From NCBI GenBank assembly GCA_964035545.1, contig OZ037773.1, positions 7,652,751 through 7,716,750 on the forward strand: DNA of 64,000 nt, written 5' to 3'. The position numbers and the translations under genes are program-made. The notes under the pieces were generated by a model. It searched no databases. It was not told the origin of the DNA and was given only the letters and a program-made list of their open reading frames with translations. This stretch comes from Bugula neritina (lineage: Eukaryota > Bryozoa > Gymnolaemata > Cheilostomatida > Bugulidae). Position 1 is the stretch's first letter. Every line of letters begins with the position of its first letter. This document shows, in pieces, positions 1 through 64,000 of the stretch.

Positions 1-24
1 CTACAATACCCTTATTACTTGTAC

Positions 25-908
25 CTGAGTTGAATGGGCATCTGTAAAGGCCCCTTTACATGCACCAGGTCTTCCTCGAGATCTACGGCTATGACTGATC
101 ATTCGACTTCTGTATGAAGAGCGTTTAGATCTTGTGATAGGGTCAAGGTTCTCATCAACACTTGTGTCATTCCACAGCTGTAATGTTATAGTAGCCATGA
201 TTATTGGAGAGTGTGGTTTCTGCTCTTACTCTATTACTCTTGTGTTACTCTTGCTCCAAATTTGAATAATGAGTGAACGCGCGTGTGTACGTGTGCATGT
301 GCGTGTGTTGTATGTGTGCGCATTCCGTTCCTAATAACGATAGTGCAGCTTGCAACTAAAGAATTATAAATCTTTTACTTGCAAACATCACAAAATAAAT
401 ATAATAAAAAGGCCGAATAAATTCAAGAGCAATAAAGATTGCGGTTTCAAGCCAATCTGAGTCCCTCTAACCAAGAGATGATAACTTAAAATTTGATTTC
501 AAACAAAACAGAAGCATGTGTTGGCAATAATGTTTGAGCATTGAAACCAATAGTCTGACATGAATGCTAACTAAAAACTGATAACTGAAAAAATCTCAAG
601 TAGTGGTTGGCTATACTCACTCACCGTCATAAAATGCAGCAATCTATTCAAAAAATTTAGGTATGCAAATATCATATTATGATGTTTATTTTAAAAATCT
701 ACATGTCAGCTGTATGAGTTGGTTATCTTACCTCAATATTTCTGTTATTGCCATTTTTGTGGACAACTAATACGATATTCCTGTTTATATAATGAACAAG
801 AAAAAATATTGCAACTACCAGAACCAGTGTAAACAAGAATGTCCCAATCACGGCTACATAAATATTAAACCTTCCTTTTTCATGCTTCTTCATATAATTC
901 TCTTCCAT
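25..908 (-). CDS. Type II membrane protein, 5' part only (TNF-ligand-like layout)
   Basis: Two exons, 908-732 and 177-25, both phase 0, give the first 110 residues; the gene continues beyond base 1. Seen: a short charged N-terminus (MEENYMKKHEKGR), one hydrophobic segment at about residues 16-39 and no cleavable signal peptide, so a type II orientation is likely. Exon 2 adds an acidic stretch and then a run of basic motifs (RSKRSSYRSR, SRRSRGR) that could be furin-type processing sites. This order (short tail, membrane anchor, stalk, dibasic site) is typical of TNF-superfamily ligands, whose receptor-binding domain would sit on the missing exons. That family call is inference, since the diagnostic domain is not in the window. 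Start chosen at the upstream ATG of the exon; a second in-frame ATG lies five codons later. Confidence 0.5.
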
Positions 909-2402
909 CTTGTATCAAGTACTACTAGCCAAATGCGAGCTAATTAAAGTTCACCAACAATAACACACACTTTGCCAATTTGTATGCTACTCATTGAAGC
1001 TGCAGCAATGAATGTGGAAACGTACACATCCCACGTCTGAAAAGTATACATCATTAGTGGAAGTGTTTCGACAAAAATAATAATGCAGGATGCTGAGTAT
1101 AGAAGAGTCATATAGTTGTTTGACTTGAAGAAGTATTATGATATAAATAATGAGAGTTACGAGTAAAGTGTTTGCTGATTGGCTGATTAGCTTGACATAC
1201 CGCCAAACCACATCTCCGTCTCCTACATTCTTATACATATATGACAGTTTCATATCTCATGTGATCATGAGTGATTAATTGTTTCTTCTTCCTGTTTTTT
1301 CTGCTGAGGTGTTTGTCAAAGCTTTTGGTGTCAAATCAATTTAAATAAAAATCAAATATTCAAAGTAACTTAGAGACTAAACTTGTGGGGCATAGCTGAA
1401 TCACTTTTATTGATTTTGGGCAAGTTTAGGTGGCATGATTTATTTTATTAACCAACGCAAATGCATCATTTTAAATGATATCATGTAGCAAATTAAGATG
1501 TGTAGAAAACGTACTTAACAGAGGACCACAAAACCTAATATATTTAAAAGTTTAAAATGTAGCTAAATGTGTCTATTACCAGTTATATCGGTAGTATTCT
1601 AAATGCATGTATCTAAATGTGTGTACATTATTACCAGTTATATCGGTACTCTGTAATATTCTAAATGTAGCTAAATGTGTCTATTACCAGTTATATCGGT
1701 AGTATTCTAAATGCAATTTAGCACGTAATATAGTAGTACAACATTCTATTGGATAGAAGTAAAAAGATACAGAAATAAATACACAACGCAGAAGTTGAGC
1801 AGGGCAAATATTCATTTCATTATAGAAATGCAAAGTTAAATACAACAAATTAGAATATATTATGCTTAGAGTACAGAAGATTTGGTACAACTATTCGGCA
1901 TGAAAGTAGAAGTTTATTTGGAAATGAATTTAAATGGAAATTTTTATTAATTATTAACACAAATTATAAAGGACATGTCCATATCTCAATGCTATTAATA
2001 CTGCACTCATAAGGGTAGCTTATTAAATCACGCGCATTAATTTTATGAATTGCCAACAAAAATGTGAAACAATAGAATAAGGATGATACATTACCTTGAA
2101 TATTCTATAAACTTCTGTAAAATTGTATAAAATGTTATAATATAATATATTATGTGACATTCTAAGGGATTGTAAAGCATTCTATAAAAATCTAAAACGT
2201 ACAAGTTCATAAATTAAAATGTGTTTTATATGATTCTATAGCATTCTGAAACATTGTATAATATATATTGTATAAATTATTCTACAGCATTCTATAAAAT
2301 TTATATTATTAAATATCGTATTCCATAATATTTTACAGCATTTCTAACACACTCGCTGCCCAATATTGTAAGAGAAGTTAACCGAAACGTCTTGTAAACC
2401 AC
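909..2402. other. Gene-poor spacer between two minus-strand genes
   Basis: No exon with convincing splice sites and family similarity was found. It contains the tandem repeat at 1556-1713 and an AT-rich stretch at about 2090-2345 built from degenerate copies of an ATTCTATAAA-like motif. The part just above 908 should hold the promoter of the partial gene; no clear TATA element was recognised. Confidence 0.5.
1556..1713. repeat. Three-copy tandem repeat, unit about 50-60 bp
   Basis: Three head-to-tail copies share the core TTACCAGTTATATCGGTA. Copies 1 and 3 are almost identical, and the middle copy has small insertions. Confidence 0.8.
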
Positions 2403-5400
2403 TTATATTCTCTGCCTTCTGAACAACCACTTGTCATCACCGAGGAGTTGTGCTAGCCTGCGGTTATAAGGTCTGAAAAACTCATCTAAGTGTGTTAAGG
2501 TTGATGTCCACACTGTATTCTTTACTCCCTTGTTTTCAACTGCTTCATCAAGTCTTTTAAGAATCTCTTCTTCAACGTGGATTTTAAACAGATCCCTACT
2601 CGCTGCCTTGACAGCGGCCACCTGTAGCAGGCATAAACATCATCGGCTGATTATTTAAGACATCAACTTTTTTAGGCTTAGTTTAGTATTGCAAGATCAC
2701 ATTACAGGTCTTACACATAAATTGATTGGCTTAGGAATCAAAATAATAAATGTTATGTGGGTCCCATATTCAACTACAAAGTGCAGCCAAAACATGATTT
2801 TCTATTTAATTTTTGCCAAGATTTACCAATCATTGATACAATGTGGCAATTTTCATTGCTAGAATTTTTCTTAGTTTTAACAAGGTTTGCAATGCTAATG
2901 AAATTGCAAGGCCTTTGACAGAAATCATATACTACACACGATTCAGTATAAATCTTCTACACAGTTGTATGAAAAAGGAAATAACACTGAGATGTCAGTG
3001 ATGCCGAAATATGAGGCAGCGAAGGTAGAACCAGGTATGAAACTTACCCGACTAGAGCTGTATTCCTCCATTGTGCTGAGAGTCACCTGATGACGAGGAA
3101 TGAACTTGAAGACTTCCAGTAGAGGAATGATGTAGACGCTATGCAGCAGCATTGCCTGTGAGTAATAGAATGATGCATAAAGTCAGCACTCATCTTCCTT
3201 AATCAAGTCAGCAGCTATAGGTCAAAGGTTATTTTTATTGAAAGCAAATTATAGTTATCGAGATTGGTTTAAGTTCAAAAAGTCTTCAATTATGCTGGTG
3301 AGCTAATATAAATACATTTTAATAATTTTATAAATAAATAGATATAGGGTTTTCTAAACTACATCAAGAGTTTACTGCTCTAAATTATGATAATAATGTA
3401 ATTAAATGCATTAAAAACACACTTGCTTGCAGTCTTTGTTTCTTATCTAAATTATTTATTTGGTCTGGCCTGCAGATACAAATTCATGTTATCTACAGTA
3501 ATAGCTACTAGCTCTTCAATGATCATTTATTTATTAGAATAATTGCCACTGTCATTTGTTTGCTAGCAGTGTGCATATTATATTATTAACAAACACAGAA
3601 GTTGTCTTACCAATAGTACCAAAACTAAGCCACACTTACCATCCGGTCTTCATCTGCAACTGTGTAGAAGCAGCCCAGCTCTCCAAACTCTTGAAAACAT
3701 TTTGTTAAATTTTGAGTTGCGGATTTTGCAAATGTGTCAATGTAATCTGCCGTCATTTGTTCTAGCGCAACGTCCTTGAACTCCAAGGCAAATCTTCGCC
3801 GGTGGAATACATACGAAATAAATCTGTAAAAGTTTATAGTAACTAATAGAATAGCTGATAAAAACTGGCAAAAATTCCGTGGAAGCAACAGCAATGAAAC
3901 TTATTCAGGTCAGAGCACTTAGAGTAATTACTCATGCAGTGAGCAACTATCTTACATGTTGAAAAAAAAGCTCAAAGCATAATTGCAAAGTATTGCAGTA
4001 GACTATATTTTGTGATATTTATTATAAATGTTTCTACTATATTAAATCATATAGACAAAATACATATCAAATAAAGCTACTAGCGCTTTAATATAATTTG
4101 TTGATTTTATTGGCACGCCCAAAGCACAGATGGCATGATACTGTCAGAAAAGACCTCCATTCCTGTTCCCTCAACAAAGAGGACGCTCAGGACAGGGTTA
4201 GGTGGAGAAGCCTAATTGAGCTAGGCCTTCGGCAGCCACCCGCTGCCCGAACAGGACAAAGCGGAGATAGGTGAGAACAGGTGAGAATTGGCAGGTCTGC
4301 ATAATGGTTGTGATTTAGTGCATAACACTAAGTGAGACTATAGCAATAAGTAGTACAAAGTAAGACTTATAGTAGTTGAGTAATAATACTGAATTCAACT
4401 GCTTACAGTAGTGCCTTGTTTTTCATTCACTATTTATTATGAGAACATAATAAATATTTTATCAATAAAAAGAATTTTTGACTCGGTGACACGCTGAATT
4501 CAAAAGTCAAAATGTGAGTTTTTAAAAAAAAGATGTGTACCTGTCTGATGGGTTTCTTAGCTGAATATAAAACTTTGTTGAGGGTGTGGCCATGAAGCCG
4601 ATGTACTGCATAGTTGAAAGGACGATGACATGCGTGCTATTCCTCTTTATTGAGGTGTAGAGAATCATATTTCCTGTCAAGTTTGCAAACAGTTTAAAAC
4701 GCAGATCAAGGCGGAATTACTAATGGAAGTACAAATCAAGTTGTACTATTTTCAATAGCAGCAGCTCTGCATCACATGTTTATAGCATTATATATGCAAT
4801 AAAATGCCTCCATGCAAAATAAAATAAATAATTAACTTTAAACCCAAACATCAATCTAAAAAACCTGAACTATGCAAAATCTACCCTGGCCACTGCCAAG
4901 AAAATTAAGACAAGACGTTCAATGTACATGCATATGGTTTTCTCAAAAGATATACAGTTATTCTTTTTGCTTTTCTAGTGTTACTATAATAAACCGGACC
5001 ACTCCAAATATTGAATTCAAAAATATAGATGACATATCATCTTGTCAAGTATTCTACAATACTTATTTTTATTAAACCACTTGTAGTGAAGGTTATAGTA
5101 AAGCTAACCTGGGCCAGAGTTATAAAATGTTATGTCCTTCAACTGCTCTGCCTCTGCCATCTTTTCTACATTCCCTCTGGCAGCAAAATATTCTACTGGG
5201 CAAAAGTTTTCTGCAGGCATCAAATAATCCTGCATACAAATGTATTAACTTTAAACTAAATACACACTATAATTGTGACAATACATATCAAAGTTATATT
5301 CAAACAATCTTACCTCTCCTTGGAAAATAACTTGGATATTATTCCGGAAGAATTTAGAAAAATCAGTAGTTCCGCTTTTTCTCAATCCCAGTAGATGTAT

Positions 5401-6233
5401 GTTTGGAAAGCATGATGGCATCTTTCTATAAAAGGATCAAAAGATACATAATTGTTGTGGTGTTATGCAAAAAAAGTATATTATATTTTCTATGCATTTC
5501 AATTATAGAGACAGATCTATTTTTAAGCATGATCTGTAACATTCGCATGTCAAACCCCTTTAAGCTACTTTAAAATTAATAAAAATATGTATATAGAATA
5601 ACTTAAAAGGCGTCAGGTTTGAGAAAATAGTACTAGTCATGTGATCATCACATTTGAATACATACGTTGAAGTTGCCTTCCCCCACTCGCTCCTTCTAGA
5701 AGGTGCCAGCCAGCAATGGGCTCTGTAACCAGCCAGGTATTCTGGTTTGACACAGTTTGCCAAACTAATGTAGCTGACCTAAAAAATTCAAAAGCAATAA
5801 CATCTGGCATTGGAATATTTAATAACGCTTACATTAAGTTTAGGTTGGCTAAAGTTGATTTCTTGATTGACCATTAAAACAAATCAGAGACATGTTATAT
5901 ATTAGGAATTGTCTTACTTTTGTATAAATTTGCACACTGTTATTTATAAAAATAATATAACCTATATTATAATATGTGATGTGCATACAGTGATATGCAG
6001 CTTTTGTTGAAGTTGTCTGCCCATCTTTGATTTTTACTTTTGACTTGTACAAATTACAATTTTTGAGCTAATTATAATCATCTTACAAGGAGTCCAGTTT
6101 GTTTTTCCTTTTCAACCACATCAGTCGTGCTGTGAAATGCTCTCAGAAGTAGAAAGGTGAAAAAGCTGCCGAGCGAAATAACAACCAGAAACTCACGCCT
6201 GCAAGTCCTTGATACTTTATTGTGGTAACCCAT
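2403..6233 (-). CDS. Golgi-type carbohydrate sulfotransferase, CHST15-like, 378 aa
   Basis: Eight exons: 6233-6087, 5778-5666, 5425-5314, 5229-5109, 4673-4541, 3823-3640, 3155-3048, 2621-2403; all phases agree and give 378 residues. It should transfer sulfate from PAPS to a glycan in the Golgi lumen. Seen: short basic tail (RTCRREF), one membrane segment at about 15-31 (type II), the 5'-phosphosulfate loop LRKSGTTD at 101-108, the 3'-phosphate motif RNPSDRFISY at 204-213, and a C-terminal FFRPYNRRLAQLLGDD motif near 354-369, usual in this sulfotransferase fold. The nearest family known to me is CHST15 (GalNAc4S-6ST); substrate specificity cannot be read from sequence. The lumenal stem is short compared with vertebrate CHST15. 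Intron 5 holds a LINE fragment. An AATAAA on the minus strand near 1913-1918 could be the poly(A) signal. Confidence 0.88.
4143..4274 (+). mobile_element. Fragment of a LINE ORF2 3' end
   Basis: A 43-codon frame ending in TGA reads VRKDLHSCSLNKEDAQDRVRWR and onward. The pattern 'DL..C.L..EDAQDR..WR' is the usual C-terminal tail of non-LTR reverse transcriptases. It lies antisense inside intron 5 of the sulfotransferase gene and has no continuing upstream frame, so it is a 5'-truncated dead copy. Confidence 0.6.
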
Positions 6234-7502
6234 GCCGTGAGTAAAGCTTATAGACTAAAACGATTAACAATAAGTCTGTTATAATTTGTGTAGATCTACA
6301 ATCAGCTAGTCACCATTACAATATACCTTTATAATATATATTTTGTGGCATCAATACATTATTAAACTACAAATAATATATCAAAATATATTTCTTATAT
6401 ATAGGTTTGCTCCAATTATAAAGAAGCATTTTTTTATTGTAGTCTAATTGTATAAGGCAGTACAGTTATGTAATATAGGGAGCAGCCGTGGTCTAGGGGT
6501 TAGAGCGTTTGCCTAGTAAACACGAAGGTCATGGGTTCGAGCCCTGACAAAGGCCATTGGTGATGTTAGGAAGAGCATCCAGTCATAATTGCTCCTGTGC
6601 CTCATTTAAATAAGTCCTTAGCCCGCTTTAACAAAAACCCTTTCTATCAGGGTTTTCTCACAGGGATAGTGACTATAAACTTGCGTGCGTGAGTACAGTT
6701 ATGTAATATACCCATAGCATATCTGTTAACTTTTTGTCATGCTATATTTTATAAAGCTCTGTGATAGCTGATCATGTAAGTTAAAAGACTTTCTACTTAC
6801 ACTATGAATCTGCCAGTCCAAATGGTTAGTAGTGAGTGTCGCACCATTACAGTTATTTACTTCTACTCGGGGACTGTAAAGTTAATAATATTCTTTTCTC
6901 ACCTCTCACAAAGCTAGTTAGATTTTCACCAAAACTTATACAGCATAGCTATTGCCATCGCAACTACTATTAGCCTGTATGTTAGCATAATGATAGGTAG
7001 TATATTGGTCCTTGTACACCCTCACATTATAGTGCTTCTACATAAAGACTGCTGGTATCTTGTTTATTGTACTAAAAGCTTTGCTGGTATCAAAATAGCA
7101 ACTGAATATATTTTCTATTCCTAAGATTGAGGCAAATATAACTTTCCTATGAGCTTGTGTCCAGTACAGTAAACCCAAATTTACCTATACAAAATCAAAA
7201 GAGCTAAGGGTAGCAAATTCAAATTCTTTTTTGGAAAAGCTAATCAATTATTGTCAGCTTGTAATTAATTTTATTCAAATCATTGCCAATACTATTCTTT
7301 TATAGTGCTGCTAATAATCAAATATGATACAAATGCAATACATGCATATTATAGTATGTTATTATATAAATATGCATAGTATAGTTGTCATTTATATAGT
7401 GCAAAGATGCTCATTGTTGTTAGGCTGGAAAAAGCTTAATAAAAATTTATAGCTGTGATATTGAAATATAAAAGTAATAATTCATTAGCTATAACCAAAG
7501 GG
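6234..7502. other. Spacer upstream of the sulfotransferase gene
   Basis: Contains the SINE at 6478-6693 and otherwise AT-rich sequence in which I see no gene. The sulfotransferase promoter and any 5' UTR exon must lie here, but no motif fixes them. Confidence 0.45.
6478..6693 (+). mobile_element. tRNA-derived SINE, full length, with 17-bp target duplication
   Basis: The head contains a pol III A box-like TGGTCTAGGGG and a B box GGGTTCGAGCC. The body carries the core AGGAAGAGCATCCAGTCATA and the tail ends in CACAGGGATAGTGACTATAA. Identical 17-bp flanks (TACAGTTATGTAATATA at 6461-6477 and 6694-6710) are target-site duplications as made by LINE machinery. Related copies lie at about 23574-23760 and 36045-36232. 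Confidence 0.9.
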
Positions 7503-7506
7503 TTAA
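7503..7506. repeat. TTAA target-site duplication, left
   Basis: TTAA directly abuts the left terminal inverted repeat of the 4.54-kb element and is repeated at 12047-12050. Confidence 0.85.
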
Positions 7507-7567
7507 AGAATCCCTGACACACTTTACTTATATAGCACGAAAATATTCATCTATATCTTAGCTATCA
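7507..7567 (+). repeat. Left terminal inverted repeat of the TTAA element
   Basis: 61 bp matching the right end (11986-12046, opposite strand) at 58 positions. It contains a TATA-like ACTTATATAGCA that could act as promoter material at both ends. Confidence 0.9.
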
Positions 7568-8146
7568 CTAGACCACCCCTTTGAGGGTGGATGGCTAGAC
7601 TATTTTGTTTTATAACAAGATTAGTGCATGCATGTCCAGAAAACTTTCGGATTTCTAAGCTCTCAGTGCACACGTATTACGCCGGTTTCCGGTCTGCTTC
7701 GAGTCCTAGTTACTATATAACTAATAGTAATAATTGCATACTTTCACAGCGTTTTATTTTTAGCCACTGCAACACACAGATAAATCACTAAACTGACATA
7801 AATTTTAAAACACAGAGTACAACTAAGGCTCAATGAAAAAAACAAATGATACCATTTTATTATTGATATTAAGAGCTAAAGTTACTTCCGTTAGAAATTT
7901 TGAGCATCGGAAAAATGAAATAGCCTCACCCTCACGATGTAATTAGAACGGGTGGCTAAGTACGGCGATAACACGATATTGTTGAAAGAAATTAGCTAAA
8001 TCTAACGAGTGGTAAACTTTTCTATAAAACATTACAAATAATTGCATATTATTACGCTTCCAAATAGATTATCATTACCGTAACCGGATATTACCAATAT
8101 AACCTGTGCCTAGTAGTACTACTACTAGTAGTAGTCGCTCGCTATC

Positions 8147-8154
8147 TATATAAA
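8147..8154 (+). promoter_or_regulatory. TATA box candidate for the THAP gene
   Basis: TATATAAA lies 81 bp upstream of the chosen ATG at 8235, a plausible distance for a TATA box followed by a short 5' UTR. Confidence 0.45.
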
Positions 8155-8234
8155 TTAGATTTCATATTCATATTGCCATTGGACTCTAATGAACAAACTT
8201 ATTACCTATATTACTAGTTACACTTACTGTCGAC

Positions 8235-9479
8235 ATGACTACACGAATGGCTTCAAGTTCTAAAGGCAAATGCAAAAGAAGAGTGTGTGAAGCTGCAATG
8301 TGTTCGTACAAGGAAAAACACATGTTGATGTTTAAATGGCCTGCTGATACTGCGTGTGGTGAAAAATGGACCAAGTTTGTCAATACGAAAAGAAAAAACT
8401 TTCTGCCTGATAACAACTCTCGTTTGTGTTTTCAGCATTTTGGTGATGAACAATTTACAAACATGGGCATGTATAAAGCAAAACTCATTAACATGTAAGT
8501 GAATAACTCACTCAAACTCATAGTCATAGTGATACTGACTAATGACTTAGTGATTGTGATATAATTAGACGATAGGCTAATGATAGTTTTTTTAATGTTG
8601 ATTTTCAACAATAAGTATAACTATAACTATCAAGTATTACTACAAGTTGGTATAAGTCAATAGGATTGTCATGACCGTGTTGATTCAATTTCATGTGACT
8701 ATGACATAAACTTGCAAGTACAAGTTTGCATTTATGATTTACACGATAACCATTATTGTAAGGAAATTCATTTATAATGGCGATAATATGAAAGACTTAT
8801 GATTATCAGAATGTGTCATAGTCACTTGGATACATACCATTAATATTATGATTCATACGCACTGATACTCATGCTATGAGTATGATACTGGTAATGGTGC
8901 CCATCATCAATACCAGTAAAAATTAATGGTAAATATTGTTCACTTATTGAAAGAATAAAAATTCATTGTCTTTGATTTACTCTTTAGATTGCATTTAGAG
9001 AAAACAGCAGTCCCAACTATTCATTTAGTGGAAACTGAGGGTGCAACTGGATGCACTCCATTAACTCCTCGGAAACAAAGTCAGCAGGCGGCCACTATCA
9101 CACCTAAAGAAGCTCGCTGGTTAAAAAGAACAGACCCTGGTTTTCTGTAAGGATTATAATATTGAAAATGCGATCTTGAGCAATAAAATTGAAATATGAT
9201 ATAGACAGCAATGGAGATTTTCTGCAGCTGTTTCAATAATACTTTTCCAGTTACCTTCATATATAATAATATTTTAGAGCTTTGCCAAGTCAAACAAAAA
9301 AACCAGCTCTCCATCGTAAGCCAGAAAAGAAGGGCCTACAGAAAGGAATAGGACACAACAAATATGTGCAAACACCTAAAAGGATGCAGAAAAAGATTAG
9401 AAGCAAAGCTGTTCAATGCTGGTATATAGAAATATGGCGAAATAGTATTGTTCACTTAGCTCAAAAACTGAATTCATAG
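8235..9479 (+). CDS. THAP-domain DNA-binding protein, 206 aa, inside the TTAA element
   Basis: Three exons, 8235-8494, 8988-9146 and 9278-9479, joined in consistent phase 2. Residues 18-99 form a THAP zinc finger: Cys18 and Cys23, the FKWP segment, Trp45, the LPDNNSRLCFQHF block with Cys65 and His68, and the closing AVPTIH motif split by intron 1. THAP domains bind DNA with a C2CH zinc site and occur in P-element and Kolobok-type transposons and in host regulators. The remaining ~105 residues are Thr/Lys/Arg-rich (KKPALHRKPEKKG, PKRMQKKIRSK), probably nuclear localisation or further DNA contact. There is no room for a transposase catalytic domain. A likely role is binding the element's termini. 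AATAAA follows at 9593-9598. Its neighbour is the convergent ballast-like gene. Confidence 0.88.
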
Positions 9480-9592
9480 CTTTTCTCCATATTTATTTTT
9501 ATTTAAAATGCATGTTCTAATGCAACAAAAAACCAAATATTTTTGTGTAATGGAAATAATATTTTTAATTTTCCACCTCAAGGTGTGTCAAA

Positions 9593-9598
9593 AATAAA
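9593..9598 (+). terminator. Poly(A) signal candidate, THAP gene
   Basis: AATAAA 114 bp after the THAP stop codon, on the coding strand. Confidence 0.45.
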
Positions 9599-9786
9599 TT
9601 TGGACAATATATCTACTTGTAGTCTCAGTTTCCATTGAAATGTAGATATTGTAGAATATGATCTTAGAGTCACTTGAAAAGTTCAGCGCAAAAATAGTCA
9701 CCATATTGAAGTATATTCACCATTATTGCAACTCAAACTCAACGGTAAATTAATTTCAAAGGTCAGGGAGATTGCAAATAATGAGG

Positions 9787-9792
9787 TTTATT
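9787..9792 (-). terminator. Poly(A) signal candidate, ballast-like gene
   Basis: TTTATT on the plus strand (AATAAA on the minus), about 75 bp beyond the stop codon at 9867. With the signal at 9593 it leaves about 190 bp between two convergent transcript ends. Confidence 0.5.
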
Positions 9793-9866
9793 CTCATAGT
9801 AAGCTGTACACACTACAAGAGGCAGTAGCAACTGACTGCTACTAAAAATCACCAGAGTGTTAATGT

Positions 9867-11587
9867 TCATAAATCTTCATTGTACACGAATTTGCTGAAC
9901 ATCCATTCAGCAAATTCTTCCTCATCTTCAGTTGGGGGGAATGTAGCTTGCACCCAATCGTATAAGCAAGCTGGTAAAGGGCGTCTCTCACCCTTTTTAA
10001 TATCTGGAAACAGCCAGAACACCAAAAACCGGTAGCTGCAGAACCTTTTTTTAGTGTTGAGAGAATGGGCCTTCTCATCAAACAAATCATCTACCAAAAT
10101 AAATGATTGGCTAAATAATCAAGTAAGACTATCTAGAAAAACTAACAATGACAGTTACTGATCTACAGTAGCAATTGACTAACCATGATATCTCAGGTAG
10201 CTGCTGTATGCAACTTCTAATACAGCTGGTTGCGTCAATTGCTGTACTCCCGGGTGCTGTGTTATACATTCCATGCTGCTATCTAATCGAAGGTTTGCAG
10301 CATGATCACGGCAACAAACAGACTGTTCCACTGTAGGCTGATTTTGGCAGCGGTGGCAAGTGCACCACTCCGTGGCTGGCCTTATATTTTTCTACAAAAC
10401 AAACAAGCTTTTCTAAAAACGTTATTACCAGTATCATCCACATTAAGTCCATTAATTACTGTGTCTAAATTTGTTTCCTGTATTTTTCTTTGTATTGAAA
10501 ATTGAGTCCAATGAGGCTGAAGTTTGAAAATACTTTAAAATCATGGGTTTTAAAATATTCCAAGTTTGCATTACTGTTCAAACTATTTTTATATTTATAG
10601 TTGAAAATTAATTAGATTTTTTATATTAAAACAAACTCATAATTTTTGCTATGAAATAAACTAATTTTCAGAAATTTTAAAATATTTTATTGTTGTTAGT
10701 ACTATATGTTATACTATAAAAGCAGAAATTCAGAGAAATAGGGGGCTTAGAAATAAAATACTAAATGCTATCATCGTGAATGCAAGTTTGACATGATTAT
10801 GTATGTGATTAACTTATTTTGTTAAGGATCGGTATAACCACAATTACAATAAAAGTGAATAATAATTATCATTATTATGCATTTATAACAATACAGTCTT
10901 TCCCTTGACTTAAATTATCAGGTAAATCTAACTACAAATAATTAATACTAATACCTGTATTGGTAGTAGTAATAACAAAATTAGTATTGATCAAATATTT
11001 AATTACTTGACTGGAATTTGTAATCATTAAATTTAATGATTATCACTTTATTATTAATAATATTATATAAACCAATAGCAATCATCAAATATTTAGCTTG
11101 TAATTTGATATCATGCTTGCTCTAAAGCTTTAGTAGCACAAAACTCAGCTATATTAACTAATTAAGCCAGGATCAATACGAGCATTGGCATTGAGCATTG
11201 GAATTACGATTACAAAATGAAAATGAAATATTATAATTATAATAATTTATAACTTATACTAGCTTATACTTATAACTCAAAGTTAAAGTATTACTATTAG
11301 TATTAGTATTACTATTAGTATTACGGTATTAGTAACACTATAGTTTATAAAATTAAATCGTACTGATACTGTAAAATTATAAATATTATCACCTGTTGCT
11401 CATCAGTAACAGTAAAATCCTTGTCATGACTATCATCTCCATTTTCATCTTGATACGTAAACGGCTCAAACTGATAGCCCATTACTTCAGAAATCTCAGT
11501 GACAGCGTGAGTGTGATTGTCATAGTCATACTCATTGCGATTCTCACTGTGCTCTAAGTATTCTTCGTCAGAGCCAGATATGTTCAT
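9867..11587 (-). CDS. Stand-alone P2X7 ballast-domain-like protein, 208 aa
   Basis: Three exons, 11587-11393, 10391-10184 and 10090-9867, phases 0 and 1. The first exon is acidic and disordered, with the short motif GYQFEPF. Exon 2 starts the Cys-rich domain: EWCTCHRC, then SVCCRD, then ECITQHPG. Exon 3 has CSYRFLVFW and RRPLPACLYDWVQATFP. The order CC-R, CIT, C-x-YR and LP-x-C followed by an aromatic/basic stretch and FP matches the zinc-binding intracellular domain of vertebrate P2X7, but there is no ion-channel part. Stand-alone relatives are known from invertebrates; their function is unknown to me. Lying entirely within a TIR/TTAA-bounded element, it is probably an element-encoded accessory protein. 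It is translated toward the THAP gene. Confidence 0.85.
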
Positions 11588-11985
11588 ATTAATATCGTAT
11601 TTATGTTATTTCTGTATTAGGTTTATCTTTATCACAATTACACTGCACAGACTCGGACACGGTAAGTTGGTAGCTATGTATTTATTGCCGCGAAATTTGT
11701 TTATGAAATAAAACCTAAATTCCACAAAAAAATACTAATTGGGGGGCTAGACAGACGTCCGATAAATTAAAAATGCTAAAACTAAGGTTACATGCAACGG
11801 AAAATATAGCCTATACTTATTTTCCGAATGTCTTACAGGCGGCGTTTCCATCTATTTCTCGCAACTGCGGTGTAATACGTCACAGAAGGGCGAAAAAAAT
11901 TCTCGAAGTTTTTTTGGACATGCATGCACTAAAACTGTTATAAAACAAAATTGTTTAGACCTGAAACCCTAAAAGAGTGTTAAAA

Positions 11986-12046
11986 TGATAGCTAAGACAT
12001 AGATGAATATTTTCATGCTATATAAGTAAAGTGTGTCAGGAATTCT
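11986..12046 (-). repeat. Right terminal inverted repeat of the TTAA element
   Basis: Inverted partner of 7507-7567; the three differences are scattered single bases. TTAA follows at 12047-12050. Confidence 0.9.
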
Positions 12047-12050
12047 TTAA

Positions 12051-13116
12051 AGGGCTGGCATCGCATGTGGTGGGCAACTCCACGGGCTCACTTAGGATCT
12101 GACTTGTTGTTTTATCTTAACAGCTATAAACATTACATCGGTAAAATAGTACAGAGATGCCGAAAGTAACTATGGCGTTTAATATCTACCGTCAGCGATT
12201 CCATGTCAGGCAGTTTATTAACCATAGACAAGAAATTTTAAAAGTAGATATCAACTTTAATTTCACTCCGAGTTTCAGGTTGTGATGATTGCCCTCTGTT
12301 TTGTATTCATTATAGCTATGGGCATATTTATGACTATAAGCTGATGTCTCATGTAGATGCATGTTTTTAATTTAAAATAGCGCGTATACAAGTGTATGAC
12401 ACTTTTAATAAAAGTTAAAATAAAAATGCGTGCAGTCTAAGCTTAAGGCTAATGAACTATAACTATAAGTATAAAGTTTCAATAATTTATTAAATGTTAT
12501 AAATTACAATTAATATAGTTGTAATTATAAATAACTATAATAAATGTAGTTGACAATAATAAATTTAATAATAGACAAGACTTATATCAAATCGACTTAG
12601 TTTTAGTAATACTAATAAAATTTATTAATTAACTTCAAGTAATAATATTATTATTAGGAATTAGTATCATTATTGCTTTTTATATTTAATTTTATTAATT
12701 ATTTAATATTTATATTATCATTTTGGGAGTAAGCCTAAGACTAAAGTGATAACAGACAAAATGAAGATCAACATGAACATGGACATCAGGTTCAACATAT
12801 CCGATTTAAATTCAACTTGATAATCAATTATGACTCCTGGGCGAGTTTTTATTAATTATTTTATATCATTATTATAATTATTTTTATTGTAGTTTTTGCT
12901 TCGAGTTATATTAAAAATAAATTGCTATAGTTTTATTAACTTATAGTTATATTAAATGTGATACTGTTACTTATACTTATACTTATAGTCAGTGGGACTG
13001 TTGCCAGTTATCAGTTATGTGGTGTCAAGTTATGTCTGTTATTCAAAGCAGTTGTCAAATTTGATTAATACACACTCTGTACTATACACTCAGGTGCTGT
13101 CACTACAAGAACCAGT
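12051..13116. other. AT-rich spacer upstream of the FKBP6-like gene
   Basis: Simple AT-rich sequence with many TAATA-type runs and no recognised gene. The FKBP6-like promoter should lie toward 13000-13116; no core motif is convincing. Confidence 0.4.
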
Positions 13117-16100
13117 ATGGCTGAACATGATAATTACTTAGATGATGACGTTGGATCTGTAAGTCTCTTAGCAAATTAAAATATTACTTCAAAATAAAAT
13201 TTTTACTCAAACAAAATTGATCTAAAGCTTTTATAAATAGTATATTGTGAAATGTTCAGTTTTCTAGCTTTTGTTTATTTGTATGTTTCTTCTTTTGTAT
13301 ACAGTACCTGGTATACAATTTTTAATGCAGTTTTTGTTTCATTTATGTTGGCCTAAGTATCTATATTTTAAAAGAAAATTTAGTTTGATACTTTGTTAGA
13401 TTTAATGTTGAACTGCAACTCAATAACGCAGTATATATTTTAGAACTTGGGCATTCGACTCAAGGATGATATAGACATGAATGAACTGCGTCAGGGGAAA
13501 GGCGTAGAGTTCACTATTGATGAGGAGAGTTTTGCACCTGGTAAGAGTCTATAAATAGAAACATAGCAACCTATAAATAGGTTATTTCTGCTAGCTACAG
13601 GGTTGTCACCGTCTCATTACTACACCGTTGGTATGCAAGTAATATTTGTGGTAGCCCTTGTAGTATAATAGCTAACATGCTGGTTCAATTCTCGATAGAG
13701 GCAATTATTTTACAGGATGATTGCAAATTGTATTTAGTGAAAGTATTAACATGTGACTATTTTCTGCGTGACACTTTTTAGAGGAAAGTAGCACCTGCTT
13801 TGAGCACTCGGAAATGTACCGGAACTCAGAGTTATACAACGCCCCGGACAGCGACTCTGACGATGCAGACGAGACGAGCGATTTGACTCCCTTTCAACGG
13901 ATGAGAAAGAAGATGGTGAATGTAACGGAAGATGGAGGTTAGTTTTTATCTTTAAACACATTTTAGTCATGTCTTAGCTTCAGAGTCAAATGTCTCATTA
14001 CTAGTATGAGGCAGAGTGTAGCTTTTACAACCAGAGAGTTTACTGGGGAATACAGTATGATGAGAACTGCTGTAGATAGAGATGTCTAGTAGACCAATAC
14101 ACTTGATCTGACGGCTATTCTGCACATCTTATTGTGTTTTATAATGATGTCTCTGAATAACAAGTAATTGATTTATTGAAGCTGTTTGGTGTTGGGAATC
14201 TCACTATTAAAAATAGACAGGCGGCATGTAGTATGCAATTGATGCAACAGCTATTAATGGTTACAAAGATACTCGACCTTCAGGTGTGATGAAGAGAGTA
14301 CTAAAACCCGGAATGGGACCAACTATTTCCGAGTTTGTGACGCAGAAGCAAGAAATGGAAAAAGAGAAACCTGAAGAAGAGAGGAGATCATTTGATTTTG
14401 ACGACATTCAGGTTGCATGTAGGTAGCAATTTTTCAGCTTTTCTGATTACTTTTTGTATGATAATGCTACTGTAGTAGGTAGTTATTTTCCAGCTTTTTT
14501 AATTACTTTTTATATAATAATAATAAAAAAGGTATTGTTATATACTACTGTAGTGTTATTTGATGCTGCGCCATGTTTATAGATAGGATTATGTAATACT
14601 GGCCCACTTGTAGATAATGAAAACAATGTTTTTATCACTGGTATAATCTATAATGCTTATTATTGCAATATATTATATATTTATTATTTGTAAGGTATGG
14701 GAGTAGGTATAGTATTTTTATAGATCACTATTCCGGCAAACAGGAAATGGATTCTGAACCCTTTGACGTAACGTACCTGCGAGATTCTCGCCCACAAAAA
14801 GCTCATTTAAACGATGAGTTCTTCCTAGGCTTCAGGATTGCCGTCGGCAGCATGAAAAACAAAGAGGTTGCTGACTTTATCATCAGTCCAGAGTACGCGT
14901 TCGGCACAATGGGGTGTCCACCTCGAATCAAGCCAGACGCCACTCGTAAGTAATTTCGATACTCAGCAACTAGCAGAGGCTGTTCCATTTGAGCTTGTAC
15001 TGAATTGTAGCTGACTGGAGTCGTCCTTTCTCAAGAGCTGTAGGCCCTTGAGATTTTATTGTAGGCGAATGGGCTAATCTTTAATAACATCACAATCTAA
15101 CATTATTTGCTGCTAAAACAATAATAATGCACGCTTACCTTGTCTTCATAATGTAAAATATTAGTATTTAGTAGTTATCTGCTCAATGTAGAGTATTAGT
15201 ATTTAGTAGTTATCTGCTCAATGTAGAGTATTAGTATTTAGTAGTTATCTGCTCAATGTAGAATATTGGTATTTAGTAGTTATCTGCTCAGTGTAGAGTA
15301 TTAGTATTTAGTAGTTATCTGCTCAATGTAGAGTATTGGTATTTGGTAATTGTCTGCTCAATATATAATATTGGTATTTAGTAGTTATCTGCTCAGTGTA
15401 GAACATATCGGTAATATATTGCTTATGCTGTAAACGAACTTGGATGTCTTGCAGTTCAATACAGAATAGAGATGGTTAATTACTGGGCAACCACTGAGAT
15501 TGATGCATATATTAAGATGTCCCGGGTAAGTGTGTATGATACATTTAGTTTGTGTCAATATGGTGCCAGTTATTACAGTGTCAGTAAGGTGTCAGTCAGT
15601 ATGGTGTCATTTAGTCAGTATAGAGTCAGTATGGTGTCAATCAGTACAGAGTTAGTAAGGTGTCAGTTAATATAGAGTTAGTATGCGACAAACAGCCTCT
15701 TTTCACTGATATAAATATAAACCTACTAATGTGTCAACAATGCAACCTGTTTAATATTCCTATATTGATCTGTTGCCATGGTTTCCATAAACTTGTCTTA
15801 GGAATCAAAGAAGCTGGTGCCTGTGTGTAAGCTGGTGAAGTTGTGTAGTAAGTTGAGAGAAGAGGCAAACAAACTGTACAACTCAGCTGACTTCAAGGGA
15901 GCTGCTCACAACTATGGAAAGGTGCGCAAGATTCTTACATGAACATTTTCCTGTTTGCTCTTCAGCTAGTCAGGAAACAGTTTTTACACTACCCTCGTTG
16001 TTCTGTTGCCAGGCAATACGAATCCTAGACAATGCCAACTTACAGAATGACGAGGATGAGGCAATGCAACAGCGAGCTTTAGTCAAGTTGTATCTAAATC

Positions 16101-17582
16101 GCTGCCAGTGCGCCGTTAAGTTAGCCAAGTGGGACCAGGCCATCACATACAGCAATAAAGTATTGGAAATTGAGCCCAAGAATCACAAAGCCTTGTACAG
16201 GTACTTGGCTCTGTGGGAAATTTATTGGCTGTAAACATTTAGTGAGCTTTGAATTTGGTGGGGAATTTACTGGCTGTAAATATTTAATGTTTTAGTGAGC
16301 TTTACATTAATACTGTTCAACAGTCATGCATTGTTAGAAGTTTTATGTAGAATTATAATTGACTCATTCTTTCAGTTTGTGTGCAGTTAATTCCGCTGTA
16401 AAGTCTACATTTCACTCTGTTACTGCGTAGGAAAGCAACTGCTAAGATGAAGTTTGGAGACTATGATGTGGCGAGACAAATAGCTCTGCTGGCTCGCACC
16501 GAGTATCCTAATGATCAGAGCATCGGTAAACTTCTTTCAGATATTGATAGGTGAGTACGACTACCAGTCATTCTATACTCACAGTGAGTATGTACTCACT
16601 GTGAGTATGTACTCACTGTTAGTGTGTACTCACAGTCAGTCTATACTCACAGTGAGTATAGACTGACTGGTAGTATATATTCACAGTTAGTCTATACTCA
16701 CATTCTATACTCACAGCTCGTTCATAGTCAATTTATTCACAGTTGGTCTGATGCTAGTCAGTTTAATAACTTTACTCTGGTTATGTATGCTGTAGTGAAT
16801 GCGTTATTTAGTATAATATAACGGCTTTTAGAATGCCGTATGTGTGTGTGTGTGCGTATTGTGAGTGTGTATTGTGCGTGGGCGTGTCTATATCTCTATG
16901 AACACATCTGTAGACAAAAGAGTGAAGACAAGCGAAGAGAAAGGTTGATGTGCTCAAAGATGTTTCAGATGACAGGTGAAAATAAAAACGAGAAATCTTC
17001 CTCAGCACCTGAACATCTGGATTTAATCAGGTTTTTGTTTGTTATCTTATATTACAGTAATTTGTATCTTATATTACAGCAGTTTGTATCTTATGTCACG
17101 GAGTTGTCTCATCTTATATATTGACAGGAAGTTTCAAGAATCTACTCTGGAAGAACTGAAGCTGAACTCTGCGAGTTACACTGGAAGAGAGTTGGACTCG
17201 CTAGCTGAGGCTGCCTCACAATTGAATCTCACTGTACAAAAGAACAAAGAGGTTTGTTAAATATCTTGTACTATTCCATACTCTATGGTGTTGTTACTAA
17301 TAAATAAATACTATCATTTTTATACATTGGGAAGTATTTCAGGACATTTTACCAGTTTTTATGACTTATTTAATCACATTTATGTATTTTTAATGCTCCC
17401 AAAAATCTCATATAAACTGCCTTAAAGTTTAAATTGAAATAGTTGATAACTAGTGAGTTTATGTGTTAAAGAATGAGTGTAATATTGTCCAATCGGTTAC
17501 CTTTTTACTTTATATCCTCCTATCAAACACTATGTTTTAGAAAGAAAAGTGGATTTCCCTGACCATTAAAAAGAGTAGCTAA
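13117..17582 (+). CDS. FKBP6/shutdown-like co-chaperone, 477 aa
   Basis: Twelve exons: 13117-13158, 13444-13540, 13782-13937, 14284-14418, 14724-14945, 15455-15525, 15802-15921, 16013-16200, 16431-16550, 16914-17030, 17128-17251, 17541-17582; all phases close. Seen: an acidic N-terminal region, an FKBP-type domain at about 90-240 (IQVAYHYSG, DFIISPEYAFGTMGCPP), and a TPR region at about 262-400 (KLREEANKLYNSADFKGAAHNYGKA, LYLNRCQCAVKLAKWDQAI, HKALYRRKATAKMKFGDYDVA). The GCPP.I.P.AT strand is characteristic of FKBP6/Shutdown, whose isomerase activity is lost and which serve Hsp90-dependent loading of piRNA into PIWI proteins. Human FKBP6 is shorter (about 330 aa); this protein has an acidic N-terminal extension and a charged insertion inside the FKBP domain. 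Function by orthology is inference. Confidence 0.88.
15161..15404. repeat. 35-bp tandem repeat, seven copies, FKBP6-like intron 5
   Basis: Unit starts at 15161, 15196, 15231, 15266, 15301, 15336 and 15371, an exact 35-bp period. Core TTAGTATTTAGTAGTTATCT; later copies carry a few substitutions. It sits about 50 bp before the acceptor of exon 6. Confidence 0.95.
15535..15680. repeat. Degenerate GGTGTCAGT/CAGTATGG array after exon 6 donor
   Basis: Short units alternating TCAGTATGGTGTCA and GTCAGTAAGGTGTCAGT fill the start of intron 6. Several copies contain CAG/GTAAGG-like sequence resembling a splice donor. Confidence 0.6.
16551..16740. repeat. Array of GTGAGTA-type units starting at the exon 9 donor
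   Basis: The authentic donor at 16551 (AG then GTGAGTA) is followed by several copies of CACTGTGAGTATGTACT and by inverted versions (ACTCACAGTGAGTATA), so parts can form hairpins. Each forward copy resembles the real 5' splice site. Confidence 0.75.
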
Positions 17583-18237
17583 TCAAACTGCTGCTGCATT
17601 CACCTCTTACAGCACTGTGTAGAATAACTGTGTCAACACACTGTGTCAGCGGTCAAGTAGAAGTCACTACAACTCACTACTGTTCTGCTATTCATTCAAC
17701 TGAGTTGTCTTCCCACTCGCAGCACTATCTTCTAGTCAAGAGAATATTATATCTGTATAACATATTATATAATATTATATATTTTGTAAATAGAAATTAA
17801 TTAGATTTGTGAACTCCTATCTTATTTCCTTATGCCTGCTAACTAACTATACTTGTATAACCACTCTCATCAACTCAGCTTACGAGTAAGTGAGGACTAC
17901 ATTTAGTTACACCTTAGTCACAGTACGAATCCTCTTTCTCTGTAGAAGGTTGGGGAGTTGTCCAACCACAATCAGCTCATTTCCAATTTGGCTTATTCGA
18001 CTAATCAAAACACAGGGTTTAAATAATAACCCTCCTTATTGGAGGATGGTGAGCAGAGTATCCTAACATTCCATTTGTTCTAGTAACTTCTTATTTAACA
18101 AGAGTAAAAAAATCCTTGAAATATTTAAATGCTATACATACCAAGTAATTAGATTAAACTAGCATCATGTAAAATTGATATTTAAATACTTTTGGTGTGA
18201 TCAAGTAAGTTAACTAGTGATAATACAGAGTAAGACT
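17583..18237. other. 3' region of the FKBP6-like gene and spacer
   Basis: No further gene seen. It should contain the FKBP6-like 3' UTR; no close AATAAA was found after the stop at 17582. It ends where similarity to the second arylsulfatase unit begins. Confidence 0.4.
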
Positions 18238-18416
18238 GCTGTTCATACGATAACACACCATTTGTGACCAGATTTGAGTACTCGTGGTTTATTGTGTTTC
18301 AAGAATAAAGAGTATAAATTGGTTAGGGAATGAGTGGGAAAAAGTTATATCAAAAAATAATATATATCAAGTCATGTTAATAATATCCTAAAAAACTGTG
18401 ATATAGTATTATCAAT

Positions 18417-18710
18417 TATGATGCACTATTCTGAGATAATATGGAATAAATTCACATGTGCAAATAGAACACAATGTTTTGATATTTAAGAGCCATGAGA
18501 GATTTGATTGAAAACTGCGTTCATAAGTCACTTTTTTACCAAAGCAACTTAACATATAAAAAAAATAGTTATCATAAAAATGAGTTCATAAAGTTGTTGA
18601 GACAGATTGAGTTTAGCAGAGCTGAGGCTACAAGCACTGTTGCTTGAGGGGGTCTAAAGTCACAGCCCCCAGTAGCCTCCATGTAAGGCAGGATTACACC
18701 TGCTATCAGT
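18417..18710 (-). pseudogene. Degenerate tandem copy of the arylsulfatase terminal exon region
   Basis: 18417-18710 repeats the pattern of 18711-19050 (TGCACTATTCTGAGAT start, Lys-rich tail region, TAGCAGAGCTGAG linker unit, CCCCCAGTAGCCTCCATG). It has only one linker unit and diverged bases. It lies just downstream of the real stop codon, so it is probably 3' UTR relict sequence. The equivalent in unit 2 is 30150-30420, further shortened by a deletion. Confidence 0.7.
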
Positions 18711-18758
18711 ATTATGGTGCACTATTCTGAGATTCACGTGCAAATAGGATAAAATGTT

Positions 18759-21700
18759 TTAATATTTACGAGCCATGAGAGAGGTTAATGGGGAACTAAT
18801 TGCATAAGTAACTTTTTTACCAAAACGACTTAAAGTATAAAAAACTATAATCATCATAAAAATGAGTCCACAAAGTTGAGACAGATTGGGTGTAGCAGAG
18901 CTGAGACTAGAAGCATTCGTGGGTGTAGCAGAGCTGAGACTAGAAGCATTCGTGGGTGTAGCAGAGCTGAGACTAGAAGCAATGTTGGTTGAAGGGGTCT
19001 GGAGCCACGGCCCCCAGTAGCCTCCATGCAAGGCAGGATTACACCTTTTATCAATGTCGGGGTAGAACACTGGCACTGCTGTGGAGTTGTACGCAGCTAA
19101 ACGGGAAAGCAACATGTCCACAACATCCGGGTATTTAGCACTCACCTGTAGGAAACAATGACATCATATCTTACTATAGCAGACACCATATTGCACAGCA
19201 TACATCTATGAAGGTAGTCCTTACAGACCATAGCTGAATAGTGTTGGAGGAATATGGAGTTATACATATATTGTATATATTATCACAGTTATATACAATG
19301 CACAGCACTACTGTTATAACATAAGCTGTTTTATTCTGTAAACTAAACCATTTATATATAGGTGGTGTACAATCATACATTATTATGAAACAATATGAAG
19401 GAATGGTACTTCCTGTTGCAATATCCTGTTATTACAATCAAGTAGTGAAACAACAAGTTGTGCAAGTGGGTTACTGTAACACAAACACTACATGGAGTAC
19501 TGGTGCAGTTACATTATACTCAGTCTACAGGCACCCCCACCTCACCTCAAAATGCTCAGTAGGATCTTCCGTTATGTTGAAGAGATACACATTCTTATCA
19601 CCGCTGGAAGTGGACCAGTCACGGAACCTGCTGGAATCTGTAACATAAAACGTGCACATGTACTATTTGTTATATTGGCCTTGCATTGTCTACTACTATA
19701 CACACAATATAATATATACATCTATAAAGAGTTACACTCACAGTCACTATAAAGAGTTACACTCACATTCACTATAAAGAGTTACACTCACAGTCACTAT
19801 ATAAAGAGTTACACTCACAGTCACTATATAAAGAGTTACACTCACAGTCACTATATAAAGAGTTACACTCACAGTCACTATAAAGAGTTACACTCACAGT
19901 CACTATAAAGAGTTACACTCACAGTCACTATATAAAGAGTTACACTCACAGTCACTATAAAGAATGGGCTCAGGTACCCATTTATCATAGCCAGGGTCAC
20001 CAGTTAGAATCTTCCAGTCGCCGTGTCTCAAAGCTGCCTGCACGGACGTGTCAAACACTTTAGAAACAGACTTGCCTTTCCTCTTATACATTGGATCAAT
20101 GTTGAACAAAATATCCTACAAGAGAACATAATCCAAATAAAATAAGATGAAAACAAAAATTAAATAAAATACAACTTGACAAATTATAAACTTGTTACAT
20201 CGCAGTAATATACTAACTTATCAATCATAGAGTAGTAATATAATAACTTATTATTGGTATATTAATAATAAAATAGCTTATTATTCATAAAGTAATCAGT
20301 ACTACAGGTAAAAGTACCACTTTTCTAGGACTATTAGTCATACAGGTAAAAGTGCCAACTTTTAGGACTATTAGTATTACAGGTAAAAGTACCACCTTTC
20401 TAGTACTATTAGTATTACAGGTAAAAGTACCACCTTTCTAGTACTATTAGTATTACAGGTAAAAGTGTCACCTTTCTAGGACTATTAGTATTACAGGTAA
20501 AAGTGTCACCTTTCTAGGACTAGGAGCTCCCAAGTTGATAGAATCCCAGACGTTGTAGCCGTCAGGTTTGGTGCCGGTCATAGAACCTCCGGCCAACTTT
20601 ATTAAAGTCGGGTACCAGTCAGTGACGTGCATGAGTTCTTTACTAGTAGAGCCAGGGTTTTCGAGTAGCGGGCTATACACAAACCCAATACCTCGAACAC
20701 CTAGAAGCAAAGTACACAAGCTACCAAAATGAACATTTACAGCAACTGTGAATTACTGTCAGCTGCAGTGTGCAATATAGTCTACCAACTTAGACTCAGT
20801 ACCAGAGGATATGCTAACACAGAGAGAGAGAACGTAATACACACCTCCCTCCCAGTATGCAATCTTGCGACCTCTCAGTGGGAAGTTGTTACCTCCTGAC
20901 AGGGTCTGGCCGCCGTTATCTGTGGTAAAGATGAGGATAGTGTTGTCAAGAAGACCGGAATCTTCCAGAGTCTGAGTGAGATTGCCTACTGCTTCATCCA
21001 TTGCTACAGGTGAATAGTATACAGGGATATATAGTATACAGGTATATAGTATACAGGTATATAGTATACAGGTATATAGTATACAGGTATACAGTATACA
21101 GGTATATAGTATACAGGTATATAGTATACAGGGATATAGTATACAGGTATATAGTATACACTATACAGGTATATAGTATACAAGTATATAGTATACAAGT
21201 ATATAGTATACAGGTATATAGTATACAAGTATATAGTATACAGGTATATAGTATACAAGTATATAGTATGCAGGTATATAGTATACAGGTATATAAAGGA
21301 AGACACACCTGATACCATGCCAGCATATATACGTCTCTTCCTATCTTCTATGTGGTAATACATATTCTCATATTTCTTTGGGACCTGCACCGGACTGTGG
21401 ACACTCTGGAATGACAGGTACAGGAAAAGGGGAGATGATTTTTGAGCAGCATGAGTGGCTGTAACACAATAGACAACATGCTGCTAATTCATACAGAAAG
21501 ATATACACACAGTTCTCTGAATTGTTGAGTAAAAAAACATGGCAGAAGGTTTTACCAGTCAGCTAAGGCACTGCCCATCGTTTCACCTGAAGCACTGGAC
21601 AGTTTTTCAAATGTATATCTCTCATTTCATTCAATAAACATGGAGAGCAGTTTAATGGAGAAAAGAGTAAATGGGGGGAGACTCTGTTTGGAGTTACTTA

Positions 21701-24047
21701 AGGAGTTGATACTAAACAATCTAGCAACTTTTTTGTGAAACAATAAGAGTAGCATTTAACTCTGTTACAAATATTAAAACTGTTACATAACTAATAAAAT
21801 ATGGACAATGCTAGTTAGAGCCTATTGTTGAAGGTGGGCATACCCTGCAATTATAAACCAATCAAAATTAAGAACTAAACATATTTTTATCTTTCCAACT
21901 AAAATGGTTTTATAAGCAGTGTAATGCGGCTGACAGACTACAGTCAAAACTCGACTGTGAGGCTAAGCCTAAACTCTGTGACATCACAACTGTCTGATTT
22001 CTGAACGCAGCTGACAATTTTTATGCGATGCGTTCAGCGTTGGACATGTCCAACGCTGAACGTTGAAGTTGAGCGATCAGCCAATCACTGACTGGCAGGT
22101 AAGCCCCGATTGATTAGGTGATTTTACTAATTCCACGTGCTACTAGCGAGAATTATCATTTAACTTGGTTCTTCGGAAACTATATTATTTCCTTGTTAAC
22201 ATTATTACGATGAAGTCATGTATGCAATTCTCAACAAATTATAGAAATAAATATTTAGCAGATAAGTTTGGCTGAATTTTATTAGCATATTTAGTTCTTT
22301 ATGCTAGTGAATGCGATTGAATAATGCTGGTAAATATCATTAAATGAAGCTAGTAAGTTTGAATAAGTGAAGCTAGTAAATTAGAATAAAAATAATTAGT
22401 AAATCTTATTAAATTATGCTAGTAAATCTCAAAAAAGCAGCAGAAACTAAGCTACAGAATTCCTATTGGTTAAAAGTTTACTGCGGGGCTAGAGACAGTT
22501 AGCGTTCAGCGTTTGTAGTGTGAACTGTAGTGTGACCAGCAAAATGAAGGACTTGACTGTGAAGGTATGTTGGAGCAGCTCCAAAAACACGTTCACAGTT
22601 CAGTTTCGACTGTAGCCTGTAGACCCCATTAGACTCTAACAATAATCTTGAGTCATGATATCATGAATGTCAGCTGGCATCATCACATGATGTTACATAA
22701 CTTTGAACTGATAAAGTATTACATAACTACTTACTGATGACAGTTTGAGCAAGCCTGGTGAAGAGGTGGGCGGAGTATTCACCATAAGTATCATTACAAC
22801 CTGTTTGATTGACAGTGTAGTCTATTCCAGTAAAGCCATGGCCAGAACTGTGGCCCAAAGAAAGCATACAACAGCTATTGGACGAGTCTCAATTCTATAT
22901 ATAACTAGATACAAGGTGTTGTCTCACCATTATAAGAGGGCAGAACTGTCTACACTAGATGGCGTATAACTATATGATTACGTATGCAAAGGAGAACTAA
23001 TTATTATACCTACAAAACTAGGCCTTATGTCAACATTAGAGTTGTCTACCCAATATATGTAATACAATACACATTCTACAATATAACATAATACAATACA
23101 CATTCTACAATATAACATGTAATACACCACATTTTCTACATAAACTTGGTAACCTCTTTCTGAAGTAGTAATCTTCACCACCAGTTAAATATCCACTGAA
23201 ACTATCAAACCCTCTAGAAGTTGGAATGTACTCTTTAGTATAGAAACCAAGGTGCCATTTACCTGAATATATAAACATTTATTTACAACTAAAATATATT
23301 AAATTAGAAGCACCATGTCAACAAATATAATTAATTTAAATAACCAGATTGTACAAACATTACAAACATACTAACCAATCATATGTGTAGAATATCCAGC
23401 TTCTTTCAACTTATCTGGCATTGTTGGGTCATCCAATGGTAGCCCACTGGGCATACAAGGCCATATGATATCATGCTGCAACCCATTATGTATCTGGTAC
23501 CGTCCTAGTATAAATCAATAAATATTCAAATACGCAAACAAAGTAAGTATTGTGAAATGTAATTTTAGAGAAGGAGTGGTTAGAGTGCTGGTCTAGTAAA
23601 CACAAGGTCAGTGGTTCAACTCCAAACATCACAGTGATGTTAGGAAGAGCATCCAGTCATAATTGCTTCTATGCTGCACCAAAATAGTTTTTAGCCTGCT
23701 GTAAAATTCCTTTCCATCGGTGTTTCTCACAGGGATGGTGACTATAAACCCACATGAGTTTTATCAAATTCAACTTCGCACAACACAATCAGCAGTAGCC
23801 ATACAAACACACCGGACATAAGTTGACTGCGAGTTGGAGTGCATACGGGTTGGACATAGTAGTTTTCCAACTTCACTCCATCGGCAGCAAGTTTGTCTAG
23901 GTTTGGAGTTTTGATCTCACTTCCGTGATAGCCAATGTCATTCCAGCCGTAGTCATCAGCCAAGATGAAGATTATGTTAGGCTGTTCAGAAGCTGCAGGT
24001 ACTTCTGTAGATAATAAAACTACCACCCAGATAATTCTCCACCACAT
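18759..24047 (-). CDS. Arylsulfatase B-like sulfatase, membrane-anchored, copy 1, 576 aa
   Basis: Ten coding exons: 24047-23813, 23504-23376, 23262-23154, 22847-22735, 21458-21309, 21003-20845, 20700-20510, 20115-19950, 19637-19546, 19145-18759. Seen: signal peptide (about 1-19), metal ligands ILADDYG at 29-34, the formylglycine motif CTPTRSQL with Cys69, GKWHLGF, TDNGG and a Lys in LRGRK, all needed for sulfate-ester hydrolysis. The sequence tracks animal arylsulfatase B/I/J ([24 protein letters not shown]). After WGPWL, where ARSB normally ends, come three copies of an 11-residue Ser/Ala/Thr unit, then a hydrophobic stretch ([15 protein letters not shown]) and a basic tail, predicting a type I membrane anchor. 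A splice acceptor one base before the ATG implies an upstream 5' UTR exon. Substrate is probably a sulfated glycosaminoglycan (inference). Confidence 0.92.
18892..18990 (-). repeat. 33-bp coding minisatellite, three units (copy 1)
   Basis: In-frame units encode [11 protein letters not shown]-like repeats between the catalytic domain and the membrane segment. Copy 2 has six. Confidence 0.9.
19727..19960. repeat. 25-27-bp array containing the exon 8 donor, about nine copies
   Basis: Unit AAAGAGTTACACTCACAGTC plus ACTATA or ACTATATA. On the minus strand each unit repeats the last bases of exon 8 plus its donor (TATAGTGACT then GTGAGTGTAA). Copy 2 has a single unit at 31961-31990. Confidence 0.9.
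20290..20520. repeat. 38-40-bp array containing the exon 7 donor (copy 1)
   Basis: About six copies of TTAGTATTACAGGTAAAAGT plus a CACCTTTCTAGGACTA half. The innermost copy supplies the exon 7 donor (minus strand CCTAGAAAG then GTGACA), so the real 5' splice site is one member of the array. Confidence 0.85.
21004..21296. repeat. Minisatellite of GTATATAGTATACAG units next to the exon 6 acceptor (copy 1)
   Basis: About 20 units of a 14-15-bp self-complementary TATAGTATACAGG motif fill almost all of intron 5. On the minus strand each unit contains ACCTGTATACTATA, close to the acceptor sequence (ACCTGTAG) of exon 6. Copy 2 has a longer array at 33185-33596. Confidence 0.9.
21922..22630 (+). mobile_element. 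About 709-bp TIR element in arylsulfatase intron 4, orientation 1
   Basis: The ends are inverted repeats (left TAATGCGGCTGACAGACTAC, right end read inward TAATGGGGTCTACAGGCTAC), followed by CTGAACTGTGAACG-type sequence. The same element occupies the equivalent intron of unit 2 (34364-35093) but reversed: the inner block CTATTGGTTAAAAGTTTACT at about 22465 is found as its reverse complement at about 34455. No clear target duplication. Non-autonomous DNA element of unassigned superfamily. Confidence 0.75.
22031..22062. repeat. Perfect 32-bp palindrome
   Basis: CGTTCAGCGTTGGACA is followed directly by its reverse complement. It lies near the left end of the intron 4 element. In unit 2 the equivalent (near 34970-35005) is degraded. 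Confidence 0.9.
23574..23760 (+). mobile_element. tRNA-derived SINE, copy in arylsulfatase intron 1 (unit 1)
   Basis: Same family as 6478-6693: GTGGTTAGAGTGCTGG, CTAGTAAACACAAGGTCA, B box-like GTGGTTCAACTCC, core AGGAAGAGCATCCAGTCATA and the CACAGGGATGGTGACTATAA tail. It is diverged from the 6.5-kb copy but shared with unit 2 at the same position, so it inserted before the duplication. Confidence 0.85.
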
Positions 24048-24135
24048 TCTAAAAGAAAGCAAGAGATATTCATATAAATTTTGAGAAATAAAATGTACAG
24101 ACATGTGACAGTAGGATCAACAAGTTAAATATGTT

Positions 24136-24982
24136 GGTGACACGACATTTTACAAATGTCAATTCAAAAACACCCATTTCGAAAAACACAATTCCCAAAT
24201 TGACAATTCCCAAATTGACAATTAATAAATTGACTTTTAGAAAAAAGATATTTCTAAAAATGACATTTCACAAATGATACGGCCCAGTCGGGTGCGAGCT
24301 CAATCGGGTCGAGAATAAGTTCATATAAACGTGGGCAATTGCAGATTGGGACTGTTTGGTAGCTAACACTACTTCCGTGATAGCCTAACTCATACGGCGT
24401 TTATATTTGTTGCTGAAAGCTTTAAATCTTGTCAAGTTCAAGTTGAAATAATTACTACTTATTTACTTTTACTTTCATACTTGTATTATTGCGTGATGTT
24501 ACTATGTACATTATATGTTATTTAATTTTATTAACCATATTTCATAAGTTAAAACTGAAAAGTAAGAAGAAAATGAAATACGGTTAATAAAATTAAATAA
24601 CATATAATGTACATAGTAACATCACGCAATAATACAAGTATGAAAGTAAAAGTAAATAAGTAGTAATTATTTCAACTTGAACTTGACAAGATTTAAAGCT
24701 TTCAGCAACAAATATAAACGCCGTATGAGTTAGGCTATCGCGGAAGTAGTGTTAGGTACCAAACAGTCCTAATCCGCAATTGCCCACGTTTATATTAACT
24801 TATTCTCAACCCGGTAGAGCTCACACCCAACTGGGCCGTATCATTTGTGAAATGTCATTTTTAGAAATGTCATTTTTCTAAAAGTCAATTTATTAATTGT
24901 CAATTTGGGAATTGTCTATTTGAGAATTGTTTTTTTCGAAATAGGTGTTTTTGAATTGTCATTTGTGAAATGTCGCGGATTC
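24136..24982. mobile_element. 847-bp foldback (long inverted-repeat) insertion in unit 1
   Basis: Nearly the entire sequence is one palindrome of two ~400-bp arms, meeting near 24540 around a short loop. Outer ends are GGTGACACGACATTT and, read inward, GAATCCGCGACATTT; inner arms share CATATAATGTACATAGTAAC. The 9-bp AAATATGTT is duplicated at 24127-24135 and 24983-24991 and occurs once in unit 2 (36597-36605), which is the empty site. A 9-bp duplication with long terminal repeats fits a Mutator-like (MULE) non-autonomous element. It lies 89 bp upstream of the arylsulfatase copy 1 ATG, within the 5' UTR intron or promoter. Confidence 0.9.
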
Positions 24983-26025
24983 AAATATGTTACCTTGAAC
25001 ATATTTATCAAGAAATCTCAATGAAAATGCTGGACCTTGAGATACTGCCATAGCAGCAACATAACTTCAAGTAAAATTATTACATGATACGACTTTGAAG
25101 CCGCAAAGAGCCACTTATGAAATTTCAAGTAGCCTGTTTATGACATACTTGGTCTATCTGATCAACTACGTCTAGACTACATACTCTTATTGTAAATAAA
25201 ATTACTAAAAGTAAATTAAAATCACAGCAGATTTTCTAACCAAATCTTTGAATGACAGTTAATACAACATTTATTTTATATTCAACATTATATATATATT
25301 TAATTGTTCCTATTCAGCTTGTTGACCAACAAGATTTGAAAGGAAATCAATTAGAGCACAAATTATTTATGTTTTGAACTCATTTTCATTTCATCGAATC
25401 CTTAGCTAGCTAAACAAATTATTATTTACTTATATCAAGTTGGTTTAAAAAGAAGATTTGGGGTTCTTAGCCTAACCAATATCACATTGGATGGCTAACA
25501 TACATACCGCAATACATTAACGTTTTATGCATAGGCAATCAAACGACTGCATACATTTACAAAATGCAAGTAGAATATTTATTTGATGTGCACTCAGGTT
25601 CTAAAATTGATATATATGTTCAAATAAAGTGATGAATACAGTTAATAAGTAATACAATAAATCCTAGCATATAATAAATGTAGTGAATAGATAATTAAAA
25701 CAATTAGGTGACAGTAATAGTAATAAGTAGCCAATATATTATATTTTCTAGTTATTTATGCAAAGTAGCAACTGCATATATTTGCATATGGTACCCATGC
25801 TTTTTAAGTTACATTATATTTTTGCAAGAATTATTTAGAAGAAAATTTGTAAAGACAGTGGTGTGGTGCTATAAAGTGTGACAAAGCTATTACCAAATCA
25901 GCAAAGTTAGTGAGTTTATCAAACACCTCCAACTACACAACTCAGATTTATGCAAGATTTAGATTGAGCTGGTAGATAAGCTTTTGAATCATATTGGTTG
26001 AAATTCACATGCTATAAATTTAAAA

Positions 26026-26130
26026 TTACATATTGATATACTGTATGACTGTAATACTATTAGTATTACTATTATTATTACTATTACTATTAGTATTAGT
26101 AATACTAATACTAATAGTAATAGTAATAGT
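26026..26130. repeat. ATTAGTATTACT simple-sequence palindrome
   Basis: Runs of ATTAGTATTACTATT followed by the complementary AGTAATACTAATAC, able to fold on themselves. A shorter version lies in unit 2 at about 37613-37672. Confidence 0.7.
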
Positions 26131-26283
26131 ACACAAATATAATATGAATATTTATAAAATTAAATATTTATTTTTAAATTGTTATTTATTTTTACCAAAA
26201 GAATCAACAGCGGTAATAATTAAACTATTGATATCCATACTGATAATCATATACACAAGACAAGTGCCATTGATAACCATAAT

Positions 26284-29200
26284 GGGTATGACTAAAATGG
26301 GTGGCCACTCGCCCTCGGTGTCGCGGCCCGTGACACTCATTTTAGTCATGAGGGGTTTTGACTAAAATGGGTGTCATGAAAACATTTAGTTTTCTTTTCA
26401 CACTTCGTAAACATTTTTGCTTGTTAACTTTGCTCCCAGCGTTTTTACTAGTTTAGAGTATGAGTATCAGTATAATATTAATTGTGACCAGTAGGCGTAG
26501 CGACAAAAGCGGGGATGTAGCGGCGTTTCTGAAGTGTAGTAAATGAAGGTTTAATTTGGAAATACTGAAAATTAAAAATAATTTCCCATTTTTAGATTTT
26601 AAACTATACTGATACAAAAAACCCAAGGATTTCAAAAATCATACTTTCGCAAGCATTTGACAATTTCTTCAGCTCTAAAATTGCATTTAAAGTAAGGCAT
26701 TCAATTTTTTAAATGATGAAAAAATTGCGCAGTTATCAAATAAAGAAAGAAGACAACTTGAGTCATCTTTTATAGCGTAAAATCCTGTAGATTTAGCTTT
26801 TATCAAATGAACGTACCTTACACCTTATTATTCGTATTGTCAGAAGTATCATTTAAAATCGAAGTCTAGTTTTTGTTTTTCATCGTGCTCCATGCAAAGT
26901 TAGCTTTTAATATAATAATTAGTTACTGACACTGAGCTCCGAGGATCCCAAAACTACTCTCTCCGAGAGGTCTTGGGACTTGACCCAATCAAGATCAAGA
27001 TCAAGAGCTGTTTTGCCCTTTGGCTTTAGTGATTATTAATGCTGAGCTTAATCTTTATCTTTAGACTTTAGCGTTCAAGCTTGAAAATCACAACAACACA
27101 GGTAATTATATTGAAAACAATCATATACGCTACTAACTTAAAATTGTTGCAAGGATTATTTGTAGTTGTCCATTTATTTGTACTTGCAACTACACTCTCA
27201 CTATGACTCACATTTTGAGGTACAGTTAGTGTTACTCATACTGACAATCATAATTTAAATTATAATATTAATAGATATCATTCATGATTTACAATTACTG
27301 GTACTTGGTAGTAAAACTAAAAGTAAATGTAGCTCACTAATACTAATACTCACTAATAGTAATACTAATAGTGATAGTAATGAATAATTATAAATTTGCT
27401 ATTTCTATTTGAGTCTGAGTTTCGCCTTCGGTCTTAAAACTTGTGTTGTATTATTATTACTATTTATTGATTTATTCTATTGTATTTGTTGATATTTTAA
27501 TTTACATATGATTATACTTACTCTTAGTCTCTGTCGTAGACTTTGTCATTGCAGTTACTGATTACTATTAGCATTACTATCAGGATCAGTATTACTGATA
27601 GTTGACAGTTTTTACAAAGTAGTTAATAGATTTGAAGATTTTTAGAAGTAATTATTATTTTAATTAAATATTTTTCAATATATTTTAATATGATCAAGCC
27701 ACAGCTTCCTTTTGTTATTTTTAAAGATTTTTTTTCAATAAATTTAAATGTTGGTAAAATGCAAAATCACAACCAACTGCTGCCATAACAGTACCAGAAC
27801 CCAACTAAATTTGTATAATATAACCGGGTTTAATTTCTAATCAAGCTACCATTTCCTTATGTTATTAAAAAAAAATCAACATTGTACTTCCAGCTCTGAA
27901 AAAGACAGTAAGCCTAGGGCCACACTGTGCGTATTTTCGCATGCGAAAATTGAAATCAAAAGTAGCAAAGGTGTCCACTGTACGCGTTGAGAAAACATTC
28001 GCACTTGTCGCTCAGCATTCTCAACGCAAGTGCGAATCGTCTCTGTCGTCCTCACCTAATTGGCTGGTAGTTATTCAGCGAGCCCAATTTCTTTATTTTA
28101 GTGCTACATTCCAGTAAATTGCGTTTTATTGAAAGTGAGTGCGATTTAAAAATGAAAGCTTTATTTATCACACATCACTGACGCTGCAGTGGACACCTTT
28201 GCTACTTGTGATTTCAATTTTCGCATGCGAAAATATGCACCGTGTGGCCCTAGGCTAAGTGCGGAGATTGACAGGATAGATGTAAAGTAGCAGCATTTAT
28301 AATTGCTGGAAAATCAGTTGATGACAGTGATGAAACTTTTGCCACAGACATGATGTTATGTGTCCATAATCCGTAAACTCATTATGAAGAACAAAGAAGT
28401 AGAAAGTTGAAAAGTGCCTTTTTTGCAAAAACCATAGTGTTGATAGGATACAATCTTCCGCTGTTGTGACAATAAACATTTATAACTAACAAATAACCAT
28501 ATTATTAATTGTCTTCTCCCTGTACGAATACTTTATTATATTACCCACAATACTTTTTCTCGTCCTTTCTCTTCTTCTACATACGTAAAATATAACAGTT
28601 TTGTCAACCACAACTCTACCAATTTTATCATAATATTCAACATAAACAAGATGGCACCAGTCTCCAACTCAACACATAGAAGCTACATACTTTTCTTTTC
28701 TTGATAAGAATTATTTCTAGCATAACAGTTGTTTTAAGGCTAGATTCTTTACTGAATTTAATTAGTTTTTTTTAAATAATGTAATTGATGTTTTAAATGT
28801 GAATATTAATGCCTAAATAAAACTCATAAGTTGTAATAGCTGAATTTCTGTTCATATTTTCAACATTTCAGCCAAATCAATTGCTAAATGTAATTGCCGT
28901 TAGAGATTATAAAGATATTTCTTAATGAATCTCGCATGATCTCATAATAGCCAAATAATGTTCTCATAAATGTTATACTCATTGAGCAATAACTATGAAA
29001 GAGCACAGCTCAATAGCTGCAGTTTGACATAGTGTACAAGATATTAGAAGAGAGGAAAATATTCAGTGTATAACAGGAAACGGCTGCCATTTTGTTTTAT
29101 ATGACTTCCTGTTTACTTGGATGCCTAATTTAAATATCTCAACACACAAACTTGCTAGAACATTCTCTTCTTTGCTGGAATTGTTAAACCTTTTAACTAA

Positions 29201-29970
29201 TAAACAAAATAATAAACGGTTTGACAAATAAATTAGGCAAAAGGTTTGGCAGCCATATTTGACCTGATTTTCAGTTGAGGCAGCATAAAATTTAGTTCAC
29301 CAAAAAGCGAAAAATTTCACAAGTATTTTAATACCAAATTTGTCACTATTCCTATCATACAAAGGCCTGTAAATTGTAAACAAATAATTATTGTGTTATT
29401 CGCGAGTTGCCAACTTTAAACGCGAAACAGTAAAATAGAAATTCTAAAAACGTTAAAGGTTTTATATGTTGATAGCTCAAGTTCTATTTGTACTAAGACT
29501 TCAAATAAAGTGCAAAATTTTTGGAAAAGTCTGTTCTTTCACTTCATAGAAATGACCAAGTTTTGAAGGTTTTACATACGTCCACTGTTTTGTAGTGCCA
29601 GGTCACAATAATATGTTTCATAAGCCAGCATGAGCATGTCTATGGTCTTGAAAATAACAATAAAATTGAATTAAAAATTAATAGTTTAACAAGAAAAGAA
29701 AACTTTTAATGAGTCTGGTTTTTGTTATAATTATTTCAATTTTATATGTATTTACTTATGTTTTTGGTTTAAACTATTGTGAATGTTTATTATTCAATGA
29801 AGATTTGTTAAATAATAATTTCAGCAGTCACAGCTGTCTAAAAATCTGGAAATGAAACGAAAAATGTTCGAGACACCCAGTTTACAAAAACCAGTTTAAC
29901 CCCCCCCCCCCCATGACTAAAATGGGTATCACAAACCGACACCGCGTGGCCACCCATTTTAGTCACGCCC
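26284..29970. mobile_element. 3.7-kb inverted-repeat-bounded block at the duplication junction
   Basis: Left end GGGTATGACTAAAATGGGTG and right end, read inward, GGGCGTGACTAAAATGGGTG are inverted, both continuing GGCCAC and a GGTGTCG block. Each end also contains an internal ACCCATTTTAGTCA-type hairpin. The block fills the space between the two segmental duplication units almost exactly. No transposase frame was recognised and no target duplication is clear. A degenerate trace of the same end may sit at about 37965-37995. Confidence 0.6.
27912..28255. mobile_element. 344-bp MITE with TAA duplication (PIF/Harbinger-like)
   Basis: Ends are inverted: GCCTAGGGCCACACTGTGC and, read inward, GCCTAGGGCCACACGGTGC, continuing TATTTTCGCATGCGAAAATT in both. 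TAA is duplicated at 27909-27911 and 28256-28258. A 3-bp TWA target is the PIF/Harbinger signature. It is nested inside the 3.7-kb block. Confidence 0.85.
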
Positions 29971-30468
29971 TATAGAGTACCACTATTGTTCATACGATGA
30001 CACACTAGGTGACTATATTTAAGTACTCGTGGTTTATTGTGTTTCAATAATAAAGTGTATAAATTGGTTAGGAAATGAGTGGGAAAATGTTATATCAAAA
30101 AATTATATGTATCAAGTCATGTTAATAATATCCTAAAAAACTGTGATATAGTATTATGATGCACTATTCTGAGATAATATGGAATAAATTTACATGTGCA
30201 AATAGAACACAATGTTTTGATATTTAAGATCCATGAGAGGGTTGATTGAAAACTGCGTCCATAAGTCACTTTTTTACCAAAGCAACTAAACACATAAAAA
30301 ATATAGTTATCATAAAAATGAGTTCAAAAAGTTGTTGAGACAGATTGAGTTTAGCAGAGCTGAGGCTACAAGCAATGTTGCTTGAGGGGGTCTAAAGTCA
30401 GGATTACACCTGCTATCAGTATTATGGTGCACTGTTCTGAGATTCACGTGCAAATAGGATAAAATGTT

Positions 30469-33400
30469 TTAATATTTACGAGCCATGAGAGAGGTTAATT
30501 GAGAACTAATTGCATAAGTAACTTTTTTACCAAAACGACTTAAAATATAAATAACTATAATCATTATAACAATGAGTCCACAAAGTTGAGACAGATTGGG
30601 TGTAGCAGAGCTGAGACTAAAAGCAATGGCGGGTGTAGCAGAGCTGAGACTAAAAGCAATGGCGGGTGTAGCAGGGCCGAGACTAAAAGCAATGGTGTGT
30701 GTAGCGGAGCTGAGACTAGAAGCATTCGTGGGTCTAGCAGAGCTGAGACTAGAAGCATTCGTGGGTCTAGCAGAGCTGAGACTAGAAGCAATGTTGGTTG
30801 AAGGGGTCTGGAGCCACGGCCCCCAGTAGCCTCCATGCAAGGCAGGATTACACCTTTTATCAATGTCGGGGTAGAACACTGGCACTGCTGTGGAGTTGTA
30901 CGCAGCTAAACGGGAAAGCAGCATGTCCACAACATCCGGGTATTTAGCACTCACCTGTAGGAAACAATGACATCATATCTTACTATAGCAGACACTATAT
31001 TGCACAGCATACATCTGTGAAGGTAGTCCTTACAGACCATAGCTGAATAGTGTTGGAGGAATATGGAGTTATACATATATTGTATATATTATCACAGTTA
31101 TATACAATGCACAGCACTACTGTTATAAGGGTCATTTTACTTAATTTAGTACACACTGGATATCTTCAGTTTTTAGCTATTTTTCACAATTTAACTGCTA
31201 ATAGACATGGGTTTTTTGGCCAAAACTAGTAAAACACCAATAAATACACCTAAATAATCAAAGTTGTTTTTAATTTTGCTTCATTTCCCATGTTTTTTCC
31301 TAATTATTCAGCTACTTTTGGTTGCGGATCGTTAAGGTTTTTTCGTAACTGTCCGCACTCCTAATAAGCTAAATATATAAGAAAAAAACACGGGAAATCA
31401 AGCAAAATTAAGAAAAACCTTAATTGTTTTGGTGTATTTATTGGTGCTTTATTAGTTTTGGGCAAAAAGCCATGTCCATTACCAGCTAAATTGTGAAAAA
31501 TAGCTAAAAACTGAAGATATCCAGTGTGTACTAAATTAAGTAAAATGATCTATAAACATAAACTGTTTTATTCTGTAAACTAAACCATTTATATATAAGT
31601 GGTGTACAATCATACATTATTATGAAACAATATGAAGGAATGGTACTTCCTGTTGCAATATCCTGTTATTACAATCAAGTAGTGAAACAACAAGTTGTGC
31701 AAGTGGGTTACTGTAACACAAACACTACATGGAGTACTGGTCAGTTACATTATACTCAGTCTACAGGCACCCCCACCTCACCTCAAAATGCTCAGTAGGA
31801 TCTTCCGTTATGTTGAAGAGATACACATTCTTATCACCGCTGGAAGTGGACCAGTCATTAAACCTTCTGGAATCTGTAACATAAAACATGTACATGTACT
31901 ATTTGTTATATTGGCCTTGCATTGTCTACTACTATACACACAATATAATATATACATCTATAAAGAGTTACACTCACAGTCACTATAAAGAGTGGGCTTG
32001 GGTACCCATTTATCATAGCCAGGGTCACCAGTTAGAATCTTCCAGTCGCCGTGTCTCAAAGCTGCCTGCACAGACGTGTCAAACACTTTAGAAACAGACT
32101 TGCCTTTCCTCTTATACATTGGATCAATGTTGAACAAAATATCCTACAAGAAAATATAATCCAAATAAAGTAAGATGAATAAAAAATTAAATAAAATACA
32201 ACTACAAATTATAAACTTGTTACATCGCAGTAATATACTAACTTATCAATCATAGAGTAGTAATATAATAACTTAATAATCATATTATATTAGTAATATA
32301 ATAGCTTATCAATCATAGAGTAATCAGTCCTACAGGTAAAAGTATCACCTTTCTAGGACCATTAGTATTACAGGTAAAAGTACCACCTTTCTAGGACTAT
32401 TAGTAGTACAGGTAAAAATATCACCTTTCTAGGACTATTAGTATTACAGGTAAAAGTACCACCTTTCTAGTACTATTAGTATTACAGGTAAAAGTACCAC
32501 CTTTCTAGGACTATTAGTATTACAGGTAAAAGTACCACCTTTCTAGGACTATTAGTATTACAGGTAAAAATATTACCTTTCTAGGACTAGGAGCTCCCAA
32601 GTTGATAGAATCCCAGACGTTGTAGCCGTCAGGTTTGGTGCCGGCCATAGAACCTCCGGCCAACTTTATTAAAGTCGGGTACCAGTCAGTGACGTGCATG
32701 AGTTCTTTACTAGTAGAGCCAGGGTTTTCAAGTAGGGGGCTATACACAAACCCAATACCTCGAACACCTAGAAGCAAAGTACACAAGCTACCAAAATGAA
32801 CATTTACAGCAACTGTGAATTACTGTTAGCTGCAGTGTGCAATATAGTCTACCAACTTAGACTCCCTACCAGAGGATTGCTAACACAGAGAGAAAGAGAG
32901 ATATATATGGATGGATGGGTGAGTGGATGGGTGGATGGGTGGATGGATGGATGGATGGATAGATAGATAGAGATGGAGAAAGAGGGAGGGAAAGGGAGAG
33001 AGAGGCGAGACGTAATACACACCTCCCTCCCAGAATGCAATCTTGCGACCTCTCAGTGGGAAGTTGTTACCTCCTGACAGGGTCTGGCCGCCGTTATCTG
33101 TGGTAAAGACGAGGATAGTGTTGTCAAGAAGACCGGAATCTTCCAGAGTCTGAGTGAGATTGCCTACTGCTTCATCCATTGCTACAGGTAAATAGTATAC
33201 AGGTATATATAGTATACAGGTATATAGTATATAGTATACAAGTATATAGTCTACAAGTATATAGTCTACAAGTATATAGTATACAAGTATATAGTATACA
33301 GGTATATAGTATACAGGTGTATAGTATACAGGTATATAGTATACAGGTACATAGTATACAGGTATATAGTATACAAGTATATAGTATACAGGTATATAGT

Positions 33401-36400
33401 ATACAGGTATACAGGTATACAGTATACAGGTATATAGTATACAGGTATACAGGTATATAGTATACAGGTATATAGTATACAGGTATATAGTATACAGGTA
33501 TACAGTATACAGGTATACAGTATACAGGTATACAGTATACAGGTATATAGTATACAGGTATATAGTATACAGGTATATAGTATACAGGTATATAAAGAAA
33601 GACACACCTGATACCATGCCAGCATATATACGTCTCTTCCTATCCTTTATCTTGGAATACATATTTTCATATTTCTTTGGGACCTGCACCGGACTGTGGA
33701 CACTCTGGAATGACAGGTACAGGAAAAGGGGAGACGATGCTTGAGCAGCATGAGTGGCTGTAACACAATAGACAACATGCTGCTAATTCATACAGGAAGA
33801 TACACACAGTTCTCTGAATTGTTGGTTAAAAAAATACGGCAGAAGGTTTCACCAGCCGCCTGAGGCACTGGACAGTGTTTCACCTGAGGCACTGGACAGT
33901 GTTTCACCTGAGGCACTGGACAGTGTTTCACCTGAGGCAATGGACAGTGTTTCACCTGAGGCACTGGACAGTGTTTCACCTGAGGCACTGGACAGTGTTT
34001 CACCTGAGGCACTGGACAGTGTTTCACTTGAGGCACTGGGCAGTGTTTCAAATGTGTATCTCTCATTTTATTCAATAATTATGGAAAACAGTTCAAAGGA
34101 GAAAAGAGTAAATGGGAGGAGACTCTGTTTGGAGTTACTTAAGGAGTTTATACTAAACAATCTAGCAACTTTTTGTAAAAAGAAACAATAAGAGTAGCAT
34201 TTAACTCTGTTACAGATATTAAAACTGTTACATAACTAATAAAATATGGACAATACTAGTTAGAGTCTATTGTTGAAGGTGGGTGTACCCTGCAATTATA
34301 AACCAATCAAAATTAAGAACTAACCAGTTTATATTTTCAAATAAAATGGTTTTATAAGCAGTGTTATGGGGTCTACAGTCGGAACTGAACTGCTGCCCGT
34401 CCTACTTTTTGCTGTTCACACTACAAATGCTGAACGCCAACTATCTCTAGTTCCGCAGTAAACTTTTAACCAATAGGAATGCCGTAACTCAGTTGCTGCT
34501 GTATCCACAGCAACAAACGATCAAATTTAGCGCAATTTATTGAGATTTATTAGCAAAATTCAATAAGATTTACTACTTATTTTTATTCTAATTTACCAGC
34601 TTCAATTATTAAAAATTACTACCTTTATTCAATGAGATTAACTAGCTTTATTCAATGAGATTTACTAGCTTTATTCAATTGCATTCATTGGCATAAAGAA
34701 CTAACTATGCTAAAAAAATTCAGCCAAATTAGAATAACCAAATATGCTGATAAAATTCAGTCAAATTTATCTACTAAATATTTATTTTATAATTAACTTT
34801 TATTAGGATTTGCATACAAAACTTCATATTATTAAGTAAAATAATATAGTTTTCAAAGAACTAAATCAAATAATAACGATCGCTAGTAGCACGTAAAATA
34901 AGTAAAAGCATTTAACCAATCAGGGCTTACCTGCAAGTCAGTGATTGGATGATCGTTGAATGCGAAATTTGAGCATCCAACATGTCGAACGCTGAACGTT
35001 CAGAAATCAGACAGTTGTGACGTCACAGGGTTCAACGCTTAGCCACAAAAAAGCGTTCACAGTTCAGTTTCAACTGTAGTCTGTCATGGGCATTAGACTC
35101 TAACAATAACCTTGAGTCATGACACCATTAATGTCAGCTGGCATCATCACATGATGTTACATAACTTTGAACTGATAAAGTATTACATAACTACTTACTG
35201 ATGACAGTTTGAGCAAGTCTGGTGAAGAGGTGGGCGGAGTATTCACCATAAGTATCATTACACCCTGTTTGATTGACAGTGTAGTCTATTCCAGTAAAGC
35301 CATGGGCAGATCTGTAGCCCAAAGAAAGCATACACGAGCTATTGGACGACTCTCAATTCTATATATATATAACTAGATACAAGGTGTTGTCTCACCATTA
35401 TAAGAGGGCAGAACTGTCTACACTAGATGGCATATAGCTATATGATTACGTATGCAAGGGAGGACTAATTATTATACCTACAAAACTATGCCTTATGTCA
35501 ACATTAGAGTTGTCTACCCAATATATGTAATACAATACACATTCTACAATATAACATAATACAATACACATTCTACAATATAACACGTAATACACCACTT
35601 ATTCTACATAAACTTGGTAACCTCTTTCTGAAGTAGTAGTCTTCACCACCAGTTAAATATCCACTGAAACTATCAAACCCTCTAGAAGTTGGAATGTAGT
35701 CTTTAGTATAGAAACCAAGGTGCCATTTACCTGAATATATAAACATTTATTTACAACTAAAATATATTAAATTAGAAGCACCATGTCAACAAATATAATT
35801 AAATTAAATAACCAGATTGTACAAACATTACAAAGATACTAACCAATCATATGTGTAGAATATCCAGCTTCTTTCAACTTATCTGGCATTGTTGGGTCAC
35901 CCAATGGTAGACCACTGGGCATACAAGGCCACATGATATCATGCTGCAACCCATTATGTATCTGGTACCGTCCTGGTATAAATCAATAAATATTCAAATA
36001 CGCAAACAAAGTAAGTATTGTAAAATGTAACTTTAGAGAAGGAGTGGTTAGAGTGCTGGTCTAGTAAACACAAGGTCAGCGGTTCAACTCAAAACATCAC
36101 AGTGATGTTACGAAGAGCATCCAGTCATAATTGAATCTATGCTGCACCAAAAAAGTTTTTAGCCCGCTTTAAAAACCCTTTCCATCGGTGTTTCTCACAG
36201 GGATGGTGACTATAAACCCACATGAGTTTTATCAAATTCAACTTCGCACAACACAATCAGCAGTAGCCATACAAACACACCGGACATAAGTTGACTGCGA
36301 GTTGGAGTGCATACGGGTTGGACATAGTAGTTTTCCAATTTCACTCCATCGGCAGCAAGTTTGTCCAGGTTTGGAGTTTTGATCTCACTTCCGTGATAAC

Positions 36401-36515
36401 CAATGTCATTCCAGCCGTAGTCATCAGCCAAGATGAAGATTATGTTAGGCTGTTCAGAAGCTGCAGATACTTCTGTAGATAATAAAACTACCACCCAGAT
36501 AATTCTCCACCACAT
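30469..36515 (-). CDS. Arylsulfatase B-like sulfatase, membrane-anchored, copy 2, 609 aa
   Basis: Ten coding exons: 36515-36281, 35972-35844, 35730-35622, 35311-35199, 33757-33608, 33181-33023, 32767-32577, 32143-31978, 31873-31782, 30954-30469; exon lengths 1-9 are identical to copy 1. All catalytic landmarks are intact: [15 protein letters not shown] (Cys69 as formylglycine precursor), GKWHLGF, TDNGG. It differs from copy 1 by scattered substitutions (for example EVSAAS for EVPAAS near the signal cleavage site) and by six rather than three 11-residue linker units, making it 33 residues longer. The C-terminus again has a hydrophobic span ([15 protein letters not shown]) and the basic tail FGKKVTY. 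Both copies look functional. A minus-strand AATAAA lies at 30033-30038. Confidence 0.92.
30598..30795 (-). repeat. 33-bp coding minisatellite, six units (copy 2)
   Basis: Units read [44 protein letters not shown] and similar, all in frame. Two subfamilies (ending TNA and AIA) suggest internal expansion after duplication. Confidence 0.9.
31129..31550. mobile_element. 422-bp foldback insertion in intron 9 of copy 2
   Basis: The two arms are inverted copies: left GGGTCATTTTACTTAATTTA, right end read inward GATCATTTTACTTAATTTA, both continuing GTACACACTGGATATC. TATAA flanks both sides (31124-31128, 31551-31555) and is single in copy 1 (about 19315-19319), which is the empty site. Superfamily not assigned. 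Confidence 0.88.
32330..32585. repeat. 38-40-bp array containing the exon 7 donor (copy 2)
   Basis: About seven units of TTAGTATTACAGGTAAAAGT plus ACCACCTTTCTAGGACTA. The last unit includes the exon 7 donor (minus strand AGAAAG then GTAATA). Unit count and bases differ from copy 1. Confidence 0.85.
32888..33004. repeat. GGAT/GATA and GAGA microsatellite after exon 6, copy 2 only
   Basis: Runs of GATGGATGGGTG and GATAGATAGA, then GAGAGGGA, directly beyond the exon 6 donor. Copy 1 has only AGAGAGAGAG here. Confidence 0.85.
33185..33596. repeat. Minisatellite of GTATATAGTATACAG units (copy 2)
   Basis: About 28 units of a 14-15-bp TATAGTATACAGG motif between exons 5 and 6, longer than the array in copy 1. 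Confidence 0.9.
33858..34051. repeat. 24-bp array, eight units, intron 4 of copy 2
   Basis: Unit GAGGCACTGGACAGTGTTTC plus ACCT. Copy 1 holds about two diverged units at 21562-21610, so expansion is specific to unit 2. Confidence 0.95.
34364..35093 (-). mobile_element. About 720-bp TIR element in arylsulfatase intron 4, reversed orientation
   Basis: Counterpart of 21922-22630 with its interior inverted relative to common flanks (TTTATAAGCAGTGT on the left, ATTAGACTCTAACAATAA on the right). Internal divergence is higher than in surrounding intron sequence. Confidence 0.7.
36045..36232 (+). mobile_element. tRNA-derived SINE, copy in arylsulfatase intron 1 (unit 2)
   Basis: Orthologous to the SINE at 23574-23760 and at the same intron position, with minor changes (GAAGAGCATCCAGTCATAATT core retained). 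Confidence 0.85.
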
Positions 36516-37815
36516 TCTAAAAGAAAGCAAGAGATTTGTATATATAAATTTTGATAAATAAAGTGTATAGACATGTGACAGTAGGATCGACAAGTTAAAT
36601 ATGTTACCTTAAGATACTGTCATAGCAGCAACATATCTTCAAGTAAAATTATTACGTGATTTGACTTTGAAGCCGCAAAGAGCCACTTGTGAAATTTCAA
36701 GTAGCCTGTTTATGACATACTTGGTCTATCTGATCAACTACGTCTAGACTACATACTCTTATTGTAAATAAAATTACTACAAGTAAATTAAAATCACAGC
36801 AGATTTTCTAACCAAATCTTTGAATGACAGTTAATACAACATTTTTACTTTATATCCAACGTTTTATATATTTAATTGTTCCTATTCAGCTTGTTGACCA
36901 ACAAGATTTAAAGGAAAATGATTTAGAGCACAAGTGATTTATGTTTTGAACTCATTTTCATTTCATCGAATCCTTAGCTAGCTAAACAAATTATTATTTA
37001 CTTATATCAAGTTGGTTTAAAAAGAAGATTTGGGGTTCTTAGCCTAACCAATATCACATTGGATGGCTAACATACATACCGCAATACATTAACGTTTTAT
37101 GCATAGGCAATCAAACGACTGCATACATTTACAAAATGCAAGTAGAATATTTATTTGATGTGCATTCAGGTTCTAAAATTGATATATATGTTCAAATAAA
37201 GTGACAAATACAGTTAGTAAGTAATACAATAAATCTTAGCATATAATAAATGCAGTGAATAGATAATTAAAACAATTAGGTGACAGTAATAGTAATAAGT
37301 AGCCAATATATTATACTTTCTAGTTATTTATACAAAGTAGCAGCTGCATATATTTGCATATCTACGCTTTTTCAATTAGGTACATTATACTTTTGCGAGA
37401 ATTATTTATAAATTTGTAGACAGTCGTATGGTGCTATAAAGTGTGACAAAGCCATTACCAAATCAGCACAGTTAGTGAGTTCATCTAACACCTCAAACTA
37501 CACAACTCAGATTTATGCAAGATTTAGTAGGTAAATCAGTTGTTGAATCATATTGGTTGAAATGTACATGATATAAATTAAAATTACATATTGATATACT
37601 GTATGAGTGTAGTACTATTAGTATTACTATTAGTATTACATTTACTATTACTATTAGTATAACTATACATTTACAAATACAATATTTATAAAATTAAATA
37701 TTTATTTTTAAATTGTTATTTACTTTTACCACAAGAATCAACTGCAGTAAAAATAAAACTATTGATATTCATATTGATAATGGTATGCACAAGACAAGTG
37801 CCAGTGATAATCACA

Positions 37816-39196
37816 ATCATGATGATAATGACAATCATAATGATTTATGATAAACCTGTGACACTGTAAAACTTTCTAGCTAATAGAATTTTACAGTAAC
37901 TTGAAAGAAGTAACAACATAAGATGACTTCCTAAATCACACCAAATCCAACTCTAGCAGTAGCTCCATGGCCATCCGTTTTAGCCACACCCTGATTTATG
38001 ATAATCATAATCATAATGATATAATTGCCAACTGCGTCAGCTACAATATTTCTACTATACAACAAGCACACTGCAATGACTGCAAGTTTTGTTGAAGTAT
38101 GATCACAATTCACAAATTGTATGCAGCTAATCACAATGATGAATGATCACCAACCGACTAACTCGAAGTCAAATAATATTATACTCCTTACTCTTTAGGC
38201 TTAAGCTTGGTTTAGATTATTGTTATGATAACCATCGTTTCCGCTTTGATACACCTATAAAGGAGAAAAGTTGAATATCTACCGATAATTCCGTATTATA
38301 ATAGCCATGAACTTAAACTTCCTTTTAGGCCTTAGGGGGTTGTAGTTCACAACCACTGAACCAAAAATGGTCTTTTCCAGTTCAGGGCCCACGACCACTG
38401 AGCTGGAATAGACCTGGAGAGGCCAAGGACGTTTTAGCGTGGCCAAATAGTTTAGCTCCGCCTTAACATGGAAAACTTAACCACGCCTACTTGTTTTGCA
38501 CGCAGTAGTAGTAAAATCCATTATAAATGCAAGCTATTAGAGCTTATATATTGAGGTAAACACTAAAAAATAATGAAAATTCAGCAATGTGAAGCAGGAA
38601 CCAATTATTTTGTTTATTTTACTTTTGGTATTTGTAATTTCATGACTAATTATCATTTTATGAAGCATGTACCTCAAGTATATATGATAATAACTTTAAT
38701 AACCTAACAAATGCATTACATATTTATTGATTAGATCAACACATTAGTCAAAATTAAATGAAAAGCAACAGCAAAGCAAATTTCAGCCTTAGTACATGAA
38801 CACTGGCAGTAAGGATAACAAGTATAAAAGTTTATAAATAATATAAAAAAACCGGTGGTAAGACACAGCTTTACAACACAGGCAAGTAACAGATTTCCTT
38901 AAACCTTTCAAAGTTTTAAATTCTGTTTTCAAGTGCTAATCTGAAAGCAATAAGTGATTAAAATGGAATTACAGAATAAACAAAAAATAATATTATATTG
39001 CAATAACAATATTTGTTATCATCTAATGTTATAATATAAATACTGTTGTAATAACTTCTAAACGATTAATTACCCACATCCTTATTACTGGCCTCTAAAC
39101 AGTACACTTTTGTTGCTACATTGCCTGAAATTTAGTTTGTGCATAGCAATATTTGTTAGTTTAGCAATGTGGTGCTGAAATAAGTCATAATATACT
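37816..39196. other. Spacer between duplication unit 2 and the P-like relic
   Basis: AT-rich with CATAATGAT-type simple sequence at 37800-38020. A stretch at 38330-38480 has internal inverted similarity (GGTTGTAGTTCACAACC, and TTCAG/CTGAA blocks). No gene recognised. Confidence 0.4.
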
Positions 39197-40550
39197 TCAA
39201 AGAGTAAATTTAAAAGGGAGAAATGATGATTTTCGATGCCTAATGATGTCTCCATGAATAACAGTTGTGCTATCTAATGGCTTAGAATTTCCTGAGTTGC
39301 CTGGATGTACACCACATCGGGTCACCAATTTTCTAAAGATAGACTGAAAGCCAGTTACAGATGCGTTATTATTCCATCCACCTAGAACAGATATTAAAAA
39401 AATGCTTGGACATCAATTGCCTGTTCACAATTAATGATTGGATTATGTTTACCCAGAAAAAATGATGTTTTTTAGAACACAAGCAAAACCTTGCATGCAA
39501 TTAAGCCAAAAAAGTCATTTAATTAAAAAATGCACAATTGCTTTGACACCACAGTTTTGGAAATTTTTGAAAATTCATTATCTTTGTCTCTTGGTATTCA
39601 AAAGTTAATAAAATTTACTTCATATTGCGTGCATTTCAACCGCTAAGCTCAAGCAAAAAAATTCACTTTTCAACACAGTTGGTCCAACCGACCATCTTAG
39701 TTGCACCTATCAAAGCAAAGTGAAAAACCGAACACCTGAAGGAAAGAGATAAGAGAGCAAGAGAACAAATGAACATCTTAACATAAGTGCATGCAGACTG
39801 GGCTTCATGCATAGCAGTTTAGAGCTATAGCATACCACAGCTCTAAATGGTCTTGCGAAAATTTATACATTAGCAGATAGTCGAGCGTTTTAGGCACCAA
39901 CAGTTTCTCCACCAACCCAAATACTGTGTCAATGGCACATACAAGTCCAGTAATACAAACATGTCTGCAAATAACACAAATAGGGACAGGCACATATTAG
40001 ATCTGAAATATAAGCAAGTAACACTTTCTATGGTAATAGGAAATTTACCTTTTGGTCTTGTACAGAGGTATCTTTTCATTATTCTTTAGGCCTAGCAAAT
40101 ATTGCCGTGTATCTTTCAGAAAAGGAGTGATGACACTGATACCATTTAGATGTAAAGGCTGCTTGTAGCCTTTAGCTATTGCTGATCGACTATTCAGGAT
40201 GTCAAACAACCGATCAACTCGCTACAGAAAAAGTAACATCAGCAGAACATGGGACGATTGCAGTTACAGTATTTTAAAGAAATAAAACCAAAAGCTGTAA
40301 CAAACCCTAATGAAGTTGATGGTAGCATCACACTGCTGGAATTTAGAGAGTCCCAACTGTTTCAGCGTATCTAGTGAGTCAGCCACTGAAGCTGACAGCA
40401 ACTGGGTAGCAAGAGACACCTGAGTAGATGACACAATAAAGATATTAGTTCAACACTCAATTATAACTGCATTGCCAAAGTAGCGCTTTACTAGTAGTAG
40501 TAGTAGCAGTAGGCTAGTAGTAGTAGTAGCAGTAGGTTAGTAGTAGAAGT

Positions 40551-40618
<68 letters not shown>

Positions 40619-41371
40619 TAGCAGTAGGCTAGTAGTGGTAGTAGCAGTAGGCTAGTAGTAGCAGTAGGCTAGTAGTAGCAGTAGGCTAGTAGTAGTAGTA
40701 ACAGTAGGCTAGTAGTAGTAGTACTAGTAGTAGCAGTAGGCTAGTAGTAGTAGTAGTAGTAGCAGTAGGCTAGTAGTAGTAGTAGCAGTAGGCTAGTAGT
40801 AGCAGTAGGCTAGTAGTAGTAGTAGCAGTAGGCTAGTAGTAGCAGTAGGCTAGTAGTAGTAGTAGGCTAGTAGTAGTAGTAACAGTAGGCTAGTAGTAGT
40901 AGTACTAGTAGTAGCAGTAGGCTAGTACTAGTAGTAGTAGTAGTAGTAGCAGTAGGCTAGTAGTAGTAGTAGCAGCAGTAGTAGTAGTAGTTGTACTATC
41001 ATACTGATACTGTAAGTATAACATTAGCCATTAGCCTTAGCTATTAGTATTAGTATTACTACTAGTACTACTAGTAGTAGTAGTAGTAGTACTAGTAGTA
41101 GAGTACTACTAGTAGGCAGCAGCACCGCTACCACAACTATTAAGCCTACTGTTACGCTAGTTCATGTATTACTTTCACTGATTGTTGTAACTAAAGCCAT
41201 ATACTTACTTGTGAAAAGAGATTTTTTTGTCTTTATGTAACTGCTGTACTGGTAGTTGCGGCAATTGTATGCATAACACTGAGACTCAGTGGTCTTGCTT
41301 CTTTGACCCTTAGTTTGCTTAGGATACGGAGAATTCGACATGTTTAACGAAGTAGAGGTGATAGAAAACAC
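39197..41371 (-). pseudogene. P-element/THAP9-like transposase relic
   Basis: Pieces on the minus strand in order: 41371-41209 (possible THAP start: SQCYAYNC, then KKSLF), 40419-40306 (ATQLLSASVADSL, ATINFIR), 40221-40049 (RVDRLFDILNSRS, AKGYKQPLHLN), 39964-39805 (AIDTVFGLVEKLL, YLLMYKFSQDHLELW), 39381-39197 (GGWNNNASVTGFQ, IFRKLVTRCGV). FDILNSRS, YKFSQDHLEL and GGWNNN are hallmarks of P-element and THAP9 transposases. Breaks: after exon 1 the phase (1) does not fit exon 2 (0); the second half of the THAP finger and most of the catalytic core are missing, a TAG/CAG array occupying that place; and the SQDHLEL exon runs into a stop before GGWNNN in an incompatible phase. A dead copy. Its terminal repeats were not found. 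Confidence 0.8.
40486..41000. repeat. TAG/CAG trinucleotide array with AGTAGGCTAG interruptions
   Basis: Long runs of TAG and a pure CAG stretch at about 40551-40602, punctuated by the higher-order motif AGCAGTAGGCTAGTAGTAG. A second TAG/ACTAG patch follows at about 41040-41110. It lies inside the transposase relic where coding sequence would be expected. Confidence 0.95.
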
Positions 41372-42914
41372 AATTAAATAAAAATATAGTCGCTTCAGAT
41401 ATAAAGCAGGACAAAAAACAAAGTTTAAAAGTGAGATTCACTCAATCGAAATGATGGACGACCGGCTCTATTTTCTCCCGCTAGAAAAAGAGCATGCTCG
41501 GGCTCACAAAGCCAATCGGCAACGAGGTTGCATTACAAAGTACAATCGTACCCATTCCAGTTAATAATTATTGAGTTCATTGCCCACGACAGTCTTATAA
41601 TAGAATATGCAAAACTCGTACAACCAGGATCGTCAGCTATTAATACCACTGAACTGAAACTATAATTATAGTTCAATGATTAATACCTACAGTGTGTAAC
41701 ATTCTAACTAATAATTATTTTTCTTACAGTTGTAACTCGTAAAGAAGTTTAAAAAACATGCTAATTTAGGTGCTGAGTGTGCTTTTCTAAAACCAGTTGT
41801 ATAACTCTTGTTATTAGCAATTTGTGCATCATGTTCTAATGCACTATTTCCAAATTCATTTGTTTTCAGCATGCGATTTTACAAACTTCAAAATTGAAAT
41901 AAAAAAGTCCAAATCTATAAATCTATCCCAGGCACAACTTAACTAAACCTGTTTTTGCATATCGTATATCTTTGATGCTCTTTAATTCACATAACATGAA
42001 TGATCAATCAGATGTCAACTCCTATTTGAAAAATTGCCCTATTAAATGATCGCACACACCCATGGTCCAAGTTGTTGCATATATTTACAAGTTTGTGATG
42101 AAATAAATGAATTCAACTGTTATTTGTCACGTGGACACAACTGAGTAGTGTCCAGTTTAATTGGAGCTCTTAGTCCTAGTCTTGTTTAGTGATTTCTTGG
42201 CTGATTAAAAGTAACAGCACAGCTACACAGCATAGTCAGATTAAGAGCAGCTTGTGAATACTAAAGTTGCCCCACTTGCATTTACATTTTTATTTGCCAC
42301 TGGTTTTTCCTAAAAAGCCTAGAGGTGGTTTGCAAGAGTCTATTCCGTCATGAGCAGTTTTCTTACTTCCCATAAAATAATTCATTCTTAAGTTTTTCAA
42401 TTTTGGTATTCCTGGAATCACGCAATGTTTCTATAACTTCTTTTCTCGCTGAACAAAATAATTGTTGAAATAAACCCTATATTATATAGTTGTCACCTAA
42501 TAATTACCCAATAGCTATACACCTTGTAAATCTAATTCTTTGTAAACAGCTTCAAAAGCGTATTAGAGCTAAAGTAAATGTTGGGCAATGATTATTTAGT
42601 CCTATGCAATCAACTGTAATATAGTTTAACCTTAGGTGTCTATTGTCAACACAGTAAAGCATTTTATATGGTTTTGATGCTCAATATATAGATTATAATG
42701 CAAATTATTGTATCAGGTTTCAATTAAATATTCCTAAAATGGTTACATTGATCTACAATTTCTTCCTGTTTCCTGTAATGTCCAGCTATTAAACATTCAG
42801 CCACACTTTATACATCCATTTATAGGTAAAACAGTATCTGTTTGCTGGTTACAGCAGGGGAGAGAGTGGAGCTTTAAGGTTGTAGTGCAAGAACCATTAG
42901 GCTAGGATTCAATT
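41372..42914. other. Spacer upstream of the CTHRC1-like gene
   Basis: No gene recognised. It should hold one end of the P-like relic and the promoter of the gene starting at 42915, but neither terminal repeats nor a TATA element could be fixed. Confidence 0.4.
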
Positions 42915-45900
42915 ATGCTGCTTCGATTTTTTTGTTTGGGAATATTTTTTATTTATTCCATAAAACAAATCAAGGCATTAGGTAGGTTTTTTTTACATAT
43001 ATAATTAATTTACCCTCTATACTTGTAATCTAAGGAAGATATAAAACTTTTACTCCCACCGGGGTTCAAACCCGAGACCTCTGGCTTGCATGCAGGCACA
43101 CTAGCCCTTACATCACAGGGACTACTTGGTAGTCTCAACACTACAGAGCATTTCGAAGATTCTGTATAATATTATTCCTCTATTCTCATAATAGTAGAAT
43201 CATCTGTAAGCCTATAGAGTATAATACATTTATTTTACTATGGATTATAGCGCCACCAGAATGCAACCAGTTGTATAATCGGCGTGAAGTGTTTCCAGAA
43301 ACTCTTTCTCCTCATTTGAACGTATTCTCTGCCAGAACAGAAGTGGAGTGTATCAACAGGTGTAATCAGCAAAGTGTGACATGCTATTCACTGCTCTACT
43401 ACCCTGAAGGTATAATTGCTCTGTATTATCTCTAATTGTAAAGATATAGCGATATAAAATTAGAAATATGAAATATTTTAATCTTTTCAAATTGCAATTG
43501 TTTATAGAAATTGTGTACAATTTAGTCATTGAATATAATTATCTTCATTAATTGTTTATTGTAATATAGCATGCATATAATATACGTTTCACATATTTTA
43601 ATGAACAGCAAACCCTAAATCAAATTGATCTCTATTAGTCTAGAAGTAACCTCCCAAAAAGTGCTCAAAAAATTGGCTTATTACACTTTACTAGGTGGCC
43701 ACTCAAAAAAAGTTGTTCCTGGATCAAAATTTTGTGCTGATTCTGAATCTACAAACTCTAAAATTCTATCTCTACCCAAACTCAAGTTATTGCAAAAACA
43801 AATCGACATCTTGAATGGGTGATAAAAAGAAATATGGCTTGTGCAAAATAGTATCCAGTTTTATTAAGCTATCTTGAAGAAAAAATATTTGCTGAAATAC
43901 CAAAAATAATTGCCTCTTACTTAAAATCCTATGCTGATACTGAATTTAAAGACTGCAAGAAGCTATCTCAAATTAAAACCAAGTTGTTTATATAAACATA
44001 TATGTTTGTTATGAACCGACATATTGCATGAGGCATAAGCATGCAGAATAATCATGTATGACCAAGCTATTTATACAAAAATGAAAACAAAGTCATGCTG
44101 ATGTGTGAAAAAGCTATATTTATAAAGTTATAGTACAAAATGAATGTTGAAATGAATAAATATTGAAATCTTTTGAGCTCAGCCCAAGTGAATCATTTGC
44201 TAGTCTGTCGGCAGCCGTTAAACGTCTGCAGAAATCAACAAGATTCTGTAAAATTATTTAGAGGAACAGAAGCATGAGAGATGATCAAAATCAAATTGGT
44301 TGCAGCAAAATATATAACACATGTCTAAAAATAGTGCTTTATTATGAAAAAGTATTCTCGCCATCATTGTCACTGCCGTCAGTCTCATCATAGCTTCTTC
44401 CCCAATATAGAGCTTCTTTTCAGACAATTCTTACATTGACAAACATCAGTGCATGCACTGCATTTGAGACTTCTGACATCCCCATCTTGATATGTTGCAG
44501 CTGGTCTTACAGGAGCAGTTTAAACTTTGCAATATACATGTTCAGGTGCAGAAGCTTGATTCATCTACTTTATATTTATGCTGCCATGATTCTCAACAAT
44601 CTTTTTATAATGTTCTGGGGGTGGTGCATCAATATGGGCTGTTGTCACCCTTCCCCAAATTGCTGCTTGATAATCTGCTCTTTTTACGTGCAAATTTATT
44701 TCATCTTTTGTTGGAGGCAAACTCTATTAAGTTATTTTAGACGGTGAACAAAATACAGTGTATTAGACATTATCTATATTTGAATTTCCTGCTCCATAAA
44801 GTTTATAGACAAATTGTTCTACTTCAGCAGCTGTAATGGCTTACAGCTTAAAATACTTCCCAAGGTGTTCAAAGGTTCCCATATATTATAGATATTTTCT
44901 TAAAAGAGAGTAGGCTGTGCGCTATCCTTTTCCATAAAAAGCACTATAGTCGAACCACAACCTGTTAAAGCATGAAATCTAGTAAGTGCTGCACGCAACA
45001 GCAGTCCGGATTTATTTGCTGCAATGTTGATATCCAAATACCTAATATGTTTATGGTTTCCTCCCAGCGAGACGCTGTTTTTATTTTGTTACCATATATA
45101 TTAACATTACCTATATAACTGATGAATTGATTGCTAAATAGCTCATATGCTAATAGCTATAGTAGCTAACATGAATTATCTAGAATAATATTTTATTATT
45201 TTTACGAACTTGTGTGGGACAAAAAGTAGTAATACATTATTAATTATAGACACTATCTTTAATAGATACTTATTAACAAAATATTTTTTCAAACAACAGG
45301 CAAGATGTATAAAATATACAAAATTAATAAATTAATGCAAATCAAAAGAATTTATTTATGTGCTAAATAACAAGCAATTGATCCAAGTTTATTTCAATTT
45401 ACATATTTATCAGTAATATTAAAATAAGTTGCACATGAAAATACATTTTAACAAAATAAATAACTATCGTCTAAGTAGGAAATTTAGCCTAGCCTCTATC
45501 TGGCATGACACCATGATTACCACACCCGTGAAAAAATATAATTGGTAAGAAGGTAATATTTTGCAAATAACGAGACTTAGGATGAAAACATCCATGTCTT
45601 GAGATTTGATTATTACACTCAGACTTATGATGTTCATAAGATATTTTGCATGTAACAAAGTTTGTGTATCTGCTTCCTCGTGATCTAATTGTTAGCATTT
45701 AAGTTGTGCTTTCTTAGGAATTCCACCATGTTTAAAAAATTGTAGCTGAACACAATTTTTTGGTATGCATCAACTATAATAACAATATTGTTCTCTAAAA
45801 TATTTTTACTCCATGTTTCACACAAAAATGCACCAGTCTCAAACTCAGCTTGTTTTATTTGCTGATAAGAAATTATTATTTTTGTGACAAATGGCACACA

Positions 45901-48900
45901 TGAAAAAGTACATGCCTATGATCTTTGAATGAGGCAGCCTAAGATCATTTTTCTAATGGGTGGCCTAAACATAACCATATATATTTTAAATTATAGGGAA
46001 GCTTTAGGGTATTTCTTTTGTAACTGTAACTGATATTAATTGACTCTAGAGTCATTATATCAAGATAGTATAAAAATATGCATTTTAACCAATAGCATTG
46101 TTTTAAAAACCAAATTGCTTATTTATATATAGTTCAGCCTAAATTTATTGGCAAAGCTCAATCATACACATTTAAAATATTATCTTCCGGAGTCCAGATC
46201 AGCCTGCTCATGCTTCTCATTACTTTTTTGTAAAAGTAGTTAATATGATAAAAATGGTGAAGACAATCATTATCAGACGCAGATTTCTTTATAACTCGCC
46301 TTTTTTATAGCCGATCAATAATAATGTTTGCCTTATAACTAATAAACCCATTCCTTCGCTTGTTTTCGTCCATATAATCCACTTTTTTCCAGATTTTTTC
46401 ACAAGAAACTCACTAGAATTAAACTCAAAAAAGTGAAAAACACATCTATGATTATCTGCAAAAGTTTTTGCTTGTATATATAATAAACTAGCTTCAATAG
46501 TTTCAAGATAATATTTAATGGATTTTGACAAAGTTGTGAGGAAACAACTCCTGTAACATTTTAAAGAGTTTTTGTGACTAACTGGGTGGACAGAAAAATT
46601 TAGAGTTTTATAACAGAAAAGTGAAAAGAGTATCTATAATTATCAGCAAAATTATTTTGCTTATATAAAATAAATTAGCTTGAATAATTCCAAAATATTT
46701 AGCTAATTCACAAAAATGTTAGGAGAAAACAACTCCTGATTAATTTTAAAATTTTGAAGCGCTCTTGTGGCTAACTGGGTGCACAGAACAGTCTAGAGTT
46801 TTCACAGGTTAATTAGGACCCTTCAAACTCTCTATTTCTAAAAAAAATGCGTGGCCACCCCTCGAAGTGTAATGAGTGAAAGATAATTGGAGGTTACTTC
46901 TAGACTATATATCTCATTGCATGCTTGAATGTGCTTGTTTTAAATTATATTTCAAATAGTTAAAAATTACTTGTTTCTAATTGAAAAGAGCACCATTCAA
47001 AAATAGAAATGTAGTAGGCCTATACAAAAGATATTTTAGAAGAATTTTTCTTTAAAAAAATATTTAATTATGGAAATTTTGTACGTTATCAGTAAAATAT
47101 TATGCACATTTTTAAATCTCGTTGAACAAAAAACAATTGATTGAATTGAACTTAATATTTCATTATTTGATTTGCTTATTTCAAATTATATGTTTCATAC
47201 AACATTAACACTTATATATACTCATAGAAAACAATTATATGATATCGCAAACAGTATATGTGATTAATTAGTCAGACTGCAGTTAAATAATATATATTTA
47301 ATTGAAATGTGCTACAATTCAGTAATTATTATCACAAACAAAATGTTTCAATACTTTTATGTTTAGAGAGGCTTTGCTATGAGTTGGAAAATTCCTTCAC
47401 TGAGGTTATTTCTTCGACCAATCAGGAAGCTGCTAGAGCCATTTTGTTGACTACAACTATTCACCATGTGGTTAATGCAGTAAGAGTCATATTAATGAAC
47501 CCTGTATTCTTACTTAAATACTTCATTATAGAATATAGAGCATTCTAAAAGTAATTATTTCTCACTTAAATATAATATTTCTGAACAATATATGTGTATA
47601 GTTGCATACACAGGTAAGCTGTTTACAATAGCCATTGTTAGTATATAATGCTGCAATGCTTCAAGTTATTCTAAAAATTACTTGTGCTCAAAGAATTAAA
47701 GATACAGAAGCTACGCTTATGCAGTAATACTACTAAGTCAACTGAATTTCAGTATAGTTACAAAGTAGGCTCTCTTTCTAACTTTTCAAAAACTAACTTA
47801 TGTCAAAACTAAATGTCATGTAATTCATACAAGTTTATTTAGTGTTCATATTCCCCCCCCCCCCCCATGCCTTGACTATATTGATATATAGGTAGGGTGC
47901 TGTAGACTTCAAAAATAACTGCTCCTGGTGACTTTTTAAATGTTTTTTAAAATCAAGGAAAAAATGAGTTAAATATTTTACCAGAGTAGAACTTGCCTGG
48001 ACAGATTCTGCCCGGTGGGAGAGATATGCGTCACTTGTCAGAAAAATGATGACTCGTACTGCTTTGGTAAGTGACTCATGCAGGAAGTAATGCTTGCAGT
48101 TAAGTGTGACATCATGATATTATTATGACATCGTAATTCAACTATCAACAATGTTTAGCTATAATATTGTAATCGTTATCGGAAGTGGAAGCCCCCAATA
48201 CCCCTACTGTATATTAGTTATAGTCTTGCTGTTGATCTATTCATCCAACCGTTTGATATGGGGGGGAAGTAACGTGACTGGTGCGTAATAACAAGATACA
48301 ATCCAATCAGCTGTAGGGAAGACACGTGGTCAACTCTCTTATAAGCAGTGCCTTCCACCCACTGCATAGACCGGCTAGGCTGATAGTAGACACTTAACCT
48401 ATTACTCTTGCTTTGTTCTATAACTGATGTAAACCTTTTATTTCTTGTATCTTGTTTCTAAATATATATCTCTTATTCTCACGGTTCTCAATTACACTCG
48501 GTTTGATTACATAACACATCAGGGATGCAGTAATTGTAACAAAAATTATAACAATATAAGTATTTGGTACGTAACACAGTTTTTTATAAAAGGAGAGAAA
48601 GGAAACTAGTTTGTTTGAATTGAAATGTTTGTTTTGGTAAGAAAACATCTATTTTAAAAAATTTGACTTTTAATGCTGTTCAATCTTATCAACCAATTAG
48701 CAAACCAAAAATAATCTAGCACAAAGATGCTTTTTTATCAATTAGGTACTAAAATTTTTCATTTTTAAAGTAAGAATAAAAATGTATTTTTTTTTAATGA
48801 TAGTTTTTTGTCTATTTTTTCATCAGAATAATTGGCATAGTTATTAAAAATCTTACAATAACTCTTTATCTGCTTCCTTACCTCAGTTTGATGAGAGACT

Positions 48901-51900
48901 GTGTTATATAATCATGCAGCAAATTTAGTATTCAGATGTATACAGCTAGCAAAACTTATAATTTCAAGTTTACACTTTAATTTGACTTTTCCATACACAT
49001 AAATGATGTTAAAATACTTTGAAAAACAGATTAAAGCGATTTTAATTTATATATACAAATATGAATATAACAGCTTCTGTTCATTATAGCTGGTCTCGAA
49101 GAAGACTGCCCATTGGATGAAATGTATGTTGGAGCAAGACACTATTGGATAGGAGATTTGGATTCGTTCACCCATGCAAGGGTGGATCCAATCATAGTAA
49201 GCTTTTAAAAAATAAATAGAGCTTGAATGGTGAACCTGCATAAAATTTAAAAATAAAATAAATTGAATAGAGTGCAGTTCCATTTCATTATGTAAAATTC
49301 TTAGTGTTATATTAAATCTCATATAATATTGTGAAGCTGCCTAATATACATTTTAAGCACACGCAGTTTATAGGCAATTGCAACAAGTATAGTGACATAT
49401 AATATAATTTAAAAATTTGAACAGCAATTATGAGATAATATATAAAAAAATTTCAGTCCTTCAAATATCCGAAGAAGGAAAGTGAAACCGGTTTGCGAGT
49501 GACAGCACACATGGTGCTTCGGGGACATTACCAACAGTCTAATGGCTGTAATAGATGGTATTTCACATTTAATGGCCAAGAATGTGCTAACCCTGGACCT
49601 ATAGAATATGTAGTTTACAGCTCTGCTAGCCAAAACTACTACAGACCTAGTGATAGTAAGTAGAAGTCAAGATGGGTATTCTCTGTACAATTGTAGAAGA
49701 GTAGAACATATATTTGATTGCTTGCATAACTGATAATCAGAATTTGTGATTGGGAATTTGGGTCAAAATTCTCAATCACATTCTCCGCAAACTAATGACA
49801 ATTAGTTCGCATAGATGGGCAGTTTTATTTCAAAAGTTGGTTTACGCTGCACGCTATATAACTCTTCTCTCAAGCAACAAAATCTTTCACTGCCTATGTT
49901 AAGAAACTGACTTAACTCTGCAATTTAACCATTAGATTTCACTAAGATTTTATACAAAGTACAGAAATTAAAATTCAACAAGACTAACTCTATATTATTT
50001 TTGGCCATACTAGGCTTATTTCATCAGCTAGTATAATATCTTATGCTCAGTTGATGGCGCATGCTATGGTATACTGTCTGGTGAAGTTCACCTTGACCTT
50101 GTTATTGGACAATGTCAAGGTTACGAGCCAGAAGCTTGTTCTACTGGCCACAGCTTCCCTATAAGTATCATTGTTAGAGAAATAAGAGCTACATCTGTTG
50201 GTAAGTTGATGCTAGTTTTCATGTTTTCTAGATTATTCTTTTTTGAGAAGAGCCTTGATCTGGTTTTTAAGAACACCTGGTTTTTTATGTAATCTAACAA
50301 GCTGTAGCCTTAGATCTTTACCCACTTTTCAACTGGAACCATTATTTTTGTCACCTTTGATCTAGCTAAGATGCAACCTGTTCACATCTACTGTGATGAC
50401 ATTTTATGTTTTTTTATCCATCTCTCTCAGTTCAATACCAGGCCAGTTATTATTATCAATATTAGTTTTAGCACTAGCTACGTGCATGTAAAAACTACAC
50501 ATCAAAGTGATTATTTTACCTTATAAATTTTACTATTCAAAGTCAAAAATTTTCTGTCACAGTTACACATATTTCAAGTTTGTAGTAAACAAATATTATA
50601 ATAGTTATAGTATGTTATATAAAGTATAAACCATCACGTTGTCACACATTGCATTATATTTAATGAAATTTCTGCAATGGACTTTTAACCTATATATGCT
50701 TCAAAATAAAATCCATTCAACTTTAAAAGACGCTGTTTATAGCTATCTTATTTTCTGATTGCCACTCCATATTATTCCACAGCCAAAAAAAATCAATATA
50801 CCCAGAACTCTATTTCATCAAACACATTTTTTATTCCAGTTATTATTACATAATGTTATCTTTTTAATAGAATTTCTGGAGGCAGGAGTTGATTGCCCAA
50901 GCAAATCCACTTTAAATTATAAGCAGTTTACATGGACTGATGAGACCTCGTTTAATCATACATTAGGCACAGATGAGGTGGTAGTCAGGGTGGGTATTAT
51001 ATAGTATTAATAAATATTATTTTGTATGAAGGTGTAAGTTTTATCTAACTCGGCACCAGGAAGTTTATGTTTGTTGAACTTCAACCCCACAGTTTAGAAA
51101 TCATTGCATTGAACTCTAATCCAGCAGTGTGGTTTGCCAATAAACGATGCAATTCAACAAACTCTGAAATACTAATTTTTTAATAGTTCTCCAATTTTCA
51201 TTCCATAGTTGAAGTTTAATTTTAATAGGCATGTTTTAATTTTGTTGGCTATAATTTAAACATATTGTTTTTGCTATCAACTGCTCTAATGGATATATTG
51301 TGAATATATGAATTAATACATGATTGTAAAGCAAATTAGTTGTAAATATAGAGCGAGATTTTCCGGAAGCTGGTGGCTGACTCTTCACTCCGTATCCGGT
51401 ACCAGGCTGTGTTCGGCATTGAGATGCAGGCAGGAGAGACTCAGTGTGGACAAGTGTAAGATATTTTATTCTTCACGGAGTCGGCCATTGATACTCTTCA
51501 TGTAATCGGCCATTACTTTTCTTCATGCAGTCAACCATTAATACTTTTCATGTAGTATAGGCCATTGGTACAAATCTGTCTATTGATACTCTGTATAACT
51601 CCATAATATACACTGCTATGCCTGGCAGAGCAGCCCTGAAAAAGTCTGCAGAAAAGATAGTATATTTTAAACTTCAGTTGAGTAAGGTAGTAACAACTAG
51701 CCCTGTTTTATAAACTATTTAGTGTTTTATGTAGAGTGTAGATGTATTAGAGTAGACATAGAAAATAGTACTCACTGATCTGTAAAGTCGGAGAAGCAAG
51801 GAGTAAGTGTCGCCCACCGAGTATTGAAATTTACTTTTGACTTTAAGTTGAGTACCAAAGAATTTTCAATAGCCTAAGCTCTTTAATAGTCTTAATAAAT

Positions 51901-54296
51901 GTTGGTTTAGAGTGTGAGTTGATTTGATTGCAGAATGATTAAAGCAGATGATAATGCCTGCACTCAATCTGTGGGGTCACTCATTTTTGCAGAAGGAGCA
52001 AATGCATTCTCAGATTGGTCTAAGCATTTGGCATCCAGAACTGGTTTGTAGCTATACCACTATATACAATGTGTCAGTAAACATAGATACATACTATATA
52101 ATATACGGTGCATGATAGACATTATACATATATACTGTACATAATAATTATGCATAGTGTTATATACACTACTCATATATGCTATACATGTACATACTAT
52201 ATAACATAATATGCACTATATACATATATACTATACATGCATGCTATACAACTACGCTGTGCAATATATATAGCACTACACATATATATAATATGCATAT
52301 ATACTATGCATATATACTATAAATTATATACACTGTACTTTATGTAATATAACACTATACATAAATACTATACTCCCTATACCAGTATGTATTGTATAGT
52401 TGAAGGTGTGTGCTATGTAACTGGTCCAGCTGCTCCAATTGTGGTAACCATAGTCGCTACGGCTTGCGCCAGTGATAGCCTTCTACCTACTCTCTTTATT
52501 TTTGGCTTTAATGAGTACACGTCCCGTCTGCAAGTAGAGGAGGTGAGAATTGCAAGCTACAAGGATGTTGGTGAGTGTAGAATCTCTTTGAGGATTCTCT
52601 GTCGTTGGATAAAAGTTCTGATATAGCATGACTGGTTACCTGCTGCTACTTTAAGCCCATTTTGCACTCTTCCGGAGGGTTAATAAATTTTTCGATTGTT
52701 TGGGTTAGTTAGCAATGCATGCAGAGAGGAAATATAAAGCCCCAAGAAAAAGGATATATTATATAATTCCAGTTGTTTCCAAACTACAAATGAGTGCTAT
52801 TGCTTCATATTCAGCTTGAACACTTCTAGTTTTATTTGAAACAAAAGTGAAAGCTGTTGCAGCTTTTTATAATTATCTATATACATAACTATTCCGTGAA
52901 AAGGGCTATACTATTCAGTTAGCTGACCTCAATGTTCTTCCTTATAGATTAGTTAAATTATTCTGTAAAAAATCAGTCTAAAATGAGTTAGGGAAGATTT
53001 CAGCATCTTGTTAAAGATAGCGAAGCACACAATGGGTGCTTCAAACTTTCTCAATTTTATCTTTTTCAACCTGCCTAAACACTATACAGTATCTTTTCAA
53101 GTTCTTAGGTTAACACCCCCCCCCCTCAGCCCTCCTAACCAACTTTTATAGACTCAGCTACAACTATCTGCCAAGAAGGATTGGAGGAGGTGTGCATTCC
53201 ATGTCTCTTTCAAAAATTTGGGGGGTGAAAAATTTCCCTCAAATATTTACCTTATATTTTAGCATGTTGGTTATATATTTAGTGATGGACTCCCAGGGAC
53301 AGCCTTTCCAGGCCCATCAGGCAGATTTGAGAAAGTGCCACAGGACCAGTCTAAATTCACATGCAGTTGTCCCACAAGCAATATTCACTTTCACATTCAT
53401 TAAGAAGTTCCTAGACACAGCTATTCGGGTCACATCTTCTTCTACCCATGCAGCTTATCATGATTCACCACTCTTTAACCGAGTCTGTACCCAGTGGTGA
53501 GTGTAGTTGTTGTGTAAGCAGACACTGGCATGTTAGATTCATAAGTATTGGTCAAAATTTAAACTACGCTATGTCTTGCTTAACAGGTCTTTCAAGTTTA
53601 ATGGTGAAGATTGTGCAAGCCCTGGAAGAATCGCTGGATTAATTCACTTAGAGTCTCTATCTGAGTTTCATCAGCCATCACAAAGTAAGTACATGTATCT
53701 ATTGAATTAACCTACAGTAAAAGAGTAAGTCACTTTTAGTTGCATTAAACCACATTGACAAAGTACAGCCTAGTATTTATATTATCAAGTGACACTAGCT
53801 ATGTCTCCATGCTTCGAATTATAATTTATTTGATGCATGGAAACAGGAAACCGTAGTCATAGCAACGTAGGACTTCATTTAATGCATGAAGATTCACACT
53901 GCGGTTCCATCACTTCACGAGAATTGCTTATAAAGAATGAGTTTGTAGTTACGGTTTCTATGAACTTATGTCTGTGGCTTCAATTGATGCAACTATTTCC
54001 AAACATCGATTGAACGATGTATTCGCATAATGCTTGGAAACGTAGTATAGTGTATGCGTTTTTCTTCTGCAGACGATTTTATGAATATAAATGAATGTTT
54101 TACAGTTAGTGGAGTTTGTCACGGTCTGATTGTATCAACTCACACTATAACTTACAGCGTAGAAGAATGCGGCACCAACTCTTACCCTCTAGGACACAGT
54201 TACACCAGCTTTCAATCTCCTTTCTGGATACTGGTTGAAGAGCTGCGATTTGATGCGAGAGTTGTGTGCTCTTCAAACAATACCGTTGCTAGGTAA
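42915..54296 (+). CDS. Secreted PAN-domain protein with three CTHRC1-like domains, 669 aa
   Basis: Fifteen exons: 42915-42981, 43251-43409, 47367-47479, 47985-48066, 49090-49196, 49457-49655, 50051-50200, 50871-50989, 51352-51455, 51934-52043, 52400-52570, 53152-53224, 53263-53496, 53587-53684, 54073-54296; phases close throughout. Ends of exons 12 and 13 are the least certain (an alternative donor is at 53190). Seen: signal peptide 1-22 (MLLRFFCLGIFFIYS); a PAN/apple-like domain about 25-110 (CINRCNQQSVTCYSLLYY); a Cys-rich EGF-like segment about 115-142 (CLDRFCPVGEICVTC); three repeats at about 143-292, 293-460 and 461-669 resembling the C-terminal domain of CTHRC1 (LRVT, RWYFTFNGQEC, SFKFNGEDC, IIVREI, ILVEELRF). 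There is no collagen stretch. Probably an extracellular adhesion or matrix protein; exact role unknown. AATAAA at 54748-54753 may be the poly(A) signal. Confidence 0.82.
43051..43122 (-). mobile_element. tRNA-like sequence (72 nt), probably a SINE head
   Basis: On the minus strand GTCCCTGTGATGTAAGGGCT leads to a B box GGGTTTGAACC and ends GGTGGGAGT. The D and T arm sequences are recognisable but the anticodon stem is imperfect, so a SINE head or tRNA pseudogene is more likely than a working tRNA. It lies antisense in intron 1 of the CTHRC1-like gene and differs from the SINE at 6478. Confidence 0.5.
43638..46905. mobile_element. 3.27-kb TA-flanked TIR element in intron 2
   Basis: Ends are inverted: both begin GTCTAGAAGTAACCTCC, and similarity resumes at TTACACTT and GGTGGCCAC some 35-45 bp inside. 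TA flanks both sides (43636-43637 and 46906-46907), the Tc1/mariner-type target. It explains the unusually long intron 2 of the host gene. Minus-strand frames of 60-80 codons at 46531-46289, 45897-45685 and 45698-45489 look like remains of an encoded protein (ETWSKNILENNIVIIVDAY; SRHGCFHPKSRYLQNITFL), but I do not recognise the family and stops interrupt them. Confidence 0.8.
48168..48511 (+). mobile_element. Possible solo LTR in intron 4
   Basis: The block begins TGTAATC and ends GATTACA (inverted ends, TG...CA form), with a TATA-like CTTATAAG near 48339, a later C/T-rich region and TTCTTGTATCTTGTTTCTAA. This is an LTR-like layout about 344 bp long. No matching target duplication was found, so the call is tentative. 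Confidence 0.35.
52052..52384. repeat. TATACATA-rich low-complexity tract, intron 10
   Basis: About 330 bp of alternating TATAC, CATAT and TATAAT units before the acceptor of exon 11. A second AT-rich tract of similar kind lies beyond the gene at about 54880-55060. Confidence 0.8.
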
Positions 54297-55990
54297 CAAT
54301 TCAGATTTACATTCAATATATTATATTATATTGTTGCTATTGGTAACAATTCAAGTATACACATGTTACATGTCATAGTATATACGCATGTTATATGTCA
54401 TAGTGTGTACTTTTACTTTGTTTGTATATTACTTGGTCAGTCTGATACATCTTTTTTCACTAATACTTTGAGTTGTCTTCCCTGTACATTACCACATGAG
54501 TAAGAAGCCTGATTAAGATCTCTGCTACATATGAAAGTTAAAAGTTCTGATACTTTTTCTTTAGATGTTGACAGCAGAAGTTCTCCTAAAAATACAGTTA
54601 GATTCTTGAAAGTATGAAGGGGGCTGCATATAAAGGATGTTGTGACAGAGGTAATCTCTATAAACTGTGCATTTTTTTCTTTCAAGTAAAATTTTTATGT
54701 TAAGTGCTCTGAAAACAACCACAGAATATCGTCTTACACACATTTTAAATAAAATTGCGTGTCTGTAAGTTAAAAACCATTCATAAAGTTGAATTTTGAT
54801 AGAGCCAAATGATGTAATCCCGATTTTATGTTTTTTTATTTTTTGTTGTTGGCTATACACGTATAGTAATAATAATACTTATAATAATAATGTATATTTT
54901 ATCATAATATATATTAGATTATACTTCCAGTAATATAATCTAATATAATATAATATAATATTATACTATATAGCATGTATTGAGTAATATTTTAATATAT
55001 ATAGCACATATTATATATGAATATGTATAATATAATATATGCTATAATCTATAGAAAAAAGCTCAGTAAATCACATTTACTTGCATATACATGTATACAT
55101 TTGTTTAAATATTGTAATACTGGTGTAATAACTATATAGTTTACTTAGTTCCCTTTAAACTATATATAAATATATACATCATGTGTAGGTGTGTGTCAAA
55201 CTAGACTCATATTAAAATATTTTTTTGTTGTGAAGTGTATTACATAATAAATGTTGTTTATTATAATATAATTAACTGCATCACAACAACAAAATTTTGT
55301 TTATGGCCTTAAATATTCACAGATTCTAAAAATAATTATTTATGCGTTCTAAGCTTTGCATGTCTACATTCTACAGCATATAATACTATTATAAGCATAT
55401 TGTACGTACATGCACAGTATATAATACATTATATAATACTATAAGCACATTACATGATCACAGTTTACAACAGACAAGGCCATTTATTAACTTTGCAAGT
55501 GACATTATTTACAAGCAGTCTTAGAGTTATCTTCTCATAATAGAAAAACCTGCTATGTATGGAATTAGGTGGTCGACAGTATGTAGGTCAAGCATTAGTT
55601 GACTTTTTTTATGCAATAATGTAATCAATCAGTAACAAGTTGGGATATAAACTGGATAATTTGTGTCAGACACTAAATTTGAGTTCTCGGTGTAGCAACA
55701 CAGTGTGGTGTCAGCATGATGCCAGACAGCAAAAGGGTCAGCACTCTGTATACTGCAGAATCGCTGCAGATAGCTCTGGGCACTGGGACAAGTTTTACAG
55801 AAAGTGACAACTCTAGTTACACATTTAATAGCCAATTATATGTGGAGTTTCACTGAAAACTCCATGATGCCCTATAACTGTTCCCTCAACACATTACGCC
55901 CATCTTTTAGAGTGAGTTGTATATAGGAACAGCTACATTATGATAAAGTTGTCAGTAGTTGTGTTATCTTAACATATTATCAACTTAATT
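54297..55990. other. 3' flank of the CTHRC1-like gene, no further gene seen
   Basis: Includes the likely 3' UTR and an AT-rich, hairpin-prone stretch at 54880-55060. No exon or RNA gene was recognised. Confidence 0.45.
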
Positions 55991-55994
55991 TTAA

Positions 55995-56762
55995 AGGATT
56001 GCTCTATCTTAGTTTATTACAATCACATTATAATTATGAACTATAATCTAATGTGTATGCAAACAATTGCGACTTTGCAAAGGGATATATGCCTAGAAAA
56101 CAGCTTTTCAAAATTCCAATTTTGAGGGAGGTAAAATTTTCAGCCATGAAAAAGAATAGCCTAATACGTGACGTGTGAACGCCAGTAACTTTGCCGCACG
56201 TGCTAACTATAACGCTAGTATTCAAGGTTGCTGAGCGCAACATCAACCAATAACGTTCAAGCAGGTACAGTGCGCTATATAGGTCAGCTTTGGTGCGCCC
56301 GTAATATTGCACAATCTGACCTAGTTTAGATCGATCGCAGGCATTCATCCTAAAGAATGCATGTTTTTGCAATGCTTTTTTCTATGTTTACAAGCAAAAT
56401 ATGGCCTAATGTTATCACATACATGTTATTTAACATGTCAAAAAACTATAGATTGAGATAATTCACATTTGCACTTCTATAAATATACAAATTGCGAGCT
56501 GAAAGATCACATCTCACAGTCATATTTCTATAGTTATTCATTTGTATAGTCACGTGACCAGCAGGAATGCTGGCGCTGTTACGTCACATTTCCCAGCTCA
56601 TTTCAAAATCGGCGTTTTGGCTGTTACCAATCTACACCCTCAACTTTAACTAACTTTTTCTACCTTTGGTCAAATGCTTTTTGTCAATGCATGCTTAGAA
56701 AAACACAATATTATGTGTGTTTGACCTAAATGGCCATTTATTAGACAAGATAGAGCAATCCT
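55995..56762. mobile_element. 768-bp TTAA-flanked TIR element
   Basis: Inverted ends AGGATTGCTCTATCTT at both termini (left 55995, right 56762 read inward), bounded by TTAA at 55991-55994 and 56763-56766. The interior contains a minus-strand 112-codon frame (56372-56034) without recognisable domains. Same target type as the 4.54-kb element, and both termini begin AGRATT, but the remaining TIR differs. Non-autonomous piggyBac- or Kolobok-like element (inference). Confidence 0.85.
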
Positions 56763-56766
56763 TTAA

Positions 56767-59700
56767 ATAAGATTTTAAACAAAATTTTAAATAAATAGCA
56801 ACTTATAGCAGCTGGTGATGCCGTACAGACTAATTCATAATAATAAAAATTGTTAACAGCTTTGCATGAGGCTGATTTATATTGTAATTAGTAGTTTATT
56901 AAAGATAATCTGGTACAATCTCTTTACACTCCCCGATAATTTATGCACCCGCATACTAAACGCTGCAATAGTTACCTTGCACACTAAAGAGCAGTTACTA
57001 ATTGGACAATTGCAAGATATATGGCATAGTACAGAGTGGAACAGCATGCACTGCTCTATGTGAAGTCATGTGATATCCGCAAGTTTCTATGACAGCTGTT
57101 CGAAAGCTAATGCAGCGATTTACTCAAAGCCTGTAAGAAGATTGTAGATCCTAATTTGTCATAAGAAGTTACACTAAAAGCATATTAACTTTCATAGCTT
57201 TATTCTAATTCAGCCTTATGTCATCATAATTCATACAAAGTGTTACCTTAATAACTTATAGACTGTCAAATTAATAGCTAATATGTATTTTGCAACTTTT
57301 CTCTAATTAAACTACTACCTGGTTAAGCTATTTATTTTTCTAATCATCAATTTCCAAACATAAAAGCTATAAACTTTACTGCAACTAATTTATATTCTAT
57401 ATAATTGACATAAAAGGTGTTTTTTCCTAACTTTTGAAAATTGATTTGCTAACTAATAAAATTTCAACATCAATAGGGGAATAAATGCCGTCCAGTGTAT
57501 TTCCACATCTTTTATCTATTGATCAAAATTGTTAGAATAGACAAATGAGTAAAATTTATCCCACGTGTTCAACTAGAAGCAGAAAAATAATGTAGCGTGT
57601 TATATGTTGTTAAAGTTCTAATCTAAATAAGTCCATCGTAATAGGAAGATTAGGGAGCACTTGGCGTTAGGTGACACGAAACCTGCTCCAAGTTTGTACC
57701 ATTAAGTCCTGTGCTGCATGAAGGGATACCATTTTATGACAAGATTAGCTCTTGCAGATTACCAACACATCTCTTAGATAAGAGAAAAAACAAATTGCAA
57801 TTATCTCACAAATATGATATACCTATAAGTAAATTGTCTATAAGTCTAGAAAACCACTGTTTTATGTTAAACAATATCTACCATGGGTGTAATTATCATA
57901 GAATTAACAAAAAGGGAAGCAATTTCATAACCTGTTTCACTTTGCAACCGCCCTAAGCCTAAAGTTTGTTGATGCAAAATATTTTAGTACTAACACAATA
58001 TTTTTTATTATTACCACTGTTGCTATACTGTAGCCTCTGGTTCATAACTGAGCTCATCAGATAGGTTCTGAAGCCTACATGTATAGAACTACATGCATTG
58101 GCCCCATTCTTCATCATGATTATATTTTTTTCAGAATAACATGGTCCTGCACAAAATACTGATACTGACACAGGCAATGCTGAGCCTTAATCAAATGTCA
58201 TAACAGTTTTGGGTTGAACCCCATTTTCCAAAACAAAAACCATCTAATTGGTTTAATTGGTTGCTTAACCTCATGTAATTGCGTGATGGTTTACAATACA
58301 AACAAATCTCCACTGCTGTAATTACTTCAAATTGATAATCTATATTCGTTAGAGTCTGAGTCTGACACACTGTGATAGATGAGAACACATTTGCATATTC
58401 TTAGAGACTTTGGAATGATTAGCTGTGAGACTAAACTTCCAGGTGGAACTAACTGCATGCACACCTTTGTTAGTTTATAGTTACTAAACCCCTGCAAATG
58501 CAGGCCAAATAAATATAGGCCATAGAACATGTAGTACATAATAAATCATTTTAAACAAGTAGTACAAAATAAGTAGTATAAAGCAAGTAGTATAAAGCAA
58601 GTAGAATAAGCAAGTAGTACAAACATGCTGTACAAAACAAGTGATATAAAAACAAGTGGCATGGATTAAGTACCATAAAATTAGTACCTATAAAATTAGT
58701 TTGCTGCATGTACCCTAGTTTTATTAAATTTAGATTTCCACTCGTTTTTAAAACTGTAATTAACCAATTTGTGCAACTAAAAAGTAATAAGCAGTGCTGG
58801 TGAGAAGTCTATATAAGGATTTAGACAACTTCTGATATCAATAATTATAGTTGGAGATTATTTTTCTAGCAAACAAAAGCTAAGCCTAGGTCCTAGGGTA
58901 TATTTTTATAAACGTGTGTATGAAATATCAAAGGAGAGCAAAACTCCCCATAAATATTTCAGATTATGTTTCATGCCAGTTAAATGCCAATTTCAACATA
59001 ATGTTGCAAGATGTTTGAGCTTGTAAAAATGAAATATTGTAGGGAATAATTGGCACAATAGTTGCGTTGCTGTGCAATACTTGGGAAATTTACTGCACAT
59101 ATTTTATGTATCATTACTGTATAATTATGAACCTGCTGTATCAATTTTAAAACCTGTTTATTGAAAATGAATATAAAAAGTCCTTATTAGGTTGTCATAA
59201 TACTGTAGAGTAGAGTTAGGTTCAACATCCATCATATTAAGGAAATTATATTGTTGTTGTTACTGTTATCAAAAGATGAAGTGACTGTTGCAAATGTAGT
59301 AACAACAGTATAGCTGTAGTAAATATAACAAATTTAGTAAGTGTAGTAGCCATAATAGCTGTAGTGACTGTAGTAACTGTAGATATAACTGTATAGTAAG
59401 TGTATTAGCTACACTAATCGAAAACGATGTTGGCATGAATTCAAATTTCACAAAGCATTATGTTTTTCTGTCTAAATTCGATAGCTGCCACATTTGCACC
59501 AGCGCTTAGTATCTGCAGGGTTTTATAACTTTCCACTGTCCACCTTTTCATTTTCACTCCTGACTCCATAAAATAACAATATTAGTTTCAATTCTACTAT
59601 ATATATATATATATATGGTCATCATTAGTTTTTGGTCAGTGTGTACTTAGTTAAGAATGAAAGCTGGTGTACTTGTGGCTTTTAAATGACATTGACATGT

Positions 59701-61402
59701 GGCAAACACCAAAATTACACTATTTGTTCAATTTTAATTAGCATAATATATTTTTCTTTCAAAGGTCAACAAAAGGTGATTTTGGGGTCACTAATCTTGC
59801 ATAATTAAAACAAAATGAAGCAGAGGAACTGGGGGTTTTGGTTTCATCAACACCAAAATTATATTACATAATAACTTAATATTCAAAGTTTTCCACAGTC
59901 AATCTGACTTTAAATCACAGCATGCTATTGTTACAACTTGTAATGTTTACACAAGCATTAATATGTTGGTTCCAACTGAACCTCTTTTCAAAAATAAAGC
60001 CATCATGATTAATAATGGATTGGCTGTGATTGGTGACAAGCACTTGAAGATAAGAATACAATCAACTAACTATACAACATTTGAATGAAAGACTATCACC
60101 ATGAATTCAAAGAAGAGAAATTAACAGATTGGGCATCAAAACACCTTTTTTTATCAAACTTTCAAAAACTTTTATGTTTTTAATTATTATTTTATTGTTA
60201 CTTATGAAGCTGCCTAGTTGTTTGTAATCATTTCGGTTCTCTTCTGACTGGAAGAAGAATGTGTTATGCTGGAACAGCGGTTTAGCATTTGTTTCCAAAA
60301 CATCATCAAATGCAGATAAATATCTTTGCCATTGTGATAAGAACAAACAGCATTGCCTGGTATACCAGAAGCTGAATTACTACAATAAATGTCTAACAGT
60401 AGAATAGCTATTCAATTACTAGCTATTTTGAAATACAGCTTCCAGGTTTTTGTTAGAAAGAGAATGCTATCAATTTCAGTTGACACTTTTAATTTATTGA
60501 AAATAATTGAAGGTAAAATTTATAAAGTGGCTTTCATTTATAAATGAATGCAACTTTATCAACTTTTCCCTGTTGAACAAAATTTGGGTTAAATTTAGTG
60601 AAATTGCAGGGAACAGAAAACGCCAAGCTACGAAGATGCAGTAGTTCTCAACTAGAAATGTATGAGGAATAGTCTAAAGATAGTCTAACGCTGTAGTACT
60701 CACTTGTAATAGGATATAATTGTTTTGACGATTGTATATGAAGTAATAACTCACATCACGTGAATGGCTAAATAGTGATTTCAGCTTACAAGTTTTCCTG
60801 GTCAACTCTTGGGCAATGAAGTCCACATCATATTTTATAAAAAAAATTGTATTACATGAGTCATGACTCGTGCATCAATTGCGTCGTCATACAAATACTA
60901 AGATGGCTGTTATCCTGCTAAGTTGGAGGTGTTGATTCAATCCCATGACTGAAATACCTTGGGAAGATATTCACCTACACGACTCATTAATTCACTTCCG
61001 GATTAAGCAGTGACTTCAGAAAGTTTCAAACACCAATGGGCTATATTTGTAATGAATTACGTAGGGTTTTAGAGTACAACATGGTTTGGTGATTGGCAGG
61101 CGTGATGAATAGGCATAGACGAGTTACATTAGAGTCTACACACGCAAGGAGAATCGTTAAAGCTGTAATTACCACCAGAGTTTGAATTAGATGGCAAGGT
61201 CGGATGTGACACTATGGTACCATGGTAACCAGATGCATGCGGGTGGGTACCTAAAATAGCTTAGAGCCTATTCAACAGATAAGTGTAGAATTGAGGCTAG
61301 TAGTAGAATGAATATAACATCTGTTTAAAGATAACTTTGCCATCAGTTGGCTCAATCACCTTGCATCTTATACAACTCTCTCTAAGTATACTAGTCACCA
61401 TA
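56767..61402. other. Long gene-poor region
   Basis: About 4.6 kb in which I see no convincing exon. It contains the degenerate repeat at 58545-58690, a GTAGT-rich tract at about 59285-59410 and a (TA)n run near 59600. A minus-strand 79-codon frame (60346-60107) has amphipathic character (SQWQRYLSAFDDVLETN) but no recognised family and no clear splice partners. Confidence 0.4.
58545..58690. repeat. Degenerate AAGTAGTACAAAAT array
   Basis: Eight or nine diverged units of about 15-17 bp sharing AAGTAGTA(T/C)AAA. Confidence 0.7.
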
Positions 61403-61587
61403 ATGGACTCAATACATATGCTCTCTGCCGTTCTGGTAGTAGTCTGTCTCGCTGTTGTTAATGGCCAGACTACCTACTCAAGACCAATAGACAACATAGA
61501 CCCTCAAGATGCTGCCAGAGTCTGCTTTCAAACCGTTGCCAACACGGCAAGGGTCGTATATGTAGCAGACATGGACAACTCTTGCTG
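61403..61587 (+). CDS. First exon of a secreted protein, gene runs off the right edge
   Basis: ATG at 61403; 61 codons plus two bases to a donor at 61588 (GTAAGT). Seen: a signal peptide (MDSIHMLSAVLVVVCLAVVNG, cleavage likely after Gly) and the start of a mature domain with two Cys residues (AARVCFQTVANTARVVY, ending DMDNSC). The following acceptor is not in the window. The Cys spacing is compatible with a PAN-like or C-type-lectin-like start but not diagnostic. Strong signal peptide, plausible donor and good coding character support a real gene. Confidence 0.65.
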
Positions 61588-61665
61588 GTAAGTCAGTAAG
61601 TAAGTCAGTAAGTAAGGAAGTCAGTAAGTAAGTAAGTTAACAGAGTAAATAAGTAAGTTAGTTGG
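61588..61665. repeat. GTAAGTCA array beginning at the splice donor
   Basis: The donor GTAAGTCA is repeated immediately as AGTAAGTCAGTAAGTAAG and so on for about 75 bp, so there are many consecutive candidate 5' splice sites. Confidence 0.9.
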
Positions 61666-62464
61666 CTGTGGTACGCTAATTTCACATGCAGGACTTAAGG
61701 AAGCATTCAATAGAAACCTTATATAGGTAACAACTAAAATGGAGAGTCACATTCTGCATAAGGAATTGGGGGTTGAGAAATTACTAGTTGATTTATCAAA
61801 CACACTTCTAGAACTACTGCTATGTCAGGAATCAACAGGTATTCATTAGAGTTGTTTACTTTTGGTTTGTAACATGAATTAATAACACTTTCTTAAGACT
61901 AGGGGAATTTTAATATATCTGTATCTCAAGCAAGGGTGACTGTTCTGGTAGCACTTTCAACAGAAAGCTATTACCATCATACAAGTGTACTGTATTATAA
62001 CTTTATACAGTATACATAGCATATACACACATATACACACTGTGCAATATATATTATTCTAACGCTAGATGAGTTTCTATTGAATAAAAAATGAGGTCTC
62101 TAAAGCAGTAAAAGTTCATCGATACCTTTCACCATTAAAGAGTTCCACTCTAAGTGTTTTTATTACCTAGCTTATCCAAATATTATTCTCAGCTAGTTAA
62201 TCCACAACACATTACTGCTAGAGTGGGATTTAGATTATTATAATCCATAATTATCATGTGAGACATGTATATTCAAAGTGATACGATCATACAACGTGGT
62301 ACCAGATCTCAAGACTAATGGGTAAAGATTAGTCTCAGCTGCATAAGTTTTATTGTCAAACTGCAGTTCAGGTTCTAAAGCTATTAGACATCATTAATGC
62401 CATTCGTTGATTCGATATCTTCCATGGAGTTATTTGATCTAGCATTGTGATGACCGTATTGTAC

Positions 62465-62600
62465 TGCAGTAGTGGAGAAACTGAGATAGCCTAAGTTCTT
62501 TAATTTTCTTGAGTTGAAGTTGTTGTGAGAACATAACTTCTTTTGTTACATATCTAGTTTAGAACACAGGCTTTTCACAATTTCTCATTACTGCACCTAC
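62465..62600 (+). repeat. Dispersed repeat copy 1 (AGCCTAAGTTCTTTAATTTT family)
   Basis: Shares AGCCTAAGTTCTTTAATTTT, a GGAACATA/GAGAACATA-type block, CTTCTTTTG/GGTTACAT and AGAACACAGGCTTTT with 63620-63765, in the same orientation. A related but shorter piece lies at 51866-51933. Confidence 0.7.
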
Positions 62601-63619
62601 CTCTAACTTCTTGATTTATGTCCTATACGCTTATATTTTCATGTGAATTATCTTTCTATAAATAAGTAAAAACTCCAGTGGAGAGGTTTTCCTAGACAGC
62701 ATAAAATTATAATCAAGGATAATCTTTTAGCTCTGGTTTAATCTTTATTTACGACTTGATTTTATAACTGACCATTAAAAGATAAAGCATGACAGTTCTA
62801 AGCTATGTTAGGGGACAAGATTATTTAAAAAAATAGATAAATAAAGATACAGTTGACTAAGCTTGGAGAATTTATAATTTAAAACATACTATTTTAAAAT
62901 ATGACTTTTTCAAGCCAAGTACTTGGCATAAACTCATATATAGATGGTTAAGAGAGTAACAGTAATAAATATTAAAGTACAGACAGATTCGTTCAAGTGT
63001 TAATATCATAATTACAAGGTCTGTGATTTATTTCTCTGTAATTTGAAACGTGCCTACAGTGCAACGGTTTTACTTCTTTTTTGCTAATATCTAAATGCTT
63101 AGCTGTCTTATGCTAAAATCTCTTGTGCAACTTTTGAATATTGGGTTTTTAGATCTTTTTTATTTAACAGTATAGTAATACACAACTGACAACAAATGAA
63201 GCTATCACTTACACTTAGGCATAGGTTACAAAAATATTCTCAGGTTAATGTGATTATTCTATAGGATAATAATAGACAAGGAAAAGGAAAAATATTTTGA
63301 ATGACTCATAATCTTGATTGATTATTATCAAATTAGAAGCATCCAATAAAATGCAGTGCAGCAGTGATTTATAATTCTATTTAGTTGACAGATAAATTTA
63401 TGGACAATGCGTTTATAAGACTTTGTAACTGGACACTTGCTCTGGTCACCTATATAGTGCTTTTCAAAGTGTGTTAACCTTATTTGCAGGGTAAACCAGA
63501 GGGCTTTAAATTGATCTCATATTTCCAGGTGCAATATTTGCACGTTGTTTCAATGTCACACCGGTTGCTTACAACAAAAGAACATTTATTAAGCCACTTT
63601 TTACTTCGGTGCAGCAGTA

Positions 63620-63765
63620 AGGAAATTATAATAGCCTAAGTTCTTTAATTTTCTATGAAAATTTTGATTTGGGGTATGAGTTAGAATTCCGCAGGAACAT
63701 AGCTTCTTTGGCTACATTTTTAACATAGAACACAGGCTTTTCTCAACCTCTGCATTACAACACCT
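63620..63765 (+). repeat. Dispersed repeat copy 2
   Basis: Second copy of the family at 62465-62600: AATAGCCTAAGTTCTTTAAT through ACACAGGCTTTTCTCAA, with moderate divergence. Confidence 0.7.
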
Positions 63766-64000
63766 AACACAATATCATATGCATACTGACAGAGTGAGAT
63801 ATTATTTAGTCTAAACCATATATCAGTAATGATAAAATGTACTCTACCACGTTGTCCAATATAAAACAACATAATATGTTCAACTGCTTTGATCTGGCAA
63901 GTGTATTAAATTTTTGAAAATTTCAAAACTATAAAAGATATTGCTTCATACAGATTTATTTTTATGCTCTAATTATCGTTCCAGGTAGAAATAAAATATA

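Follow-up and report, generated by a model that had tools for sequence, protein, structure and literature searches.

A TTAA-flanked element pairing a THAP gene with a P2X7-ballast-like gene in Bugula neritina: very likely an internally deleted Kolobok transposon of the Kol0 type

In this study we analysed a window of 64,000 nucleotides from Bugula neritina (contig OZ037773.1) and conclude that the TTAA-flanked element of 4.5 kb at positions 7503-12050 is very likely non-autonomous, having arisen from a Kol0-type Kolobok DNA transposon by internal deletion. The element is real, recent and well resolved, and it is of an ordinary kind, a member of a non-autonomous Kol0-type Kolobok family. The original prediction had presented its pairing of a THAP protein with a P2X7-ballast-like protein as a new arrangement. 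This novelty disappears with the report that Kolobok elements of the Kol0 lineage encode a DDD/E transposase together with KolX, a protein that resembles the C-terminal ballast of P2X7 (PMC9587614, Kojima & Bao 2022).

The element contains two predicted genes, convergent and spliced, between inverted ends. Its borders are the following:

7503..7506, no strand: left TTAA target-site duplication
7507..7649, plus strand: left terminal inverted repeat, starting 5'-AG, the RR terminus of Kolobok
11904..12046, minus strand: right terminal inverted repeat, ending CT-3', the YY terminus
12047..12050, no strand: right TTAA target-site duplication

The inverted arms (7503-7649 and 11904-12050) span 147 nt including the TTAA and are 84% complementary, with 58 of the outermost 61 nt matched. 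The target-site duplication, the 61 bp repeats and the two convergent genes with their poly(A) signals were thus all seen as first described. For a check of the termini across the family we took 34 loci, of which 11 were dropped (9 classed as 'odd' and 2 as 'partial'). The remaining 23 copies, cut out with two ends, all have TTAA on both sides and AG...CT termini, and the flanking DNA differs among all of them. A search with the joined flanks for an empty site matched only the two flanks of the element's own locus.

The first gene lies on the plus strand, and the exon borders of both genes were predicted from reading frames and splice signals:

8235..8494, plus strand: THAP gene exon 1, with the THAP domain (PF05485, E 9.2e-8)
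8988..9146, plus strand: THAP gene exon 2, containing AVPTIH
9278..9479, plus strand: THAP gene exon 3, whose last 19 codons run on past the apparent transposase intron 3 donor and reach a stop
9593..9598, plus strand: AATAAA 3' of the THAP stop, within the former intron 3

The THAP frame encodes 206 amino acids over these three exons, with GT/AG introns. Its AVPTIH can be compared with the AVPTIF box given in PMC6004289, which also states that Kolobok transposases usually have DDE, THAP and H2CH motifs. The donor of exon 3 and the next acceptor in a longer copy of the family share the same frame when read by eye. As judged from the sequence, the THAP gene corresponds to exons 1-3 of a transposase gene and ends in a read-through intron.

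The second gene, KolX, is convergent to the first:

11393..11587, minus strand: KolX exon 1, with an acidic N-terminus and its ATG at 11587
10184..10391, minus strand: KolX exon 2, with the cysteine cluster WCTCHRC...VCC...ECIT
9867..10090, minus strand: KolX exon 3
9787..9792, minus strand: AATAAA 3' of the KolX stop

The 208 amino acid frame matches the Pfam family P2RX7_C (PF20478) above the cut-off, with an E-value of 8e-14, and two P2X7 sequences in the PDB, with 8.4e-5 and 5.7e-4. The predicted likeness to the P2X7 C-terminus was therefore well founded. With its conserved cysteines the protein appears, at the level of sequence, to be the ballast-like KolX of the Kol0 lineage. The protein database held one match, a 140 amino acid protein on a contig of 679 bp. 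A genome search with the P2RX7_C profile gave 0 matches and was equally silent at the control loci, and hence carries no information.

A TTAA duplication is shared with piggyBac, in which a few families have a gene for a protein similar to the C-terminus of KolX (PMC9587614). According to the same paper, RR/YY termini separate Kolobok from piggyBac, while TTAA is a Kolobok criterion as well. The AG...CT termini of our family differ from piggyBac, and the THAP domain and a D-D-E with DTWH point to Kolobok. Kolobok had already been suggested from TTAA and THAP, and this reading is borne out by the termini, the THAP match and the DDE in relatives. The family is probably of the Kol0 type, an assignment made from TTAA and termini, THAP, KolX and the DDE of relatives. 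TTAA, RR/YY termini, THAP and KolX are shared with Kol0 elements of the Kolobok-1_XT type, and a sibling copy adds DDE exons with DTWH. The window element differs in having no transposase exons from exon 4 onward. Its KolX lies on the opposite strand to the THAP gene, which may be a further difference.

The sibling copy, L018 (C8:9090467-9097893), is 7427 bp long and has the same ends. It is the longer copy with a transposase between these ends whose existence had been set as a test of the prediction. At the place of the junction in the window copy, between the THAP and KolX genes, it carries an extra 2846 bp with coding sequence for the acidic, zinc-knuckle and second-D/E portions of a transposase. 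The second D, DTWH and E are present and the first-D region is absent. In the place that this region takes in the related element C6, L018 has 101 bp that are an inverted, identical copy of the DNA just outside its own right end. L018 was the only family copy with DDE exons in the genome search, which gave 11 matches, the others being at most 74% identical.

In the C6 element the THAP domain is upstream of the DDE on the same strand, KolX is convergent, and the D-D-E is complete (GDGRCDSPG ... TTDRH ... FDTWH ... SELEAFHA). It thus shows the DDD/E with C/DxxH between the second D and the E that is expected of Kolobok, which L018 shows in part and the window copy lacks. Pfam returned only a sub-threshold Mutator-like match to the DDE region (5.7e-5). 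A further relative, C5, combines a DDE with a convergent KolX; across 2.9 kb it shares 88% identity with C6. The first-D peptide of C6 matched at three places, C6, C5 and C1:11886031, and the second-D region of the last is 56% identical to L018. The genome search with this peptide found no first-D exon of the window family, and we recognised no termini of the C6 element when we looked for them.

These elements decide against two other readings. The first is that of a new TTAA element class whose enzyme would be the ballast-like or an unrecognised protein. It could appeal to the window copy, recent, multi-copy and without a DDE domain, and on this last point the prediction was accurate. We nevertheless reject it as highly improbable: L018 has transposase exons between the same ends, C6 has the same gene order with a transposase, and KolX is a documented accessory protein of Kolobok (PMC9587614), which makes an unrecognised enzyme unnecessary. 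The second reading is that host genes for a THAP and a P2X7-like protein were captured by chance between Kolobok ends. Proteins with a ballast domain occur throughout the main groups of animals (PMC7016195), which would provide a source for such a capture. This reading, too, has next to no probability in our judgement and was rejected, as L018 and C6 carry a transposase, the identical gene pair stands in the same order in the C6 relative, and a THAP domain is usual in Kolobok transposases (PMC6004289).

The window was located on contig C9 of an assembly (G000) of 215.8 Mb in 295 contigs. We counted the family ends genome-wide with a 34-nt terminus pattern, allowing up to 3 mismatches. It matched 66 ends (39 + 27), and these are not due to chance, since the reversed pattern used as a control matched 0. 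Fifty of the ends pair within 15 kb to give 25 elements, and 16 are single. THAP exons and KolX exons 2-3 are held by 22 of the 25 paired elements, KolX exon 3 being shortened in L026. Both genes are lost in L021 (1160 bp) and L038 (408 bp). The case that would have spoken for a chance association, copies with unrelated interiors, did not occur among the paired elements as read. L031 was read in part, and the sequence read of L022 and L032 does not extend to their right-hand portion, where KolX exon 1 lies. These three contain insertions, whose borders were inspected and to which no identity was assigned. Two of the 16 unpaired ends were fetched. The end at L062 is related (70% across about 310 bp), and the similarity of L063 is limited to the 61-bp terminus. 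For neither could the other end be located, and inspection of their frames by eye brought up no recognisable gene. The window copy (L009) and L011 are 100% identical across 4548 bp, and the element is recent and multi-copy.

The position of the missing sequence can be followed from copy to copy. In the window copy the junction is a single feature, and the junction pairs below it are given in L018 coordinates:

9648..9650, no strand: internal-deletion junction of the window copy, where the 2846 bp that hold transposase exons 4 onward in L018 are absent, with an exact 3-bp overlap (ATT)
Class 1, 2154/5001: the window copy, L010-L014 and L016 (7 copies), exact overlap 3 bp
Class 2, 2394/4950: L019, L020, L022, L023, L024, L027, L028 and L029 (8 copies), exact overlap 1 bp, read in L023 and masked in other copies by a nearby difference
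L030, 2310/4810: single copy, exact overlap 3 bp
L017, 2547/5130: single copy, exact overlap 2 bp
L015, 2737/5159: single copy with a second small deletion, exact overlap 1 bp
L025, 2336/5196: single copy, no overlap, 5 extra bases
L026, 2803/5257: single copy, exact overlap 4 bp
L032, 2790/5223: single copy, no overlap, 55 extra bases

All 8 junctions lie downstream of THAP exon 3, and 6 of them (L030, class 2, L017, L015, L032 and L026) are not derivable from each other by further deletion. The inner sequence must be ancestral and have been deleted afterwards, because the short copies keep different nested pieces of it. The distinct junctions, together with the copied flank in L018, demonstrate deletion from a longer ancestor.

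Very probably this ancestor carried a transposase gene in which THAP exons 1-3 were followed by acidic, zinc-knuckle and D-D-E exons, with KolX convergent to it, and an internal deletion removed the D-D-E exons. The most likely cause is gap repair following excision, in which copying of the element ran inward from both ends and halted early. The window copy retains a truncated transposase, consisting of the THAP part and ending in former intron 3, next to an intact KolX. Read by eye, the 55-bp filler of L032 contains a match to the terminus of the family itself at 17 of 18 bases, and filler from the terminus here and from the flank in L018 suggests faulty gap repair. The abortive gap repair model of PMC8700633 describes internal deletions joined at short direct repeats of 5-8 bp. 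The exact overlaps in our family are shorter (3, 1, 2, 4, 3 and 1 bp, with none in L025 and L032), and as support for gap repair these overlaps of 0-4 bp are weak. Ds-type elements likewise have internal deletions between kept ends, and filler copied from flank or terminus, as in L018 and L032, is a further likeness. They differ from our family, with its 1-4 bp or no overlap, in their 5-8 bp, and in our family two reading frames are kept.

No intact transposase of the window family was found in the assembly, and mobility was therefore probably supplied in trans, as had been suggested for this element. The deleted copies probably moved with a transposase from elsewhere, and we infer an autonomous source of the family. 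A parallel exists in the P elements of Drosophila, in which internal deletion likewise leaves a short protein. The KP protein of P elements retains the THAP part. By analogy with KP, the THAP-only protein might bind the ends and compete with an active transposase; we offer this as a proposal only. It would then sit on transposase sites, a behaviour described for defective P proteins (PMC12393704). KP may be a repressor, and internally deleted P elements can outnumber full-length ones (PMC12393704). P elements differ from ours in belonging to another superfamily, and the window element retains a second intact gene, KolX. At the level of titles and abstracts we saw no deletion derivative with only THAP and KolX in the literature, and we make no claim that such a derivative is unpublished.

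This raises the question whether the two remaining genes are kept by selection, as a cassette in which a THAP-only repressor and a KolX helper improve the spread of the element or tame the autonomous one. We consider this unlikely. None of the six non-derivable deletions (2.4-2.6 kb) touches THAP exons 1-3, and KolX stays whole in 4 of them, with a loss of 1 codon in L032 and about 12 in L026. Under uniform placement, and allowing for the trimming in L026, such a pattern has a probability of about 3.5e-5, a crude figure from a null devised after seeing the data. The retention of exons of both genes in nearly all paired elements would also fit a cassette. However, the uniform null is unsuited and is no proof of selection for the genes, because inward repair from both ends also places deletions in the middle of the element.

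Of the 20 copies longer than 4 kb, 11 have an open THAP frame, 12 an open KolX frame and 7 both (L009, L010, L011, L014, L016, L017 and L020); KolX of L013 is ambiguous, with an insertion at an exon border, and was scored as not open. In class 1, 5 of 7 copies have THAP and KolX both open, which speaks for a cassette, whereas in other classes either gene is often broken. Between two copy groups THAP has a pN/pS of 0.42 and KolX one of 0.50, ratios based on 2-7 changes, and within groups pN/pS ranges from 0.20 to 2.24 with frameshifted copies included. Introns diverge by about 1-2%, as little as exons. There is no clear purifying selection on THAP or KolX, and the divergence is too small for a claim of selection. 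It is unlikely that a Kolobok family became a two-gene control cassette through independent deletions that removed only the catalytic exons. If this were true, the THAP-only protein and KolX would regulate or assist mobility in trans, and the deletion copies would have replaced every intact copy in this genome.

With the internally deleted Kolobok as the preferred reading, a candidate new transposon class is removed and an odd gene pair is explained as a shortened known element. The family is a clean and recent Kolobok example of the pattern known from P elements, in which deletion copies outnumber full-length ones, and here they seem to have replaced the full-length copies in one assembly. 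KolX has been proposed as the ancestor of the P2X7 ballast domain, P2X7 having arisen via fusion with KolX (PMC9587614). The present family, whose recently moved copies include an intact KolX, can serve to study what KolX does in transposition.

Many 6-bp insertions distinguish copies of the element, as a comparison of the 20 copies longer than 4 kb shows. The majority of these consist of a five-base duplication and one additional base, frequently G or C, as for example ATGTT-G-ATGTT near position 8322 in the window copy. Longer insertions are also present in some copies, such as ATACT-CACTG-ATACT in the copy at locus L028. In the same 20 copies the duplication-type insertions fall in window positions 8037-8811 and 11060-11663, surrounding the 5' parts of both the THAP and the KolX gene. 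Insertions of at least 6 bp between 8812 and 11059 show no duplication pattern. The duplication-type insertions resemble footprints left when an element that makes 5-bp duplications is excised. For insertions within the AT-rich repeats (11253-11338), slippage may be the source.

The longer sibling copy L018 carries, inside its transposase gene (3915-4015), an exact inverted copy of the 101 bp at 7898-7998, the DNA immediately outside the element. This inverted flank copy is probably a mark of faulty repair at the site.

A 61-bp terminus at L063 (92-152), 85% similar to that of the element family, is unpaired, and the 2.2 kb of interior sequence retrieved next to it is unrelated. A KolX-like stretch with stop codons lies inside a repeat at G000:C9:7254259-7254929 (L058), L060 and L061. 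This repeat is longer than 2.2 kb and has at least 40 scored copies (from 114 candidates), which are 99-100% identical.

Six KolX-like exons spaced by about 1 kb are found at G000:C6:12940873-12946177. Locus L059, part of this region, contains two KolX-like units with 98% identity over 747 bp, and a cysteine-rich exon lies near them. The exon series is possibly a host gene cluster.
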